Shown in pieces: positions 1-64,000 of a DNA stretch of 64,000 nt (its first letter is position 1; each line of letters begins with the position of its first letter). The translations under genes were made by a program, and so were the position numbers. Below the pieces are notes generated by a model. The model saw only the letters and a program-made list of their open reading frames with translations. It searched no databases and had not been told where the DNA came from. The stretch spans positions 1,483,205-1,547,204 of the forward strand of contig CP098402.1 of the NCBI GenBank assembly GCA_025916675.1, in the 5' to 3' direction. The stretch comes from Phycisphaera sp. GTDB lineage: Bacteria > Planctomycetota > Phycisphaerae > Phycisphaerales > UBA1924.

Positions 1-610
1 CAAGGCAGACTACGAGCACCTTCTGATCGCCCCCACCACCATGCGGCCGCGCTTCGAGGAACTCATCGACGCAGAGATCGAGAACGCCAAAGCCGGCAAG
101 CCCGCGCGCATCTTCGCGAAGCTCAACTCGATGGAAGATCGCAAGATCACCACGAAGCTCTACGAGGCATCGCAGGCGGGCGTCCAGGTCGACCTGTGCG
201 TGCGCGGCTTCTGCTGCCTGCGGCCGGGCGTGCCGGGCTTGAGCGAGAACATCCGCGTGGTCTCGGTTGTGGGCCGCTTCCTCGAGCACTCCCGCGTCTT
301 CTACTTTGCTGGCGGCTACGACGACCCGCTCAAGGGCCACTGGTACTTCGGCAGCGCCGACTGGATGTACCGCAACCTCAACAACCGCCTCGAAGCGATC
401 AGCCCGATCTACGACACCACGGCACGCAAACGCCTGCACGAGGCCATGCGAGCCAATCTCGATGACAAGGCGTACGCGTGGGACCTCCAGCCCGACGGCA
501 CCTACCAGCGCCGCGAACGTACCGGCCAGGGCACGTTTGCCACGCTCATGCGCACCACGCAGAAGGCCCACGCCGCCGCGCTGGCAGAGATGAACGAGCA
601 GGACGCCTGA
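1..610 (+). CDS. ppk1: Polyphosphate kinase, C-terminal part (cut by window edge)
   Basis: The reading frame is open from base 2, so the gene begins before the window and only about the last 200 residues are seen. PPK1 makes inorganic polyphosphate from ATP at the inner membrane. The visible part starts with a YEHLLIAPTTMR segment and continues with RIFAKLNSMEDRKI, DLCVRGFCCLRPG and RFLEHSRVFYF, which are the conserved blocks of the C-terminal PPK1 domains, including the conserved His of the LEHSR block. An ATG at 41 is internal and is not the start. The stop is separated by only three bases from the NeuB-type gene, so the two are probably co-transcribed. Confidence 0.95.
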   Translation, partial: KADYEHLLIAPTTMRPRFEELIDAEIENAKAGKPARIFAKLNSMEDRKITTKLYEASQAGVQVDLCVRGFCCLRPGVPGLSENIRVVSVVGRFLEHSRVFYFAGGYDDPLKGHWYFGSADWMYRNLNNRLEAISPIYDTTARKRLHEAMRANLDDKAYAWDLQPDGTYQRRERTGQGTFATLMRTTQKAHAAALAEMNEQDA

Positions 611-613
611 TCG

Positions 614-1678
614 ATGCGCATCGGCGACCGCACGATCGATCTGGAGCACCCGCCCTACGTCATCGCCGAACTGGGCGTCAACCACGACGGCTCACCCGAC
701 CAGCTTATGGCCCTCGTACACGCCGCTGCGGCTGCCAAAGCGGACGCCATCAAGCTCCAGCTCTTCACCGCCGGCGACCTGCTCTCCGATGCCGCCTCGC
801 TGGCCGAATACCAGAAAGACGCCGGCGAACACGACCCACGTGCGATGCTCCGCCGGCTCGAACTTTCAATCGAGATTGCCAACCAAGCCATCGACCTCGC
901 GCATGACCTTGGCTTGCACGCCATCGCCACCGTCTTCGATCTGCCACTCGTACCGATCGCCGACCGACTCCCCCTCGACGCCTACAAGACCGCCTCGCCG
1001 GACCTCGTCCATATGCCGCTACTCGAGGCCCTGATCGCTACGAACAAGCCGCTCATCATCAGCACGGGCGCTGCTTCACGAGAAGAAGTCCAGCGCGCCG
1101 TCGGCTGGCTCGCCCCCGTCCGGCAGCGCACGGCCCTGCTCCAATGCGTCAGCAGCTATCCCACGCCACCCGAGCACGCCGCGGTCGCCGCCGTGCAAGA
1201 CATAGCCGACATCTTCATGGGCCCGGTTGGGTACAGCGACCACACCACGGCCATCGACACCGGCGCGCTGGCCGTCTCGCTCGGCGCTCGCGTTCTCGAA
1301 AAGCACCTCAGCCTCGACCGCACGTTGCCCGGCCCTGACCACGCCGCCTCGATCGAGCCCGATGGGCTCACCGAGTACGTCCGCCTCGCACGAGCCGCAT
1401 TCGATGGCTCATGGAACGCCAAGCCCGACGACGAACGCCTTGGCCCGCCCACGAAATTCCTGCTGCCCATCGAGGCCGACGTCCGCCAGGTCGCCCGCCG
1501 CAGCATCGTTGCCGCGCGAGATCTGCCCGCCGGGCACGTCCTCACGCTGGACGACCTCGCCTTTAAGCGCCCCGGCGGCGGCCTCGAACCCTGGCAGGCC
1601 GACCTACTCCTCGGCAAGCCGCTCGAGTTCCCCGTCGCCGCCGATCGTGCGATCATGCCGGACGACGTAATCGACTGA
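614..1678 (+). CDS. NeuB-type nonulosonic acid synthase
   Basis: This 354-residue protein is a sialic, legionaminic or pseudaminic acid synthase: it condenses phosphoenolpyruvate with a six-carbon amino sugar to give a nine-carbon acid. The TIM-barrel part shows AELGVNHDG (about 18-26), KLQLF, YKTASPDL, IISTG, QCVSSYPTP, GYSDHT and EKHLSLDRTLPGPDH. The C-terminal 65 residues form the SAF (antifreeze-like) domain expected in NeuB. It starts three bases after the ppk1 stop. A CMP-sugar synthetase and a Maf flagellin glycosyltransferase lie at the other end of the window and could use its product. Which sugar it makes cannot be read from sequence alone. Its 3' end overlaps the opposing gene by 75 bases. 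Confidence 0.88.
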   Translation: MRIGDRTIDLEHPPYVIAELGVNHDGSPDQLMALVHAAAAAKADAIKLQLFTAGDLLSDAASLAEYQKDAGEHDPRAMLRRLELSIEIANQAIDLAHDLGLHAIATVFDLPLVPIADRLPLDAYKTASPDLVHMPLLEALIATNKPLIISTGAASREEVQRAVGWLAPVRQRTALLQCVSSYPTPPEHAAVAAVQDIADIFMGPVGYSDHTTAIDTGALAVSLGARVLEKHLSLDRTLPGPDHAASIEPDGLTEYVRLARAAFDGSWNAKPDDERLGPPTKFLLPIEADVRQVARRSIVAARDLPAGHVLTLDDLAFKRPGGGLEPWQADLLLGKPLEFPVAADRAIMPDDVID

Positions 1679-2977
1679 CCCCGCGACGGCCAGCCCCATC
1701 AGCAGCATCCACATCGCCAGCACGTGCGTGTTCATGTGCATGACCTCGAACGTGCACGCCACAAACAACCCCAGGAGCGCCCACGGCACGGCGGCGGCAT
1801 ACGGGTGCTGGTGCCGCCGCATCACCCACGCGATTCGGGCCAGCATCAGCAGCACCGCCGCGTACAACCCGAAACCGATGATGCCGGTATTGGCCAGCGG
1901 CTGGAGCAGCGTGTTGTGCGGGTGCGGCCCGGTATGGGTCCGATCGGCCGGATCGATCCCGCGCTTCTCAAGGTTCGCTTCCACCCAGGGCTGGTAGCCG
2001 CCCTCGCCCGTGCCACCAACAGGATGGTCCGCGAACGCCTGCACGGCCCACCACATGAGCAAGAGCCTCGTGCCCGTGAACGAGGAGAAGTCCTTCTCCT
2101 CGAACACCTGCCGCAACTCCTCGCGGGCTTCCATCGCCCGCGGCGCCGCAACCTTCCAGCCGGCTGCGGCACCGGCTCCGAGCACCACGACGGAAACCAC
2201 CGAGGCCACAACCGCGCGCCTGGCCGTCCATCGCACTTTCCACACGCCTACGGCGCACGCCAGCAGCACCAGCCCCGCCGCCGCGATCCACGCCCCGCGC
2301 GTGCCTGTCGCCAGGATCGCCGCCAGGGTAATGAGCGTCCCGACCGCCCCCATCACCACCCAATGGCGCCGACCATACAGCATCGCCGCAAGGTGTAGTC
2401 CAAGGGCCGCGCACAGATTCGTGCCCCCGGCCACCGGCTCGTTCCAGCCCGCGTTGCGGTTTGGCATGCGGTCCCACTGCGGCAGCCACTCCATCCCCGC
2501 CCGACTCAGCCCGTGGCTGACTTGTGACAGGTTGTACACGAAGAAGCCACCAACGACACCGACCGCGAGCGTCCCGACCATCGGCGCGAGTGGCAGCAGG
2601 AACGGGATGTTCCAGATGAACCGCAGCTTATCGATCCGATCCACACCGGCAGCAAGATCGGGCGACCAGATGAGGGAGAGCGCCCGCCACGCCGTCCACG
2701 CGACCAATGCCAGGAATAGCGGGTGGGCAAGCCCCATCACGACCGCCCGCCAGATCCAAGGCAAGCGCACAAAGGTCATAATCCAGAGCAACGCGCCGCC
2801 GGCCTCAACGTACGTCGTCCGCCCGCTCACGCAGACCATCCACCCCAGCGCCCCGAGCAGGTGGATCCACCACAACCACCGCGGCCCGCCCCGGGCACGC
2901 TCCAGGGCATCGCGGGCGTAGTCCTTGGAGAAGAACCCCAGAACCAGGCGTTCGGTCAAACTTATGGATGCCGCCAA
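1604..2977 (-). CDS. O-antigen ligase / Wzy-like polymerase membrane protein
   Basis: This is a polytopic membrane protein of about 457 residues with roughly ten hydrophobic segments, an RGAW motif after a TGT sequence, and a large hydrophilic loop near the C-terminus containing GPHPHNTLLQPLANTG. This layout is that of the Wzy_C/WaaL family, which joins or polymerises lipid-linked glycans on the outer face of the inner membrane. The frame is open further upstream, but the TTG at 2977 has an AAAGGA sequence six bases before it, and the upstream residues are low-quality, so TTG is chosen. It converges on the NeuB-type gene with a 75-base antisense overlap. Whether it is a ligase or a polymerase is not resolved. 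Confidence 0.8.
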   Translation of the reverse strand: MAASISLTERLVLGFFSKDYARDALERARGGPRWLWWIHLLGALGWMVCVSGRTTYVEAGGALLWIMTFVRLPWIWRAVVMGLAHPLFLALVAWTAWRALSLIWSPDLAAGVDRIDKLRFIWNIPFLLPLAPMVGTLAVGVVGGFFVYNLSQVSHGLSRAGMEWLPQWDRMPNRNAGWNEPVAGGTNLCAALGLHLAAMLYGRRHWVVMGAVGTLITLAAILATGTRGAWIAAAGLVLLACAVGVWKVRWTARRAVVASVVSVVVLGAGAAAGWKVAAPRAMEAREELRQVFEEKDFSSFTGTRLLLMWWAVQAFADHPVGGTGEGGYQPWVEANLEKRGIDPADRTHTGPHPHNTLLQPLANTGIIGFGLYAAVLLMLARIAWVMRRHQHPYAAAVPWALLGLFVACTFEVMHMNTHVLAMWMLLMGLAVAGSVDYVVRHDRTIGGDGELERLAEE

Positions 2978-3140
2978 GGGTATTCCTTTATTTGACCACG
3001 CCGCCGCGTCATCTCGGGGCCATAACCTGCCGGAATGCAACGAACCCAGCCGTTGTTCGTACAATAGTGCATCGGGGGATCCTCGCCGGCCGACTGTTCT
3101 GTCGGGCTGTGGTCGCATCCCAGCGAAGGAGGCATCGATC

Positions 3141-4883
3141 ATGCAAGCCGTCCACCGCGTCGTCCGCAAGGCCTCGCTCCGGCTGTTCGTCCGCCTGTTC
3201 CTGCAGCGGCTGGCGGTCACGACCTTCCTCGCCGTGCTGGGCGTGCTGGCCGCAAAGATCGGCTTCTGGATGGCCGGCATAGGGCTCGACGTGGTGGCCA
3301 CGATTGCCATCGCCGCCGGTGCCGCTGTTGCTTCCGCCGCGATCTGGTCGCTCATCACCCGCCCACGCGGCGTTGCCGTCGCCCGGGCCATCGACGAAGC
3401 CGCCGGTCTTCGCGAGAGCCTGAGCACCGCGTGGCTCTACGAGACCCAGACCGATCCCTGGTCGGCCGCCGTCCGCACCGATGCCGACCGCCGCGCGACC
3501 GGGGTCGACGTGCGCGCCGCGCTGCCGCTCACCCTCACCAAGCTGTGGAAGGCACCGCCCATCGCTGCGGTCGCCGTTGCGATCATCTGGTTCGTGCTGC
3601 CAGCCACCAGCCCCGACATCTTCGGCTGGCTCGAGAAGGAAGAGCAGCAGGCCAAGGCCGACCAGGAAATGGAAGAGGCCCAGGTCGCCATCAAGGTCGC
3701 CGAAGAGATCGCCCAGAAGGTAGCCGAAGCGACCGGCCAGCCCCTCGACCAATTCAACCCCGAGCAGAACCCCGAGCTCCAAACGCCCCAAGCCATGCGC
3801 ATGGCGGCCCTCGACAAGCTGACCCAGGCCGAGAAGGCCCTGAAGGACGAGGTCGAGAAGGGCGATGCCGCCATGAAGCTTGAGGCCATGCGCCGCGAGC
3901 TCAGCCGCATGAAGCAGCCAGGCCCCGGCCCGGCCGAGAACATGGCGCGTGAGCTGGCCAAGGGCGACTTCAAGGCCGCCCAGAAGGAGCTCGACGAACT
4001 CGCCAAGCAGATCGATAGCGGCGAACTCGACGAGGCCACACAACAACAGTTGGCCGAGCAGCTCAAGAACATGCAGGCCCAGCTCGAGCAGATCGCCAAG
4101 GACAAGTCTTCGCTCGAGCAGGCGCTCCAGCAGGCGGGCATGGACAAGCAGCAGGCGCAGCAACTCGCCCAGCAGATGGCCCAGAACGCCAACAACCCCC
4201 AGCAGATGCAGCAAGCCATGCAGCAGGCGATGCAGAACATGCAGAACCTGACGCCCGCCCAGAAGCAGCAACTCATGCAGCAGGCCCAGCAGATGGCCCT
4301 GGCATGCCAGGCCTGCCAGGGCATGGGAGACAAGATGGGCCAGATGGCCCAGGCCGCGATGCAGCCCGGCCAGGGCGGCGCGGGCGAGGCCTCGGCCGGC
4401 ATGCTGAGCCAGATGGAAATGATGCAGATGGAGCAGATGGCCGCTCAGGCCATGCTCGCCCAGACGCAGAGCCAGATGCAGTCCATGTGCCAGGGCGGCG
4501 CGCTCGCCGCGTTGCAGGGCAGCAAGACCGGCACCGGGCCGATGGCCGGCGTCGGCTCGAACCACGCCACGGGTGATGAGACCGCTCCGGTCGAGGTCGA
4601 CCGCCAGGCCCAGCGCACGCCCACGCACCTGGGGCAGGGCCCGATCGTGGCCGAGCGCCTCGTGTATGGTGAGCTGGTCAAGGGCGAGTCGGTCGCCCAG
4701 TTTTCCAGCGCCGTGCAGGCCGCCAGCACCGGCGTGGCCGAGGCTATCGAAGATAACGTCGTGCCCATCGAGTGGCAGGAATCGCTGCAGGCCTACTTTG
4801 GCCGCTTGCAGAAACGGGCAGAGGTTGTGCAAGGCACAGCCCCGGCCAAGCCGGCCGAAGAGAAGCCCGAGGGTGGCAACTAA
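3141..4883 (+). CDS. Met/Gln-rich coiled-coil membrane protein, unknown function
   Basis: The function is not recognised. The 580-residue product begins with a basic segment and two adjacent hydrophobic helices (about 25-45 and 50-72), followed by a third (about 139-155). The remainder is a long charged and then Gln/Met-rich alpha-helical region, with EEAQVAIKVAEEIAQKVAE-type heptads giving way to repeats of QQMQQAM. Near residue 390 is a cysteine cluster, ACQACQGMG, and a further Cys lies in QSMCQGG. A perfect AAGGAGG sits eight bases before the ATG at 3141, so the open frame upstream of it is ignored. It is divergent from the O-antigen-ligase gene. The C-terminal 60 residues are Pro/Glu-rich. 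It could be a membrane-anchored scaffold; metal binding by the Met/Cys patch is speculation. Confidence 0.85.
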   Translation: MQAVHRVVRKASLRLFVRLFLQRLAVTTFLAVLGVLAAKIGFWMAGIGLDVVATIAIAAGAAVASAAIWSLITRPRGVAVARAIDEAAGLRESLSTAWLYETQTDPWSAAVRTDADRRATGVDVRAALPLTLTKLWKAPPIAAVAVAIIWFVLPATSPDIFGWLEKEEQQAKADQEMEEAQVAIKVAEEIAQKVAEATGQPLDQFNPEQNPELQTPQAMRMAALDKLTQAEKALKDEVEKGDAAMKLEAMRRELSRMKQPGPGPAENMARELAKGDFKAAQKELDELAKQIDSGELDEATQQQLAEQLKNMQAQLEQIAKDKSSLEQALQQAGMDKQQAQQLAQQMAQNANNPQQMQQAMQQAMQNMQNLTPAQKQQLMQQAQQMALACQACQGMGDKMGQMAQAAMQPGQGGAGEASAGMLSQMEMMQMEQMAAQAMLAQTQSQMQSMCQGGALAALQGSKTGTGPMAGVGSNHATGDETAPVEVDRQAQRTPTHLGQGPIVAERLVYGELVKGESVAQFSSAVQAASTGVAEAIEDNVVPIEWQESLQAYFGRLQKRAEVVQGTAPAKPAEEKPEGGN

Positions 4884-4894
4884 GCCTCCCCGGC

Positions 4895-6040
4895 TTACTC
4901 GGCAAGCACTCGATTTAACCACGCCGCCACGAGATCAATGAGCAAGGGCTCCATCGGATCTCCCGCTGTGGCGTATTCGGTGAGCAACCCAGTCTCGGCG
5001 TGTTGGAACAGGTGATTCGAGGTCTCCAACACCATCACGGCTGAATGGTTGTCGTTTGCCGCGCGGATGTGCTCAGACATCGGCTGCATGTTCTGCTCAG
5101 GCGCAACCTGCAGGTCACGCCCGCCGAAGATTGCGAGTACGGGAACCCTGGCAGAACCAAGATCCTCGGCCGGGTCGTAGCGCATGAAGTAAGCCATCCA
5201 TGTCTCTTGCATGGGCGCGAGCGCTTGGGCAATGGCGGTATCCATGATCTCGTCCGTCAGTGCGGCGGGGTCGGTTCCTGATAGACGCACGTTGAACTCG
5301 ATCGCGGCACGAGCCGCGTCACGTTGTTGCGCTTCGGTGCCTACGGCGACCGATCTGATCATCTCGGTCTGGAGTTGGTCCATCTCGTCGATCTGTTCGG
5401 GCGTTAGACCGGTTGGCTGGTGCTCGTCGGTCACGCGGAGGATCTTGTCGGACTGGTAGGCAAGCAACTCCCAGCCGATGACAGAGGGCGACGCGAGCAG
5501 CACCGCAGCGGCGGGCACCTTGTTCTGGCCCAGCAGTTTGGCCGTCACCAGGCCGCCAGTGCTATGGCCGCACACGATGATCTTGGACGCGTCGACGGCT
5601 GGATGCGCAGCCAGGTAATCCACTGCGGCTGCGGCATCGATGGCGAAGTCGACTGTGGTCGATCCCGCGAACGATCCGGTGCTCTTGCCGATACCAATGC
5701 CCAGCGTGCCGCGATCGTCGTATCGAAGCACGGCGTAGCCATGCTCGACGAGGCCCTCGGCCAGCACCTTGAAGGGCTTCTTGCCCATGAGCGACTCGTC
5801 GCGGTCCTGCGGCCCCGAGCCGGTAATCAGGACCACGCCGGCCACGGGCCTCTCGGGCGTGGCCCCCGCGGGGAGCAATATCGTCCCGGCCAGCACCACG
5901 TCCTGGTCCTCGACGGCGATCTCGACCTCCTGAGACTGGGCCGGTGCCGGTCGCTCTTGGTCCTGGACACGCCCGGACGCGGACTGGATCCCTAAAACAA
6001 GGAAGCCGGCGAGCAGCGGTAGGGTACGAGTTCTCTTCAT
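4895..6040 (-). CDS. Secreted alpha/beta hydrolase
   Basis: A 381-residue protein with an N-terminal signal peptide (KRTRTLPLLAGFLVLG then a cleavable AxA-like region). It contains the alpha/beta-hydrolase core with VLITGSGPQDRDE (oxyanion region), the nucleophile elbow GHSTGG, a catalytic-acid loop IFGGRDLQV and a catalytic-His segment TSNHLFQHA. The GSGPQDRD variant is common in exported serine esterases of environmental bacteria. The substrate is unknown. It converges with the preceding Met/Gln-rich gene (11-base gap) and lies downstream of the DUF4139 gene on the same strand with a 51-base gap, so it may share a transcript with it. Confidence 0.87.
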   Translation of the reverse strand: MKRTRTLPLLAGFLVLGIQSASGRVQDQERPAPAQSQEVEIAVEDQDVVLAGTILLPAGATPERPVAGVVLITGSGPQDRDESLMGKKPFKVLAEGLVEHGYAVLRYDDRGTLGIGIGKSTGSFAGSTTVDFAIDAAAAVDYLAAHPAVDASKIIVCGHSTGGLVTAKLLGQNKVPAAAVLLASPSVIGWELLAYQSDKILRVTDEHQPTGLTPEQIDEMDQLQTEMIRSVAVGTEAQQRDAARAAIEFNVRLSGTDPAALTDEIMDTAIAQALAPMQETWMAYFMRYDPAEDLGSARVPVLAIFGGRDLQVAPEQNMQPMSEHIRAANDNHSAVMVLETSNHLFQHAETGLLTEYATAGDPMEPLLIDLVAAWLNRVLAE

Positions 6041-6091
6041 ACCTCGAGTATACCGCAGCCCGAGCCGACCACTCGTTGGGACGTCACAGGC

Positions 6092-8137
6092 TTACTCCAC
6101 ACTCAGCTTCTCGAAGTACGCCCGCCGCTCGGCTTCGGCCTGCTCGATGGCCTTGCGCGTTTGCTCGGCTTCGGTATTGAGCGAGGCCAGTTGGTCCTCC
6201 TGCTCGGTCAGCGTATTGAGGTAGCGACGGTAGAGATCGGTGGTCTTGTCGATGGCCTGCATGTTCTGGCGGATGCGGCCCTGGTCGCTCTGGATAGCGC
6301 TGACCTGCTGGGTGATGCGGTTGAGCTTGCCGCGTAGGTCGGCCACGTTCTTGTTGAGCTTCGCGCCCATGCGCAACGCCTCGATCAACGCGTCGCTGGC
6401 CTGCCCGCCGCCGCGGGTCACCTGCTCGATGAGGTTGGGCAGGTCGCTGTCGATCAGGCCGTAGCGTGATGATTCGGTGCGCCGCTCGACGACCTTGAGC
6501 TCAAGCTTCTTGCCCGCGTCGACGGTACGCTCGAAGCGGACCTTGCCGTCGTCGCTCTTGGCGCCGTTGGTCGGCTCGACCAGATCCCACCCACCCATCG
6601 GCTGGTGCTCGATGATGACGGTCCGCTGCTTCTGGGCTTCATTCCGCAGGGTGTAGGTGTTGGTGATGGTGCGGACATAGCTGGTGTGGAGGTAGCCGTT
6701 GGTGATGCGGTACGTCGCGCGCGAGCTGCTGGAGTTCTGGGCCTGCTGGGCCTTGAGATCCATATCGATCGCGTAGGCCAGCATCCGCTCGGCCTTCATG
6801 GGCACGAAACCGACCATCGCATCACCGGCGTAGGCACCGTCGTATACCGCCACCGGCCCGCTGATAAGCGGGGCGCTGGTGGTGTTGGTCAGCTCGACGC
6901 CCAGCATGGGCTGGCCGCCCTCGCTGGGGGTGTAGATGCTGATCTTGCGAGCGTCGACCCGCTCGGTGAGCATCGGGATCATCGCGCTCTGCTGGCGGTC
7001 GAGGTCGATGGGGTTCTCGATGCGGAGCACGACCGATTCGCCCACCTGGACGGCGGAGGCCATGCTGGAAGCGGAGGCGAAGAAGGCTTCCGCCGTGTCC
7101 ATCGAGAGCCCCAGGCTGCTTTGCCCGCTCCGTCGAGATTCGGCTGCTGGAGACGACGGTGTAGGCAGCCCACGGCCTCTGACCGAATCCCTCATCTCGC
7201 GTTGTTCCAACCGCAACATCTCGCCACCAGCGTACAACTTCGGCCTTGCCATTGCTCCGGCGGGCACGGGAATCTCCGGCCGCTCCGCGAACAGTGGCGT
7301 CTGCAGGTCCATCGTGAAACCCACCGGCTGGCTGGCGACCAGCGACAGGTCGATGCCGCGCCAGTCCTCCTCGGTCGTATTCTCGACGATGGCCCACGCC
7401 TGGAGGATCGGCTCGTTGCGTTGGTTCAGCACGAGGCGATACGCCGGTTTCCACACGGGCATCTCGTGGACGTAGCTGACCAGCAGCTCACGCTCGCCAT
7501 CGCCGGTGGTCGAGACCTCGACGGTGCGGATGTTCTCGTCGCGCTCCTGGGCGAGGATCTCGAGCGCACGCTCGATGTCGTCCTTGAGCCGCTCGTCGAG
7601 GAACTCGAGGTTGATGATGTCGTCCAGGTCGATGCGCTTGATGCCCGCGCCGGTGAAGATCGTGACGGCGTAGGTCTGTACGGCCTTGTCGCCCTCGGCC
7701 CGCTGCACGGTCTCGACGCTGGTGATGGTGCCGCTGGCGGTGCTGTCAGCGGTCTGGACCTTGACCCGTGCGCCTCGCAGGCGGCCGAGCAGTTCGGCCA
7801 TCGAGGGGTTGTCGGCCAGGTTCACGCCGAAGCTGGCCAGGCGGCGTTCGATGGGCTCGCGCGAGCCATAGCTGATGGCCCCAACCGTGCCGCCGCCGCC
7901 ATCGAGGACGACCAAGCTCTTGAGCAGGTCGTTGAGTTGGCCCTGATCGACGCGGAGGTAGACGTTGGCGTCGCCGTTGATCTCGCCCACGCGCTCGAAG
8001 CTGCCCACGCCCGATCGGTACAGCGTAATGGCGGTGATGGGCAGGTCCTGGGCCTCGTCCTGGCCGAGGGCCAGCGAGGCCGGCATGGCAAGGCCGGCGA
8101 ACAGGGCGAGGCTGAGGCAGGTGCGGGTGGCGGGCAT
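6092..8137 (-). CDS. Secreted DUF4139 domain protein
   Basis: The 681-residue product starts with a signal peptide (about 1-25). It carries an N-terminal beta-rich domain (ITAITLYRSGVGSFER) and a central DUF4139 signature, with SYVHEMPVWKPAYRL, AWAIVENTTEEDW and LVASQPVGFTMDLQ around residues 220-290. The last 90 residues are a predicted coiled coil (repeated LxxxLNTEAEQ-like heptads). DUF4139 proteins are exported or periplasmic and have no settled function. GGAGGA lies six bases before the ATG at 8137. The gene is divergent from the FAD/Fe-S dehydrogenase at 8276. A Ser/Arg-rich linker around residues 310-350 separates the two beta modules. Confidence 0.85.
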   Translation of the reverse strand: MPATRTCLSLALFAGLAMPASLALGQDEAQDLPITAITLYRSGVGSFERVGEINGDANVYLRVDQGQLNDLLKSLVVLDGGGGTVGAISYGSREPIERRLASFGVNLADNPSMAELLGRLRGARVKVQTADSTASGTITSVETVQRAEGDKAVQTYAVTIFTGAGIKRIDLDDIINLEFLDERLKDDIERALEILAQERDENIRTVEVSTTGDGERELLVSYVHEMPVWKPAYRLVLNQRNEPILQAWAIVENTTEEDWRGIDLSLVASQPVGFTMDLQTPLFAERPEIPVPAGAMARPKLYAGGEMLRLEQREMRDSVRGRGLPTPSSPAAESRRSGQSSLGLSMDTAEAFFASASSMASAVQVGESVVLRIENPIDLDRQQSAMIPMLTERVDARKISIYTPSEGGQPMLGVELTNTTSAPLISGPVAVYDGAYAGDAMVGFVPMKAERMLAYAIDMDLKAQQAQNSSSSRATYRITNGYLHTSYVRTITNTYTLRNEAQKQRTVIIEHQPMGGWDLVEPTNGAKSDDGKVRFERTVDAGKKLELKVVERRTESSRYGLIDSDLPNLIEQVTRGGGQASDALIEALRMGAKLNKNVADLRGKLNRITQQVSAIQSDQGRIRQNMQAIDKTTDLYRRYLNTLTEQEDQLASLNTEAEQTRKAIEQAEAERRAYFEKLSVE

Positions 8138-8275
8138 GGGTCTTCCTCCATGGAATCAGTGCGACGGTTCCGTACGGGCCTGTACGGACACCGGCACCTT
8201 TGGATCGACCGAGCGGGGGGTTCCCGTCCAGCGGAACCGTGCTTGTGACAGTCCCGTGACCCATACCCTGCACCG

Positions 8276-11251
8276 ATGCCTCCCCTCAGCCTTCCACAGC
8301 TTTCCCTCGCCGCAGGTGCTTTGCCCGCGAACATCCTCAGCGCCCTGGCAAACGCCATCGAGGGCGAGGTCCGCAGCGGATACCACGATCGCATGCTTTA
8401 TGCCACCGACGCGTCGAGCTACCAGGTGGAGCCATTGGGCGTGGTGATCCCAAAGAACGCCCGCGACGTCGTTCGGGCCGCCCGGCTGGCCAGCGACCAC
8501 GGCCTACCGACGCTGCCGCGGGGTGGGGGGACCAGCCTGGCGGGGCAGTGCGTGAACCGAGCCCTCGTGATCGACTCGAGCCCGTACATGACGGCGATCC
8601 GCTCGATTGATGCGAAGGCGAGACGATGCACGGTCGAGCCGGGGATCACGATCGACGATCTGAACGCAAAGCTCGCGGAGACGGGACTGTTCTTCGCGCC
8701 CGATCCCTCCACAGCCCGCCAGGCAAACATCGGCGGCAGCATCGGCAACAACGCAGCGGGATCGCGGTCGGTGCTATACGGGCGCATGGCCGAGAGCGTG
8801 GAGGCGATTGAGGCGTGCCTGGCCGATGGAACGGTGACGCGGTTCGAGGCAGGGGCCCGCGATCCGGCCGCACGCCGGATCGCGGCGGGCGTGATCGAGA
8901 TCGTGCAGGAACATCGGGACGCCATCCGCGAGCGGTATCCGAAGACGTTGCGGCGCAACGCCGGGTACGCGTTGGATATGGTGCTGGACGACATCGAGTT
9001 GGCCGAACGCGAGGGCTTGGATCCACTGGATGTGGTCAACCTCGCCAAGTTACTCTGCGGCAGTGAGGGCACGCTTGCGATCACGCTGAGCGCCCAGCTC
9101 GTCTTGCACCCGTTGCCCAAGGCCAAGGGGCTGCTCCTGTTGGGATTCAACGGCCTGGACGCGGCGATCGCGGCGGTCGGGCCATTGCTGGAGACCAAAC
9201 CCGCCGCGATCGAACTGGTCGATGACATGATCATCGATCTCGCCCTGGCCAACCGCACGCATCGCGACTCGGCTAGGGCGATGCCGATGCCCAGCGATGG
9301 GAAGCTGCGGGGCGTGCTCTACGTCGAATATTTCGCCGAGGATCTCGACGGTATCCGTGAACGCCTGGAGAAAGGGCAGCGTGTCGCCGAAGCGATTGAC
9401 GCAACGGTGGGCGTCCAGCCCATCGACAACCCGCGAGAGATGGGCGACGCGTGGGCGCTGCGAAAGGCCGGGGAGCCGTTGCTGCATGGCATTGTGAGCG
9501 AACGCAAGCCCATAACGTTCGTGGAAGACAACGCCGTACCAGTCGATCGATTGGGTGAGTTCGTCCGCAGGTTCCGGGCGATTGTCCAGAAGCACGATAC
9601 ATACGCGGCGTTCTATGCGCACGCGTCGGTTGGCGTGCTGCATGTTCGGCCGATGCTCGCTCCCCGTCGTGCAGCGGACGAGAAGAAGATGCACGCCATC
9701 GCCATCGAGATCGCCGACCTGGCCAAGGAACTCGGCGGCGTCATGAGCGGTGAGCACGGCGATGGGCGTGTGCGCGGGCCGTTGTTGGAGCGGTTCTACG
9801 GGCCCGAACTCATGGCGGCATTCGCACGCGTGAAGGCGGTGTTCGATCCGAGTGGCTTGCTGAACCCGGGCAATATCGTCGGTACCCCCACCGCGATCAA
9901 GGCGATCACGCAGAAGACGCGTATCAAACCCGAAGGCGACTACACCGATGTCCTGCCCGTGGCGACGTACTTCGACTACGCCGACCAGCACGACTTCCGC
10001 GGCGCGGTCGAGATGTGCAACGGCGCGGGCGTGTGCCGCAAGCGCAGCGGCGGGGTCATGTGCCCGAGCTACATGGCCACACTCGACGAACGTCACAGCA
10101 CGCGCGGCCGGGGCAACGCCCTGCGTCTAGCAACGACCGGGCAGCTTGAATCGGGTGAGTCGGACCCGTGGAACGACCCCGGCACGATCGAGACGCTCAA
10201 CCTCTGCCTGAGCTGCAAGGCGTGCAAGAGCGAGTGCCCCAGCAATGTTGATATCGCGCGGCTCAAGGCCGAGTACACCGCCCAGCGGTTCGCTTCCAAG
10301 GGAAGGCCGACGCTCCAAGCGGCGGTTTTCGGGCATGTGCGCACATTGAACAAGCTCGGCTCGCTGACCCCGGGCCTGGCCAACGCGATGAACCGCACTT
10401 CGCTCGCCAAGTGGGCGACCGGGAAGCTGTTGGACCTCGACGAACGTCGCAGCCTTCCGCCATTCGCGCGGTCGCTCGCGGGCCAGTGGAAGCGTGCGGG
10501 CCTGGGCCTGCACGAGGATCGACCGGAGGTGCTGGTCTTCTGCGACTGTTTCACGATGTACAACGAACCGGCCATCGGCCTCGCGGCGGGACGCGTATTA
10601 GAGGCCTTCGGCTACACCCCGGTGCTGGTCGACGCGGGCTGCTGCGGCCGATCGATGATCTCCACCGGCCTGCTCGACGACGCGGTTCGCACGATCACCG
10701 CAACGTACACGCGGCTGGTTGGCATCGATGCGAGCGCCCCGATGGTCGTGCTCGAACCGAGCTGCCTCTCGGCGATCATCGACGACTGGGTGCAGCTCAA
10801 GAGTGCCATCCCGCTCGCCGAGCGCAGGGCCCTGGCGGCACGCACACACTCGCTCGAAGCGTTCCTGGAGAATAACTGGGACGAGCACCCGACGCGGCCC
10901 GAGACCACCGACAAACCCGAGGTCTACCTCCACGGCCACTGCCATGAGAAGGCCCTGCGTGGCATGGGCGACGCCCACAAGCTCCTCGACCGATTCGCCC
11001 ACGTGCGCACCGCCGACACCACCTGCTGCGGCATGGCCGGCTCGTTCGGCTTCACGAAGGACCGCTACGACCTCTCCATGAAGATCGGCGAGCTCGGTGC
11101 GCTCCCGCACGCACGGGACGCCCAGGCTGAGGGCCGCCCCGTGCTGGCCGCGGGCACGAGCTGCCGGCACCAGATGCACGATGGGGCCGGCGTGCGAGCA
11201 GTGCACCCGGCCGAGTGGCTGGATGGGGAGCTAAGTCAGTCGGTGGATTGA
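8276..11251 (+). CDS. FAD-linked oxidase fused to 4Fe-4S/CCG subunit (D-2-hydroxyacid dehydrogenase, YdiJ-like)
   Basis: This 991-residue protein fuses a GlcD-like flavoprotein to a GlcF-like iron-sulfur part. The FAD-binding PCMH domain shows LPRGGGTSLAGQ (about 80-91) and ANIGGSIGNNAAGSRS (about 152-167), followed by the FAD-oxidase C domain ending in GEHGDGRVRG and NPGNIVG. The ferredoxin-like part has CNGAGVCRKRSGGVMCPSY and CLSCKACKSECPSN. Two CCG-type cysteine motifs (GCCGRS, CHEK...TCCGMAGSFG) close the protein. The size and order match E. coli YdiJ-type enzymes, which oxidise D-2-hydroxyacids such as D-2-hydroxyglutarate and pass electrons to a membrane acceptor. The exact substrate is inferred only. 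The 3' end overlaps the converging zinc-ribbon gene by 16 bases. Confidence 0.88.
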   Translation: MPPLSLPQLSLAAGALPANILSALANAIEGEVRSGYHDRMLYATDASSYQVEPLGVVIPKNARDVVRAARLASDHGLPTLPRGGGTSLAGQCVNRALVIDSSPYMTAIRSIDAKARRCTVEPGITIDDLNAKLAETGLFFAPDPSTARQANIGGSIGNNAAGSRSVLYGRMAESVEAIEACLADGTVTRFEAGARDPAARRIAAGVIEIVQEHRDAIRERYPKTLRRNAGYALDMVLDDIELAEREGLDPLDVVNLAKLLCGSEGTLAITLSAQLVLHPLPKAKGLLLLGFNGLDAAIAAVGPLLETKPAAIELVDDMIIDLALANRTHRDSARAMPMPSDGKLRGVLYVEYFAEDLDGIRERLEKGQRVAEAIDATVGVQPIDNPREMGDAWALRKAGEPLLHGIVSERKPITFVEDNAVPVDRLGEFVRRFRAIVQKHDTYAAFYAHASVGVLHVRPMLAPRRAADEKKMHAIAIEIADLAKELGGVMSGEHGDGRVRGPLLERFYGPELMAAFARVKAVFDPSGLLNPGNIVGTPTAIKAITQKTRIKPEGDYTDVLPVATYFDYADQHDFRGAVEMCNGAGVCRKRSGGVMCPSYMATLDERHSTRGRGNALRLATTGQLESGESDPWNDPGTIETLNLCLSCKACKSECPSNVDIARLKAEYTAQRFASKGRPTLQAAVFGHVRTLNKLGSLTPGLANAMNRTSLAKWATGKLLDLDERRSLPPFARSLAGQWKRAGLGLHEDRPEVLVFCDCFTMYNEPAIGLAAGRVLEAFGYTPVLVDAGCCGRSMISTGLLDDAVRTITATYTRLVGIDASAPMVVLEPSCLSAIIDDWVQLKSAIPLAERRALAARTHSLEAFLENNWDEHPTRPETTDKPEVYLHGHCHEKALRGMGDAHKLLDRFAHVRTADTTCCGMAGSFGFTKDRYDLSMKIGELGALPHARDAQAEGRPVLAAGTSCRHQMHDGAGVRAVHPAEWLDGELSQSVD

Positions 11252-12336
11252 GGCGGCAGCTTCCACTCCGCGTCGCAGTTGGGGCAGGGAGTGAGGCCAT
11301 TGGCGTTTGGCACGAGGCCGCGCATGTCGGCGTCGCAGGCGGGGCAGATGGCCAGGCGGCGGCATTCGTACCGTTGCGCCCACGCTTTGTACCGTAACAT
11401 GATGGCGACGCACAATGCAGCACCCGCGAGAACCATGACACCACCAGCGAACTCCGAGCCCCTCTCGGGAAGAACAAGCCCGGCAAGCCATGTTGTCGAC
11501 ATGCCGATGACGGGTATAACCAGAAACACCGCGGCCACGGTAGCAAGCCATAGAAAAATGCCGGGCAGCCTCGCCCGCTCCTGTTCGCCTTTGGCCCTGC
11601 TCCGTACGACAGCGCGTCGGATCTTTGCTTTTGATTGCCGGGCCACCAGACTACCGGCATCATCGCGCATGGCCCCATGAAATATCAGTCGTTCGGTTTG
11701 CACACGCGCGGCCGTCGCGGTCGGCCAAGTCGCCGAGCACTCCGGACAGGTCATGTTCCCGCCTGTCGCGCCCGGGAGCCCGCCCAAGTCGTAGCCACAA
11801 CCCGGACACGCCTCGGGCGCACCGACATGCCAAGCGGCGCTACATGACTCGCACGTCGTCACACCGCCGTCATCCGATCCACCTGCCACCAGCGACGAGC
11901 CGCACGATGGGCAGCGACCACGCGAGGCCATGAGCCGCGCCGATACACTCCGACCCCAGAACGCCCAGACGCATCGCATGGTCAGCACGAGCACCGCCAC
12001 CATGCCGAGCATGCTCAGTGGTATGAACAGCATCTGCTCGACGGCTTCGCCCACGCTGATGCCGATCGTTGATATGGTGGCATAAGCCAGGAATCCGGTG
12101 TAGAGCGATCCCTTCACGAGAATGTAGACCGTGCCAATCCACAGGCACTGATAGATACCTGCAACGCGCGGTGGCGTGGAGGTCCGCTTGCGCCACACCG
12201 CGATGGGCCCCGGCAGCGAACGCAGTTCCCGCACCACCGGCACGTCGCGCCCGCGTTCGTCGGTCACCATCGCTTGCAGCAGCCGCTTCACGGAAGCATT
12301 GTTCGCACGCTGGCGTGGGTCTGCGTGCTCACGCAC
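11236..12336 (-). CDS. Membrane protein with three zinc-ribbon segments, unknown function
   Basis: The function is not recognised. The 366-residue product has two hydrophobic segments near residues 65-120, a cytoplasmic block with CPSCGSS...CESC and CPGCGYDLGGL...CPEC, two more hydrophobic segments, and a C-terminal CPACDADMRGL...CPNCDAEW. Each CxxC pair would bind one zinc ion. Similar CxxCGYDLxGL ribbons are frequent in planctomycete membrane proteins, including the small one at 17553 here. It begins 21 bases after the rpiA stop and is probably the last gene of the ALDH-rpiA operon. The GTG at 12336 has only a weak ribosome site; a GTG 16 codons inside is an alternative. Confidence 0.7.
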   Translation of the reverse strand: MREHADPRQRANNASVKRLLQAMVTDERGRDVPVVRELRSLPGPIAVWRKRTSTPPRVAGIYQCLWIGTVYILVKGSLYTGFLAYATISTIGISVGEAVEQMLFIPLSMLGMVAVLVLTMRCVWAFWGRSVSARLMASRGRCPSCGSSLVAGGSDDGGVTTCESCSAAWHVGAPEACPGCGYDLGGLPGATGGNMTCPECSATWPTATAARVQTERLIFHGAMRDDAGSLVARQSKAKIRRAVVRSRAKGEQERARLPGIFLWLATVAAVFLVIPVIGMSTTWLAGLVLPERGSEFAGGVMVLAGAALCVAIMLRYKAWAQRYECRRLAICPACDADMRGLVPNANGLTPCPNCDAEWKLPPQSTD

Positions 12337-12357
12337 GCGGCTCGGTTGGATATCAGA

Positions 12358-13143
12358 TCACTCCGCCTCGGCCGGCCTCAGCAACCGCTCGATGCTGCCG
12401 TCGTCGCGGCGGACCAGGGCCTCGGTGGCCTCGGTCAAGAACAGGCCGTGCTCGATGACGCCCGGGGTGTGGTCGAGCGCGGCGGCCAGGCGCTCGTAGT
12501 TGTGGTCCTCGTCGCTGCCGCTGCGACCGCCGTGGAGTTGGACGTCGAGGATCAGGTTGCCGTTGTCGGTGACATAGAGCGTGCCGTCCATGCTGCGGCG
12601 GAGCACGCCCGAGAGGCCAAGCGTGCGCAGGTTGGCACGGATGGATGCCAGCCCGAAGGCCATGACCGCGACGGCCAGCGGCGTGCGCTCGCCCAGGTGG
12701 TCGACGAGCTTCTCTTCTTCGACCAGATATACCCGCCGGGCAGCAGCGGTCGCGACCAGCCGCTCGCGCGTCATCGCGCCGCCCGCGCCCTTGAGCATGC
12801 GCAGGTGGCCGTCGATCTCGTCGGCGCCGTCGAACAGGTAGTCGACGTGCTCGATGGTCGCGAACTCGCGGACCTTGATGCCAAGCTCCATGGCATACGC
12901 GCTGCTGGCCTCACTGGTCGAGACGCACGTGATGTCGAGGTTTTCTGCGACCACGCGGCCGGCCAGCGCGGCGATGGCGCGGCGAGCCGTACGGCCCGTG
13001 CCGATGCCCACGATCATGCCCGGCTGGATGTCGGCAACTGCGGCGCGAGCGAGGGCGTCGTGGCTGGTTTCCGTGGCGGCAAGGCGTGCGGCATCGGCCG
13101 GGCTCGCTTGGGGGCCAGATTGGGGATTCGTCGACTCAGCCAA
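12358..13143 (-). CDS. rpiA: Ribose-5-phosphate isomerase A
   Basis: RpiA interconverts ribose 5-phosphate and ribulose 5-phosphate in the pentose phosphate pathway. Family blocks are GIGTGRTARRAI (phosphate loop), CVSTSEAS, the catalytic LFDGADEID, a lysine loop MLKGAGGAMTRE, and GNLILDVQL. The frame is open upstream, but the TTG at 13143 is the only possible start between the stop of the upstream gene and the core. It overlaps the aldehyde dehydrogenase stop by eight bases and has an AGGGGGTG-like ribosome site, so translational coupling is likely. This gives 261 residues, slightly longer than E. coli RpiA because of about 25 extra N-terminal residues. KGAGGAM replaces the more usual KGGGGAL. 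Confidence 0.92.
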   Translation of the reverse strand: MAESTNPQSGPQASPADAARLAATETSHDALARAAVADIQPGMIVGIGTGRTARRAIAALAGRVVAENLDITCVSTSEASSAYAMELGIKVREFATIEHVDYLFDGADEIDGHLRMLKGAGGAMTRERLVATAAARRVYLVEEEKLVDHLGERTPLAVAVMAFGLASIRANLRTLGLSGVLRRSMDGTLYVTDNGNLILDVQLHGGRSGSDEDHNYERLAAALDHTPGVIEHGLFLTEATEALVRRDDGSIERLLRPAEAE

Positions 13144-14671
13144 ATTGCACCCCCTGGGCAAGGCGGAGCGAGGCCCCGTAGTTGATCGTGCAGGTCTGGC
13201 GGCGCATGTAGGCCTTCCACGAGTCGCTGCCGGCCTCTCGGCCGCCACCGGTGTCCTTCTCGCCGCCGAAGGCCCCGCCGATCTCGGCCCCGCTGGTGCC
13301 GATGTTGACGTTGGCGATGCCGCAGTCGCTGCCCGCGGGTGAAAGGAATCGCTCGCTCGCTCGCACGCCAGCGGTCATGATGGCGCTGCTCAGGCCATGG
13401 GCCACGCCGTTGTTGATGGCGATAGCCTCGTCGAGGTCACGATAGCCGAACGCGTACATGATGGGCGCGAAGGTCTCTTCCTGCGCTATGGGCAGGGTGT
13501 TGTTCGATGGTGCCCGGATGATCGTGGGCCGCACATAGCACCCGCCCAGCGAGACATCCGCCCGCTCGCCACCCACCAGAACCGTGCCGCCCTGTGCCTT
13601 GGCCTCAACGATCGCCGCATCAAACGCTTCGCCGGCCTGATCGTGGATCAGCGGACCAACGAGCGTCTTGTCGTCGAGCGGATCGCCGATGGGGGCACGC
13701 TCGTACGCATCCACGAGCTTCTCGAGCAACGGCTCGACGATCGATTCGTGGGCGATGAGCCGGCGGGTGCTGGTGCATCGCTGGCCGGCGGTGCCAACCG
13801 CGGCGAACAGCAATGCGGGCACCGCCAGATCGAGGTCGGCGTCGGGCTCGACGATCACGGCGTTGTTGCCGCCCAGTTCGAGCAGGCACTTGCCCAAGCG
13901 ACCGGCGACGACCTGCCCGACCGCACGCCCCATCGCCGTCGAGCCAGTCGCGCTGATGAGCGGCAATCGGGCGTCGGCGACCATGGGCTTGCCCACGGTC
14001 TCGTCGTTGCCGATGACGAGGTTGAACAGCCCCTCGTGGCCCATCTCCGTTGCGACCTTGTCGGCGATGGCGTTGGTGGCCATCGCGGTCAGCGGGGCCA
14101 TGAGGCTGGGCTTCCACACTACGGTGTCGCCGCAGACGGCCGCGACCATGGCGTTCCAGCCCCAGACGGCGTTGGGGAAGTTGAAGGCGGTGATGACGCC
14201 GATGGGGCCGATGGGCTGCCACTGCTCGAACAGGCGGTGGTCGGCCCGCTCGCTGGGCATGGTCCGACCGCCGAGCATGCGCGAGAGCCCCACGGCGTAA
14301 TCGGCGATGTCGATGGTCTCCTGGACCTCGCCCAGGCCCTCGCTGGCGATCTTGCCGACCTCCATTGACACCAACGCGCCCAGGACGTCCTTGTGCTCTC
14401 GCAGGGCGTGGCCGATGCGGCGGACGACCTCGCCACGCTCGGGGGCCGGCACGAGCCGCCACTTGAGGAAGGCGGCCCGGGCCCGGACGATGGCGGCCTC
14501 GAGCTGGGTCGCACCCTCGAGCCTGACGCCAGCCAGCGGCTGGCCGGTCGTCGGGTTGTAGCTCACCGCCTGGGAGGTATCGCCCGGGTCGGCCTGCTGG
14601 CCCGGGATGAATCGCGGATCGCCGCTCAGCGGCAGGCTTTCGAGCGGGTTGGCGGCCGTCGTCTGGGGCAT
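13136..14671 (-). CDS. ALDH7-type aldehyde dehydrogenase (aminoadipate semialdehyde dehydrogenase family)
   Basis: The 511-residue NAD-dependent dehydrogenase carries FNFPNAVWGWN, the general-base block LLELGGNNAVIV, the nucleophile block GTAGQRCTSTRRL and a C-terminal EIGGAFGGEKDTGGGRE then SDSWKAYMRRQTCTINYG. The last block is characteristic of the antiquitin (ALDH7) group, which oxidises alpha-aminoadipic semialdehyde/piperideine-6-carboxylate in lysine breakdown. The specific substrate is inferred from the family. It is the first gene of a coupled operon with rpiA and the zinc-ribbon protein. The dockerin gene downstream of 15532 on the same strand ends 42 bases upstream of its start. Confidence 0.92.
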   Translation of the reverse strand: MPQTTAANPLESLPLSGDPRFIPGQQADPGDTSQAVSYNPTTGQPLAGVRLEGATQLEAAIVRARAAFLKWRLVPAPERGEVVRRIGHALREHKDVLGALVSMEVGKIASEGLGEVQETIDIADYAVGLSRMLGGRTMPSERADHRLFEQWQPIGPIGVITAFNFPNAVWGWNAMVAAVCGDTVVWKPSLMAPLTAMATNAIADKVATEMGHEGLFNLVIGNDETVGKPMVADARLPLISATGSTAMGRAVGQVVAGRLGKCLLELGGNNAVIVEPDADLDLAVPALLFAAVGTAGQRCTSTRRLIAHESIVEPLLEKLVDAYERAPIGDPLDDKTLVGPLIHDQAGEAFDAAIVEAKAQGGTVLVGGERADVSLGGCYVRPTIIRAPSNNTLPIAQEETFAPIMYAFGYRDLDEAIAINNGVAHGLSSAIMTAGVRASERFLSPAGSDCGIANVNIGTSGAEIGGAFGGEKDTGGGREAGSDSWKAYMRRQTCTINYGASLRLAQGVQFG

Positions 14672-14713
14672 CGGAGCAGTGTAGGCAAAGCCCGCCGCGG
14701 GCTGGCCAGACGC

Positions 14714-15532
14714 CTACTCGCAGCCCGAATCGAAGGCATTCTGGAACGCCAGCAAGTCGAAGATCGTGAACTCGCCATCACCGTCGAAATCGGCACGATC
14801 GTCACCCGCGTTGAAGAGGTTCTGGAAGGCGAGGAAGTCGAAGATCGTGAGCGAGCCGTCGCCGTCCAAGTCGGCTTGGCAGTGCGGGGGTTGGAACTGG
14901 AGCGACACGTCGTGGCTCGCCCGATCGCTCAGGCTCTCGTCGGCTTCGAACGAAACCTGATAGTCGCCGAAGGACTCGAACGTATAACGACCGGGTCCCA
15001 GGTCGATGAGCCATATCCAACTCGGCAGACCGGGCTCGGGCGCGCCGCTCACGATCACGCCATCGGGACCTGTGAGCATGCCCGGCTCGTACGCCATGAG
15101 CCCGATGTCGTCGAACAGGTTTGGCTGCACGTTCAGGTGGAGTAGAGCGGGTCGATCGAGATCGAATACCACGTGGTGCCGCCACGACCCGACGGCCACG
15201 CGGGTGCGTGTCCCGAATGCGGGTTCCTCGATCTGGAAGAAGAGCTCCGCGTCGAGGCGGAGGACCGTCGAGCCCGCGCCGCGGCCCGAGCAGTTCGCTG
15301 TGCTCAGCACACGCGGCTCGCCCAGCCTGCCGCCCACGTCGGCTTCGGCTTCGGCGCTGGGAAATGGCAACTGGTCGTCGAAGTCGGACTCGAACGCAAT
15401 GAGCGGGTCGAAGGGCTTCTGGACCGCGGCCCTCGAAGACGCCTCGACCTCCATCGAGATTACATCCGGTAACACCTGGGCATGGCACGCCGACGCGGCG
15501 AAGCCACACGCAACGATGATTGATGCACGCAT
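14714..15532 (-). CDS. Secreted protein with C-terminal GC-type dockerin repeats
   Basis: The function of the body is not recognised. A signal peptide (MRASIIVACGFAASACHAQ) is followed by about 190 residues of probable beta structure and then two EF-hand repeats, ADLDGDGSLTIFDFLAFQNLF and ADFDGDGEFTIFDLLAFQNAF, with a Cys just before the first and a terminal GCE. The DxDGDGxxxxxD pattern predicts one calcium per repeat. Two ATG codons are possible; the second (15532) is nine bases from GGGAGG and is chosen over 15538. One of six proteins in the window with this tail. Confidence 0.82.
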   Translation of the reverse strand: MRASIIVACGFAASACHAQVLPDVISMEVEASSRAAVQKPFDPLIAFESDFDDQLPFPSAEAEADVGGRLGEPRVLSTANCSGRGAGSTVLRLDAELFFQIEEPAFGTRTRVAVGSWRHHVVFDLDRPALLHLNVQPNLFDDIGLMAYEPGMLTGPDGVIVSGAPEPGLPSWIWLIDLGPGRYTFESFGDYQVSFEADESLSDRASHDVSLQFQPPHCQADLDGDGSLTIFDFLAFQNLFNAGDDRADFDGDGEFTIFDLLAFQNAFDSGCE

Positions 15533-15589
15533 GAGCATGATCCTCCCGGGGCTGGTACCGACCGCGCCAGCCCTGGTTGCACCGGGTAC

Positions 15590-15811
15590 TCACCCACCGC
15601 CCACCAGCGTCACGATCTCGATCTGGTCGCCATCGGCCAGCGTCCGCTCCTGGTGGGTGGCCTTGGGGGCCAGCTCGCGGTTGACCTCCACCGCGCAGGC
15701 CGTCTTGGCCAGCTCCAGTTGCTCCAAGAGCCCGGCGATGGTCGTGCCGTGCGGCACCTCTCGGGGCTCGCCGTTGACGTCCAGCCGCATCGTGTCGGTC
15801 GCCTGTGCCAT
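15590..15811 (-). CDS. thiS: Sulfur carrier protein ThiS
   Basis: A 73-residue ubiquitin-like protein with VNGEPREVPHGTTIAGLLEQ, AVEVNRELAPK and the carboxyl end DGDQIEIVTLVGGG. The terminal Gly-Gly is the site that is adenylated and thiocarboxylated to deliver sulfur for the thiazole of thiamine. The EIVTLVGGG end separates it from MoaD. The ATG at 15811 is used; an internal ATG at 15790 would start exactly at the domain and is an alternative. No thiG, thiF or thiE is next to it here, so it stands apart from the rest of the pathway. It is divergent from the lipoprotein gene at 15867. Confidence 0.88.
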   Translation of the reverse strand: MAQATDTMRLDVNGEPREVPHGTTIAGLLEQLELAKTACAVEVNRELAPKATHQERTLADGDQIEIVTLVGGG

Positions 15812-15866
15812 GGCTGATGCTACGCGGCTGGTTACGCCCTCTTGCCCCGACGCGTACGGTATACGT

Positions 15867-16703
15867 ATGAGCCCCAACACCGGCTATCGCATCGCTCTGA
15901 TCGTTCTCCTGCCTGCCCTGGCCCTGCTGACCGGCTGCGAGCAGGACTACAGCCAGGAGAGCCCCGAGGCCCTGGTCGACTCGGCCCGCCAGATGGTGGT
16001 CGACGGCAACGCCCGCCGCCTGAGCGAACTGGTGTGGACCGAGAGCGACGGCGAGGCCCTGGTCATCGACCGGCTGGGCCGCACCTTCGGGGCGCTCCAG
16101 CGGCTGGGCACGGCCGTGTCGGAAGCGTTCCCGGAAGAAGTAAACAAGATCCGCGAGCAGGCCGATGAGGCCGCCGAGAACGGCCAGATCAACAGCCTCA
16201 TCGGTCGCGCGCTCACGGCCCAGGGCGGCATCGCCCGCGGCGCGCCCAGCGCCATCCGCGACGAGGCGCGCATGCGGCAGGGGCTCGACAGCGTCGTGCG
16301 CGAGCTCATGGCCGACCCCTACGGCTGGCTCGAACGCCACGGCGAGAAGCTCGAGCCCATGCGCATCACCGACGACATCGTCGCGCTGAGCTGGCAGGGC
16401 AAGCCGGTAGTCGGGCTGAGCCTGGTCGAGCACGACGGGCTGTGGTACGTGAAGCTGCCGCTGGACATGCCCGCCCTCAAGCGGTTCCTGCCGCAGAACG
16501 ACGAGGAGTTCGAGATCTGGGGCGAGCTGGTGGCCAGCGTGCACAACGTGCTGCTGGATCTGGCCATCGAGGTCGAGAACGGCGAGCATAAGAACCTGGA
16601 GAGTGTCGCCAGCACCGCGGGCGAGTACGCCCTGCCCACGGCTTTCATGGTGATGATCGCGTATGGGAAGGCGCTGGAGGAGCGGGGCTCGGGGGACGGC
16701 TGA
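15867..16703 (+). CDS. Lipoprotein of unknown function
   Basis: The family is not recognised. The 278-residue product begins with a lipoprotein signal, ending in LLPALALLTGC, where the Cys (about residue 24) would be lipidated. The rest is soluble and mainly helical, with no transmembrane segment, and shows a WYVKLPLDMPALKRFLP block. The open frame extends far upstream but that part is antisense to the dockerin and thiS genes, and the ATG at 15867 sits just before the signal peptide. It is divergent from thiS (55 bases apart). Confidence 0.78.
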   Translation: MSPNTGYRIALIVLLPALALLTGCEQDYSQESPEALVDSARQMVVDGNARRLSELVWTESDGEALVIDRLGRTFGALQRLGTAVSEAFPEEVNKIREQADEAAENGQINSLIGRALTAQGGIARGAPSAIRDEARMRQGLDSVVRELMADPYGWLERHGEKLEPMRITDDIVALSWQGKPVVGLSLVEHDGLWYVKLPLDMPALKRFLPQNDEEFEIWGELVASVHNVLLDLAIEVENGEHKNLESVASTAGEYALPTAFMVMIAYGKALEERGSGDG

Positions 16704-16816
16704 CGCCGGCCGGGATCAGGAAACACGCCCCAACCACCACCCATGCGCGCTATCTGGCGGCGCTGGGTGGTCTGCCGAAGCTCCAGAGAGAGCGACACGC
16801 CACGGAGGCCATAAGC

Positions 16817-17374
16817 GTGAAACGCGCCAAGGGAAATCGCAGGCTGGAACAGGCGGAGTACGACGCGTTGTTCAAGGCGGAGCGATGGGAGGAACTCGAA
16901 GACCGCCTTCGCGAGGTCGTGCGTGAAGATCCCAAGAGCCACTGGGCGGCCACGAACCTCGCCATGGCGTGCAACGAGCAGCGCCGCTACCAAGATGCCA
17001 AGGAGTGGAGCGATCTCGCGTACGGCCTCGATCCTCGATGTCCGGCGGTGCGGTGGGATCGGGCTGGCATCTACGACAATCTTGGCGATTCCGAGCGGGC
17101 GATCGCGTTCTGGAAGTCGATCCTGGAGACGCCCGAGTGGGAGATTCGCGACAACCCCTGCTGGGAGAGTAAGGAATGGACGCAGAGGCTCTTCGCAGAC
17201 TGCTGGTACAGGCTCGGCGTCGCCTACTTGCGCGAGTGGGCCTTTCCAGAGTCGGAGGACGCGGTGGCGATGTACAAGAAGCTGATGTCCGAAGGGGCCA
17301 AGTCGATCTACGCGGTGGAGGAATTGGATCGAGCGTTGGCGAGGGTGCGACAGGATGAAACATCGAACGAGTGA
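16817..17374 (+). CDS. TPR-repeat protein
   Basis: A 185-residue soluble protein made of helical pairs of the tetratricopeptide type, for example WAATNLAMACNEQRRYQDAKEW and AVRWDRAGIYDNLGDSERAIAFW (residues about 43-100). Such proteins act as binding scaffolds; the partner is unknown. It uses a GTG start with GGAGG seven bases upstream. It is followed by a long inverted repeat and a second hairpin. Confidence 0.75.
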   Translation: MKRAKGNRRLEQAEYDALFKAERWEELEDRLREVVREDPKSHWAATNLAMACNEQRRYQDAKEWSDLAYGLDPRCPAVRWDRAGIYDNLGDSERAIAFWKSILETPEWEIRDNPCWESKEWTQRLFADCWYRLGVAYLREWAFPESEDAVAMYKKLMSEGAKSIYAVEELDRALARVRQDETSNE

Positions 17375-17400
17375 CCGGCCCCGTTTCGCTCGGTAACCAG

Positions 17401-17451
17401 TTTCGTTTCGGCTACCGCCCAAGGCTGGGTTGGCCCGTAGCCGAAACGAAA
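17401..17451. repeat. Perfect 15-bp inverted repeat (long hairpin)
   Basis: The arm TTTCGTTTCGGCTAC (17401-17415) is exactly complementary to GTAGCCGAAACGAAA (17437-17451), with a 21-base spacer. It lies 26 bases after the TPR-gene stop. Its T-rich/A-rich outer ends would let it act as a terminator in both directions. Confidence 0.8.
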
Positions 17452-17474
17452 AGCCCCGGCTCACGCCCGGGCTT
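17452..17474. terminator. Second hairpin after the TPR gene
   Basis: AGCCC at 17452-17456 can pair with GGGCT at 17469-17473, around a CTCACG loop flanked by CCGG and CCC. It belongs to the same CTC-loop hairpin style seen after sat and katG. There is no clear U-tract, so termination is only likely. Confidence 0.4.
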
Positions 17475-17552
17475 CGTCGGATCGTACTAGTCCACCGGCC
17501 ACCCCAACCCCGGGCGCTGCAGGAATCGAATCCGCGCCCCCACCCTTCACCC

Positions 17553-17813
17553 GTGAACTGCCCCAAGTGCAAGTACGACCTGCGGTCCATCGACCACACC
17601 CGGTGCCCCGAGTGCGGCAGCGACACGTACGCGGTCTTTGCCGAGCAGGCCGAGCGTCGGCATCGGCGGGGGAAGATCGCGAGGATGGCGTGCTTCTGGG
17701 GGCTCCTGATCGTGTTGCTTGGCGGCCTCGGCTACGTGGTGTATGTGCAGGTCGAGGAATACGAACGCGCTCGCAAGCAGGAAGAACTCCTGAAGGCCCG
17801 GCACCCGCGATGA
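17553..17813 (+). CDS. Small zinc-ribbon membrane protein
   Basis: The function is not recognised. The 86-residue product starts with a four-cysteine ribbon, CPKCKYDLRS...CPECGSD, followed by a basic stretch, one transmembrane helix (about residues 46-66) and a charged coiled tail. It resembles in style the larger zinc-ribbon membrane protein at 11236. The GTG at 17553 is placed directly before the first CxxC; the ribosome site is poor and the open frame extends upstream across hairpin sequence that is unlikely to be coding. Confidence 0.55.
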   Translation: MNCPKCKYDLRSIDHTRCPECGSDTYAVFAEQAERRHRRGKIARMACFWGLLIVLLGGLGYVVYVQVEEYERARKQEELLKARHPR

Positions 17814-17845
17814 ACATCACGCGCACCGACCCCAAAACGAAGCAA

Positions 17846-17869
17846 GCCCCCGAGCGAACACCCGGGGGC
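17846..17869 (-). terminator. Terminator after the truncated sat copy
   Basis: On the minus strand, GCCCCCG (17869-17863) pairs with CGGGGGC (17852-17846), and TTGCTTCGTTTT follows. It lies about 30 bases beyond the stop of the sat fragment and would end transcripts coming from the rhodopsin-blh genes. Confidence 0.65.
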
Positions 17870-17897
17870 CTGTCTCATTGCTCGCTGGCAACCAATC

Positions 17898-18129
17898 TTA
17901 CTTCTTCGTCGCCCACTTGATCAAAACATCCGCAACCTCCGGCCGGCTGAACTCCTTCGGCGGGCGCTCGCCGTTGGCCAGCATGTCGCGGACCTTGGTG
18001 CCGCTGAGGAAGACCTGGTCGCCCTCGATCTTGGGGAACGTCTTGCCGCTGACCATGCCCTGGGCCTTGTGGCTCCACGCGGCGTGCTCGAACTTCAGCG
18101 GGGTGATCTTCAGGTCGCCCTCGGCGCCG
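17898..18129 (-). pseudogene. Truncated second copy of the sat 3' end
   Basis: This minus-strand stretch encodes the last ~74 residues of sulfate adenylyltransferase, starting GAEGDLKITPLK and ending VLIKWATKK before TAA. The intact gene at 20759-21961 ends VLIKWATS. The core of sat, including the ATP-binding motifs, is missing, so it cannot be an active enzyme. Over the shared 224 bases (17906-18129 versus 20764-20987) there are seven differences and no gaps; all are synonymous. The frame stays open a further ~65 codons upstream through unrelated sequence, so a hybrid peptide could be made, but no convincing start is seen. Confidence 0.88.
17906..18129. repeat. Left copy of 224-bp direct repeat (sat 3' end)
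   Basis: Matches 20764-20987 in the same orientation with 217 of 224 bases identical. The two copies bracket blh and the rhodopsin gene. Confidence 0.93.
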
Positions 18130-18332
18130 TGATGGTCTTCATCGAGCTCCAAGAGAGGCACGAGCTCGGGCAACAACAGCAGCCGCCAAAGACCCTTACG
18201 CTCAGCAGTCCCGAAGTCCGGTATACGCCCATACGCGAAACCAAACCCGATGGCCGACAAGGACCCATCGAACAGCAGCTCGAGGATGGAGACACCCTGC
18301 TCACGCCAACGCCCGGCGGATAGCTGTCGCGA
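18130..18332 (-). other. Junction sequence between blh and the sat fragment
   Basis: About 200 bases follow the blh stop. On the minus strand they are open in the frame of the sat fragment, reading through SILELLFDGSLSAIGFGF and LPELVPLLELDEDHH into the sat part. I recognise no family. Homology to the intact sat gene stops abruptly at 18129, apart from a shared CTTCATC seven bases further on. It may be a remnant of a donor gene or simply filler. Confidence 0.4.
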
Positions 18333-19403
18333 TCATGCGTTCGAGTAGGTCGCGGCCCGTTCGCGTCCACGCGTCCCAAACCACAGCAGATGGTGAGGCA
18401 GCGTCGCGAACACGCAGAACAGGATGAACGACACCGCCAGTGCGGGCACCCAGCCCAGCTCGCCGAAGGGCACCGCCAGCGCCACGATGATCACGATCGA
18501 CGGCAGCAGCAGCGGTACCGACAGCCGGTGAGCTCGGATCACAGCGCGGACGGGGCCGTCGCCACGATCGCCAACACGCAGGCAGTGCAGCATCGCGTGC
18601 ACGCACATGAAGTAGACGCCGATGGCAAGCAACGGCGGCAGCACGGCCGACGCGAGCAGCGCCACGGCAGGGATGACCACCGACTCAACCGCGGCCCCAT
18701 GCGCACCGCGCTGCCAGAGCCGAACCGCGGCCGGCACGATCACACCCAGCCCCGCGATCACCAGCGCCCCGCCGGCGACCGACATCGCCTGCGCCTGCAG
18801 CGACGCATCGGCCCCGAGCACCGCCGCCATCTCAACGAACGGGGCCCAGCTTGCCACGGGCTGGAACAGGAACGGCGCCGCGATCACCACCGCGCCGTGG
18901 GCGTACCCGGGCAGACGATCCAGCAGCGTTGGAGTGGTGCCGCTCCCGATCGCCCCGCGCGTGTGCACGCTGTCGGAGCGGCCAAAGTGCACCATAGTCA
19001 GCAGCAGGAAGGCCACCAGCGTGAACGCCGGTGCCGCAAAGAACGCCATCGTGCTCAAGAGCATGACGGCCGTGTACAGCAAGAACCGCATGAGCGTCCC
19101 GCGGAAGGAGCCCGACCGACGGGCCAGTTCCGCGAGGTCGTAGGCGCCATGCGGCATGCCGACGACGAAGAGTGCGACGACCCAGATCCACGCACCGGGC
19201 AGCGCGCTCCCCGCCACGCTACCCGGGGTGGATACGGATGTCGACAGACCACCGCTCGCGACCGCGCCCTGCACCACCCACAGCGTGAGCGCACACGACG
19301 CATACAGAAGAACACCCCGACCCAGCGACGCGTCCGACAGGCGCAGCGAGGGGGACGCTGCCGCCGGGGTGTGGACACGTGGCTGGGTCAGGGCTTGGAT
19401 CAC
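18333..19403 (-). CDS. blh: Brp/Blh-family beta-carotene 15,15'-dioxygenase
   Basis: Blh cleaves beta-carotene into two molecules of retinal in the membrane and is the usual partner gene of bacterial rhodopsins. The 356-residue product is polytopic, with eight or so hydrophobic helices, and has the family's iron-binding His motifs: GMPHGAYDL (H85), MVHFGRSD (H139), CVHAMLH (H269, H273) and TLPHHLLW (H337/H338). The GTG at 19403 is preceded by AAGG at eight bases. It lies 70 bases downstream of the rhodopsin gene on the same strand, so one transcript is likely. No carotenoid biosynthesis gene is in the window, so beta-carotene must come from elsewhere. Confidence 0.93.
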   Translation of the reverse strand: MIQALTQPRVHTPAAASPSLRLSDASLGRGVLLYASCALTLWVVQGAVASGGLSTSVSTPGSVAGSALPGAWIWVVALFVVGMPHGAYDLAELARRSGSFRGTLMRFLLYTAVMLLSTMAFFAAPAFTLVAFLLLTMVHFGRSDSVHTRGAIGSGTTPTLLDRLPGYAHGAVVIAAPFLFQPVASWAPFVEMAAVLGADASLQAQAMSVAGGALVIAGLGVIVPAAVRLWQRGAHGAAVESVVIPAVALLASAVLPPLLAIGVYFMCVHAMLHCLRVGDRGDGPVRAVIRAHRLSVPLLLPSIVIIVALAVPFGELGWVPALAVSFILFCVFATLPHHLLWFGTRGRERAATYSNA

Positions 19404-19473
19404 AAGGTACCTTCTACGAAGACAAGATACTCAAACGCATCGCCCGCACGGGCGAGCGCCGACGGCAGACCGT

Positions 19474-20268
19474 TCACGCACCGTGATCATCCGACTCGGC
19501 AAGGACCTTCACGCCCTGGTAGCACACCAGGCCGAAGAAGACCTTGTTGATCACGTCCGCGACGTTGTAGCAGATCTCGCGGATCGACTCGCCCTGTGGG
19601 CCCATCAGGGCCATCAGGAAGCCGACGGGGTAGATGGTCCAGCCGACGAGGATGAACAGCCGCAGGATCTTCAGCGACTTCTGGATGCTCGGCGGCGAGT
19701 TTGCCATCTCACCGGACACCTTGGTGAACAGCACGAAGACGATGTACAGCCACGCAGCGCACGAGATGAGGTAGTTGATCCACCACGCACCGCTGCCAGT
19801 CGCCGACTCCTCGGCGATCCAGGCGAAGACGAGCATGACGATGCTAGCGCCAACCAGCGTCGCGAACAGATTGCCGCCGCGGCCCTTGAGCCTGAGCAAC
19901 AGCGGGATCTCCAGCACGAGCAGGGGTACGGTGATCAACCAGTCGATGTAGCGGTAGGCCGTGGGGAACTTGCCGATCTCAGCGCCCTCGATCCGCGTGC
20001 CGTCGGCGTCAAACAATAAGGCAACCTGCTCGATATAGATGCCCGACATGCGGAAGTAGTGGAAGCAGGCCACCGCACAGATGATGCCCGCAACAATCAT
20101 GACAGAGCGGTATGCCTTGGGCACGCTGCCGGCCATGAGCCAGAAGTACGCGGTACCGGCACCCATGGCGACGGTGCCGATCCAGAACAGATACATCGTG
20201 ATGCCCTCGACCGACAGCCCCGCATTCAGGGCCATCGATGTCTCGGACGCGGCCAACATCGTGTGCAT
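19474..20268 (-). CDS. Proton-pumping microbial rhodopsin (proteorhodopsin-like, green-tuned)
   Basis: A 264-residue seven-helix retinal protein predicted to export protons with light. Helix C reads RYIDWLITVPLLVLE, giving the DTE triad D109, T113 and E120 (Schiff-base counterion, Thr, proton donor). L117 occupies the proteorhodopsin spectral-switch position (Leu means green-absorbing). H70 in ACFHYFRM corresponds to the His that pairs with the counterion. K242 in DVINKVFFGL binds retinal. The B-C connection is about 17 residues longer than in the classic marine proteorhodopsin. By alignment on helix E, the site that is Gly in carotenoid-binding xanthorhodopsins is Tyr166 here, so an antenna carotenoid is not predicted. 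The ATG at 20268 follows GGGAG by seven bases; the open frame upstream is not used. Confidence 0.95.
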   Translation of the reverse strand: MHTMLAASETSMALNAGLSVEGITMYLFWIGTVAMGAGTAYFWLMAGSVPKAYRSVMIVAGIICAVACFHYFRMSGIYIEQVALLFDADGTRIEGAEIGKFPTAYRYIDWLITVPLLVLEIPLLLRLKGRGGNLFATLVGASIVMLVFAWIAEESATGSGAWWINYLISCAAWLYIVFVLFTKVSGEMANSPPSIQKSLKILRLFILVGWTIYPVGFLMALMGPQGESIREICYNVADVINKVFFGLVCYQGVKVLAESDDHGA

Positions 20269-20694
20269 GACGCAACTCCCGTAGAACTGTGAACGCCCCG
20301 CACAGCGCGGGTACCCGCATAAAAGGGAAACCGCCACAACGACAGTCACGACCTACGCGAAATTACAGCACAACCCACACCTCGGCGCAGGCTGTGTCCA
20401 TCGCGACATGCCCACGCCCGCGGCGACACTCCCTTGCGGGTTGTGTGGTATTCAGACGCCGTTTGCCGAGCGCATAGATGCGAAGAACCCGCGGTGTACG
20501 ACGATGCGAACGGAATGTGTGACGCCCCGCGAGGGATGAGACGGATGATCTTGCGTTTTACCCCTATGAACGAAATATCGTGTCGCGAAACACGATTCGT
20601 CGCGGCTTCAGGCGTCCGAGAGCCCACTCGATTCGTATGCTGCGCGCCCCAACCCACCCCCTGGCCGCGCAAGAATCGAATCCGAAGCGCGCCC
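20269..20694. other. Upstream region of the rhodopsin gene, no gene seen
   Basis: About 425 bases between the sat terminator and the rhodopsin start contain no credible coding frame. They hold a perfect 12-bp palindrome close to the gene, a hairpin ATCGTGT-N6-ACACGAT around 20578-20597, and GAATCGAATCCG at 20673. The rhodopsin promoter should be here, but I could not assign -35 and -10 boxes with confidence. Confidence 0.6.
20307..20318. promoter_or_regulatory. 12-bp palindrome in the rhodopsin leader
   Basis: GCGGGTACCCGC is a perfect palindrome 39 bases upstream of the rhodopsin ATG. Its right part can alternatively pair with a nearby GCGGG to form a CCCGC-GCTGT-GCGGG hairpin in the mRNA. 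It could be an operator or a leader structure; nothing else identifies the regulator. Confidence 0.4.
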
Positions 20695-20718
20695 AAAAAA
20701 CCCGGACTCTCGCCCGGG
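20695..20718 (-). terminator. Rho-independent terminator of sat
   Basis: On the minus strand CCGGG and CCCGG pair around a GCGAGAGT loop and are followed directly by TTTTTT. It sits about 40 bases after the sat stop, so sat and the rhodopsin gene are probably separate transcription units. Confidence 0.82.
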
Positions 20719-20758
20719 CCCTCTGCATTCAGATGGCGCTCTCAACCTGTCACAAGCC

Positions 20759-21961
20759 TCAGCTCGTCGCCCACTTGATCAGCACATCCGCAACCTCGGG
20801 CCGGCTGAACTCCTTCGGCGGACGCTCGCCATTGGCCAGCATGTCGCGGACCTTGGTGCCGCTGAGGAAGACCTGGTCGCCCTCGATCTTGGGGAAGGTC
20901 TTGCCGCTGACCATGCCCTGGGCCTTGTGGCTCCACGCGGCGTGCTCGAACTTCAGCGGCGTGATCTTCAGGTCGCCCTCGGCGCCGGTCGTGACTTCAT
21001 CCACCTTGGTCTGCGCGTCGTAGGTGCCGTAGTAGCTGCCCACGCCCGCGTGATCGCGACCAACGATGAAGTGCGAGCAGCCGTAGTTCTGGCGGACGAT
21101 GGCGTGCAGGATGGCCTCACGCGGGCCGGCGTACCGCATCGCGGCGGGCATTACCGTGATCATCGTGCGGTCCTTGTTGAAGTACTCGTCAACCAAGACC
21201 TCGTAGCAGTCCATGCGCACGTCGGCGGGGATGTCGCCGGGCTTGGTCTCGCCCACCAGCGGGTGGATGAGCAGGCCGTCGGTGATCTCCTGGGCGCACT
21301 TGCACAGGTACTCGTGGGCGCGGTGGATGGGGTTACGCGTCTGGAAGGCGCTAACGGTGGTCCAGCCCTTCTTCTCGAACGCCTCACGCGTCTGGGCGGG
21401 CGTCAGCCGCTTGTCCAGGAACGCCTCGGGACCATCGGGATCGACGCAAGCGGTCACGACCTCGATCGGGCCGGCCAGGCAGGTGTCGCCCTCGGCCTTC
21501 ACGGCCTCAGCGCCGGGGTGCTTGCCGTCGTCGTCGCTGGGGCTGTTGAAGAAGATGGTCGATTCGGCCTCGCGGTCGTGCGGGAAGACCTCCTCGACAG
21601 TCATCACGGCTTGGAGCGTGCCGTTGGGGGCGTGCAGCGCAACGCGCTCGCCCTCCTTGGGAGCCTTCGTGGCGTCAACGCTCAGCGTGATGGGGATGGG
21701 CCAGCGGCTGCCATTGCTCAGGCGCATGTCCTCGATGACGCCCTTGACGTCGGCCGAGCCCATGAAGCCGTCCAGCGGGCTGAACGCGCCCATGCCGATC
21801 ATCTCGACGTCGCACGACTGCTTCATCGAGAGGTCGACGCGGGTGAGCCCCGCGGCCTCCTTGATCAACTCGTCCTTCCGGGCTCCGGTGGCCACCTGGT
21901 CGACCAAGGTACCGCCGTGGGCCTCGATCAGGGACTTCTTTTGGGTCATCGTCGCGGGCAT
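20759..21961 (-). CDS. sat: Sulfate adenylyltransferase (ATP sulfurylase)
   Basis: Sat makes adenosine 5'-phosphosulfate (APS) from ATP and sulfate, the first step of sulfate activation. The 400-residue single-chain form shows MIGMGAFSPLDGFM (about 54-67), the ATP-binding QTRNPIHRAHEYL (207-219) and GRDHAGVG (301-308), and ends with SGTKVRDMLANGERPPKEF, the usual carboxyl region. AGGAGG lies five bases before the ATG at 21961. The cysC kinase that acts on its product is 1.4 kb away on the other strand. The 3' end is duplicated at 17898-18129. Confidence 0.96.
   Translation of the reverse strand: MPATMTQKKSLIEAHGGTLVDQVATGARKDELIKEAAGLTRVDLSMKQSCDVEMIGMGAFSPLDGFMGSADVKGVIEDMRLSNGSRWPIPITLSVDATKAPKEGERVALHAPNGTLQAVMTVEEVFPHDREAESTIFFNSPSDDDGKHPGAEAVKAEGDTCLAGPIEVVTACVDPDGPEAFLDKRLTPAQTREAFEKKGWTTVSAFQTRNPIHRAHEYLCKCAQEITDGLLIHPLVGETKPGDIPADVRMDCYEVLVDEYFNKDRTMITVMPAAMRYAGPREAILHAIVRQNYGCSHFIVGRDHAGVGSYYGTYDAQTKVDEVTTGAEGDLKITPLKFEHAAWSHKAQGMVSGKTFPKIEGDQVFLSGTKVRDMLANGERPPKEFSRPEVADVLIKWATS
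20764..20987. repeat. Right copy of 224-bp direct repeat (inside sat)
   Basis: This is codons ~326-399 of the intact sat gene; it matches 17906-18129 with seven silent differences. The two copies are 2.86 kb apart. Confidence 0.93.
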
Positions 21962-22069
21962 CGCATCCTCCTGTTGCCCGGGGCGCGGAATCGGCCAATC
22001 CGGGGGAAGGGGACGTTATGACAGATGTTGGATGGGAGCAACCTTTTTGGGGGTTTGGCCGGGGATATC

Positions 22070-23275
22070 TCAGCGATTTTGTGCGCGCTGGAGCGCTTTC
22101 TCGCGGGCAAACCGGATGGCGGCCTCGTGCCCGTCGACCATCCCGGCAATCGTGTACCGCTCCAGCACCGTCTGCCGGCCCGACTCGCCCAGCCGCCGGG
22201 CCAGAGCCTCGTCGTCCACCAGCCGGGCGATCGCCTCGGCCAGCGAGCCCGGCTCGCCCGGGTCGACCAGCAGCCCGTTCTCCCCGTGCACGATCGACTG
22301 CGCCTCGGGCGGGTGCGACCACATGTCCTGGTTGGTCACCACGGGCAAGCCATACCCAAACGCGTGCAGCACGCTCAGGCCGATGAATCTGGGATAGCAG
22401 AACACCCGCGACGACAGGAACCACGGCGCCAGCTCCTCCTGGCCGTACACCGCCCCGGGCATGCGCACCCGGTCGGCGATGCCCAGGCGTTGGGCCAGCG
22501 CCTCCAGGTTCTCACGCTCGGCCCCGTCGCCCACGATGGCCACGATCAGGTCCGGATGGCTGTCCTTCAATCTCGCCGCCGCGTGCAGCAGCAGGTCCAT
22601 CCGGTTCTGGGCGTACAGCCGAGACACGAACAGCACCACCGGCCCGTCCAGCTTCTGCTCGGCACGGAACCGCGCCAGCCCTTCGGGGTCGGCCAGCCAT
22701 CGCTCGCGGGCACGCTGGATGGGCTCCTGATCCAGGCTGTTGAGCGCCACGAACAGCCGCTTGGGATCCATGCCCTCGTCGATCAACCGCTCGCGGGCCT
22801 CGTGGTTGTACAGCAGCACCGCGTCGGCCTGCCGCCCAAACCAGTTGCGCAGCCGGCGAGACCACCCCGTCTCGCGCACCGAGTACCCGTGCCCCCACAG
22901 CACGACGCCCACCCCGTTGCGCTTCGCACGCCGCATCGCGGGGATCAGGCTCAGCACGCCCGAGTTGTGCTCGAACACCGCAACGTCCGCACGCGCCGGA
23001 TCCGCGGCTTCGAACTGCGCCGGCACCCACCGCACCTCACGCGGGCGGCGCAACAGCCGACGCATCGCCACCGGCCGAGCCGTGAACCCCTGCGCCTCGA
23101 CGTTGGGCAGCTTGGCCTGCTCGTAATACAGCACCTCCACCGAGAGGCCCGGCCGGCGGGCCAGCTCCGCGAACACCGGCACCCGATACGCCGGGAGCGC
23201 CGGCTGCTGGATGCACACCCTGATCGGGGTGGGCGGGCCGGATCGGGCGTTCGGGCTGTCAGCACTCGCGGTCAT
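22070..23275 (-). CDS. Group 4 glycosyltransferase
   Basis: A 401-residue GT-B-fold enzyme. The N-terminal half has [17 protein letters not shown] and the C-terminal half has [32 protein letters not shown] and a sugar-nucleotide-binding block with [16 protein letters not shown]. It transfers a sugar from a nucleotide donor, probably for a surface glycan; donor and acceptor are unknown. It lies between sat and cysC, 108 bases upstream of sat on the same strand. Confidence 0.87.
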
Positions 23276-23379
23276 GGCGGTCAGCCTATCGGTTTGCTGG
23301 CCGCTGCCCGTCTACGATCCCCTCCCCACGAAGCAAATACCGGGCTTTACGGGCGATCATAACCCGAACAGGAGGCGGA

Positions 23380-24006
23380 ATGACCCAGACAGAACAGGTC
23401 AAGGCGACCAACATCCACTGGCACGAGGGCGACCTCGCCCGCGACGAACGCTGGAACGCACTCAAGGCCAAGGGCGCCACCGTCTGGTTCACCGGCCTCA
23501 GCGGCTCGGGCAAGAGCACCATCGCCAGCGCCGTCGAGCAGGTCCTGGTCAAGAAGGGCGTCAACAGCTACCGCCTGGACGGCGACAACGTCCGCCACGG
23601 CCTGAACAAGAACCTGGGCTTCAGCGCCGAGGACCGCACCGAGAACATCCGCCGCATCGGCGAGGTCAGCAAGCTCTTCGCCGACGCCGGCGTCGTCAGC
23701 CTGACCAGCTTCATCAGCCCCTACGTGAAGGACCGCGACCTCTGCCGCACCATGCACGACGAGTCGAAGCTCCCCTTCATCGAGGTCTTCGTCGACACGC
23801 CCCTCGAAGAGTGCGAGAAGCGCGACCCCAAGGGCCTCTACAAGAAGGCCCGCGCGGGCGAGATCAAGGGCTTCACCGGCATCGACGACCCCTACGAGGC
23901 CCCGCCCAAGGCCGAGCTGGTCCTCAAGACCGAGGGCCGCTCGATCGACGAATGCGTGCAGGAAGTGCTGAGCTTCCTGGAGAGCAAGGGGATCGTTCAG
24001 GGCTAA
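23380..24006 (+). CDS. cysC: Adenylylsulfate (APS) kinase
   Basis: CysC phosphorylates APS to PAPS. The 208-residue product has the P-loop GLSGSGKST (39-47), the substrate blocks [16 protein letters not shown] and [11 protein letters not shown], and [10 protein letters not shown], with the family's [22 protein letters not shown] near the carboxyl end. AGGAGG lies five bases before the ATG. With Sat it gives the full sulfate-activation route; the sulfotransferase at 63046 is a possible user of the PAPS. Its last four bases overlap the converging gltX gene. Confidence 0.96.
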
Positions 24007-25703
24007 GCCCCGCTCACCCCCGCGAACTGCGACAGGCATCGCCCGACACGTTCGAGCGATGCCTGTTTTCCAATCAGCTCCAGCGTCTGCCCAAGCCCCG
24101 GGCTCACCGTCCCGCCCGTCATCGCCACGCGCAGCGGCTGGGCCGCCTTGCCCATGCCCAGGCCCTTGCCCTCGCACCATTGCTTGATGGCCGCCTCGAT
24201 CGCCTCGGCCTCGAACGGCTCGACGCCCTCCAGCACCGGCCCCAGTTCGCGCAGCACCGCCAGCCCCTCGCCGTCGTTCTTCAGCAAGACCTTGTTGACG
24301 GCCTTCTCGTCGTACCCGAAGTCGTCCCGCAGCGCGAACGCCACCACGCCCGCCGCCTCCCGCAGCACGCGGGTGCGCTGCCGCGCCGCGGCCGCCGCCA
24401 TGGGCAGCTTGTCGCCCAGCGCCTCCAGCGTCGCCCGGTCGTACCGCTCAAGCCACGCCCGCCAGACTCCGGCGAACCGCTCGTCACTCATCCGGTTCTG
24501 GATCTCGTCGGCGTTGAACGCCATGAGCTTCTCGCGGTCGAACTTGCTCGCACTCTTGCCGATGCGATCCAGGCCGAACTTCTCGACGAGGTACCCCATC
24601 GTGAAGTGCTCAACGTCCGTGCCGTCCTCGTTCTTCTCGCCTGGGTTCCAGCCCAGCAGCGCCAGGTAGTTGCACAGCACGTGCGGCAGGTACCCACTCC
24701 GCCGAAAATCCTCAACATCAATCTCGGGCGGCGTGAAGCCAATCGCACCCGCCAGTTGCATCAAATCATCGGTCGGCAGCTGCGCCCGCTTGTCGCCCAG
24801 CCACGCCTTGAAGCTCGCATTGTCGATCGTGCCCTCGGGTGCGCCATCGACCTTCTGCTCCTTGCAAAACGCCCGCACCGCCTTGTCCTTGTCCCGCTTG
24901 CTCATCTTGCTGTTGTCGGGATTGAAGATCAGCGGCAGGTGCGCGTATACCGGCGTGCGATAGCCCAGCGCCTGCTGCAACGCCACGTGCCGGGGCGTGT
25001 TCTGCAAGTGCTCCTGCCCCCGCAGGATGTGGCTCACGCCCATCGCCTCGTCGTCGACCACCACCGCGAAGTGGTACGTCGGGAAGCCGTCGGCCTTGCG
25101 GATCACGAAGTCGTCCAATTCGCCCGCCGCGAAGCGGACCTCGCCCAGCACCGAGTCGGCCACCACCACGTCGTGGTCGGGCGCCTTGAACCGCACGACG
25201 TGTGGCTCCCCCGCCATCATCCGGCTCATCCGCTCGGCCTCGGGTATCTCCAGGGCCGCCCGGTCGTAGCGATACGTCTCGTTGGCATCCTGGGCCGCCT
25301 TGCGCTTGGCGTCCAGCTCGTCGGCCGTCTCGAAGGCCGGGTACGCCCGCCCACTCTCGAGCAACTCGGCCAGGGCCGCGTTGTACTGTTCCACCCGCTC
25401 GGCCTGGAAGAACGGCCCCACGCCCCGAGGATCACCACCCAAGCCGTCGAGCGCTGGCCCCTCCTGCCACTCGATGCCCAGCCACGCCAGATCCTCCAGG
25501 ATACCCACGACGGCTGCCTCGCTCGACCGCTTCTGATCGGTGTCCTCGACGCGCAGCAGGAACGTGCCGTCGTGGCCCTTGGCGAAGGCCCAACAGAACA
25601 ACGCGGTTCGCGCTCCCCCCACGTGCAGGTGGCCCGTGGGCGAGGGTGCGAACCGCGTGATGGTGTGCTCCGCGGGCGTCGGCTGGCTATAGGTGTCGCT
25701 CAT
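24003..25703 (-). CDS. gltX: Glutamyl-tRNA synthetase
   Basis: A class I aminoacyl-tRNA synthetase that charges tRNA-Glu (or tRNA-Gln as well in bacteria lacking GlnRS). It has the HIGH-type block [17 protein letters not shown] (about 18-34), [42 protein letters not shown] and the KMSKR loop ([10 protein letters not shown] near 298). At 566 residues it is longer than most bacterial enzymes (about 470-500), with the extra length spread over the linker and anticodon-binding region. Confidence 0.95.
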
Positions 25704-25734
25704 CGTGACCGATGCTAGCGACGAGCCGGGGTTC

Positions 25735-27051
25735 TCAGCAGCCGGCGATGAACAGGTTCTGGAACTCGAGGAAGTCGAAGATGTCCAGCGCCCCGTCGCC
25801 CGTCAGGTCGGCCGACATGTCGCCCGAGCCGAACGCGGTCTGGAACGCCAGGAAGTCGAACAGCGTCAACTCACCATCGCCGTCGAAGTCGGCCACGCAG
25901 GATGGTTCAAGACCCAACGCACCCTCGGCGTTCACGAGGCCGTGCCCAAAATCGCTGTCCCACCCGGGGCTACCCAGGTCGATCGCGGTATCGATCATCC
26001 GCTGGCGAACCTCGTCGTTGATGCGGCCGTTGCCGTTGGCGTCCTCGATGCCCGCCCCGATGATGAGGGCCGCCACGCCCACGGCGTGGGGTGTAGCCAT
26101 CGAGGTCCCATCGAAAAAGTCGTAGCTCGTGTCCGAACCCGAAACCGTCGAGTACACACCCACGCCAGGCCCGACGAGCTCGAGTGCCGAGCCGCCCTGC
26201 GAGAAGCTCGCCCGGCGATCCCGATCATCGATGGCACCGACCGCGATCACGTTGTCGTACCGAGCCGGAACACCGATGGGGGCCCCACCGCCGTTGCCCG
26301 AAGCCGCAAAGTGGATGATACCGGCATCCCAGGTGTTGTCGTAGGCCTGCTGGAGCAGCGATGAATCACCAACCGAAAAGCTGCTGTTGGTCACCTGGAT
26401 GCCGTTATCGAGGGCCCACTGCAAGGCGTTGATGACACCCGAAGACGACGGGAAGAACGTGCCGATCTTCAGCATGTACAGATCGGCCTCAGGCGCGACA
26501 CCGATGATGTCCGAGCCATTGGCGACCGCCGCGACGGTACCGCACACGTGCGTGCCGTGACTGAACGGATCGCTGAAGTCCGCACTCATCGTCTCGAAAT
26601 CAAAGCCGAACACAAAGTTGTCGGCGATGTCCTCGTGCGTGTGGCGCAATCCCGAGTCCATCACGCCGACGGCCACCCCCGTGCCAGTCTGGCCTGCGGA
26701 GTGTGTGGTCTGGCCACCAATGCGCACGACACCCCACACGTCGTCGTACTCATCCGTCCACTCGCCGGTGTGGTTGAGTTGGACACCCACAACGCGCCGG
26801 CTCAGAGCATGCAGGTCCACGTCTGCCCCGAACGGCAGGCTCGCATGCATGCCCGGGGCCACCGTCCATACCTGATGGACAACGCCACCGACCGACTCGA
26901 CCGCAGCCACATCGGCGGGCGTCGGGTTCGAGGCAAACTCGATCAGCACGTCGGCCATCGGGGTCACTGTCTCGTCGGCTTGACCAATCGAGCAGACCAT
27001 ACCACAGACCGACAACACCGCCGCGGTAGCGGCTAGGGGGGTGCGATTCAT
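25735..27051 (-). CDS. Secreted subtilisin-like protease with GC-type dockerin tail
   Basis: A 438-residue exported serine protease of family S8. The signal peptide is followed by a propeptide-like region. The catalytic triad is in GVMDSGL (Asp), SHGTHVCGTVA (His) and DGTSMATPHAVG (Ser), with the oxyanion Asn in AASGNGGG. The carboxyl end has two EF-hand repeats beginning ADFDGDGELTLFDF and ADLTGDGALDIFDF, a Cys before the first and a terminal Gly-Cys. The ATG at 27051 is seven bases after AGGAG; an upstream TTG (27057) is rejected. The tail probably decides localisation or anchoring. Confidence 0.93.
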   Translation of the reverse strand: MNRTPLAATAAVLSVCGMVCSIGQADETVTPMADVLIEFASNPTPADVAAVESVGGVVHQVWTVAPGMHASLPFGADVDLHALSRRVVGVQLNHTGEWTDEYDDVWGVVRIGGQTTHSAGQTGTGVAVGVMDSGLRHTHEDIADNFVFGFDFETMSADFSDPFSHGTHVCGTVAAVANGSDIIGVAPEADLYMLKIGTFFPSSSGVINALQWALDNGIQVTNSSFSVGDSSLLQQAYDNTWDAGIIHFAASGNGGGAPIGVPARYDNVIAVGAIDDRDRRASFSQGGSALELVGPGVGVYSTVSGSDTSYDFFDGTSMATPHAVGVAALIIGAGIEDANGNGRINDEVRQRMIDTAIDLGSPGWDSDFGHGLVNAEGALGLEPSCVADFDGDGELTLFDFLAFQTAFGSGDMSADLTGDGALDIFDFLEFQNLFIAGC

Positions 27052-27386
27052 TATCAAACTCCTAACGGAACGTTCCGGGCAGGTGGCGGGCTCCCCTCAT
27101 GGAAGCCCCGCAGGAAACAACATGACGCCGCGATATTCAACCGCCCGCGGCGAACGACTTAATGGTTCTACACCCCACCACATCCGCCGTTACAGCCACC
27201 CCGGTTGCCCCGACCCCCCATCCGATGCGTCATTCCATAACGATGGGTGGACGCAGCCTGTATGATGGGACGTGGCCGCTCGTGGGCCGGGGCCAGCACT
27301 GGCCCCACGCCGGGCCACGCCATCTTGCCCCCGGCAGGCCCTCTCGAAGGATCGCCCTGCCCACCCATCCCGACGGAGGTGCCCCT
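27052..27386. other. Divergent intergenic region, no gene seen
   Basis: About 335 bases separate the subtilase and the EF-G paralogue, which point away from each other, so promoters for both should lie here. No coding frame, hairpin or clear promoter boxes stand out. Confidence 0.5.
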
Positions 27387-29468
27387 ATGGCTGTTCGCAA
27401 CCCTTCAACCATCCGCAACATCCTCTTGGCCGGCCACGCCGGTGCGGGCAAGACCCTGCTAACCGAGCGATTGCTCAGCGCCGCGGGTGCCACCAACCGC
27501 ATGGGTTCCATCGAAGACGGCAACACCGTGACCGACTGGACCGACGAAGCCAAGAAGCATGGCCACAGCCTGTCCAGCAGCTTGGCCCACTACGAGCGCA
27601 ACGGCACGATGGTCACGCTCATCGACACGCCCGGGCTCACCGACTTCTTCGGCCAGGCGATCGCCGGCCTGCCCGCCGCCGGCCTGGTCGGGGTCGTCGT
27701 CGATGCCGCCAAGGGCATCGAGACCAGCACCCGCCGCATCATGGCCACCGCCCAGCAGCGCAACATCCCGCGCATGATCATCATCAACGGCATCGATGAG
27801 CCGCAGGCCGACCTGGAGGCCGTGGTCGGCAAGCTACGCGACACGTTCGGAGCGATCTGCGTGCCCGTGAACCTGCCCAACGCCAACCGCGACGGCGTCG
27901 TCGACGTGCTGGGCGAGAACACCAGCGGGGACACCGCCTTCGGCGACGTCGAGAGCGCCCACACAAGCATCGTCGAGCAGGTCGTCGAGGTCGAAGACAG
28001 CCTCATGACCCAGTACCTCGAGGGCGGTGCCGCCTCGCTCGACCGCAAGGCCGTTCACGACGCCTTCGAACAGGCCCTGCGTGAGGCCCACCTCGTGCCG
28101 ATCTGCTTCGTGAGCGCGAAGACCGGTGCCGGGGCCGACGCCCTGCTCGACCTCATCGAGAACCAGTGCCCCAGCCCGCTGGAGACCAACCCGCGCACGT
28201 TCGAGAAGCTCGACGACGACGGCCAGCTCACCGAGTCCTTCGAGCCCAAGCCCGACGCCAGCCAGCCGCTGCTGGCCCACGTCTTCAAGGTCTCCAGCGA
28301 CCCGTTCGTCGGGAAGCTCGGCATCATGAAGATCCACCAGGGCACGCTCAAGGTGAAGGACGAGGTCTACTTCGGCGAAGGCCGCAAGCCCATCCGCGTC
28401 AACACCCTCTTCCGACTCCAGGGCAAGGACCACGTCGACGTGGCGGAGGCCGGCCCGGGCGAGATCGTCGCCGTCAGCAAGATCGACGACATCGCCTTCA
28501 ACACCGTCGTCCACGCACACGCCAACGAGCACCTCCGGCTTCGTCCGCTGCCGCTGCCCAAGCCCATGTACGGCGTCGCCGTCGAACTCGCCAATCACAA
28601 GGATGAATCAAAGTTCGGCCCGGCTATCGCCAAGCTGCAAGCCGAAGACCCGTGCTTCATCATGGACCGTGTCGCAGCAACCAAGGAAACCGTGCTCCGC
28701 GGCCTGGGCGAGATGCACCTGCGCGTCATGCTCGAACGCATGAAGGGCCAGTACGGCATCGAGATCAACACCCACCAGCCCAAGATCGCTTACAAAGAAA
28801 CCGTCACCGCCAACGCCGAGGGCCACCACCGCCACAAGAAGCAGTCCGGCGGCTCGGGCGAGTTCGGCGAGGTCTACCTCCGCGTCGCCCCGCTCAACGG
28901 GGAGGACCAGGAAACCGCCGAAGCCAACGGCGAGCACTTCCTGTTCGTGAACGCCACTGTGGGCGGGTCGATCCCCCGCCAGTTCATGCCCGCCATCGAG
29001 AAGGGCGTCCGCCAGGCACTCACCGAGGGCGCCATCGCCGGCTACCCGATGGAGGGCGTCAAGGTCGAAGTCTACGACGGCAAGTACCACGCCGTCGATT
29101 CGAAGGAAGTCGCGTTCCTCAAGGCCGGCAAGCGGGCTTTCGTCGACGCCTGCCGCAAGGCCAAGCCTGCATTGCTCGAGCCCTTCGTTGAAGTCGAAGT
29201 CAACGCGCCATCACAATACATGGGCGATATCACGGGCGACCTGTCAACCCGGCGAGGCCGCGTGCAAGACTCTATGGTCGACGGCGAGAGCTGCATGGTC
29301 CGGGCTGTCGCGCCCCTGGGCGAGCTCCAGAACTACGCCAACGAGCTCAAGAGCATGACCCATGGAGCCGGTAGCTACGTCATGGACTACAGCCACGACG
29401 AACGCACGCCGCCCCAGGTCCAGGCCGAAGTCATCGCCGCGTATGACCCGCATGCGGACGACGACTGA
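27387..29468 (+). CDS. Divergent elongation factor G paralogue (EF-G2-like)
   Basis: A 693-residue translational GTPase relative with all five EF-G domains: P-loop GHAGAGKT (16-23), beta-barrel domain II (HQGTLKVKDEVYFG), domain III (VLRGLGEMHLRVMLERMK), domain IV (IAYKETV, GGSIPRQFMPAIEKG) and domain V (LEPFVEVEVNAPSQYMGD). The GTPase motifs are degenerate: the catalytic His of DTPGHVDF is replaced (DTPGLTDF, 80-87), the NKxD guanine motif reads NGID (134-137) and the switch I RGIT block reads HGHS. It is therefore unlikely to be the housekeeping EF-G. GGAGG lies seven bases before the ATG. Confidence 0.9.
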   Translation: MAVRNPSTIRNILLAGHAGAGKTLLTERLLSAAGATNRMGSIEDGNTVTDWTDEAKKHGHSLSSSLAHYERNGTMVTLIDTPGLTDFFGQAIAGLPAAGLVGVVVDAAKGIETSTRRIMATAQQRNIPRMIIINGIDEPQADLEAVVGKLRDTFGAICVPVNLPNANRDGVVDVLGENTSGDTAFGDVESAHTSIVEQVVEVEDSLMTQYLEGGAASLDRKAVHDAFEQALREAHLVPICFVSAKTGAGADALLDLIENQCPSPLETNPRTFEKLDDDGQLTESFEPKPDASQPLLAHVFKVSSDPFVGKLGIMKIHQGTLKVKDEVYFGEGRKPIRVNTLFRLQGKDHVDVAEAGPGEIVAVSKIDDIAFNTVVHAHANEHLRLRPLPLPKPMYGVAVELANHKDESKFGPAIAKLQAEDPCFIMDRVAATKETVLRGLGEMHLRVMLERMKGQYGIEINTHQPKIAYKETVTANAEGHHRHKKQSGGSGEFGEVYLRVAPLNGEDQETAEANGEHFLFVNATVGGSIPRQFMPAIEKGVRQALTEGAIAGYPMEGVKVEVYDGKYHAVDSKEVAFLKAGKRAFVDACRKAKPALLEPFVEVEVNAPSQYMGDITGDLSTRRGRVQDSMVDGESCMVRAVAPLGELQNYANELKSMTHGAGSYVMDYSHDERTPPQVQAEVIAAYDPHADDD

Positions 29469-29493
29469 GCCAGAAACCAGCACAACAACAGAG

Positions 29494-29513
29494 CCGCGTG
29501 CGTGAGCACGCGG
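29494..29513 (+). terminator. Hairpin after the EF-G paralogue
   Basis: CCGCGTGC pairs with GCACGCGG around a GTGA (GNRA) tetraloop, 25 bases after the stop, followed by ACCCTCTTGT. The U-tract is imperfect. Confidence 0.6.
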
Positions 29514-29549
29514 ACCCTCTTGTCATGCCAACACCTCGATGATCTGAAG

Positions 29550-29898
29550 TGGAGCCGGGGGGAATCGAACCCCCGTGTCGGAACGGCAGCCATGGCGCCT
29601 CTACGCGTGTAGTCGGCGATTTGGTCTCGGCCTGTGCGCGGGCGCCGACGCCCTCACCTTCGGCCCAGCCACCGGTGAACCTCCTCGCCAACACGCCCGG
29701 AAGCGCCACGCGTTGACCAGCCCGATGTCGTCGTCCCCCATCCCTATCGGGCGTCGAGAGGGGGACGGGCTGTGATTAAGCAGCCAGTGCGTACTGCGGT
29801 TCGGCAGTTGTTGGTTTTGTGTGCCGGTTACGAGGAGAGCACACCTCTCGACGCGCCACACCATGCCTTACACGTCCGATCGAATCCATATCGGCCCC
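29550..29898 (-). ncRNA. ssrA: Transfer-messenger RNA
   Basis: tmRNA rescues stalled ribosomes and tags the broken protein for proteolysis. The minus strand begins GGGGCCGATATGGATTCGA and ends CACGGGGGTTCGATTCCCCC then CGGCTCCA. The first seven bases pair with the last (GGGGCCG with CGGCTCC, one G-U), and the T-arm/loop GGGGGTTCGATTCCCCC is intact. A tag frame ends ...ACTGCCGAACCGCAG TACGCACTGGCTGCTTAA, reading TTAEPQYALAA before the stop at about 29774. The 3' half has the ACTACACGCGTAGA element typical of tmRNA. CCA is not encoded. Length is 349 bases. Confidence 0.95.
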
Positions 29899-29900
29899 AG

Positions 29901-29933
29901 ATTGTCAAACTCAATTGTCGAAACCAGATTGTC
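29901..29933 (-). promoter_or_regulatory. Three GACAAT repeats just upstream of ssrA
   Basis: Reading toward ssrA, GACAAT occurs three times (plus-strand ATTGTC at 29901, 29914 and 29928), 13 and 14 bases apart. The nearest is two bases before the RNA 5' end and matches a -10 box at four of six positions. This may be the ssrA promoter; no good -35 box is seen. Confidence 0.45.
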
Positions 29934-29936
29934 CAA

Positions 29937-29954
29937 CCCGGGCTCGCACCCGGG
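29937..29954. terminator. CCCGGG-CTCGCA-CCCGGG hairpin
   Basis: A perfect 6-bp stem with a CTC-containing hexaloop, the same type as after katG and sat. It lies between ssrA and ispD, without a U-tract. Confidence 0.4.
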
Positions 29955-30054
29955 ACAGAGACTATAGAGCCGCGCCCGCTGCCGGACGCGACCCACGAAA
30001 CAAACCACTCCACCCACATCGCCTATTCCGTGGACACAATCCATACACTCGCCC

Positions 30055-30789
30055 GTGCCGCCCCCACACAACAGCCCGCTCCGCATCGCCGCCATCATCT
30101 GTGCCGCGGGCTCGGGCACCCGCTTCGGCGTCTCGAGCGGCAGCAAGCTCGACAAGGACATCCACGGCAAGGCCGTCCTGGAACGCGCCGTCGAGGCCAT
30201 CGCCAGCCAACCCGACGTCGTCGCCACCGTCGTGGCCGGCCCGGCCGATCCTGATGTATTAGCCGCCTTCCGATCGCGCCACGAGCAGCACCTAAGTACT
30301 CTGGGAGCCACGATCTGCCCCGGCGGAGTCACCGAGCGGTACGAGACCGTCAAGGCCAGCCTTGACCACATTCGAGCAACCCTGACCAACATCGACGCCG
30401 TACTCGTCCACGACGCGGCCCGACCATGCACGCCACGATTGGTCGTCCGCCGCGTGATCGATGCCCTGGCGAGCCATGCGGCCGTCGTGCCAGCGGTCCC
30501 CATCGGTGACACGCTCAAGCGGGCCACGCCGGAGTCGGACGCAACGACCCATCGTGTCGACCAAACGATCAACCGGCGCGACCTCTTCGCCTGCCAGACG
30601 CCACAGGGCTTCCACCTCGACCTGATCCTTCGCGCCTACGACCAGAGCGACCTGACCAGCACCGACGACGCCCAGCTCGTAGAGCGACTGGGCGACCCGG
30701 TGCTGCTCGTAACCGGCGATCCCCGCAACGTGAAGATCACCCGGCCAGAAGACCTGGACTTGGTGCGGGCCATCTGGCCCACGCTGTAG
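30055..30789 (+). CDS. ispD: 2-C-methyl-D-erythritol 4-phosphate cytidylyltransferase
   Basis: IspD attaches CMP to methylerythritol phosphate in the MEP route to isoprenoids, including the carotenoids needed for retinal. The 244-residue product has the nucleotide loop CAAGSGTRFG, VLVHDAARPC, VPIGDTLKR, CQTPQGFHLDLI, STDDAQLVE and KITRPEDLDLV. The start is a GTG at 30055 with no visible Shine-Dalgarno sequence. Lysines usually found in the first loop are shifted (SGSKLDKDI), but the overall match is clear. Confidence 0.93.
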   Translation: MPPPHNSPLRIAAIICAAGSGTRFGVSSGSKLDKDIHGKAVLERAVEAIASQPDVVATVVAGPADPDVLAAFRSRHEQHLSTLGATICPGGVTERYETVKASLDHIRATLTNIDAVLVHDAARPCTPRLVVRRVIDALASHAAVVPAVPIGDTLKRATPESDATTHRVDQTINRRDLFACQTPQGFHLDLILRAYDQSDLTSTDDAQLVERLGDPVLLVTGDPRNVKITRPEDLDLVRAIWPTL

Positions 30790-30804
30790 CCCATACCCAT
30801 CGAA

Positions 30805-31419
30805 TCAGTACTTGCGGATCACGCTCCGCACCACGCCCTGCACCTCGCAGTGCTTCACGCGGATGGGCTCGAAGTCCGGGTTGGCCGGCTGCAACCGGAT
30901 GTGGTCAGCCTCGCGGAAGAAGGTCTTCAGCGTGGTCGCCCCATCGGGCAGCAAGGCTACGACGCGGTCGCCGTTATGGGCCGTCGGGCTGCGCTCGATG
31001 AGCACGTAATCGCCGTCCAGGATGCCCTCGTCGCGCATCGAGTCGCCGTCAACCTTCAGGGCGAACATAGACCGAGAGGCGTCGGAAGGGTTGCCCACGA
31101 GTTGCTGGAGGTCGACCTCATCGGTGTCGGCCACCTTCTCGATCGGGTAGCCGGCCGCGATCTTGCCCACCAGCGGGTACCGCATCGGACGCGACTCGTC
31201 GGGGACGGAGATCCCCTCAGCGATCGACAAAGAGCGTGCCCTGTTGGGCTCGCGCACAAGAGCGCCTTTCTTGATGAGCGCCTCGACGTGCTCGAACACG
31301 GTTACCTTGCTGACGCCGATTTCGTCGGCGAGCTCCTGCATCGTCGGTGAATAGCCACGGCGAATCCGCCAATCGCGAATCAGCCGAAGGATGCGGAGTT
31401 GCTTTGGTGTGAGATTCAT
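30805..31419 (-). CDS. lexA: LexA SOS repressor/protease
   Basis: LexA represses DNA-damage genes and cleaves itself when RecA is activated. The winged-helix domain (about 1-70) has SPTMQELADEIGVSKVTVFEHVEAL. The cleavage site lies in GKIAAGYP (A89-G90), with the Ser/Lys dyad at S127 (GDSM) and K165 (TLKTF). GAGGAAA lies seven bases before the ATG at 31419. The gene converges with ispD (15-base gap). I could not identify a LexA box by eye in the upstream region. Confidence 0.96.
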   Translation of the reverse strand: MNLTPKQLRILRLIRDWRIRRGYSPTMQELADEIGVSKVTVFEHVEALIKKGALVREPNRARSLSIAEGISVPDESRPMRYPLVGKIAAGYPIEKVADTDEVDLQQLVGNPSDASRSMFALKVDGDSMRDEGILDGDYVLIERSPTAHNGDRVVALLPDGATTLKTFFREADHIRLQPANPDFEPIRVKHCEVQGVVRSVIRKY

Positions 31420-32042
31420 GGGTGCTTTCCTCGTTCACGCGCGCCACGCTCGTCATTGGCAACAGCCCATCGGCCAGCCCAGCAACCCGCGTGGTGAACG
31501 CCTTACCCCCATTGGCGACGCGAAACTGCGCTGCCATATGGGGTGATGTGATCGTTCTCTCCGGGCAATCGCCAACCCTCCTGGTCGACGCCGCCCCCTC
31601 CAAAGACCCGAGCGACGCCCGGGCCATGTTCGTTGTGTTTGCCTGGATGCCATCGATCGGGCCGAGGAGCCACCCCAGGCGGAGTGAGCCGAGTACCAAA
31701 CTCGCCAACTCGTGCAAGATGCCCTTCCACCCCAGGTCGGCTGCGGGCACACCCCAAGCGGCTCTCGCCAATTGGTGTTGGCCCATGCCGAACACAAAAT
31801 CGCCCCCCGGCCCCAACACGACCAAGCCCGGTGTCGATTCCGGTGCGTGTGTCTGGCCGACGTCGGACGACACACATTCGGGTTGGGTCTGGTATGCGAT
31901 CATGCCTGGGTCATCGGTCGGCTTGGGTCATCTGTTCGATATTTTTTTGGATCTTTGTTCGGCTTACTGTAGCAAGCCATTTCCCTGATATCAAAAACAA
32001 TTTATCTGGCTACCTGGGTGATCCGGCGTTCATGAGAATACC
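31420..32042. other. 623-bp region upstream of lexA, no confident gene
   Basis: This holds the lexA promoter side and the sequence beyond the dprA stop. A minus-strand frame starting at 31903 is open for about 160 codons and then runs ~200 bases into lexA in a different frame, so it is not accepted as a gene. The segment 31930-32030 is notably AT-rich, with an ATTTTTTTGG run and two nearby TGTTCGN words. GGGTCATC occurs twice near 31910 and 31926. Confidence 0.5.
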
Positions 32043-33233
32043 TTATCGATTCCGAACAAGCCTCATCCCTTCACGCCTGATCCGGCGTCGAATTTCCAGC
32101 AGGGTAACGGTCGCGCGCACCTGCTCGGGCGGCAGGGCCACCCGCTCGCACAACTGGTCGAGCGTCAACGCCTCCCCGAGCGCGTCGAGCACACGATCCT
32201 CTATGCTGTTCGGGGTCCGATCGCCCCCGGTTCCCTCCCTGGGGTCGGGGGTTTCGGAAGATTCCGCGAACAAGCCCGCCGCGGGTGCTGGCCAATCACG
32301 GAAACTCGCGAGGGCTTCCTCAACGTCGGCCGGCGTGGCCACCAGGGTCACGCCATCGCGGATCAGGGCGTGGCAGCCCCGGCTGCTCTCGACGTCAACC
32401 CGGCCGGGCAGGGCCATGACCTCGCGGCCCATCTCGCCGGCCAGGCGGGCCGTGATGAGTGCCCCGCTCTTCTCGCCGGCCTCGACTACCAGGATGCCGT
32501 GCGAGAGCCCCGCGATGATCCGGTTGCGGGCCGGGAAGTTCTTGGCCTCGGGCCGGCAACTCATGGGCAACTCCGACACGACAGCCCCGCCATTCTCGAC
32601 AATCTTCTCGAAGAGTTCGGCGTTCTCGGCCGGGTAATTGTGATCCAGCCCGCACCCCAGTACGGCCACCGTCACCCCGCCGCTCCGAAGCGCGGCGTGG
32701 TGGGCGGCGGTATCGATGCCACGCGCTCCGCCCGAGACGATCGACCAGCCCGCCTGGGCCAGAATTCCGGCAAAACGGCCGACTTGGTCGACGCCGTACG
32801 CCGAGCATTTGCGGGCACCGACGAGCCCTACGCCATCGAGCGCCAGCGCCTCGACTGACCCACGAACATAAAGCATCGTGGGAGCGTGCTCGTCGCCGGC
32901 GAGTTGGGGCGGATAGTCGGGATCATCGAAGGGCAGGAGTTCGACGCCAGCGGCCAGGACGTGCTCCAGCCGCTCTTCCACCTCCCTACGGGCCTCGGCC
33001 AAGCCCCGGCTCAGCTTCCGCGCGAGCGGCTCACCCACCGACGGGATCGAAGCGAGATCGGCCATCGACGCCCCGAGCGCGGCATCCGGCCCGCCCATGA
33101 TGGAAACCAATCGGCGGATCCGTCGGGGGCCCAGTTCGGGGACGAGCGTTAGCGCTAGCACCGCCCGGGCGCTGGGCCGGGTGTCGGTCCGGGTCTTGCC
33201 GGTTTCGGGCTGGATCGCGCCGCTCACCGTCAT
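32043..33233 (-). CDS. dprA: DNA-processing protein DprA (Smf)
   Basis: DprA binds incoming single-stranded DNA and loads RecA during natural transformation. The 396-residue protein has an N-terminal helical part with ALTLVPELGPRRIRRL, the Rossmann-like core with GLVGARKCSAYG, VSGGARGIDTAAHHAAL, GCGLDHNYPAEN and NFPARNRIIAGLS, then VEAGEKSGALITA and ALPGR. A C-terminal winged-helix follows (LDQLCERVALPPEQVRATV). The frame is open far upstream, but that part is antisense to the SpoIID gene; the ATG at 33233 fits the family. It is divergent from the SpoIID gene. Confidence 0.94.
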   Translation of the reverse strand: MTVSGAIQPETGKTRTDTRPSARAVLALTLVPELGPRRIRRLVSIMGGPDAALGASMADLASIPSVGEPLARKLSRGLAEARREVEERLEHVLAAGVELLPFDDPDYPPQLAGDEHAPTMLYVRGSVEALALDGVGLVGARKCSAYGVDQVGRFAGILAQAGWSIVSGGARGIDTAAHHAALRSGGVTVAVLGCGLDHNYPAENAELFEKIVENGGAVVSELPMSCRPEAKNFPARNRIIAGLSHGILVVEAGEKSGALITARLAGEMGREVMALPGRVDVESSRGCHALIRDGVTLVATPADVEEALASFRDWPAPAAGLFAESSETPDPREGTGGDRTPNSIEDRVLDALGEALTLDQLCERVALPPEQVRATVTLLEIRRRIRREGMRLVRNR

Positions 33234-33360
33234 TGCCCAAAATGGTAGCCCCCAACCGACAGCCCCGGACAACCCCCTCACACGCCCCCAAGGCTGATGG
33301 GCACTACGCTTGGTCGGATCGACCGAGTTTTCTGACGACCGACCTATGGCAGGGAGCAGG

Positions 33361-34800
33361 ATGTTCCAGCCCATACGCAACACGATGGAACACGGATGGC
33401 GTTCTCTGTTCGGCGATGCTGGTCTGGTCCGCGCCCACCTGGCCCACCCCGGCTCGGGCACCATGGCCGCCCTGCTCGGCCTGGGGCTCGTTGTCAGCCT
33501 CATCGCGGCGAGTTGCCAATGGCCGGGCCGGACGCGCGCCGTCATCGGGCCGTCCGCTGGTGGTTGGGAGGTCTCGAGCGTCTGGATGGGCCGCGAGCCG
33601 ACCATCCGAGTTCGCATCGTCGAGCCCACCGACGAGGTCGTTATCGCCGGCTCACGGCTCGTGATGTCGCGCGATGCTGCAGGCCGGGTGAAGATCTATC
33701 GCACGCCGCTTCTCGCGCGAGTCTCGGGCGGTAGCTTGCAACTGAGTGAGCCGGGCGGTGCCACGACCACCGTGGTCGGCGATGTCGAGTTCGAATCGGC
33801 CGATCCGAGATCGACCGCGTATTCGCCCCCGGGCACCCTTGGCTGGTTCAAGGACACCCCCACCATCGCCGTCGCGGGCGTGAAGTATCCTGGGACAATC
33901 CGCCTCTCCGCATCGGCCTTGGGCGTGCAGGCCATCAACGTCGTCGAGTTCGAGCAATACGTTGCCGCCGTCGCGTCGAAGGAGCTCTATCCCTCGTGGG
34001 AGCTCGTCGCGTACGAAGCCCAGTGCATCGCGGCGCGTTCCTATGCGTTGCAGTCGATGGAACTCGCCGACCGCCGCGGCCGTGCGTGGCACGTTGAATC
34101 GGGCACGATCGATCAGGCCTACCCCGGCCACACCACCCACGAGCGTTCCATCACGGCCGCGATCAACACGCGCGGCCGTGTGCTCACCTACGGCGGCAAG
34201 GTCCTGCGAGCCTACTACAGCAGCACGAGCGGCGGGCGTAGCGGCTCGGCCGCCGACACCTGGCCCACTGGCCGCGGCTACGAGTACAACCTCGTTCCCC
34301 CACTCCAAGCCGGTTCGTCGGGTCATCGGGCGGTCCACGCCAGCGACGCCTCGCGCCTGCACCGCTGGCAGGTCGTGCGGTCGACCGACGAAGTGACACG
34401 TCGCTTGCGCGCTTGGGGCGAACGCCGCGGCCACACGCTCAAGAATGCGCGCGCGATCACCAATATCGAGGTCGCGCGCACCAACCGTGTCGGCCGCCCC
34501 GCACAGTACCGCGTAGGCGAACGCAATGGCGTGTCACACCTGCTGAGTGCCGAATACCTCCGCCTCGCGCTCAACGCCGACGCGAGGGGCCTACCCGACG
34601 TCACCAACGACACCAGAGTCCGTAGCGGCGACCTTGAGGTCACCGCCGCCGGCTCACGCTTCGTGATCCGCGGCCGCGGCTTCGGGCACGGCGTTGGGCT
34701 GTGCCAGTACAGCGCGCAGGCCCTGGCCCAGCGTGGCTGGAGCGGTGATCGCATCCTCATGAACTTCTATCCTGGGGCCACGCTCGAGCGGGCGTACTGA
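33361..34800 (+). CDS. SpoIID/LytB-domain protein, membrane-anchored
   Basis: A 479-residue exported protein with an N-terminal hydrophobic anchor (about 35-55, ending IAASC, perhaps a lipobox). The SpoIID domain has INVVEFEQYVAAVASKELYPSW, EAQCIAARSYAL, the block YYSSTSGGRS and the carboxyl FGHGVGLCQYSAQALAQRG. SpoIID-type proteins cleave stripped peptidoglycan strands or stimulate amidases. GGGAG precedes the ATG at 33361, so upstream codons are ignored. Divergent from dprA. Confidence 0.88.
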   Translation: MFQPIRNTMEHGWRSLFGDAGLVRAHLAHPGSGTMAALLGLGLVVSLIAASCQWPGRTRAVIGPSAGGWEVSSVWMGREPTIRVRIVEPTDEVVIAGSRLVMSRDAAGRVKIYRTPLLARVSGGSLQLSEPGGATTTVVGDVEFESADPRSTAYSPPGTLGWFKDTPTIAVAGVKYPGTIRLSASALGVQAINVVEFEQYVAAVASKELYPSWELVAYEAQCIAARSYALQSMELADRRGRAWHVESGTIDQAYPGHTTHERSITAAINTRGRVLTYGGKVLRAYYSSTSGGRSGSAADTWPTGRGYEYNLVPPLQAGSSGHRAVHASDASRLHRWQVVRSTDEVTRRLRAWGERRGHTLKNARAITNIEVARTNRVGRPAQYRVGERNGVSHLLSAEYLRLALNADARGLPDVTNDTRVRSGDLEVTAAGSRFVIRGRGFGHGVGLCQYSAQALAQRGWSGDRILMNFYPGATLERAY

Positions 34801-35247
34801 TCTTGTCGGCTCGCCGGCGGAGCCGCGGCCTTCGGCCTTGGGCTGCGTGGGCGGACAGATTCGGTTTGGCTCCTCGCCGGCAGGCCTCAGCTTTAAGCCT
34901 CGCGCTGCGCGAACGGATGGCAGCAATGGCTTGGCGTGTTCGGGCGGAGCCGCGCTGAAGGTTCACGGGGCTTGGCCGGCTACCAGCGGGCTTGGTGGAC
35001 TCTTGACGGAGCTTCGGAAACGATTTCCCAAGCGTCAAGGGCTCTTGGCGCTCCAATCAAAATCTTGCTAAGGGGTACCAGGGCATATTTTCTGTTGAAC
35101 GAAAAGGATGGCCCGCGGATGCGGGGTTCAAGGACGGTCGCGTCACTCTGTGGAGGCCCTGGCTCGAAGAGCCCCCGCAGTCGGAGGGGCGAACCATGCT
35201 TCGTCACGAAATCGCTTCTTGCTTGGCGTGCGTAGTTGTTTGCGCTC
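34801..35247. other. 447-bp intergenic region, nothing assigned
   Basis: The stretch lies between the ends of the converging SpoIID and efflux-operon genes. It contains GC-rich inverted segments (for example GCCCCCGCAGTCGGAGGGGC near 35170, pairing CCCC with GGGG) that could terminate transcription, but no credible gene or RNA. Confidence 0.45.
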
Positions 35248-36693
35248 TTAAGCGCCCGACCCCGACGCCGACGAGGTTTGTCCGATCTCCGGTGCATCCC
35301 AGCCGCCGCCTAGGGACGCATAGAGGTCGATCAACCCGAGCAGGGCATCGCGCTGTGCGTTCAGCACGTTCCGCTCAATAAACAGCCGGGCGCGACGGGC
35401 CTCGGTGACGTCCAGGAAGTCGACACGGCCGGCCGAGAAGCGGTCTTGCGAGAGCGTCTCGGCGTCGCGGGCGGCGGCCTCGGCCTCGCGGAAGCGATGA
35501 GCCCGCGTCTCGGCCTGCGCACGGCGGACGCTTGCGGTCTCGACTTCGGCCAGAGCCTCGAGCGCAGTTGCGCGCAACCGCAACAGAGCTTGTCGTTGCT
35601 CGCTCTCGGCCTGCCGAACGCGGGCGTCGATGCGCCCGCCCTGGAAGACCGGCAGCGAGATTGTCGGGCCGGCCTGCAGCACATAGGCCTCGGGGTTGAT
35701 CGCGTCGCCCGCGTCGGGGCCCTGAAGCGTGATCGAGCCCAGCAACTTGACACGTGGGAAGCGCTGGGCCTCGGCGGCGCCAACACGCGCGGTGGCCGCG
35801 GCGAGGTCACGCTCGGCCCGCCGAAGATCGGGACGACGCATGAGCAGATCGGCCGGCACGCCGCGGTCGGGCACGGCAACGCCCACGGGCAGGGCACGCT
35901 CGGCCACAGAGATCGTGCCAGCCGGAGCGCCCAGGAGAACCGCGAGACGGAACTCGGCGGCGCGGCGGTCGGCCTGTAGCCCGGGGATGAGCGCCTGGTT
36001 TACCTCGAGGTCGCGACGGGCCCGGGCCACATCGAGCTCGTCGGCGAAGCCGGCGGCGGCGCGCGCGGCGGCGATGTCCAGCGCATCACGGTCGGTCTCG
36101 ACGGTTGCGCGAACAATCGCCAGGTCGCGATCGAGGGCACGCACGGCGATGACCTCGCGGGCGACCTCGGCGATGAGCACCACGCGGCTGGCGCGGAAGT
36201 CTTCGGTGGCGAAGCCGATCTCGGCGTCGGCGGCCTCGGCCAGACGCGCCACGCGACCCCACAGATCCAGCTCCCACCCGGCGACGACACCCAACGAATA
36301 CAGGTCGCCATCGGTGCTCGCGGGCGATTGGCCGAATGGTTGGGCTTCATCGCCCGATTCGGTACGCATGTAGGAGCCTTGGGCGTCAAGCTGTGGGACC
36401 CGTTCCGCGTTGGCGATGCCCCGGCGGGCCCGCGCGGCGATGATGCGTTCTCGGGCCTCGGCCAGAGTGAGGCTTGAGGCGAGCGACCGCTCGATGAGTG
36501 CCGTCAGCTCGTCGTCGCCGAATCGGAGCCACCAGTGCCTCAGGTCGGGCTCGCGGTCAGCTTCGTCCGTGCCCGCCCAGGACTTGGGCACAAGCTCGGA
36601 AGACTCAGGTTGCTCGTAGTCGGGGCCGACCGCGCAGCCGGAGAGCGCGAGCGCGGTGGGGAGCCCCAGCACGATCGACGCGCGACGGGTCAC
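35248..36693 (-). CDS. Outer-membrane efflux lipoprotein (TolC/NodT family)
   Basis: A 481-residue outer-membrane channel subunit. A lipoprotein signal ends in ALALSGC, followed by AVGPDYEQP and WWLRFGDDELTALIERSL, the usual NodT-type start. Two OEP repeats of long helices follow, with a GVVAGWELDLWGR block in the first and ISLPVFQGGRIDARVRQAE in the second. It connects the inner-membrane ABC transporter and the HlyD adaptor to the outside. Its GTG overlaps the stop of the HlyD gene (GTGA), so translation is coupled. It is the last gene of the operon. Confidence 0.93.
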   Translation of the reverse strand: MTRRASIVLGLPTALALSGCAVGPDYEQPESSELVPKSWAGTDEADREPDLRHWWLRFGDDELTALIERSLASSLTLAEARERIIAARARRGIANAERVPQLDAQGSYMRTESGDEAQPFGQSPASTDGDLYSLGVVAGWELDLWGRVARLAEAADAEIGFATEDFRASRVVLIAEVAREVIAVRALDRDLAIVRATVETDRDALDIAAARAAAGFADELDVARARRDLEVNQALIPGLQADRRAAEFRLAVLLGAPAGTISVAERALPVGVAVPDRGVPADLLMRRPDLRRAERDLAAATARVGAAEAQRFPRVKLLGSITLQGPDAGDAINPEAYVLQAGPTISLPVFQGGRIDARVRQAESEQRQALLRLRATALEALAEVETASVRRAQAETRAHRFREAEAAARDAETLSQDRFSAGRVDFLDVTEARRARLFIERNVLNAQRDALLGLIDLYASLGGGWDAPEIGQTSSASGSGA

Positions 36694-37868
36694 GATCCCG
36701 CTCCGGTCGCCTCGACGTAGACGTCGAACTGCTGGCCGATGCCCGGCGATTCGAACGACGGGTCGAGCGCGTATACGACCTGGAGCACGCGCGTGTCGAT
36801 CAACTCGCTCGTGCGACCAGACAGGTTTCGCTTCGGCACTACCAACGGCTCGATGGCAACGAATTCGAGGAGAATCCGTCGGCTTGCATCGCCGCGTGGA
36901 GATGCCCATGCACGGGCGCTCGGAGAGAAGCGGGGGATGTCGACCTCATCGATCTCGGCACGCAGGTGCATCGTTCCCTTGCGTCCCAAGACAAACAGGC
37001 CCTCTGCGGGAACCGACGCGGGCGCAAACTCGCCCTGCCGTGCATTGGCCTGCAGCACCCGACCATCAACTGGGCTGCGGACGGTGAGCAAGTCCATATC
37101 CGCTTGAGCCCGCGTCACCGCACGACGAGCCCGGGTCACGCGAGACTCCGCGGCGAGGATCTCCGGACCATCGCCAGAGCCATCTGCGCGAACGAAACGC
37201 TGCAGTTCGGCCCGAGCAGCAGCGACGCTCGCATCGGCGCGCAGGATGGCGGCGCGGGCGGTCTCGACACGGGCCTCGGCCTGTGCAGCGGCGAATCTCC
37301 GGCGATCGACCTCTTCGCGTGAGATCGCCCGCGGGTCATTGACTGCTTGGGCAATGGCGAACTGGTTCTGCTTGTCGGCTAGGTCGGCTTCGGCTACGCG
37401 TAGGTCGGCCCGGGCGGACTGTGCCGACGCTTCGGCGGATCGCACCGAGGCTTGCAACGGCGGGATGGCGGCGCGGAGCGAGGCGAGGTCGCTTGTTACG
37501 ACGTCAATCTCGGCCTCGCGGAGCGCCACTTCGGCTTCGGCCCGGCTGGTGTCAATAGTGAACAGCGGATCACCTGGTGCGACCGAGTCGCCGATGCCGA
37601 CGTATACGTCGGTGATGACGCCGGCCGTGTGCGCCGCGATCGCCAGAGCCTCGCCCGGCGGCTCGCTGGTGCCAATGGCACCGATGTAGGCCGCCCCATC
37701 CTCCGCGACACCGGCATCGGTCGCGGTCGGGGCGGTCGTCGGCTGGCGCGGCGGCGTCTCATCGGTCGTGACCGGCCGGTTCTTGACCACCAGCCCGGTT
37801 CCCATGACCAGCGCCGAGAGGCCAACGAGCGGTAGCCCCCACGTCAGGAGCCTTGATCGGGTACTCAT
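36690..37868 (-). CDS. HlyD-family periplasmic adaptor
   Basis: A 392-residue membrane-fusion protein with one N-terminal transmembrane helix. It has a biotinyl-lipoyl-like half (HTAGVITDVYVGIGDSV), a long alpha-helical hairpin (about 110-245, rich in Ala/Glu/Arg) and a second half with LLTVRSPVDGRVLQANARQGEF. It links the inner-membrane ABC transporter to the outer-membrane channel. ATGA overlaps exist on both sides of the gene. Confidence 0.92.
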   Translation of the reverse strand: MSTRSRLLTWGLPLVGLSALVMGTGLVVKNRPVTTDETPPRQPTTAPTATDAGVAEDGAAYIGAIGTSEPPGEALAIAAHTAGVITDVYVGIGDSVAPGDPLFTIDTSRAEAEVALREAEIDVVTSDLASLRAAIPPLQASVRSAEASAQSARADLRVAEADLADKQNQFAIAQAVNDPRAISREEVDRRRFAAAQAEARVETARAAILRADASVAAARAELQRFVRADGSGDGPEILAAESRVTRARRAVTRAQADMDLLTVRSPVDGRVLQANARQGEFAPASVPAEGLFVLGRKGTMHLRAEIDEVDIPRFSPSARAWASPRGDASRRILLEFVAIEPLVVPKRNLSGRTSELIDTRVLQVVYALDPSFESPGIGQQFDVYVEATGAGS

Positions 37869-38608
37869 GATCGCGATTCCTTGTCAGGCGTTTCGGTCCG
37901 CGTGATGCGTCCGTCGGCCATGTGGTTGATGCGGTCGGCGAACTCGAAGATGCGACTGTCGTGGGTTACCACGACGACCGATCGGTCACCGGCGAGCGCG
38001 ACGTCGCGGAGGAGTTCCATCACGGTGTGGCCCGATGCGGCATCGAGCGATGCCGTCGGTTCGTCGCATATGAGCAATCTGGGCTCGTGCACGAGTGCCC
38101 GAGCGATGGCCACGCGCTGCTGCTGGCCACCCGAGAGCTGGGAGGGCATCTTGCGGGTCTGGCCTTCGAGGCCCAGACGCTCGAGCAACTGGCGAGCCTT
38201 CTTCTCGGCCTTCGAAGTCGACTCGCCTTGGGCGACGAGCGGAAGCGCGGCGTTCTCCTCGGCGTTGAGCGCTGGCAACAGGTTGAACTGCTGGAAGATG
38301 AAACCGAGGCTCGCGAGCCGGAAGTCCGCCAGTCGTCCGCCGCGCATGGCGCGGAGGTCCTGGCCAAGCACCTCAAGTTCGCCCGACTCGCAGGAGAGAA
38401 TGGCGCCGATGACCGAGATGAGCGTGGTCTTGCCGCAGCCCGAGGGGCCGACAAGGAAGGTCATCTTGCCGGCCTCGGCCGAGAAGTCTGTGCCGCGGAG
38501 CACCTTGATGCGTGTCTCTCCGGCGCGGAATGACTTCTCGATACCCATACATCGCACAGCAAACGCCAGTCCGGCGGATTTCTCCTGTGGCATGGATGCG
38601 GTCGTCAT
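37865..38608 (-). CDS. ABC transporter ATPase (MacB/LolD type)
   Basis: A 247-residue nucleotide-binding subunit with Walker A GPSGCGKTT (54-62), Q-loop FQQFNLLPALNAEENAALPL, signature QLSGGQQQRVAIARAL and Walker B LLICDEPTASLD, then the H-loop VVVVTHD. The LLPALNAEENAALP region is typical of MacB/LolD-like exporters. It powers the permease encoded four bases upstream; its stop overlaps the HlyD start. Confidence 0.94.
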   Translation of the reverse strand: MTTASMPQEKSAGLAFAVRCMGIEKSFRAGETRIKVLRGTDFSAEAGKMTFLVGPSGCGKTTLISVIGAILSCESGELEVLGQDLRAMRGGRLADFRLASLGFIFQQFNLLPALNAEENAALPLVAQGESTSKAEKKARQLLERLGLEGQTRKMPSQLSGGQQQRVAIARALVHEPRLLICDEPTASLDAASGHTVMELLRDVALAGDRSVVVVTHDSRIFEFADRINHMADGRITRTETPDKESRS

Positions 38609-38612
38609 GGCA

Positions 38613-39755
38613 TCACCCTCGGAAGACCGTGGCGGGATCGACGACCAGCACGCGCCGCATGCTGAGGATCGTGGAACTGAAGACGATCACGATCGCCATG
38701 ACCGCCACGCCGATAGCGACCTCGGGCAGTAGGTAAAAGCCACGCAGGGCGTCGACGTTCTTGGATGGCCAGTTGAAGAACTGGGAGGCGGCAAACAGGC
38801 CGAGGCCATAGCCGATGGCACCGACGAACGCGGCCTGGAAGAGCGTCATGAGCAGCAGTCGCCCATTGCGCACGCCGATGGCCTTGAGCGCGGCGTACTG
38901 ACGCAGGTTCTCGGATATGAACTGGTTGAACGTCAGCCCAACAATAGCGATGCCGATCAGCACGCCCAGGAACACGACCGTGCCAAAACTCACGGGAATA
39001 CCTGTGTTCTTGAGGATATAGATGATCGACTCGAGGCGGAACTGGTCGCTCGTGACGGCCTTGAGCCCGGTCTGCTCGGCGATGCTCGCGGCGACGGCAT
39101 CGCGCTCGGCTGGATCGGCGGCCTTGGCGAGCACGAAGCTGAGCTGGTTGCGGCCGTTGTTGGTGTATTGTGTAGCCAGGCTGTATCGCGTGTAGATCGT
39201 GAGGTTGGCACTGAACGCCGGCGACGCATCGACGATCGCGGCGATCCGCGCCCTTTGATCGTTCAACTCGATCACGCGGCCGAGGTCGAGGTCTTGCCCG
39301 GGGAAGAGCAGCCGGAAGCCCGCGGGGTTCACGGCGATGCTGTCGGGCATCGTCAGGTCATCGATCGAGCCTAATAAAAAGGCGTCTGGCACACCCACGA
39401 GCGAGGCATCGTCGATCCCCAGGATGATCGCGTTCTCGAGCGTGCCCTCGCGCGTGCGCACCTGCACGTTGGCCCGGAAGAACGGGACCGCCCAAGCAAC
39501 GCCCTCCACACCACGTACGCGCTGCAGAGCAGTGTCCCGAAGCGGGAACGGAGCATCGACGGTCTTCACGCTGGGGTCCATCACCCAGATGTCGGCCTCG
39601 CGGACGTCGCGCACGACGCTCGACGCACGACCGAGCAGGCCGAAGAAGATCGACACCTGCTGGCACACCAGCAGCGTGCTCAGGGCCACGCCAAAGACCA
39701 GCCCGAGGCACTTGGTCGTATCACCCAGCAGCATGCGAAGTGCGGTGCGGAGCAC
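38613..39755 (-). CDS. ABC transporter permease (FtsX/MacB-like)
   Basis: A 380-residue permease with one N-terminal helix, a large periplasmic domain (about 45-240) and three C-terminal helices with FNQFISENLRQYAALKAIGVRNGRLL, the FtsX-type coupling region. Substrate unknown; devC/macB-type systems export peptides, glycolipids or drugs. It begins at a GTG that overlaps the TAG stop of the TetR gene by one base. Confidence 0.9.
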   Translation of the reverse strand: MLRTALRMLLGDTTKCLGLVFGVALSTLLVCQQVSIFFGLLGRASSVVRDVREADIWVMDPSVKTVDAPFPLRDTALQRVRGVEGVAWAVPFFRANVQVRTREGTLENAIILGIDDASLVGVPDAFLLGSIDDLTMPDSIAVNPAGFRLLFPGQDLDLGRVIELNDQRARIAAIVDASPAFSANLTIYTRYSLATQYTNNGRNQLSFVLAKAADPAERDAVAASIAEQTGLKAVTSDQFRLESIIYILKNTGIPVSFGTVVFLGVLIGIAIVGLTFNQFISENLRQYAALKAIGVRNGRLLLMTLFQAAFVGAIGYGLGLFAASQFFNWPSKNVDALRGFYLLPEVAIGVAVMAIVIVFSSTILSMRRVLVVDPATVFRG

Positions 39756-40444
39756 TACGCGCCCCTTTTCTTAGCCGGGGTGTCGTCCGCGAAGCCGTCC
39801 AGGCCACGGATCGCAAACTCTGCGAGCGTGCCCGCCATACGATTGATGCCCGCCTTCGTTGTAGGTGGCGGATGTCCGAGCGAGGTGAGGATCTCACGAC
39901 AGTGCTTGGCATTCACACAGAGCGCAATGACGCCATAGACGAGATCGTCGTGTGTTTTTTGGCCGAGCCTTCGCCCAACGATGGCCCGCACGATGCGTGA
40001 CATCTCGTCCTTGATCGGACCGGCGCAGCGCTCGACGAACACATCCAGGGCCCCCGGCGTGGGCGTCACCGTTTCGTGGGCTAGTAAACGCCCAGCCCAC
40101 GGCTGGGACTCGTTCTCGGTCAACACGAGCCGCATGAACCAAGCGACGAGCTCGCGCAGGGCATCGTGCGGGCTGTTGTTGTTTTCGAGCATCGGCATGG
40201 GCTCGGCCGACACCATCTGCTCGGCCGCGACGTTCCACACCGCGAGGTACAACTGCTCCTTCGAGCCAAAGTAGTACTTGACGGCCGACACATTGGCGTC
40301 AGCGGCATCGCAGATCGTCCGCACGCTTGCCGCTTGGAAGCCAACTCTCGCGAACTCTTCGCCGGCAGCGTACAGCAGACGCTCCCGGGTGTCGTCCGCG
40401 GCGGATAGAGCATTCTGTTTGTCAGGGCTTGCGGCGGCTTTCAT
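39755..40444 (-). CDS. TetR-family repressor of the efflux operon (CecR-like)
   Basis: A 229-residue regulator. The helix-turn-helix is at about 18-63 (TRERLLYAAGEEFARVGF, ICDAADANVSAVKYYFGSKEQLY). The long C-terminal ligand domain, with AWFMRLVLTENESQPW and an RGLDGF tail, resembles the DUF1956 group that includes E. coli CecR, itself a regulator of an HlyD/ABC exporter. It is the first gene of the operon and likely represses it through the operator pair directly upstream. Confidence 0.92.
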   Translation of the reverse strand: MKAAASPDKQNALSAADDTRERLLYAAGEEFARVGFQAASVRTICDAADANVSAVKYYFGSKEQLYLAVWNVAAEQMVSAEPMPMLENNNSPHDALRELVAWFMRLVLTENESQPWAGRLLAHETVTPTPGALDVFVERCAGPIKDEMSRIVRAIVGRRLGQKTHDDLVYGVIALCVNAKHCREILTSLGHPPPTTKAGINRMAGTLAEFAIRGLDGFADDTPAKKRGA

Positions 40445-40446
40445 TC

Positions 40447-40458
40447 AAACACTCGTTT
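40447..40458. promoter_or_regulatory. TetR operator, downstream half-pair
   Basis: AAACACTCGTTT lies two bases upstream of the TetR start codon and is the exact reverse complement of 40501-40512. Its outer AAAC/GTTT is palindromic, as expected for a TetR dimer site. Binding here would block the ribosome-site region and transcription start. Confidence 0.7.
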
Positions 40459-40473
40459 ATAAAAACAGATTTG

Positions 40474-40502
40474 AATTTAGCCCCCTGGCCGATTCGAGTC
40501 AA
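40474..40502 (-). promoter_or_regulatory. Sigma-70-type promoter of the efflux operon
   Basis: On the minus strand, TTGACT (40502-40497) and TAAATT (40479-40474) are separated by 17 bases, giving five of six and four of six matches to consensus. The -35 box touches the upstream operator copy. Transcription would begin near 40467. Confidence 0.72.
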
Positions 40503-40512
40503 ACGAGTGTTT
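40501..40512. promoter_or_regulatory. TetR operator, upstream half-pair
   Basis: AAACGAGTGTTT is the exact inverted copy of 40447-40458 and overlaps the -35 box by two bases. Centre-to-centre distance between the two sites is 54 bp, suited to cooperative binding or looping. Confidence 0.7.
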
Positions 40513-40576
40513 AGACAGGTGCGGAAAGTGCTTACTTGATGTAGCAGAATCCACGTGTGACAAGGCGCACAAATAT

Positions 40577-40596
40577 GCCCGGGCTCATACCCGGGC
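40577..40596 (-). terminator. Terminator hairpin after katG
   Basis: GCCCGGG and CCCGGGC form a perfect 7-bp stem with a 6-base loop, 33 bases after the katG stop, followed on the minus strand by ATATTTGTG. The U-tract is weak. Confidence 0.65.
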
Positions 40597-40628
40597 GAGT
40601 GGCTCTTCCTTTGTCGCTCCGTCGCTAC

Positions 40629-42974
40629 TTACCCCATCTCGAACCGATCCAGCATCATCACCTTGTTCCACGCGGCGATGAAGTCGTGCACCATCCGCTC
40701 GTGGCCGTCGGCCGCGGCGTAGACCTCGGCCAGGTTCCGCAGGTGGGCGTTCGAACCAAAGATCAGGTCCATCCGCGTCGCGGTGTGCTTCGTCTCGCCA
40801 GTGGCGCGGTCCTTGAGGTAGAAGCCCATCTCCATTGGGTCGGCCGCCTCCCACTCGTAGTCCATGCTCGTCAGCGTGGTGAAGAAGTCGTTGGTCAGCA
40901 CGCCTGGGCGGTCGGTGAAGACGCCGTGCTTCGAATGGTCGTGGTTCTGGTCAAGCACGCGGAGGCCGCCGACGAGCACGGTCCACTCGGGGGCAGTGAG
41001 CGTCAGCAGGTTGGCGCGGTCGAGGAAAATCCGCTCGGGCGCGACGTCCATCTGGATGCTGGTGTCGACGTAGTTGCGGAAGCCATCGACGACAGGTTTG
41101 AGCCAGTCGAAGCTCTCCGGGTCGGTGTGCTCGTCCATGTTCTCGGCGAGGCAGTCGGTGCGGCCGGGCGTAAAAGGCACGGTGGCCTGCACGCCGGCGT
41201 CCGTGGCAGCCTTCTCGATCGCCGCGCATCCGCCCAGCACGATGAGGTCGGCTAGCGAGACCTTCTTCTTGTCCGACTTGTTGTTCGATTGGGAGCCGTT
41301 GAACTCGCCCTGAACCCGGCGCAGCACGTCGAGCACCTTGCCGAGTTCCTCGGGGCGGTTCACGGCCCAGTCCTTCTGCGGGTCGAGGGCAACCCGAGCG
41401 CCGTTGGCGCCGCCGCGCTTGTCCGAGTCGCGGTACGTCGACGCCGAGGCCCAGGCGGCCGAGACGAGCTCGCGTACCGACAACCCCTTGGACAGGATCG
41501 CCTGCTTGAGGTTCGCGGCGTCGTTGTCGTCGATTAGCTCGTGGTCGACGACGGGGATAGGGTCCTGCCAGACGAGGTTCTCGGCTGGAACGTCCGGGCC
41601 AAGGTAGCGGCTCTTGGGGCCCATGTCGCGGTGGGTCAGCTTGAACCAGGCGCGGGCGAAGCAATCACTGAAGTAGTCGAAGTCTTCGAGAAACTTCTGG
41701 CAGATGGCCTTGTACGCGGGGTCGACCTTGAGCGCGATGTCGGTGGCGAGCATCATGAGCTCGTTCTGCTGGCCTTCGACGTGGGCGTCGGGGGTCTTCG
41801 GAGCGTCGTCGGACTTGGGCTTGTACTGGATGCCGCCGGCGGGGCTCTTGGTAAGCTCCCACTCGTACTTGAAGAGGTTCTCGAGGTAGGCGTTGTCCCA
41901 CTTCGTTGGTTCGGGCGTCCAGGCGCCCTCGATGCCGCTGGTCATGGCGTACTTGGCGTAGCCGCTGCCCTCAGTGTTCTTCCAGCCCATGCCCTGGGCG
42001 CTGATGGGGGCGCCCTCAGGCGCGGGACCGACCTTGTCAGCCGGCACGGCCCCGTGGCTCTTGCCGAACGCGTGCCCGCCGGCGATGAGCGCGACGGTCT
42101 CCTCGTCGTTCATGGCCATGCGGGCGAAGGTCTCGCGGATGTCACCGGCGGCGCTGGCCGCGTCGCCGTCGCGCATCGGGCCCTCGGGGTGCACGTAGAT
42201 CAGGCCCTGGAAGCTCGCGGCCAGCGGGGCCTCGAGGTCGTACTCGGCGTCGCCGGGCTTTCCGGTCCAGCGCTTGGTGCGGGTGACCATCTCGCCTGGG
42301 TGGTCGCCGCCTTGCTTGGCTTGGCCCTTGAACTCGCTGACTGACTTGCCATCCCAGAACTCGCTACCGAAGTACATGCCGCGGTCGGGCTCCCAGGCGT
42401 CGATGCGGCCGCCGCCAAAGCCGAACGTGGCGAAGCCCATATCCTCGAGCGCGACGTTGCCGGTGAGGATCATCAGGTCGGCCCAGCTCAGCGCCGCGCC
42501 GTACTTCTGCTTGATGGGCCACAGCAGGCGTCGGCTCTTGTCGATGTTGCCGTTGTCGTCCCACGAGTTGGTGGGCGCGAAGCGCTGCAGCCCCGCGCTC
42601 GCGCCGCCGCGTCCGTCGGCGATGCGGTACGTGCCCGCCGCGTGCCAGGCCATCCGTACCATCTGCGGCCCGTAGTGCCCATAGTCGGCCGGCCACCAGG
42701 GCTTGCTGTCGGTCAGCACGGTGCGGATGTCGGCCTTGACCTCGTCGAGGTCGAGGGCGCTGAAGGCCTCCTCGTAGTCCACGTCGCGCAGCGGGTTGGC
42801 CTGGGGCGGGTTCTGGTGCAGCAGTTCGACGGGCAGGCGGTTGGGCCACCAGTCGCTGATGGTCGGGCCCGAGCCGAAGGCGCCGCCCACGCGGCCGCCA
42901 CGGAACGGGCACTTGCCCGAGCCCTGGTCGCTGCCGTGGCCTGTGGAACGGGACGAGGTGTCCATGGTGGTCAT
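40629..42974 (-). CDS. katG: Catalase-peroxidase
   Basis: KatG removes hydrogen peroxide using heme. The 781-residue two-domain protein has the distal [13 protein letters not shown] (R107, W110, H111), the proximal heme His in [11 protein letters not shown] (H301), and the residues of the Met-Tyr-Trp cofactor: W110, Y260 ([10 protein letters not shown]) and M286 (FARMAMND). The degenerate C-terminal peroxidase domain starts near residue 460. The ATG at 42974 lies ten bases after AAGGAG; the upstream open frame is unlikely. A Fur/PerR-like palindrome lies about 75 bases upstream. It is transcribed separately from tyrS. Confidence 0.97.
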
Positions 42975-43045
42975 GCTCGTGGTCTCCTTCGTGCTGGGCT
43001 GCTCGCCCTGGCGTCCGATGCCGCCGCGTGCCTGGGGGGTGTGAT

Positions 43046-43068
43046 CTGGAATGATTCTAAACTGGAAT
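43046..43068 (-). promoter_or_regulatory. Fur/PerR-like operator upstream of katG
   Basis: The core CTGGAAT-G-ATTCTAA (43046-43060) is an imperfect 7-1-7 inverted repeat close to the PerR/Fur box pattern. A second CTGGAAT follows at 43062. On the minus strand the core contains TAGAAT, a good -10 box, so a bound repressor would cover the promoter. Confidence 0.5.
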
Positions 43069-43176
43069 GGCAGGATACCCCCCACGGCCGGCCAGGGCCA
43101 TCGGTTTGGATGCTCGCCGAGGGAAGTTCGGGATGTCGGCAAGCCTGCGCCGCAGGCAACTCGCCGGATGCCGCCG

Positions 43177-44580
43177 TTAGTCGACCCAGCGCACCACGGC
43201 CTGCTTCTTCTTCCCCCGCTTGAGCACGGTCAGGCGGTCGTGCAAGAGGTCGGCGGCGGTGATCGGGTGCGAGCCATCGTGCGGCTTGCCGTTGACGCGG
43301 ATCGCGCCGGCTGCCAGGAACTCGCGGGCCTCGCGCTTGCTTGAAGCCAGCCCGGCGGCGATGAGCAGGTCGAGCAGCGGCACGCCCCCACCGCCGTCGG
43401 CACCCAGCATGGCCCGCGGGTGGTTGATGCTCGGGGCATCGGCAATCGCGGCTTCGAGGGCGTCGAGCCCCAGCGACTCAACGCCACCCGAGAACAATGC
43501 CTCTGCTGCTTGCATCGCGCCCCGGGCCTCGCCCTCGCCGTAGCGCAGCGTCACGGCCTGCTTGGCGAGCACCTTCTGGGCGTAGCGGCGGCTGGGCTCG
43601 CGCTCGTGGCGTTGCAATACCTCCTCGATCTCGGCCCGATCGAGCAACGTGAAGATCTTCAGGAATCGGCCAACATCGGCGTCGGCGGTGTTCAGCCAGA
43701 ACTGCGAGTAGTCGTAGCAGCTCGTGCGTTCCTTGGTAAGCCACACCGCCCCGCTCTCGCTCTTGCCGAACTTGCCGCCGTCGGCCTTGGTGACCAGCGG
43801 CATGGTGAAGCCGAAACTGGCGGCCCGCTTCTCGAGTTCTTCCCTCACCACCACGTCGCCCGCCTCTGTACTCAGCCACGCGGGCCGCTGGCGGGTCATG
43901 GGCAGCTCGACCATGAGCCGGCGGATGAGGTCGATGCCCGAGACGATGTTGCCCCACTGGTCGCTGCCGCCGCACTGCACGGTGACCTTCTGGGTCAGGT
44001 GCAGGTGGGCGAAGTCGAGGGCTTGGAGGATCATGTAGCTGAACTCGGTGAAGCTGATGCCCTGCTCGCGGCCGTGCAGCCGGTCGCGGACCGAGTCGCG
44101 CTGCATCATCTGGTTGACGCTGAAGTGCTTGCCCACGTCGCGCAAGGCGTCGAGGAAGCTGATCTTGCCGAGCCATTCGAGGTTGTTCAGGATGGGTGGC
44201 TCGCCAAACCCTGCCCCTGCGAATACGCCGCCGAAGATCGGCCGCTGGGCGTTCACGTTGGCCTCGATCTGCTCGCGACGCATGAGCTGCCGCTCGTCGC
44301 TCTTGCCGCTGGGGTCGCCCACCAGCCCGGTGCCGCCGCCCATGACCACCACCGGCTCGTGCCCGGCCCGGGCCACGTGGACCAGGGTCATGATGGGCAC
44401 CAGGTTGCCGATGGTCAGCGAGTCGGCCGTCGGGTCGAAGCCGCAGTAGATCCGGCGCGGGCCCCCACCGGCCGTGTGGCTCAGGTGCTCGGCCAGGCCT
44501 GCCTCGTCGGTGCATTGGTGGAGCAGGCCCCGCCAGCGGAGCTCTTCGAGGAGGTCGATCTGTTTGGAGGTCTCGGGCAT
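43177..44580 (-). CDS. tyrS: Tyrosyl-tRNA synthetase
   Basis: A class I synthetase that charges tRNA-Tyr. The 467-residue product has [15 protein letters not shown] (HIGH-type block, 46-60), [31 protein letters not shown] and the KMSKS-equivalent KFGKSESG. The last 65 residues are the S4-like RNA-binding domain ([17 protein letters not shown]). It is the long-form (TyrZ-like or thermophile-like) arrangement with an N-terminal extension of about 40 residues. Confidence 0.96.
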
Positions 44581-44626
44581 GGGCCGAGATGGTATGAGCC
44601 CAGCGGCCCGCCGTCGTGGTCTCGCG

Positions 44627-46378
44627 CTACGGGCACCCAGCGTCGAACTCGTTCTGGAACGCCAGGAAATCGAAGATGGTCAGCACCCCATCGCCGTCGA
44701 AGTCGGCCACCGTGAGGTCGCCGGCGTCGAAGGCGTTCTGGAAGCCGAGGAAGTCGAATATGGTCAGCTCGCCGTCGCCATCGATATCGGCGCGGCAGGC
44801 GTCGCAGTCGGCCAGCGGGTTGGCCACGATGAACCCCAGGAACGGATCGTCGAAGCCATCCCAGATGCGCTGCTGCACCTCGAATTGGTCGAGTGTGCCC
44901 CAGCAGACGTTGCTGGCATCGATGTTGCTCGAACCACCGGTATCGAAGGGCTGGCCGTTGAACACGTCCTGCCCGCGTGTCGCCACGTTGTCCGTGAACA
45001 CGTTAAATCTTCTCGCATCCGGATCACCAGCAAACGTGGTCCCGGTTGAGCCTACATCGATGAAGACGGCGCCACCATCCGCGGCCATGTTGTCCTCGAA
45101 CGTGGTCGCCTCGAACACCACACCCGGGCTCCGCAGGAGCACCGCCCCGCCCCGTTCCGCAGCAGTATTGCCCACGAAGACCGAATCGGACACGATCGTG
45201 TCGGGGCAGTTGTCAACCAGCAGGCCGCCGCAGTCCATCACGCTCGTGTTGCCCTCGAATCGCACGTCGATCAAGCGAATCCGTTCACTATCATGGAGCG
45301 TTATCACGCCGCCAAAGGCAGAGGGGCCTTCGAACATATTGTCTTCGAGAACCACCCGCTCGATCACGACGTTGTTGCATTCGCCCAAGAACATTCCGGA
45401 AGACGACGCCAAGAACGTATCAGATGAATTGCGTCGGAAGTCGCTGTCGGTGATCGTCAGATTCTCAACCCTAGAGATCGTCGCACCCGCCCAGCCGTTC
45501 TCGAGCACCGAGCACCCGACCAGATCGACATCCGTGCAGTCCGTGATCGCGAGTCCGTTGCGATCGCACTGCTCGATTCGTGATGATTCGATCACGACAC
45601 GATTGCACCGCGAGAAGGCGAGCCCACGGGACCCGGTTCGGCCTTCCATCACGCTATCAACCACTAAGACGTCGTCAGCATCGAAGATATTCAACGCCTC
45701 GGTGGAGTTTGCAATCCCCCGAAACCCGGAAATCTCGTGCCATCGACCGCCACCGACGGACATACCTAGGCCGGCGTTGTCACGTGCCTCCAGGTTCTCG
45801 GCATGGAGGCGAAGCTCGCCTTCCAGTTCCGCCCGCACACCCCTAGAACCCGATTGTCGGGCGGTGAGGTCCTTCAAGACTGCCACGCTGAGGTCGAGGT
45901 AGACCGAAGCACCGATGCCCAAAGGCCCACCCCCCATCGACACGTCCACGTGTTCGAGGATCGATCCGCCGAGATAGGCCCCAGTGTCCAAGTCGACCTG
46001 ACCATCGACAGCCAGCGGTGTGAAGTGGATGCCCCGCCACTGGCCCGGGATTGGATCGGTAGCGAGCGCCTTGAAGACGACGGGTTCGGCTTCGGTGCCT
46101 CGGGCGATCAGCGTGCCCGCACCGAACGCGGACGAGCCGATGTCCATGCCCAACCCGTCACCGAACTCCACGGTAACGCCCGGCTCGATCGTCAGCGTGG
46201 CGTCGTCACCCACGATGATGAGGTTCACGACCCGGTACGGGCTCCCGGCTGCGGTCCAAGTCACGTCATCGAGGATCGGGCCACCAACTACCGTTTGGGC
46301 GTGCGAACTCGCCGCGATCACCGAGATCAGGATCCCACCACACCTTGGCGCACCCCACCGATTGTTCATCCCGAGCAT
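44627..46378 (-). CDS. Secreted parallel beta-helix protein with GC-type dockerin tail
   Basis: About 583 residues. A signal peptide (GGILISVIAASSHAQ) is followed by a long right-handed beta-helix with pectate-lyase-like repeats (for example NLTITDSDFRRNSSDTF, NNVVIERVVLEDNMF, DTIVSDSVFVGNTA). The carboxyl end carries two EF-hand repeats starting ADIDGDGELTIFDF and ADFDGDGVLTIFDF, with Cys before the first and terminal GCP. No catalytic residues can be assigned; it may bind or cut polysaccharide. ATG 46378 or 46369 are both possible starts. Confidence 0.85.
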   Translation of the reverse strand: MLGMNNRWGAPRCGGILISVIAASSHAQTVVGGPILDDVTWTAAGSPYRVVNLIIVGDDATLTIEPGVTVEFGDGLGMDIGSSAFGAGTLIARGTEAEPVVFKALATDPIPGQWRGIHFTPLAVDGQVDLDTGAYLGGSILEHVDVSMGGGPLGIGASVYLDLSVAVLKDLTARQSGSRGVRAELEGELRLHAENLEARDNAGLGMSVGGGRWHEISGFRGIANSTEALNIFDADDVLVVDSVMEGRTGSRGLAFSRCNRVVIESSRIEQCDRNGLAITDCTDVDLVGCSVLENGWAGATISRVENLTITDSDFRRNSSDTFLASSSGMFLGECNNVVIERVVLEDNMFEGPSAFGGVITLHDSERIRLIDVRFEGNTSVMDCGGLLVDNCPDTIVSDSVFVGNTAAERGGAVLLRSPGVVFEATTFEDNMAADGGAVFIDVGSTGTTFAGDPDARRFNVFTDNVATRGQDVFNGQPFDTGGSSNIDASNVCWGTLDQFEVQQRIWDGFDDPFLGFIVANPLADCDACRADIDGDGELTIFDFLGFQNAFDAGDLTVADFDGDGVLTIFDFLAFQNEFDAGCP

Positions 46379-46521
46379 GACCTCACCCCATCTCAAAGTG
46401 TGAATCCAGACTCCAAGCTTGATACGGTCGTACCCGGCTTGATCCTGCACCACCCGGCCTTCGAGATATTGTAATCAGGCTCTAGCAAATCCGGTCGAGA
46501 AAATTTGCTAGCCCCGCTTGG

Positions 46522-47367
46522 CTATCGGCGCGGCTCCGGAGCCCAATCCTCACCGGTCGCCTGATCAGCCCATTTCCTCATGTCCCGAAGCTCCTGCCAC
46601 CCCAGCACCTCGGCGTGGCCGTCGAGCATGGCGGTCACGGCCTTGCCGCCATGCCGGAGGCTGACGAAGCCGCTGTTGGTTCCGGGGTTGGCCGCGCGGT
46701 CTTCATAGCTATCCTGCCACCCACTGCTGAAGGTCGGCGCTTCGATCCTGAAGAAGCCCTCGGGATCGGGCAGTTCTTCGATGGTGCCGGGACCGCGAAA
46801 GCGGGCCGAGGCGAACGCGATGACCTCGGTTGGGCGCGTGGCCTGGTCGTCGCGCTCGAGGAACACCTTGCCGAACACGCGCTGGCTGGTGGTGTCGCCC
46901 AGGTGGTTCACGCTCCCGCCGACGTACGCGACGTTCATGCCCAGGCTGGGGTAGAGGCTCACCGTGTAGACGAAGTCATCGCGGCGTTCGCGCAGGGCCG
47001 CGAGTGCCTTGGCGTCGCCGTACATGCCTCGGAAGTTGTAGTCGAAGTACGGCGCGAGCCGCCATGGGTACCGCTGGGCGATGAGCGGGTCGCCGATGGG
47101 ATCGCCCCGGTCGTCGAACGGCGCATGGCGGCCCATCACGTCACGGCGATCGGGCATGCCGGTCAGCAGCCGGCCGCCGTTGTCTTGGGCGTAGAGCTGG
47201 AATGCGAGCATCGTCTGCTGGGCGGCGGCGAGCTCGCGCGTGGCCTTGGCCAGCCCCCGGGCGGCCCCCAGGCTGGGCAGCAGGATCGAGATTAGGATCG
47301 AGATGATCGCGATAACCACGAGCAGTTCGATGAGCGTAAAAGCGGCATTCTCACGGCGCTGTGACAC
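46522..47367 (-). CDS. Type II pseudopilin-like protein (planctomycete type)
   Basis: A 281-residue protein whose first 30 residues are a prepilin-type leader and helix, AAFTLIELLVVIAIISIL, cleaved and methylated before Phe by a prepilin peptidase; Ala rather than Gly precedes the Phe. The rest is a globular domain with a VSLRHGGKAVTAMLDGH block, which matches the H-X9-DG carboxyl motif common in the large planctomycete family of such proteins. It starts at a GTG seven bases after AGGAG. Role unknown; these are usually exported to the periplasm or cell surface. Confidence 0.85.
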   Translation of the reverse strand: MSQRRENAAFTLIELLVVIAIISILISILLPSLGAARGLAKATRELAAAQQTMLAFQLYAQDNGGRLLTGMPDRRDVMGRHAPFDDRGDPIGDPLIAQRYPWRLAPYFDYNFRGMYGDAKALAALRERRDDFVYTVSLYPSLGMNVAYVGGSVNHLGDTTSQRVFGKVFLERDDQATRPTEVIAFASARFRGPGTIEELPDPEGFFRIEAPTFSSGWQDSYEDRAANPGTNSGFVSLRHGGKAVTAMLDGHAEVLGWQELRDMRKWADQATGEDWAPEPRR

Positions 47368-47505
47368 GGCAGGGCTCCTGCTTTGCTGTCATACAAGAAT
47401 ATTTCTTGACCAACAGCGAGTCCAGCCCAATACTACGCAACTGAGACTCAATCGCAATGCCGCTCGGGTGAGAATCTGCCGCCCGGTTCTTGAAGGAGAC
47501 CGCCC

Positions 47506-48525
47506 ATGACCCGCACCATCGCCCCCGCCGTCCTGCTCGCTCTCGCCGGTGCCTGCCTCGCCCAGTCCGGCCCGATCTCGCTGAGCTTCGACGAGCCCGT
47601 CCGCGACCGCTGGAACTACCCCTTCAGCGCCACCCCCGGCACACGCACCGAGTCGCCCATCTTCGGGGCCACGGGCCTGGCGGGGTTCGACGATCGCGAC
47701 AGCCAGTTCGTGATCGGCTTCGACACCGGCGGCGACATCCCCACCGGCATGGGCGCCGACGCGTTCCGCGTGGTCTCGGCCAGGGTCACACTGGTGGTCC
47801 AGAACGACTTCCAGTTCGCCTACGACGCCACTCAGGACGTGCTGGCGAGTTATTTCCAGAGTGACGATCCCGACTATGTCGAGGACACCACCGCCGGCCG
47901 CCCCATCGAGCTCTACGCCACGGGCTATCGCAACGGCATTACCATCGAGAACTGGGAAGAAACCAGCGTGTTCGGCGGTCCGCCCATCGTGCCACCGGCC
48001 GAGGGCGCTCGCAACGCGTTTGCCGCGTTCTACGCGGGTGTCGACGACGTGGTCGACTTGTCACGCCAGGTGCGCGAGCGCATCGAGAGCACGCCAATGG
48101 CCATCGGCCAGACCACTGATGTGGCCGTAGGTGAGCTGGTGCCGGCCGAGACGGTGTTCACCTTCGACATCGATACCTGCGCCCCGGGGGCCAAGTCGTT
48201 CTTCGACGCGTCCTTCGACGCCGGCAAGGTCAACCTGACCGTCACCAGCATGCACAGCGCCGAGCTAGGCTCGACCGCCTTCCCCGCGTTCTTCACGAAG
48301 GAGAACGCCCTGAGCCCGATCCTGGGCTACGCCCCTCGCCTGGATATCACCGTCATCGCGGTTGACGACGCCGACCTGACCGGCGACGGCTCGCTGGACA
48401 TCTTCGACTTCCTGGCCTTCCAGAACGCCTTCGACGCCGACCAGCCCCTGGCCGACTTCAACGGCGACTGTGTGCTGGATATCTTCGACTTCCTGGCCTT
48501 CCAGAACGCCTTCGACGCCGGCTGA
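47506..48525 (+). CDS. Secreted protein with two dockerin-like repeats, lacking the usual cysteines
   Basis: A 339-residue exported protein of unknown function: signal peptide (1-19), about 270 residues of probable beta structure, then repeats beginning ADLTGDGSLDIFDF and ADFNGDCVLDIFDF. Unlike the five other tails in this window it has no Cys before the first repeat and stops at NAFDAG without the final Cys; instead a Cys replaces the loop Gly in repeat two. GAAGGAGA precedes the ATG. The heme-oxygenase-like gene follows after 38 bases. Confidence 0.85.
   Translation: MTRTIAPAVLLALAGACLAQSGPISLSFDEPVRDRWNYPFSATPGTRTESPIFGATGLAGFDDRDSQFVIGFDTGGDIPTGMGADAFRVVSARVTLVVQNDFQFAYDATQDVLASYFQSDDPDYVEDTTAGRPIELYATGYRNGITIENWEETSVFGGPPIVPPAEGARNAFAAFYAGVDDVVDLSRQVRERIESTPMAIGQTTDVAVGELVPAETVFTFDIDTCAPGAKSFFDASFDAGKVNLTVTSMHSAELGSTAFPAFFTKENALSPILGYAPRLDITVIAVDDADLTGDGSLDIFDFLAFQNAFDADQPLADFNGDCVLDIFDFLAFQNAFDAG
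48400..48520 (+). repeat. Two identical 40-bp direct repeats in the dockerin tail
   Basis: The 40 bases 48400-48439 recur without change at 48481-48520, encoding IFDFLAFQNAFDA twice. Such exact nucleotide identity suggests recent duplication or gene conversion between repeats. Confidence 0.9.
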
Positions 48526-48563
48526 GCCTCCCTACCCTTCGGCAAGACAGGAGCCAGGAACGC

Positions 48564-49250
48564 ATGCAACACCCCACGACTCACACGGGCGACTCCGAAG
48601 CCGCCACCGGCATCGCCGCCACGCTGAAAGACAGCACCTGGGACCTGCACCAGCAGGCCGAGAGCGGCGAGCTCCAGCAGCGGCTAGTAAAAGGTGAACT
48701 CGGCCGCGCCGAGTACGCCGCCCACCTGGGCCAGCTCTACCTCGTGCATCGCAAGCTGGAGAGCTGCCTGGACGACGCCGCCGGCACATGCGATCAGGTC
48801 AAAGCGCTCAACAGCGAAGAGCTGCGTCATACCGGCAAGCTCGAGGCGGATCTCGCCCATCTGTCGACCGATCCGGCCGACGTGAAACCCGTACCTGCGA
48901 CTCAGAGCTTCGTGACCTGGATCGAGGCCACCGCGAAGGACAACCCCACCGCCCTCATCGGGGTGCAGTATGTTCTTGAAGGCTCGACCAACGGCAACGG
49001 ATTCATCGCCAAGAAGATTGGCCCAGCTCTCGATCTGAAGACCGACGGCCTGCGCTACCTCACCAGCTACGGCCCAGCCCAGCGCGAGACCTGGGCCCGC
49101 TTTAAGAGCAGGCTGGACACGCTCGACCTCGGGCCCGACGCGCTCGAAAAAGTCGTTGATGCCGCCAAACGCACGTTTGTGGGTGTCCGCGACATCAATA
49201 GTGAATTGCTCGAAGTGCTGGCAGGGCACACCAAGTCCGCCGGTGCCTGA
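48564..49250 (+). CDS. Heme oxygenase-like protein
   Basis: A 228-residue all-helical protein of the biliverdin-forming heme oxygenase fold. The proximal heme ligand would be His29 in WDLHQQAESG, and the distal helix carries the glycine-rich GVQYVLEGSTNGNGF, the equivalent of the conserved YVLEGSTLGG block. It would open heme to biliverdin and release iron. No phytochrome or biliverdin reductase is nearby, so iron recovery is the more likely role. A terminator hairpin follows. Confidence 0.82.
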   Translation: MQHPTTHTGDSEAATGIAATLKDSTWDLHQQAESGELQQRLVKGELGRAEYAAHLGQLYLVHRKLESCLDDAAGTCDQVKALNSEELRHTGKLEADLAHLSTDPADVKPVPATQSFVTWIEATAKDNPTALIGVQYVLEGSTNGNGFIAKKIGPALDLKTDGLRYLTSYGPAQRETWARFKSRLDTLDLGPDALEKVVDAAKRTFVGVRDINSELLEVLAGHTKSAGA

Positions 49251-49273
49251 CAACCAGATCGGATGTCTTCAGC

Positions 49274-49294
49274 AAGCCCGCGAATCGCGGGCTT
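49274..49294. terminator. Terminator between heme oxygenase and patatin genes
   Basis: AAGCCCGCG pairs with CGCGGGCTT (9 bp) around AAT, between converging genes; it can serve both directions. Confidence 0.8.
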
Positions 49295-49318
49295 ATTCGT
49301 AGCCACCTAGCACGCCGG

Positions 49319-50614
49319 CTACGCGTCACTGGCCCTGAACAGCATCTCACGTTTATCCTGATAGGCCGACCAGTCGAACGGCTTCCGGCTGGACTTCGGG
49401 TCGCCAGCCAGGAACAACCGAGCCGCGTCGACACCGGCCGCGAACAGGTCGATCATTTCGCCTTCTTCCAGGTTGAAATTGAGCCAATGCACGTCATCCT
49501 TGCCGTCACGGTTTGCGTCGAGTTCGATCTCGGCAACCAGCGAGCGGTAATCGGGGTTGCGCCACAAGAAATCAAAATCCGAAGCCTGTCGAGCTGCATT
49601 GAACATAGCCCCGCCCATGGTGATCGGGCCAGTGACCCGTGCGGCCTGGGCCCGGCTGCGTCCGAGCTTGGCCCCGAACGTCGGCAACCGCGGTCGCCGC
49701 CTTGGTCCAGAGCCCCCCGGTTGGGTGTGGAACAGGCTAATCGGAAAGTTCGACATGAGCCCGCCGTCGAGGAAGATCGCTTCTGCCGGCACCTCGCCGT
49801 TGTAGCCCACGCACTCCCGCCATCGGGCCCGCGCCGCGTCCCCCGACGGCAACGGCGCGACGCGCATCGGCTCGAAGAAGTAGGGCACCGACATCGACGC
49901 GCGCACGAAGCGGGCGGGGTTCTGCGCCTCCGGCTCGTCGTAGAACAAACCCGCCATTTCGGGAAAAACAATCTTGCTATAGGTCGTGACCTCACTGGAC
50001 ACGATCCGTAGCTTCGCTTGCAGGTCCGCCATGTCCTGGGGCGCGCCGTTGTGTGACATCGAATCGGGCCAGCGGTTCATCTGGGTGTCCAGGTCCGTGA
50101 CACTCTCCACACCGCACTCCAGCAAGCGCTCGCGGACCCATTCCTCGAACACGACGCCGGGATTGATGCCCCACTCCCCAACAATCTCATCGATATTGCG
50201 CAGCACGGCCCGGGTGATCGAATAGCAACCCCGGCGCTTGATAAAGATGTCCCGCACCAGGTCACGCGCGTCGTCGCCGCCATCGACGAACGAGAAAAAA
50301 TCCATGTCCGAAAGCATTGCCAGCAGCCGCAGTGCCCTCGGCTCGGCGGGAGGCGCGGCCGCGGCCAGCAGGCATGCGCTGATCGCTCCAGCAGAAGTGC
50401 CGCCGATGCTGCGAAACCGGATGCCCATCTCTTCGAGTGCCCAGGCGTACCCCACGAGCGCGATGCCCAATACACCGCCGCCCTCCATCACTAGGTCAAT
50501 ATACCGATGGCCGTCACCATCGGTGATGTCAGACACCGCATAGGGACCGCCGCCGCCTAGAGCGGCCATGCTTCGTTCCACACGCGGATCGTTCGTGAAT
50601 CTGGATACGTCCAT
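49319..50614 (-). CDS. Patatin-like phospholipase
   Basis: A 431-residue lipid acyl hydrolase. It shows the oxyanion loop GGGVLG (45-50), the nucleophile elbow GGTSAGA (Ser74) and the catalytic Asp in DGGLMSNFP. No signal peptide is seen, so it is probably cytoplasmic or injected. The ATG at 50614 is seven bases after AGGAG; the TTG two codons upstream is rejected. Confidence 0.9.
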   Translation of the reverse strand: MDVSRFTNDPRVERSMAALGGGGPYAVSDITDGDGHRYIDLVMEGGGVLGIALVGYAWALEEMGIRFRSIGGTSAGAISACLLAAAAPPAEPRALRLLAMLSDMDFFSFVDGGDDARDLVRDIFIKRRGCYSITRAVLRNIDEIVGEWGINPGVVFEEWVRERLLECGVESVTDLDTQMNRWPDSMSHNGAPQDMADLQAKLRIVSSEVTTYSKIVFPEMAGLFYDEPEAQNPARFVRASMSVPYFFEPMRVAPLPSGDAARARWRECVGYNGEVPAEAIFLDGGLMSNFPISLFHTQPGGSGPRRRPRLPTFGAKLGRSRAQAARVTGPITMGGAMFNAARQASDFDFLWRNPDYRSLVAEIELDANRDGKDDVHWLNFNLEEGEMIDLFAAGVDAARLFLAGDPKSSRKPFDWSAYQDKREMLFRASDA

Positions 50615-50830
50615 GTTCAACTCCTATGTTGGTTCTAACCTGCTGCACCACCATATTCGAGTGCGTAGCCGATCCTAGTAACATCGCCCGTATGCGGGGG
50701 TTGGTCATACCCCCAGAATCATGGGCGATCGTCCACGTAGAAAAGAACCGGCGCCCCTTAAAGAAAAGGAGTGCCGATTGGGTGTTGAACACGACCAGAT
50801 GTAGGACCCGATTCCCGGGATCAGCGCGCC

Positions 50831-53734
50831 TTAGCAGCCCGCCGCGAACAAGTTCTGGAATTCCAGGAAGTCGAAAAGCGTCAGCACGCCATCACCGTCG
50901 AGGTCTGCCGACAGATCCCCCAGCGCGAAGGCGTTCTGGAACGCCAGGAAGTCGAAGATGTCCAGGCTTCCGTCGCCGTCAAAGTCGGCGATGCAGCCAC
51001 CCACGGCATCACGGAACCGGGCCGTCATGAACAATGCCGGCGTGACGTTGGTCGCCGCAACGGCATCACCGTCGCACGCGCTATCGAAAGCAAACAGGCC
51101 GCCATCGACCGTCACCCCATCAACGGTGGTCGGGTCAAAGAACAGCGACTGGCGGCTCGAAAGCACATCCGCAACCAGGCGGTACTGGCGAGCCGGCAGC
51201 AATGTCGTATCGACGTTGAAGTGCGCGCGATCGTTGTTCGGGTTGGTGCTCAGGTTGAATCGTTCGGCAACCACCGGCGCTTCGGTCACGTCCCACAAGA
51301 CAACGTTCGCGAGTTCACCCTGGCAATCCGAGGCACCCCGGAGCTGGCCATCGATGATGATCTGGGTCATCCGCTTGGGCCCGGTGGCGTCGGTCGTGTC
51401 CAAGTCGACGCCAACAAACGCCGGCGAACCCAGCGGGGTCGGCCGGTTCATGCCCATCGCGGGGTCGGCCTTGATGAGCTCCCGTCCGGCGGTGAACATC
51501 ATGTTCGGATCGCCATCGGGCGCGAACGTCTCGCCGTCGATCACGACGGTTCCCGAGCGGAACACGACGACCTCACGGTCGGCCAGGGTTGCGATGTCGA
51601 TGTCGCCCAGCGCCGAGTTCACCAGACGATCGACTCGCCGATAGCCGATCTCGGGCAGGCCCGGGAAGTCGACGATCAGCGACACCTCGAGGTCCCGCGT
51701 TGGATCGCCCGGGAATGGGTCGGCCGGCAGGGCCAGGTGCACCGGGTACTCGTCTTGGTTGAGGTAGCCCGCCGAGCTGGTCAGGAACTTCATGCGGTGG
51801 ACCGTATCGCCCTCGATGTCGAGGATGACGTTGGCGCCGTACTGGGTTTCGAGTCCGCGCTCGATCGTGTCGTCATCGGTCATCGCTCGCACGCGGATGT
51901 ACCGCTTCTGTTCTTCGGGCGTCGAGTTGTCATACAGCGTGTTCTCGTAGAAGCGGCCACGCTCCAGCCAGTTGCCCAGCGCACAATCGAGGTCGCCATC
52001 ACGGTCCCAGTCGGCGTACGCGGGCGTCGCGCTGGTGCGGTGGCTCGAGGGGATGTCGGTCGTGGCGACGGTGTAGCGGGCCTCGCCGGTTTCCATGAGC
52101 TGGTTCTGGCGGAACACGCTGCGGCTGGTGAAGTCCAGGTCGCCATCGTTGTCCCAATCGACCACGCTGATGCCGAGATCGAGCCCGATGAACGGGCTGT
52201 CAATCGCGCCCGTGCGCTCGAAGTAGGTCCCGTCGCCGCGATTCTCCCACAACTTGATGCCAGGGCCGGTGTAGATCGCGATCAAGTCGTAGTCGCCGTC
52301 CAAGTCATAATCGAGGAACGCGATGCCCTCTTCCAGGAACGTCGAGAAGCGGATGCCGCTGGATCGTTCGGCCATGAAGTTGAACGATGGATCGCCCACG
52401 GTCGAGTTGTTCTGGTACATGTGCCCGTTGCAATACCAATCCAGGTCGCCATCGAAATCGACATCGACGAACTGGGCCCCCTCGCTCCGCGCGCTGGCCG
52501 GCGGCGGGTTGAGCAGGCCCGCTTCTGCCGTATCTTCGTCGAGCACGTACTCGCCCCCCGGCCCGACGGGCCCGAGGTTGTCGAAGAAGTAGTTCCCGTG
52601 ATTACCGAAGGCCCACGCTGGGTACACCGGCAGGATCATGTCCATGTCGTTGTCGGCATCGACATCGGCAAAGCAGATCGCCTCGCCGTGGGCGTTGCAG
52701 GGCTGCACGTCGACCAGTGAGCGGTCGAGCATGATGTCGACGAAGTTGAGGTCGCCGTCGTTACGAAGCAGATGCATGCAGGTATCGCCCGGGAAGTCAC
52801 GCGGGGACGTCGCGATGTCGGGCAGCCCATCGTTGTTGTAATCACCGAACGACGATCCGTACCGGCGTTGAGCGAAGGGCAGCAGGCGATCGAGATCATC
52901 GACCATCAGCCAGCCGTTGCCCTCCTGATTCCGCCAGAGCTCGCCGCCCTGGCACGCGAACACGTCGGGCCAGCCGTCGGCGTCGTAATCGCCCCAACTG
53001 ATGCCATTTGTGAAGCCGTAGATCAGCCCACTCGGGAACGCCGGGCTCGTCCACAAGCTCAGGGGTACATCCGTGTCGGGGTCATCGGGGCCATCGACCT
53101 CGGACGTATTGGTATACGACCACGTCACCTGGGCCACGGCCCCGGGCAAGATGTCATCGAGCATCCACAGCCGGCGGCTGACACCGTCCGCCGCGACCGG
53201 CACTTCCTGAGACCAATCAGCCGGGAACGTGGTATCGACCGCGTCCATCGTCCGGCATTCACGCGAGAAGAACATCCCGCGGACACGCTCGTCGCTCGTG
53301 TTGGTGAACGTCGTCGAGACGATTAACTCTGATCCATCGAACCACGCCTCGGTGTGGATCTCGAGGTGCGGCGTGCGCGTCACCGTGACGGCGCGCTCGG
53401 GTGTGAACTCACTCGACACGGCTTCGACCGCCGGCCGATTCAACCAATCACCCTCGGTGCCGCTGGCGACGAAACGCCTGACCTCACCCCCCACCATGTA
53501 CTGGTAGCCCGACCACTCGATGATGCCCTGCCCGCCAGCGTCAGCCAGGTGGAAGATGTCGCCGTCGTAGGTGCGCAGCGCCCCGCTGGGCGATGCGGTC
53601 AGCACACCCAGGTCGTTCACCTCGACAGTGAATGGCCCCGAGATCGGATCAGCCACAACCGACGCGGAACACAGAGCAAGAACACCGCCGGCCAGAGCCA
53701 GCAACGCCGCCGCACGATCAGTCGTTTTCAACAT
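50831..53734 (-). CDS. Secreted FG-GAP/VCBS repeat protein with GC-type dockerin tail
   Basis: A 967-residue exported protein. After the signal peptide and a beta-rich N-terminal part come about seven FG-GAP-like calcium loops (WGDYDADGWPDV, FGDYNNDGLPDI, FADVDADNDMDM, FVDVDFDGDLDW, FLDYDLDGDYDL, VVDWDNDGDLDF, YADWDRDGDLDC), suggesting a beta-propeller. The end has two EF-hand repeats (ADFDGDGSLDIFDF and ADLDGDGVLTLFDF), Cys before the first and a terminal Gly-Cys. GGAGGGGGAA precedes the ATG at 53734. Likely an adhesin or surface scaffold. Confidence 0.87.
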   Translation of the reverse strand: MLKTTDRAAALLALAGGVLALCSASVVADPISGPFTVEVNDLGVLTASPSGALRTYDGDIFHLADAGGQGIIEWSGYQYMVGGEVRRFVASGTEGDWLNRPAVEAVSSEFTPERAVTVTRTPHLEIHTEAWFDGSELIVSTTFTNTSDERVRGMFFSRECRTMDAVDTTFPADWSQEVPVAADGVSRRLWMLDDILPGAVAQVTWSYTNTSEVDGPDDPDTDVPLSLWTSPAFPSGLIYGFTNGISWGDYDADGWPDVFACQGGELWRNQEGNGWLMVDDLDRLLPFAQRRYGSSFGDYNNDGLPDIATSPRDFPGDTCMHLLRNDGDLNFVDIMLDRSLVDVQPCNAHGEAICFADVDADNDMDMILPVYPAWAFGNHGNYFFDNLGPVGPGGEYVLDEDTAEAGLLNPPPASARSEGAQFVDVDFDGDLDWYCNGHMYQNNSTVGDPSFNFMAERSSGIRFSTFLEEGIAFLDYDLDGDYDLIAIYTGPGIKLWENRGDGTYFERTGAIDSPFIGLDLGISVVDWDNDGDLDFTSRSVFRQNQLMETGEARYTVATTDIPSSHRTSATPAYADWDRDGDLDCALGNWLERGRFYENTLYDNSTPEEQKRYIRVRAMTDDDTIERGLETQYGANVILDIEGDTVHRMKFLTSSAGYLNQDEYPVHLALPADPFPGDPTRDLEVSLIVDFPGLPEIGYRRVDRLVNSALGDIDIATLADREVVVFRSGTVVIDGETFAPDGDPNMMFTAGRELIKADPAMGMNRPTPLGSPAFVGVDLDTTDATGPKRMTQIIIDGQLRGASDCQGELANVVLWDVTEAPVVAERFNLSTNPNNDRAHFNVDTTLLPARQYRLVADVLSSRQSLFFDPTTVDGVTVDGGLFAFDSACDGDAVAATNVTPALFMTARFRDAVGGCIADFDGDGSLDIFDFLAFQNAFALGDLSADLDGDGVLTLFDFLEFQNLFAAGC

Positions 53735-53924
53735 CTTGCTTTCCCCCTCCACAGAGACGACAGAAAGCGGCCACGGGCGGGCCGCCACAGGAGCCTACCG
53801 CCTATGACAGGGATCGCGTTACCGGGTGTGTCCTTCGATATCCCGAGGCCTACCGAACATGCTGCCACCATATGGCGAATCGGGGCCGTGTATTCGCCAC
53901 GTTGCGTTCAGCAGCCGGGGCAGC

Positions 53925-55430
53925 TCAGCAACCAGCGTCGAACTCGTTCTGGAACGCCAGGAAGTCGAACAGCGTCAGCTCGCCATCACCATCGAAATCG
54001 GCCGCGGGGTCGCCGGATGAGAACAGGTTCTGGAATTCGAGGAAGTCGAAGATGCTGAGCCGCCCATCGCCGTCCAGATCGGCGCGGCAACTCGCAACGG
54101 CGGTGGCCAGGAGCCGGACGATGGCCTCGGGGCGATCTGGATCGTTGCTGACGACACGCAGTTCCGTGTCGATGTCGCCGGCGGAGGTGGGAATTAGGGT
54201 AATGGGCACAAAAGCCGTAGGCGACCCGGCGGGCACGGTGACCACATCTAGCGGAGCATCGAAGGGCGGCGGTGCAACAACCGTGAACCGCAACGGCTGG
54301 ATGCCAGCGGCGCTCCACAGCGAAACGCTCCCGAGGTTGCCAACAGGCAGGTCGAGCACGATCTCCTGGCCAACAGCAACCTCACCAAAGCTGAGCGAGG
54401 CCAGCGTGCCGATTTTGGCGGGCACCAGCAAGTCGAGGAACACCGGCAGGTGGCCGAGCGATCCGCCGGGAGCGTCTCTGAGAGCCTGGGCGATGACAGG
54501 GCCGACCATGTCGTTGCCGCTGGTGGTAAGCGGATCGTCGAACGAGCTGCCGTCGTTACCCCACGAACGGTAGCTGTGGTTGGGATCATCGAACCGCGTT
54601 CGGCTGAACTGGACGGTCACGTCGCCTAAGTACTCGATGCCGTCGCCATCGAAGAGGTCATCGTTGATCAGGATGAGGTCGAACCGGTCGTCCATCTGGT
54701 CAACGGGATCCTGCGTGTGGAGGAAGCGGAAAAGCGAGCTGTTGTTCCACGAGCCCGGGCTCTTGATCGGGTCGAACAAGCGGCCGTTGTTGTCGGTGCG
54801 GCTGTCGACCAGGTCCCCATACGCGTCCTCGCTCGAACTCCGCATGTTGAGGTCGCCCAGCAGCATGATGCAGGTGCCCTCGGGCAGGTCCTCGGCATCG
54901 GCTCGGATGGCTTGGGCCTCAACCTCGCGCCGGTCCCTGTCGCTGCCCGAGGTGCCGGCCTTCATGTGCGTGCTGTACAAGCTCAGCACGGGCGTGTCGT
55001 ATCCTGCGAGAGCCAGGTCGTAGCGCATCGTGTTGCGCGGGGGAAGTGGGGAACTGCCGCCCGCCGACGCGATGACCACCTCACGCACCGATACGCGGGA
55101 CGTGCGATATACCAGCGCGCTATCGGTGGTCGGGCCATCGACGAACTGAGCGAGCGCCCAGTCCTGCCCACCGCGAGCGTCGCTATTGAGGATGCCCGGC
55201 AGACGACTCGCGGCCGCCGCACCGGTCACTTCCTGGACCACTAGCACGTCCGGGCGCAGCGAGCGGCCATCGAACTCGGCGAACAGCGACGTCCTGAACG
55301 CGTCGTTGCGGTCGGCGTCGGAGCCATTGAAGTTGGTTAGGTTCCACGTCGCCACGCGGAGTTGGGCGATGGCGGGCGTTGCCGCCACCAGTAGGATGGC
55401 CATAGCACGCATCAAGCCGGGTCTGATCAT
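53925..55430 (-). CDS. Secreted endonuclease/exonuclease/phosphatase-family protein with dockerin tail
   Basis: A 501-residue exported protein. The EEP fold shows RVATWNLTNF, VVQEVTG, a YSTHMKAG block, LLGDLNMRSS, NHSYRS and HLPVFLDL, covering the metal and phosphate site of DNase I-like enzymes. A beta-sandwich follows (about 330-430), then two EF-hand repeats (ADLDGDGRLSIFDF, ADFDGDGELTLFDF) with Cys before the first and a terminal Gly-Cys. The ATG at 55430 is eight bases after GGAGG. It may be an extracellular nuclease or phosphodiesterase. Confidence 0.9.
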   Translation of the reverse strand: MIRPGLMRAMAILLVAATPAIAQLRVATWNLTNFNGSDADRNDAFRTSLFAEFDGRSLRPDVLVVQEVTGAAAASRLPGILNSDARGGQDWALAQFVDGPTTDSALVYRTSRVSVREVVIASAGGSSPLPPRNTMRYDLALAGYDTPVLSLYSTHMKAGTSGSDRDRREVEAQAIRADAEDLPEGTCIMLLGDLNMRSSSEDAYGDLVDSRTDNNGRLFDPIKSPGSWNNSSLFRFLHTQDPVDQMDDRFDLILINDDLFDGDGIEYLGDVTVQFSRTRFDDPNHSYRSWGNDGSSFDDPLTTSGNDMVGPVIAQALRDAPGGSLGHLPVFLDLLVPAKIGTLASLSFGEVAVGQEIVLDLPVGNLGSVSLWSAAGIQPLRFTVVAPPPFDAPLDVVTVPAGSPTAFVPITLIPTSAGDIDTELRVVSNDPDRPEAIVRLLATAVASCRADLDGDGRLSIFDFLEFQNLFSSGDPAADFDGDGELTLFDFLAFQNEFDAGC

Positions 55431-55557
55431 CGAACGGTCCTCCAAGCGACCATTCTACTATGTATACCGAGCACTTCGGCCGAGCAGCGGCGTAGAACCG
55501 CCATATTGCGCGAAGAAAGTGCGATGCAAGGTCCGAAGACGCTGGCAGGAGAAGATC

Positions 55558-56622
55558 ATGACCATGTCCATCACCCGCCTGGCCCGATGCTCGATCACCA
55601 TGCTGCTCGCGATGCCGGTGGCTGTTTGGGCCCAAGCCGATGCGGCCCCAGCCCAGGAGCCTGCTTGGCATCATGTCGACGCAGCGCGAGCCATGGAGTT
55701 GCTCGCCGAATTGCCCACCGCGCGTGCGGGCCACCGGACACCCGAGGACACCGCCGGCCTGCAACGCACCGAGACGCTGGTGCTCCAAAGGCTCAGAACG
55801 CTGGGGTACGATCCGCAGACCCAGGAGGTCCCGAGGCCCGAACGCATAGCCAATCTGACGCCGGAGGAGGCGCCGACGCCGCGGAACATCTGGGTTGATC
55901 TTCCGGGCGACGGCGACCTCGCTCGCGAGTGGCTGGTGGTCATGGCCCACATCGATGCGGTCGTAGGAAGCCCGGGAGCCGACGACAACGGCACCGGCGT
56001 GGTCGCGTTGCTGGAGATGGCCCGGGCGATCAAGGACAGGCCCCGGCAGCGCAGCGTGCGGCTGCTCTTCACGACACTCGAAGAAGCCGGCCTGCACGGT
56101 GCGAGGAAGCACGCGACCGACAACATCGAGCCGAAGGTCGAATCTGGAGAGATGACCGTGTTCGGCGCGATCTCGCTCGAGATGCTCGGCTACTACAGCG
56201 ACGAGCCGGGGAGCCAGCGGTCGCCATTGCCGCCGATGGAGGGGTTCGAGCAGCCGGACCGCGGGGATTTTCTCGCGATCCTGGGTGTCAAGCGGCACCA
56301 GAGCTTCAGCCGGGGTCTGGCCGCAGCGATGCTCGAGACCGAGCCAGATGCAAGCGTGCTGCCCATCGACATGTTCGTGGTGCCGCCACCCGACCTGATG
56401 CGATCGGATCACGCCGAGTTCCTGATCCGAGGCTGGCCGGGCGTGATGCTGACCGACACGGCCAACTTCCGCAACCCCCACTACCACCAATCCACCGACG
56501 CGGTGGACACGATCGACAAGGAACGCTTTGCTCGCGCGATCTCGCAGGTCATCGGCGCGGTCGATCGTCTTGTGAACCCGCCGGCCGAGGAGCCCGCGCG
56601 CGACGACGCCGCAACACCCTGA
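55558..56622 (+). CDS. Secreted M28-family zinc peptidase
   Basis: A 354-residue exported aminopeptidase-like enzyme. The signal peptide is followed by the M28 metal ligands in VVMAHIDAV (H131, D133), GADDNGTG (bridging D142), TTLEEAG (E175/E176, base and ligand), an Asp in RSDHAEF and the last His in NPHYHQSTD. It removes amino-terminal residues from peptides. AGGAG lies before the ATG; a second ATG two codons later is possible. Confidence 0.9.
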   Translation: MTMSITRLARCSITMLLAMPVAVWAQADAAPAQEPAWHHVDAARAMELLAELPTARAGHRTPEDTAGLQRTETLVLQRLRTLGYDPQTQEVPRPERIANLTPEEAPTPRNIWVDLPGDGDLAREWLVVMAHIDAVVGSPGADDNGTGVVALLEMARAIKDRPRQRSVRLLFTTLEEAGLHGARKHATDNIEPKVESGEMTVFGAISLEMLGYYSDEPGSQRSPLPPMEGFEQPDRGDFLAILGVKRHQSFSRGLAAAMLETEPDASVLPIDMFVVPPPDLMRSDHAEFLIRGWPGVMLTDTANFRNPHYHQSTDAVDTIDKERFARAISQVIGAVDRLVNPPAEEPARDDAATP

Positions 56623-56689
56623 GGCATCGCGGCGTCGAATCTTCTCTCCACCGGAACTCCGTTCTTGGGGCTATTGACCCCGCGAACGG

Positions 56690-56989
56690 TCAGGCGTTGG
56701 GATCAAACTCGCTGAGCAGGGCGTCGACGGTGCCCTCGATGCGAGCTGGCGACTCGTACACGCCCCGGACAATCTCTTCGCGAACTCGGATCACGAGTTC
56801 GGCTCGGATTTCCGAGGTCTCGCGACCGGCCCGCGCCGCCGGCGAGATCTCGATGCGATCGGGCTCGCGGCGAGGTGCCTGGGCGTTGCGACCCGGCTGC
56901 TGGCCCGGATCGCGATCCGGACGGGCGATGGGCCTGGGTTCGATGTCTCGGGCATGGGACCCGGAGCTAACTTGGCCGATGTCTGACAT
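56690..56989 (-). CDS. FlgM-like anti-sigma-28 factor
   Basis: A 99-residue protein. The N-terminal half is Arg/Pro-rich and probably unfolded; the C-terminal half reads IRAELVIRVREEIVRG then YESPARIEGTVDALL, matching the sigma-binding helices of FlgM (VRxxIxxGxYxxxxxxVxxxL). FlgM holds the flagellar sigma factor inactive until the hook is complete. The ATG at 56989 lies nine bases after GGAGG; earlier ATG codons are rejected. Confidence 0.8.
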   Translation of the reverse strand: MSDIGQVSSGSHARDIEPRPIARPDRDPGQQPGRNAQAPRREPDRIEISPAARAGRETSEIRAELVIRVREEIVRGVYESPARIEGTVDALLSEFDPNA

Positions 56990-57294
56990 GTGGCGGGGCC
57001 TCCGAACTGAATCTCTCGAACGCATCAATTGAACAACCCCTCTCTCGTGCGGCGGTTGGCAATACGTATAGCCCAGAATGCCCCGTTGGCACCCCGATCG
57101 TGACGTCTTGCCCTTGCGAGGGTGGCGTTCCATTGCCACCCAACCACCGTTCTCTCTTACCACCGTCCCGTCACCGGAACAGGGTGAATATCGTCCCAGG
57201 TGGCACGACCGCTACAAACTTCACCACCGCGCCAAAGAATCGCTCAAGTAGCCCTCACGGCACACTCAGAGCGGGTCCAACCGAGATAGAGCCC
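56990..57294. other. 305-bp region upstream of flgM, no gene seen
   Basis: It separates the divergent flgM-like and SPOR-like genes. I see no full sigma-28 (TAAA-N15-GCCGATAA) or sigma-54 (TGGCAC-N5-TTGC) promoter, and no hairpin of note. Confidence 0.45.
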
Positions 57295-58215
57295 ATGAAC
57301 GCAGCACTCCTTCACCACGGCCCACGAAAGATTTTTTTTGCCCAAGTCCGAAAACCACTTGGTGTTTGTACGGATGTCGCCGCCAAGCAATGTAAATCTG
57401 GGCAAGCCCGGGTGGCATGGTGCGTCTTCGCGGCTGTCGGGGCGGGGCTCGTTGGCTGCGCCGGTGGCGGTGAGGCGGGTCCGTCCATCGATCCAGGCGA
57501 GGGCCGAGCATTGTTCCCAGGGGGCGGCACCTCCGCTCGTGACGACGGGGCCTGGACGATCGTGCTTGCGGCGTTCCGGGGGGAAGAAGCGGACAAGGCC
57601 GCCCGTCTCGCCCACGATCGCGTGGTCAACGAGGGCGGGCTGCAAGGCGCCAGGGTCGAGCAGCGAGGGAGGGCCATCCTTCTCACGCTGGGCCGGTTCG
57701 GCGGGCCGGACGATCCAGAAGCGGCAGCCGAACTCGAGCGGGTACGAGGAGTCCAGATCCGAGGCTTCACGCCGTTCGAGCGGGCGATCCTGACACCACC
57801 GTTAGCCTCGACCGGGACCAACCCCGAGCATGACCTGCTGAACGTGCATCGGACGTACGGGCCGGGCTATATCTACACGCTGCAGATCGGCAGCTACGGG
57901 CGTGCCGATGGGCGGCCGGCGACCGATGCCGAGCGCATGGAGGCTCGCCGGGCGGCCGAGCGGGCTGTGGCGACATTGCGGAGCGAGGGCGAGCAGGCGT
58001 TCTATTTTCACGGGCCGAACTACAGCAGCGTGACGGTCGGGCTGTTCCGGGCCGAGGAGGTCGACCCGCAGACCGGATTGCGCAGCCCGGCGTTCTACGA
58101 CCTCCAGGCGAAGTTCCCATACAACCTGCTCAATGGTGCCGAGCGCAGGGTGACGCTGCAAGGCGAAGAACCCCAGGCCCAGCGCAGCGTGCTCGTGGGC
58201 ATTCCAAAGCGGTAG
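57295..58215 (+). CDS. Lipoprotein with two SPOR-like segments
   Basis: About 306 residues. A lipobox in AVGAGLVGC anchors it to a membrane. After a Gly/Ser linker there are two repeated alpha/beta segments, WTIVLAAFRGEEADKAARLA...GRAILLTLGRF and YIYTLQIGSYG...YSSVTVGLFR, each reading like a SPOR domain, which binds glycan strands lacking stem peptides. The assignment is by pattern. The start is doubtful: the ATG at 57295 leaves a long leader over AT-richer, poorly coding sequence; a GTG at 57412 would begin right at the signal core. Confidence 0.65.
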   Translation: MNAALLHHGPRKIFFAQVRKPLGVCTDVAAKQCKSGQARVAWCVFAAVGAGLVGCAGGGEAGPSIDPGEGRALFPGGGTSARDDGAWTIVLAAFRGEEADKAARLAHDRVVNEGGLQGARVEQRGRAILLTLGRFGGPDDPEAAAELERVRGVQIRGFTPFERAILTPPLASTGTNPEHDLLNVHRTYGPGYIYTLQIGSYGRADGRPATDAERMEARRAAERAVATLRSEGEQAFYFHGPNYSSVTVGLFRAEEVDPQTGLRSPAFYDLQAKFPYNLLNGAERRVTLQGEEPQAQRSVLVGIPKR

Positions 58216-58224
58216 TCGGAAGGA

Positions 58225-58860
58225 TCAAGCCGAACCAACGAGTTGGATCCACAGCGGTTCGAGCTCGAAGCACCGCCAGACGCCGTCGGGCCCACGCTCC
58301 CAGTGCAAACGCCACCACGAGTAGTGGGTACGGCTGAATCCGTCGACATCGACGCCCACGCGGACGAGGGTCCGTCCCAGGTTCGGGCCATCGATGGTCG
58401 CCTGGCGATCCAGGATCTCCCACTGGCCGACGCGATATCGCGATTGCAATCGGCGTGCGGCCAGATCGATGATTTCGGTTCGACCCTCGACTGGAAGCTG
58501 AACACGTGCGATGGCACCCGCCGTGCGCAGGTAGGCGTCCTCGGTCAAGATCTCACTCATCGCGTCAACCTCGACCTGCGCTGTGGCGCCGATGGCGACC
58601 TCCGTCCGCTCGAGCAGCGTCTCGCGCTCGGTCGTCACCAACATCGATGCCAGGTAGACGCCGGTCGCCACGGCCACGAGCACGCCGGCCACAATGAGGC
58701 CCCTCCGGCGCTGGTTACGGCTGGCAAACGCAACCACGGCGATGATGGCCAGAAGGACGAGCACGGCGATGGGCAGCAAGGGCTGCTCGAAGAGGAAACG
58801 CTCGAGCAGCGGGGGCGGCGGCAGCCGCTCGATGTTGCCAGCCTGGAGTAAGTCGTTCAC
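58225..58860 (-). CDS. Membrane protein with two N-terminal helices, unknown function
   Basis: The family is not recognised. The 211-residue product has a short leader, two transmembrane helices (about 27-45 and 52-70) and a soluble C-terminal domain of alpha/beta type with a YSWWRLHWERGPDGVWRCF segment reminiscent of NTF2-like folds. The GTG at 58860 is six bases after GGAGG. It converges with the SPOR-like lipoprotein gene (9-base gap) and is divergent from the Maf gene. Confidence 0.75.
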   Translation of the reverse strand: MNDLLQAGNIERLPPPPLLERFLFEQPLLPIAVLVLLAIIAVVAFASRNQRRRGLIVAGVLVAVATGVYLASMLVTTERETLLERTEVAIGATAQVEVDAMSEILTEDAYLRTAGAIARVQLPVEGRTEIIDLAARRLQSRYRVGQWEILDRQATIDGPNLGRTLVRVGVDVDGFSRTHYSWWRLHWERGPDGVWRCFELEPLWIQLVGSA

Positions 58861-58981
58861 GGTGGACCTCCCTGAGTATGCGGGCCGGGTCGTTGGTGGT
58901 CTGGATCGCCTCTGGACCGCTCCAGCGTATTCCCTGGAAGTGCCGATGCAGAGCGGTACGACGAGCCCCGGAGCGATGCCG

Positions 58982-61900
58982 ATGTCCCTGCCCGCCGACC
59001 CAAAATTGCTGGACCGCAACCTCCGCTCGCTGGCCAAGGCCTCGCCGCTGGTGGCCAACGCCATCGCAGCGGCACAGCCGAGGGCCGACGCCGCATTCGC
59101 GATGACCGAGGACGGCGTGCCGGCCTGCAGGATCATCGTGGACGGCAAGGAGCGGTCGCTCGGATCGGCCCGGCACCCGCTGCGTGAGGCGGATCGGCTG
59201 GCCGAGCAGGCGGACCCATCGGAAGCGGCCGTCTTCGCCGTCCTCGGGTTCGGGATCGGCTACCACGTCGACGCGATGGCGCACCGCGTGGGCGGGGCGG
59301 GGCTGGTGCTCTGCTTCGAGCCCGACGTCGAGTTGCTGCGATCGGTGCTGGAGCGTGTGGATTGCACGGCATGCTTCGACACCGGCCGCGTGATCGTGCT
59401 GCACGAGGCCGAGAGCAGCGACGCGATCACGGCGAGGCTTCGCGGCCTGGAGGGCGTGCTCGCGCTGGGCGTGCGGTTCATCGCCCACCCGCCCAGTACG
59501 GGACGGCTCGGACCCGCCGCCGAGACGTTCAGCAAGAAGCTGGTTGAGGTGATCTCGGCCGCCAAGACGTCGATCGTGACGACGCTGGTGCAGACCGAGA
59601 AGACCCTCGAGAACACGCTCGCCAATGCGCGGGCCTACGCCACCCATCCGGGTGTGAACGACCTGGCCGGCGTGCTCGAGGGCGTGCCGGCGGTCGTGGT
59701 GAGCGCGGGCCCGAGCCTGGCCGAGAGCATGGACGTGCTGGCCCAGCCGGGCGTGCGCGATCGGGCGTGCATCATCGCGGCGCAGACGGTTCTCAAGCCC
59801 CTGCTCGAACGAGGCATCCGCCCGCACTTCGTGACGGCTCTGGACTACCACGACATCAGCAAGCGGTTTTACGAGGGGCTGACCGCCGAGATGGTCGAAG
59901 GCGTCACGCTGGTAGCCGAGCCCAAGGCGAACCCGGCGATCCTGAAGGCCTGGCCCGGTGCGCTGCGCTTGACCGGCGACGAGGTACTCGACCGCGTGCT
60001 CGGAGATGCATCGCACGCCTTCGTGCGCAGCGGGGCGACGGTGGCCCACCTCTCGTACTTCCTGGCGCGGCACCTCGGGTGCGATCCGGCCATCATGGTC
60101 GGGCAGGATCTGGCCTACACCGATGGCCTCTATTACGGCCCCGGCGCAGCGATCCACAACGTGTGGGCCGCCGAGCTTGGAGCGTTCCGCACGCTTGAGA
60201 TGATGGAGACCGAACGCATCGGGCGTGCACGGCGGATGCTCCGGCAGATACCCGACCAGAACGGCCAGCCCGTGGCCACCGACGAGCAGTTGCACAATTA
60301 CCTGTTGCAATTCGAGCGTGAGTTCGCCGAGGACGAGCGGCGTGGACTCTCGGTGATCGATGCCGGCCGTGGTGCGGCCAAGGCGCACACCGTCGTGATG
60401 CCGCTGGCCGAGGCACTACAAAACTACGGCAAGGCGTTCACCCTGCCCGACACGCCGAACCCATCGACCGGGAACAACACCGTCCGCGAGACGCTCCTGA
60501 GCACCGCCGATCAGACATGCGATCTCGCCGACCTCACACGCAAGGCCGAAGCCCTCGTTCGCGGGCTCGATGCCTTTGGCGATGCCGGGGTGATGAACGA
60601 GACCGTGCGAAAGATCCACGACGTGCGTGACCGGGCCGAGGCGATCCAGCCCGCGTTCTGGCTGACCCAGTTCCTCAACCAGACGGGAGGCCTCCGCCGG
60701 GCCAAGCGTGACCGAGCCATCGCGATCTCTGCCGAAGAAGCCACCGACCGGGAGGTCCAGGCCCAGCGCATCGAACGCGACGCCGAGAACCTGAGCTGGC
60801 TCGCCGATGCAGCAGATCGCATGGCCGGGTTGCTCAAGGACACGGCCGAAGAGCAGTCACCAGCAGTGGTCGAAGTCGCCGCCCCCGATGCATCGAAGAG
60901 GCTACCCGCGATCGTCTGGTTTGATCCAGAGGTTGGAGGGCTCAACCAACGTCGGGACTTGCTCGCACCGATCGCCGATGGCTTTTGCATAGCCGACATC
61001 ACGCTGCGCACGCTGGCTTCCTGCGAGCGCGTGTCCGAGGCCATCCTGATCGCTACGGACATCGAGGCGGCGCAGCGGGTCGCCGCAAAGGCTCCATCGG
61101 GCTTGCGTGTTTCTATTCACTCAGCAACCGATGGGCTCTCGGACCGCCGCCGGGCAATCGGATCGGCCCGGGCGTTCTGCCCCTCGAGCTTCCGAGGCGG
61201 TCTGGCGTCGCTCACCGCACACGACGAGGCGTTCGATCCGGCCGCGACGCTCGCGATTCTCGATGGCCTCGACGCCCCCGGTGTCCTCATCCTCGGGGCG
61301 GACTGGGCTTTGCTGGATGCGGGGCTGACTGATCGCGTCGCCGAGCGGTTGCTGATTGACGCCAAAGCCCGGCACGTCGCCTTCGCGCACGCTCCGGCCG
61401 GCCTGGCGGCGTGCGCGCTCGCGAAACCGGCGGTTGCGGAACTCGCCAACAACCTCGAAGCCGGTCCCATCGCGAGCATCGGTGGTCTGCTGGCGTACAC
61501 GCCGCACATGCCCCGGACCGACCCGATCGCGCGCGAGATCTGCGTCACGGTCGATCCCCAGCTCAGGGACCTGGGTCGACGCGTGATTCCCGACAGTGAT
61601 GATCGGCGCGTGGTACTGTTGCCGGCGATGCATGAGGCTGCAAATAGCACTCTCGTGACAAGCACCCTGGGCGAGTTGTACGCGACCGCACCCCAGCGCC
61701 CAACACACTTGCGTGTGATCCTGGGCGAAGAATCCGATGATGACCTGTGCCAACGCGTGCTCGCGTTCGCGCGCGGCGCGGGCGACGCCGCCATCACGCT
61801 GGATTGCGAGCGGTGTGGCTTTACTCCCTTCGCCAACCACCTGGCCCGCGCATTGCACGAACTCGGGACCGCCTCAGTGCATGCACATACACCGTTGGGC

Positions 61901-62260
61901 TGGGGGCAGGACGAGATCGACCGACTCCTGGCGAGCACGGTGGACATCATCAGCATCGACGTCATCGATCCGGACTTTCTCCCGCCGCTCGAGGCCTTCC
62001 CCGACGCGCCCGGCAGGGGGCTGAGCACGCCGTGGATCGTGCCCCGGCTCCGGCGTACCGAGGCGATGCTGCCAACACTGCTTGAGAAGTACAATACGGC
62101 GCTGATGGGTTTCGGGGCCGCGCTGATCGAGCCAGACACGCCCGATGATTCGCAGAGGCTCGTGCCCCTCCCACTTCCGCAAACCGCGAGGGAGAGGCTC
62201 GACCGTGAGGACAGGCAGACCGAGGCCGCATCGGTCTCGCACGCGGGCAGCCCGGCATGA
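58982..62260 (+). CDS. Maf-type motility-associated glycosyltransferase with large C-terminal extension
   Basis: About 1092 residues. The first ~560 match the Maf/DUF115 family that attaches nonulosonic acids to flagellin: LGFGIGYHVDAMAHR, ENTLANARAYATHPGV, VVVSAGPSLAESMD, IIAAQTVLKPLLERGI, FVTALDYHD and VGQDLAYTDGLYYGP. From about residue 640 a further region follows, with LPAIVWFDPEVGGLNQRRD, ILIATD and ASLTAHDEAF, resembling an SpsF/cytidylyltransferase fold, then a barrel-like part with TLDCERCGFTPF and VDIISIDV. Family members are usually 600-700 residues. Starts at 58982, 58976 or 58946 are possible; 58982 has GGAG at eight bases. Confidence 0.85.
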   Translation: MSLPADPKLLDRNLRSLAKASPLVANAIAAAQPRADAAFAMTEDGVPACRIIVDGKERSLGSARHPLREADRLAEQADPSEAAVFAVLGFGIGYHVDAMAHRVGGAGLVLCFEPDVELLRSVLERVDCTACFDTGRVIVLHEAESSDAITARLRGLEGVLALGVRFIAHPPSTGRLGPAAETFSKKLVEVISAAKTSIVTTLVQTEKTLENTLANARAYATHPGVNDLAGVLEGVPAVVVSAGPSLAESMDVLAQPGVRDRACIIAAQTVLKPLLERGIRPHFVTALDYHDISKRFYEGLTAEMVEGVTLVAEPKANPAILKAWPGALRLTGDEVLDRVLGDASHAFVRSGATVAHLSYFLARHLGCDPAIMVGQDLAYTDGLYYGPGAAIHNVWAAELGAFRTLEMMETERIGRARRMLRQIPDQNGQPVATDEQLHNYLLQFEREFAEDERRGLSVIDAGRGAAKAHTVVMPLAEALQNYGKAFTLPDTPNPSTGNNTVRETLLSTADQTCDLADLTRKAEALVRGLDAFGDAGVMNETVRKIHDVRDRAEAIQPAFWLTQFLNQTGGLRRAKRDRAIAISAEEATDREVQAQRIERDAENLSWLADAADRMAGLLKDTAEEQSPAVVEVAAPDASKRLPAIVWFDPEVGGLNQRRDLLAPIADGFCIADITLRTLASCERVSEAILIATDIEAAQRVAAKAPSGLRVSIHSATDGLSDRRRAIGSARAFCPSSFRGGLASLTAHDEAFDPAATLAILDGLDAPGVLILGADWALLDAGLTDRVAERLLIDAKARHVAFAHAPAGLAACALAKPAVAELANNLEAGPIASIGGLLAYTPHMPRTDPIAREICVTVDPQLRDLGRRVIPDSDDRRVVLLPAMHEAANSTLVTSTLGELYATAPQRPTHLRVILGEESDDDLCQRVLAFARGAGDAAITLDCERCGFTPFANHLARALHELGTASVHAHTPLGWGQDEIDRLLASTVDIISIDVIDPDFLPPLEAFPDAPGRGLSTPWIVPRLRRTEAMLPTLLEKYNTALMGFGAALIEPDTPDDSQRLVPLPLPQTARERLDREDRQTEAASVSHAGSPA

Positions 62261-63006
62261 CTCCCCATCCACAAGCGATCGCCCTGATCCTGGCTCGCGC
62301 TGGCAGCAAGGGCCTGCCCGGGAAGAACCGTGCGCCAGTTTCGGGGAAGCCGTGCGTCGAGTGGACGTTCGAGCACGTGCGAGCTTCGGCTGGCATCGGC
62401 CGGGCCGGCGTGTCGACCGATGATCGAGAGATTGCAACTCTGGCGACGCAATCGGGGTTCGAGCACTGGCCCAGGCCCGGCGAACTTGCGAGCGACACGG
62501 CCACCGTGGACGCCGCCGCACGGGCGGCGCTCGATCAAGCCGACGAGCACGCGATCGTGCCCGATGATGCCGCGATCGTGATGCTGTATGCCAATGTTCC
62601 GGTCCGGCCGCCGGGCTTGATCGACCGAGCGCTGGCCGTGTTTCGCGAGAGCGGTTGCGACAGCGTGCAGAGTTATGCGGCCGTCGGCAAGTACCACCCG
62701 ATGTGGACGGCCCGCGTCGATAGCCAGGGCCGGGTCCGCCCCTGGCAGGGCGATCGGCTGTTTGGCGGGGTGTATCGCAGGCAGGATCTTGAGCCCGCCT
62801 TCGTGCCCGATGGCGGGGTGATCGTTGTCCGGCGGTCGTGCCTGGATGCGGCGAACGCAGAGCCCCAAAACCCACACGCGTTTCTCGGCCGCGACCATCG
62901 TGGCGTGACGACCGAGCCGGGTGACGTCGTTGACATCGACAACGACGTCGATCTGGCTGTTGCCAACGAGATCCTCGGGCGTCAGCGGCGCCCCATACAC
63001 GCGTGA
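62257..63006 (+). CDS. CMP-nonulosonate synthetase-like cytidylyltransferase
   Basis: A 249-residue NTP-transferase of the NeuA/PseF/LegF type. The nucleotide loop is ALILARAGSKGLPGKN (9-24), followed by VSTDDREIA, the PVRPPGLIDRAL block, KYHPMWTARV and a GDVVDIDNDVDLAVANEI end. It activates the nine-carbon acid with CMP. ATGA overlap with the Maf gene shows translational coupling and points to a shared role in flagellin glycosylation. Confidence 0.9.
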   Translation: MTPHPQAIALILARAGSKGLPGKNRAPVSGKPCVEWTFEHVRASAGIGRAGVSTDDREIATLATQSGFEHWPRPGELASDTATVDAAARAALDQADEHAIVPDDAAIVMLYANVPVRPPGLIDRALAVFRESGCDSVQSYAAVGKYHPMWTARVDSQGRVRPWQGDRLFGGVYRRQDLEPAFVPDGGVIVVRRSCLDAANAEPQNPHAFLGRDHRGVTTEPGDVVDIDNDVDLAVANEILGRQRRPIHA

Positions 63007-63045
63007 ATCGCCGTGTGATGGGGCTCGGGCCTACAACAGTGTCCC

Positions 63046-63801
63046 ATGCGCGTGCTCTGGATCTTCTCGCTCCCTCGCAGCGGCTCGTCGGTGACGGCGT
63101 ACGCGGCGGCGCACGCGCTGGGCTGCCCGGTTGCCGACGAACCGCTGGGCCCGTGGGATCGCACGGCCGAACCCTACAACTATCCGCCAAGCCAGGCCGA
63201 ACTGGTGAAGGCCCACCTCGCGGGCCAGTGCATGCTGGAAGACCCCGCGACGATCGACCTCGCCAAGGAAGTGCTCCGCGAGATCGCCGATGGCAGCGAT
63301 ACGCTCGTGGTCAAGCACCCCCACCTGCGTCCGCCGCCCGAACAATTCTGGCGAGCATTCCCGGATCATCAGGCGGTGTGGCTGGCGCGTAACCCCCTGA
63401 CCAGGCTCAACAGCCTGTACGCGCGCGGCTGGACCGATGCGCTCCGGCCCAACTTCGAACTCGACCATTACAAGAACTTCGCAGCAAATTGGGCGGCTTC
63501 ACACGTGCCGCTCACGTTCGAGATGTTCCGGAGCAAGCCCGACAAGTTTTTCCGGCAGCTCTTCAAGGCGTGGGGATTGCCAAAAGATCCGGCCCGCGTC
63601 AAGGCAGCCGTGCAATACACTACCGGGCACTATCACGGCTCTTCGAAAGAGCTCGAAGACCGCGCGCCGTCGGCAGCGCCGAGCGAGCGCTCGCGTTCAC
63701 TCCCCGAACAGGCCGTACGGATGTACCTTGCCGATCCGCAGATGCGCGCCATGATGAAACGCAACCGCTGGCCGCGGGATGCGTCGGCGTATCTGGATTG
63801 A
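63046..63801 (+). CDS. Sulfotransferase-like protein
   Basis: A 251-residue protein with an N-terminal PAPS-binding 5'-phosphosulfate loop in IFSLPRSGSS (7-16) and a second binding block in VWLARNPLTRLNSLYARGW (3'-phosphate type RxP...R...S). It would move a sulfo group from PAPS to a sugar or protein. It lies 39 bases after the CMP-sugar synthetase and is probably in that operon. The target could be the flagellin glycan. Sat and CysC elsewhere in the window make PAPS. Confidence 0.82.
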   Translation: MRVLWIFSLPRSGSSVTAYAAAHALGCPVADEPLGPWDRTAEPYNYPPSQAELVKAHLAGQCMLEDPATIDLAKEVLREIADGSDTLVVKHPHLRPPPEQFWRAFPDHQAVWLARNPLTRLNSLYARGWTDALRPNFELDHYKNFAANWAASHVPLTFEMFRSKPDKFFRQLFKAWGLPKDPARVKAAVQYTTGHYHGSSKELEDRAPSAAPSERSRSLPEQAVRMYLADPQMRAMMKRNRWPRDASAYLD

Positions 63802-63805
63802 TGGC

Positions 63806-64000
63806 TTATCGCGATTCGACGAACCGCACGGGGATCGCGGCCCACGGTTGCCATGCGGCGGGATCGCCTTCCCACCACAGCAAGGAACTCTCGATGGCCG
63901 GCGCGGGTATCTCGCCCGTTCCGGGCAGATGCTCACTGAGGGGCACCAGGCGAACCCCGGTGCCCAAACGCGCCAGACCATCGAGCATGCCCAGCAAGGC
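63806..64000 (-). CDS. C-terminal end of an unidentified protein (cut by window edge)
   Basis: The minus-strand frame is open from the window end to a TAA/TAG-type stop at 63806, giving the last ~64 residues, including LARLGTGVRLVPLSEHLPG. The RLVPLSEHL segment is reminiscent of the end of polysaccharide-deacetylase-like domains, but the fragment is too short to call. It converges on the sulfotransferase gene. Confidence 0.5.
   Translation of the reverse strand, partial: ALLGMLDGLARLGTGVRLVPLSEHLPGTGEIPAPAIESSLLWWEGDPAAWQPWAAIPVRFVESR

What the first reader, a model, noticed from the sequence alone, without database searches (positions are those of the whole stretch)
19474..20268. Planctomycete-like proton pump with long B-C loop, green tuning and no antenna site
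The DTE triad, Leu at the spectral switch, the conserved His and the retinal Lys make it a green-light proton pump. The stretch between the helix B His (H70) and the helix C Asp (D109) is 39 residues against 22 in the classic marine proteorhodopsin, with an acidic DADGTRIEGAE loop. The site that must be Gly for xanthorhodopsin-type carotenoid antennae is Tyr166 in my alignment. This may define a separate rhodopsin clade.
Basis: partly seen in the sequence, partly recalled or inferred. Interest (0 to 1): 0.62.

Follow-up and report, generated by a model that had tools for sequence, protein, structure and literature searches.

The report
PVC-clade green proton-pump rhodopsin, already described
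This planctomycete gene encodes a green-light-driven proton pump of a known lineage shared by planctomycetes and verrucomicrobia; its long outer loop and missing antenna pocket are real but typical of that lineage, and it sits with its retinal-making enzyme in a small inserted cassette.

Summary
The minus strand 19474-20268 encodes a 264-aa rhodopsin with D109/T113/E120, L117, H70 and K242, and a His-Asp spacing of 39. Tyr166 lies at the xanthorhodopsin (XR) Gly156 column. These are clade traits: 58 related rows, nearly all Planctomycetota or Verrucomicrobiota. The main branch has spacing 39-41, all rows have a bulky residue at the antenna position, and support is 100/99 with loop and donor columns removed. 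It groups with Exiguobacterium rhodopsin (ESR), not with marine proteorhodopsin or XR. PMC5673642 (2017) and PMC6040077 (2018) already described this PVC/Exiguobacterium-like green clade. A spacing of 39 is extreme only against proteorhodopsin (22); XR-type pumps have about 34. The acidic loop is not conserved.

Added here: (1) rho and blh form a conserved pair; (2) here the pair lies between two 243-nt copies (94%) of the sat 3' end, and six congeners lack it there, two of which carry an XR-carotenoid operon beside sat; (3) the complete genome has blh but no recognisable lycopene cyclase, so the retinal source is open; (4) the proton donor switches between Glu and Lys inside the clade.

Best reading: an ordinary outward green proton pump without an antenna.

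The parts
19474..20268 (-). Rhodopsin gene (rho), 264 aa, DTE, Leu at spectral switch, Tyr166 at the antenna position
18333..19403 (-). blh, Brp/Blh-family beta-carotene 15,15'-dioxygenase, directly downstream of rho
   Evidence: Pfam PF15461 E=5e-32; NCBIfam TIGR03753 118.6 bits, above its cut-off; next to rho in nearly all clade loci
19951..20037 (-). Codons of the B-C segment, residues 78-106 (extended end of helix B, short hairpin, FPTAYR)
   Evidence: loop columns; AlphaFold2 helix B to residue 83, bridge 86/92
20764..21006 (-). Right copy of the 243-nt repeat: the 3' end of the intact sat gene
17906..18148 (-). Left copy of the repeat: truncated sat 3' end downstream of blh
   Evidence: 94% identity over 243 nt; single sat in six congeners
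20759..21961 (-). sat, sulfate adenylyltransferase, the gene at whose 3' end the cassette lies
   Evidence: NCBIfam TIGR00339 416 bits
20269..20758 (-). 490-nt spacer between the sat stop and the rho start; holds a terminator-like inverted repeat after sat and presumably the rho promoter (no sigma-70 consensus found)
   Evidence: the promoter is inference

Best explanation
It is a retinal-based, green-light-driven outward proton pump of the PVC (Planctomycetota-Verrucomicrobiota) branch of Exiguobacterium-like rhodopsins. Retinal binds K242. Light moves the Schiff-base proton to D109 (paired with H70), and E120 reprotonates the Schiff base from the cytoplasm, giving net outward H+ transport. 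L117 sets green absorption. Y166 fills the site where XR has Gly156, so no carotenoid antenna is expected. The long B-C segment lengthens helix B beyond the membrane and ends in a short hairpin, probably part of the oligomer or extracellular surface. Its partner blh cleaves a carotenoid to retinal. The two genes arrived together as a cassette inserted at the 3' end of sat. Shown here: sequence, residues, clade, gene pair, repeat and empty sites. Inferred from family knowledge: pumping, colour, absence of antenna, role of the loop, route of insertion.
For: Family assignment. DTE in 54 of 58 clade rows; H70, D109, T113, W110, K242 invariant in the 21-sequence alignment. Tree with loop and donor columns removed: long-loop branch 100/99, with the DTK short-loop trio 99/93, with ESR 97/90, apart from GPR and XR. 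ESR is the best solved relative by sequence (180 bits vs 126 for GPR) and heads the fold list (Z 29.3, 1.4 A over 216 residues; Gloeobacter rhodopsin is tied within 1 Z). Published L/M-105 green assignment for this clade. Published work shows Glu and Lys both work as donor in PR and ESR (PMC8387761). Bulky residue at position 166 in all 58 rows. blh partner conserved. 243-nt repeat around rho-blh and absence of the pair beside sat in congeners.
Against: No measurement of absorption or pumping exists here. No recognisable lycopene cyclase was found in the complete genome, so it is not shown that the cell can make retinal. Bulky residues predict but do not prove absence of an antenna. The AlphaFold2 model has no retinal and only moderate confidence in the loop (about 81-86).
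Confidence: 0.88

Rival explanations
1. The rhodopsin is XR-like: the long B-C loop is the ancestral flipped beta-sheet loop of XR-type pumps, with carotenoid binding lost.
For: Spacing 39 is near XR's 34. Gloeobacter rhodopsin aligns over more of the model (240 residues, Z 29.1) than ESR does (216). An aromatic (Y78) sits at the GR Trp95 position, 8 residues after the helix-B His.
Against: The tree puts the clade with ESR and GPR at 100/99, XR outside. The GR Tyr106 position appears to hold Arg92, so the three-aromatic motif of PMC6677831 looks incomplete. The nearest sisters have a spacing of 21, which favours a secondary gain of the loop.
Confidence: 0.08
2. It is a light sensor or a non-pumping rhodopsin.
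For: One copy in the genome, and no complete beta-carotene pathway recognised.
Against: Full DTE pump triad conserved across the clade; the partner gene is blh, and nothing in the gene list around it suggests a transducer.
Confidence: 0.04
3. The sat 3' repeat is an ordinary local duplication unrelated to the arrival of rho-blh.
For: The two copies are 96.9% identical over 223 nt, closer to each other than to any congener (87-95%), so no foreign donor is visible.
Against: The repeat copies flank the two genes that six congeners lack beside sat, and the nearest relatives of rho are not next to sat.
Confidence: 0.25

Closest known systems
PVC / Exiguobacterium-like rhodopsin clade (Cabello-Yeves 2017, PMC5673642; PMC6040077, 2018; likely also the Planctomycetes rhodopsins of Andrei 2019, PMC6461901)
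   Same: Same host phyla, nearest to ESR, L or M at position 105, predicted green proton pump
   Different: In the passages read, those papers do not discuss the B-C loop, the Glu/Lys donor switch, the rho-blh pairing or the missing lycopene cyclase
Exiguobacterium sibiricum rhodopsin (ESR, 4hyj)
   Same: Nearest solved relative; Tyr at the antenna position; same fold at 1.4 A over 216 residues
   Different: Glu120 instead of the Lys96 donor; His-Asp spacing 39 against 28
Green proteorhodopsin (GPR)
   Same: DTE, Leu at the spectral switch, bulky residue at the antenna site
   Different: Short B-C loop (22); separate clade
Xanthorhodopsin / Gloeobacter rhodopsin / Kin4B8
   Same: DTE and a long B-C segment (34)
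   Different: They have Gly at the carotenoid fenestration; they fall in a different clade

Membership tests
PVC / Exiguobacterium-like rhodopsin clade | Groups with ESR, apart from GPR and XR | tested here: met
   97/90 with ESR, 100/99 for the ESR+GPR side against XR
PVC / Exiguobacterium-like rhodopsin clade | Hosts in Planctomycetota-Verrucomicrobiota | tested here: met
   Nearly all record titles are from these two phyla; a few bins named otherwise (delta proteobacterium, Flavobacteriaceae) carry near-identical copies
PVC / Exiguobacterium-like rhodopsin clade | L or M at the spectral position | tested here: met
   Leu117; 38 Leu and 20 Met in 58 rows
ESR proper | Lys proton donor (DTK) | tested here: not met
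   Glu120; Lys only in L020 (same genome as L023), L073, L074, L079
Xanthorhodopsin | Gly at the carotenoid fenestration | tested here: not met
   Tyr166
Xanthorhodopsin | Falls in the XR clade | tested here: not met
Xanthorhodopsin | Outward beta-sheet B-C loop with three-aromatic motif | tested here: inconclusive
   Model shows only a 1-residue bridge 86/92; Y78 fits, R92 does not; coordinates not inspected
Marine proteorhodopsin (GPR/BPR) | Short B-C loop and place in the GPR clade | tested here: not met
   Spacing 39 vs 22
Light-driven outward proton pump | DTE triad, Schiff-base Lys, second counterion Asp | tested here: met
   D109, T113, E120, K242, D238
Light-driven outward proton pump | Light-induced H+ export | not testable with these tools
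   Needs expression

The most novel reading that the evidence does not exclude
A compact rho-blh phototrophy cassette moves between PVC bacteria and works in cells without a known lycopene cyclase, so retinal must come from an unrecognised cyclase, from an unusual Blh substrate, or from scavenged carotenoid or retinal.
Probability: 0.3. Interest if true: 0.55.

Novelty: new member of a known kind. Interest (0 to 1): 0.3.

Why it matters
It places the protein in a known but, as far as the papers found here show, uncharacterised clade that occurs in lakes and seas. Three concrete questions become testable: what an XR-length B-C loop does on a proteorhodopsin/ESR scaffold; how natural Glu-to-Lys donor switches behave within 74% identity (L020); and where these planctomycetes get retinal. 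A closed genome with single-copy rho and an adjacent blh is a useful reference for the last.

Tried and rejected
Plasmid and phage records: only distant plasmid hits (28-30% identity) and no phage hit, so no mobile vehicle was found. XR carotenoid operon remnants in the window: none; only rho and blh themselves match. Lycopene cyclase: PF18916 none; the PF05834 hit (L100) is nearest to the geranylgeranyl-reductase family; the CrtY query matched only XR-bearing G034 and G485 convincingly; TIGR01790 gave 95-101 bits there and at most 36 bits in G000 and the other genomes with this rhodopsin. A CruA-type cyclase was not tested. Deciding which sat copy is native: stop contexts disagree with nucleotide identities, left open. 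L015's 797-aa frame as a fused rhodopsin: the upstream part reads as low-complexity out-of-frame sequence, rejected by inspection. Sigma-70 promoter scan: none found. The PNAS paper on the C30 route (PMC9907078) is not held.

Full report
OBSERVATION. The minus strand of 19474-20268 reads as a 264-aa protein matching Pfam Bac_rhodopsin at E=9.9e-44. H70, D109, T113, L117, E120 and K242 are present, and D109 is 39 residues after H70; GPR has 22 and ESR 28 in the same alignment. Tyr166 lies in the helix-E column that is Tyr in ESR and Phe in GPR and that corresponds to BR Trp138 / XR Gly156 by ungapped alignment of the helix (the BR residue number is from general knowledge); PMC13093654 describes Gly156 as the residue that opens the carotenoid fenestration. 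The genome (G000, one contig of 3.62 Mb, 99.97% complete) has this one rhodopsin.

CLADE. A scan of one genome per species returned 61 loci, 48-82% identical apart from a distant one at 35%. They come from Planctomycetota and Verrucomicrobiota, fresh water and sea; a few bins carry other names. Of 58 clade rows, 54 are DTE and 4 DTK; spacing is 39 (40 rows), 40 (14), 41 (1) or 21 (3); position 117 is Leu (38) or Met (20); position 166 is Tyr (53), Phe (4) or Trp (1). The three spacing-21 rows (L073, L074, L079) are also DTK; L020, the same genome as L023, is DTK with the long loop at 74% identity to the window protein. In a maximum-likelihood tree made without the loop and donor columns, the long-loop branch has 100/99 support, joins the short-loop DTK trio at 99/93, then ESR and L010 at 97/90, then GPR at 100/99, with XR, GR and Kin4B8 outside. 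At least three changes of donor and three of loop class are needed on that tree. Several deep branches are long, and the tool warned of long-branch joins there.

STRUCTURE. AlphaFold2 on a 21-sequence clade alignment gave mean pLDDT 85.6. Helix B runs from 51 to 83, 13 residues past H70, followed by a loop to 102 with a single bridge at 86/92. The top solved match is ESR (Z 29.3, 1.4 A, 216 residues); Gloeobacter rhodopsin, tied in Z, aligns over more residues (240) at 2.5 A. PMC6677831 classes proteorhodopsins including ESR as lacking the B-C sheet and the three-aromatic motif of XR-type pumps. The PVC clade thus puts an XR-length B-C segment on an ESR-like core. Whether it folds outward as in XR was not settled. 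The loop's acidity is not a clade trait: net charge 0 to -5, window -3.

MECHANISM. The pump reading rests on the DTE triad and on established knowledge of the family. The donor can be Glu or Lys in this part of the family: in PMC8387761 both work when exchanged in PR and ESR. Green tuning follows from Leu at the spectral position, as already argued for this clade.

NEIGHBOURHOOD. blh follows rho, and a blh homologue follows rho in nearly all clade loci that extend far enough. In three loci (L060, L066, L068) a CrtI-family gene stands divergently upstream; it is 51-53% identical to a G000 CrtI-family gene at 2.06 Mb and only 28-30% to the XR-operon CrtI; CrtI genes of the same kind lie near rho in L074 and L079. 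In G000 that gene stands with a second CrtI-family gene, an aldehyde dehydrogenase and a squalene-synthase-like gene. A C30 route through squalene is known in Planctomycetes (PMC12078418); by general knowledge such a route would not give beta-carotene. Searches for lycopene cyclase found a CrtY only in the congeners with an XR operon. The retinal source is therefore unexplained; CruA-type cyclases were not tested.

INSERTION. The last 243 nt of sat (20764-21006) recur at 17906-18148 with 94% identity, enclosing rho and blh. Six congeners have one sat in the conserved order sat-glycosyltransferase-cysC. In G002, G483 and G034 the window's left and right flanks both map beside that single sat without rho-blh. 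Two congeners, G034 and G485, carry an XR-type rhodopsin with crtI, crtB, crtY and blh beside sat. In family member G440 no sat was found in the 19.5 kb around its XR operon, and none was found near the closest relatives of the window rho (L022, L020/L097, L019/L098). The simplest reading is insertion of a rho-blh cassette by recombination at the sat 3' end. The copies are 96.9% identical to each other over 223 nt, so the donor was close or the duplication is recent. Two rhodopsin systems beside sat suggest a favoured site, but two cases are few.

WHAT IS KNOWN. Cabello-Yeves 2017 reported a verrucomicrobial rhodopsin nearest to Exiguobacterium as part of a novel PVC branch with green tuning. 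PMC6040077 added marine members and called the group characteristic of the PVC superphylum. Andrei 2019 reported green rhodopsins in freshwater Planctomycetes, one of them in Phycisphaerae. A 2026 survey noted a branch with a divergent donor position that includes Exiguobacterium (PMC13043013). The window protein is a new member of that known kind. The papers were searched by term rather than read in full, so absence of the loop, donor-switch and cyclase points from them is not proven.

VERDICT. Observation confirmed; interpretation partly supported; novelty low; interest moderate-low, carried mainly by the retinal-supply question and the insertion footprint.

Noticed in passing
17906-18148 and 20764-21006: 243-nt direct repeat of the sat 3' end flanking rho-blh; the left copy is a truncated sat fragment.
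   Followed up: yes
L094:3523-10719 and L093:622-6149: XR-type rhodopsin with crtI, crtB, crtY and blh (plus crtE) beside sat in two congeners. Ungapped helix alignment of the L012 protein puts Phe, not Gly, at the fenestration, but a 2-residue gap would restore Gly; antenna binding is unclear.
   Followed up: partly
L020 / L023: A close relative (74% identity) with Lys instead of Glu as proton donor but the same long loop; single genome, assembly error not excluded.
   Followed up: partly
L015, L018 (G352) and L011 (G116): Planctomycete rhodopsins with non-DTE motifs NTT, NDS and NDQ; NDQ is the sodium-pump signature.
   Followed up: no
L101:2419-7885 (G000 at about 2.06 Mb): Two CrtI-family genes, an aldehyde dehydrogenase and a squalene-synthase-like gene, resembling an acyclic carotenoid cluster.
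   Followed up: partly
14714-14881 and 25738-25899: Segments that match several places in congeners' loci at 68-88% DNA identity, like a repeated gene-start module.
   Followed up: no
29549-29898: tmRNA gene with tag AEPQYALAA.
   Followed up: no
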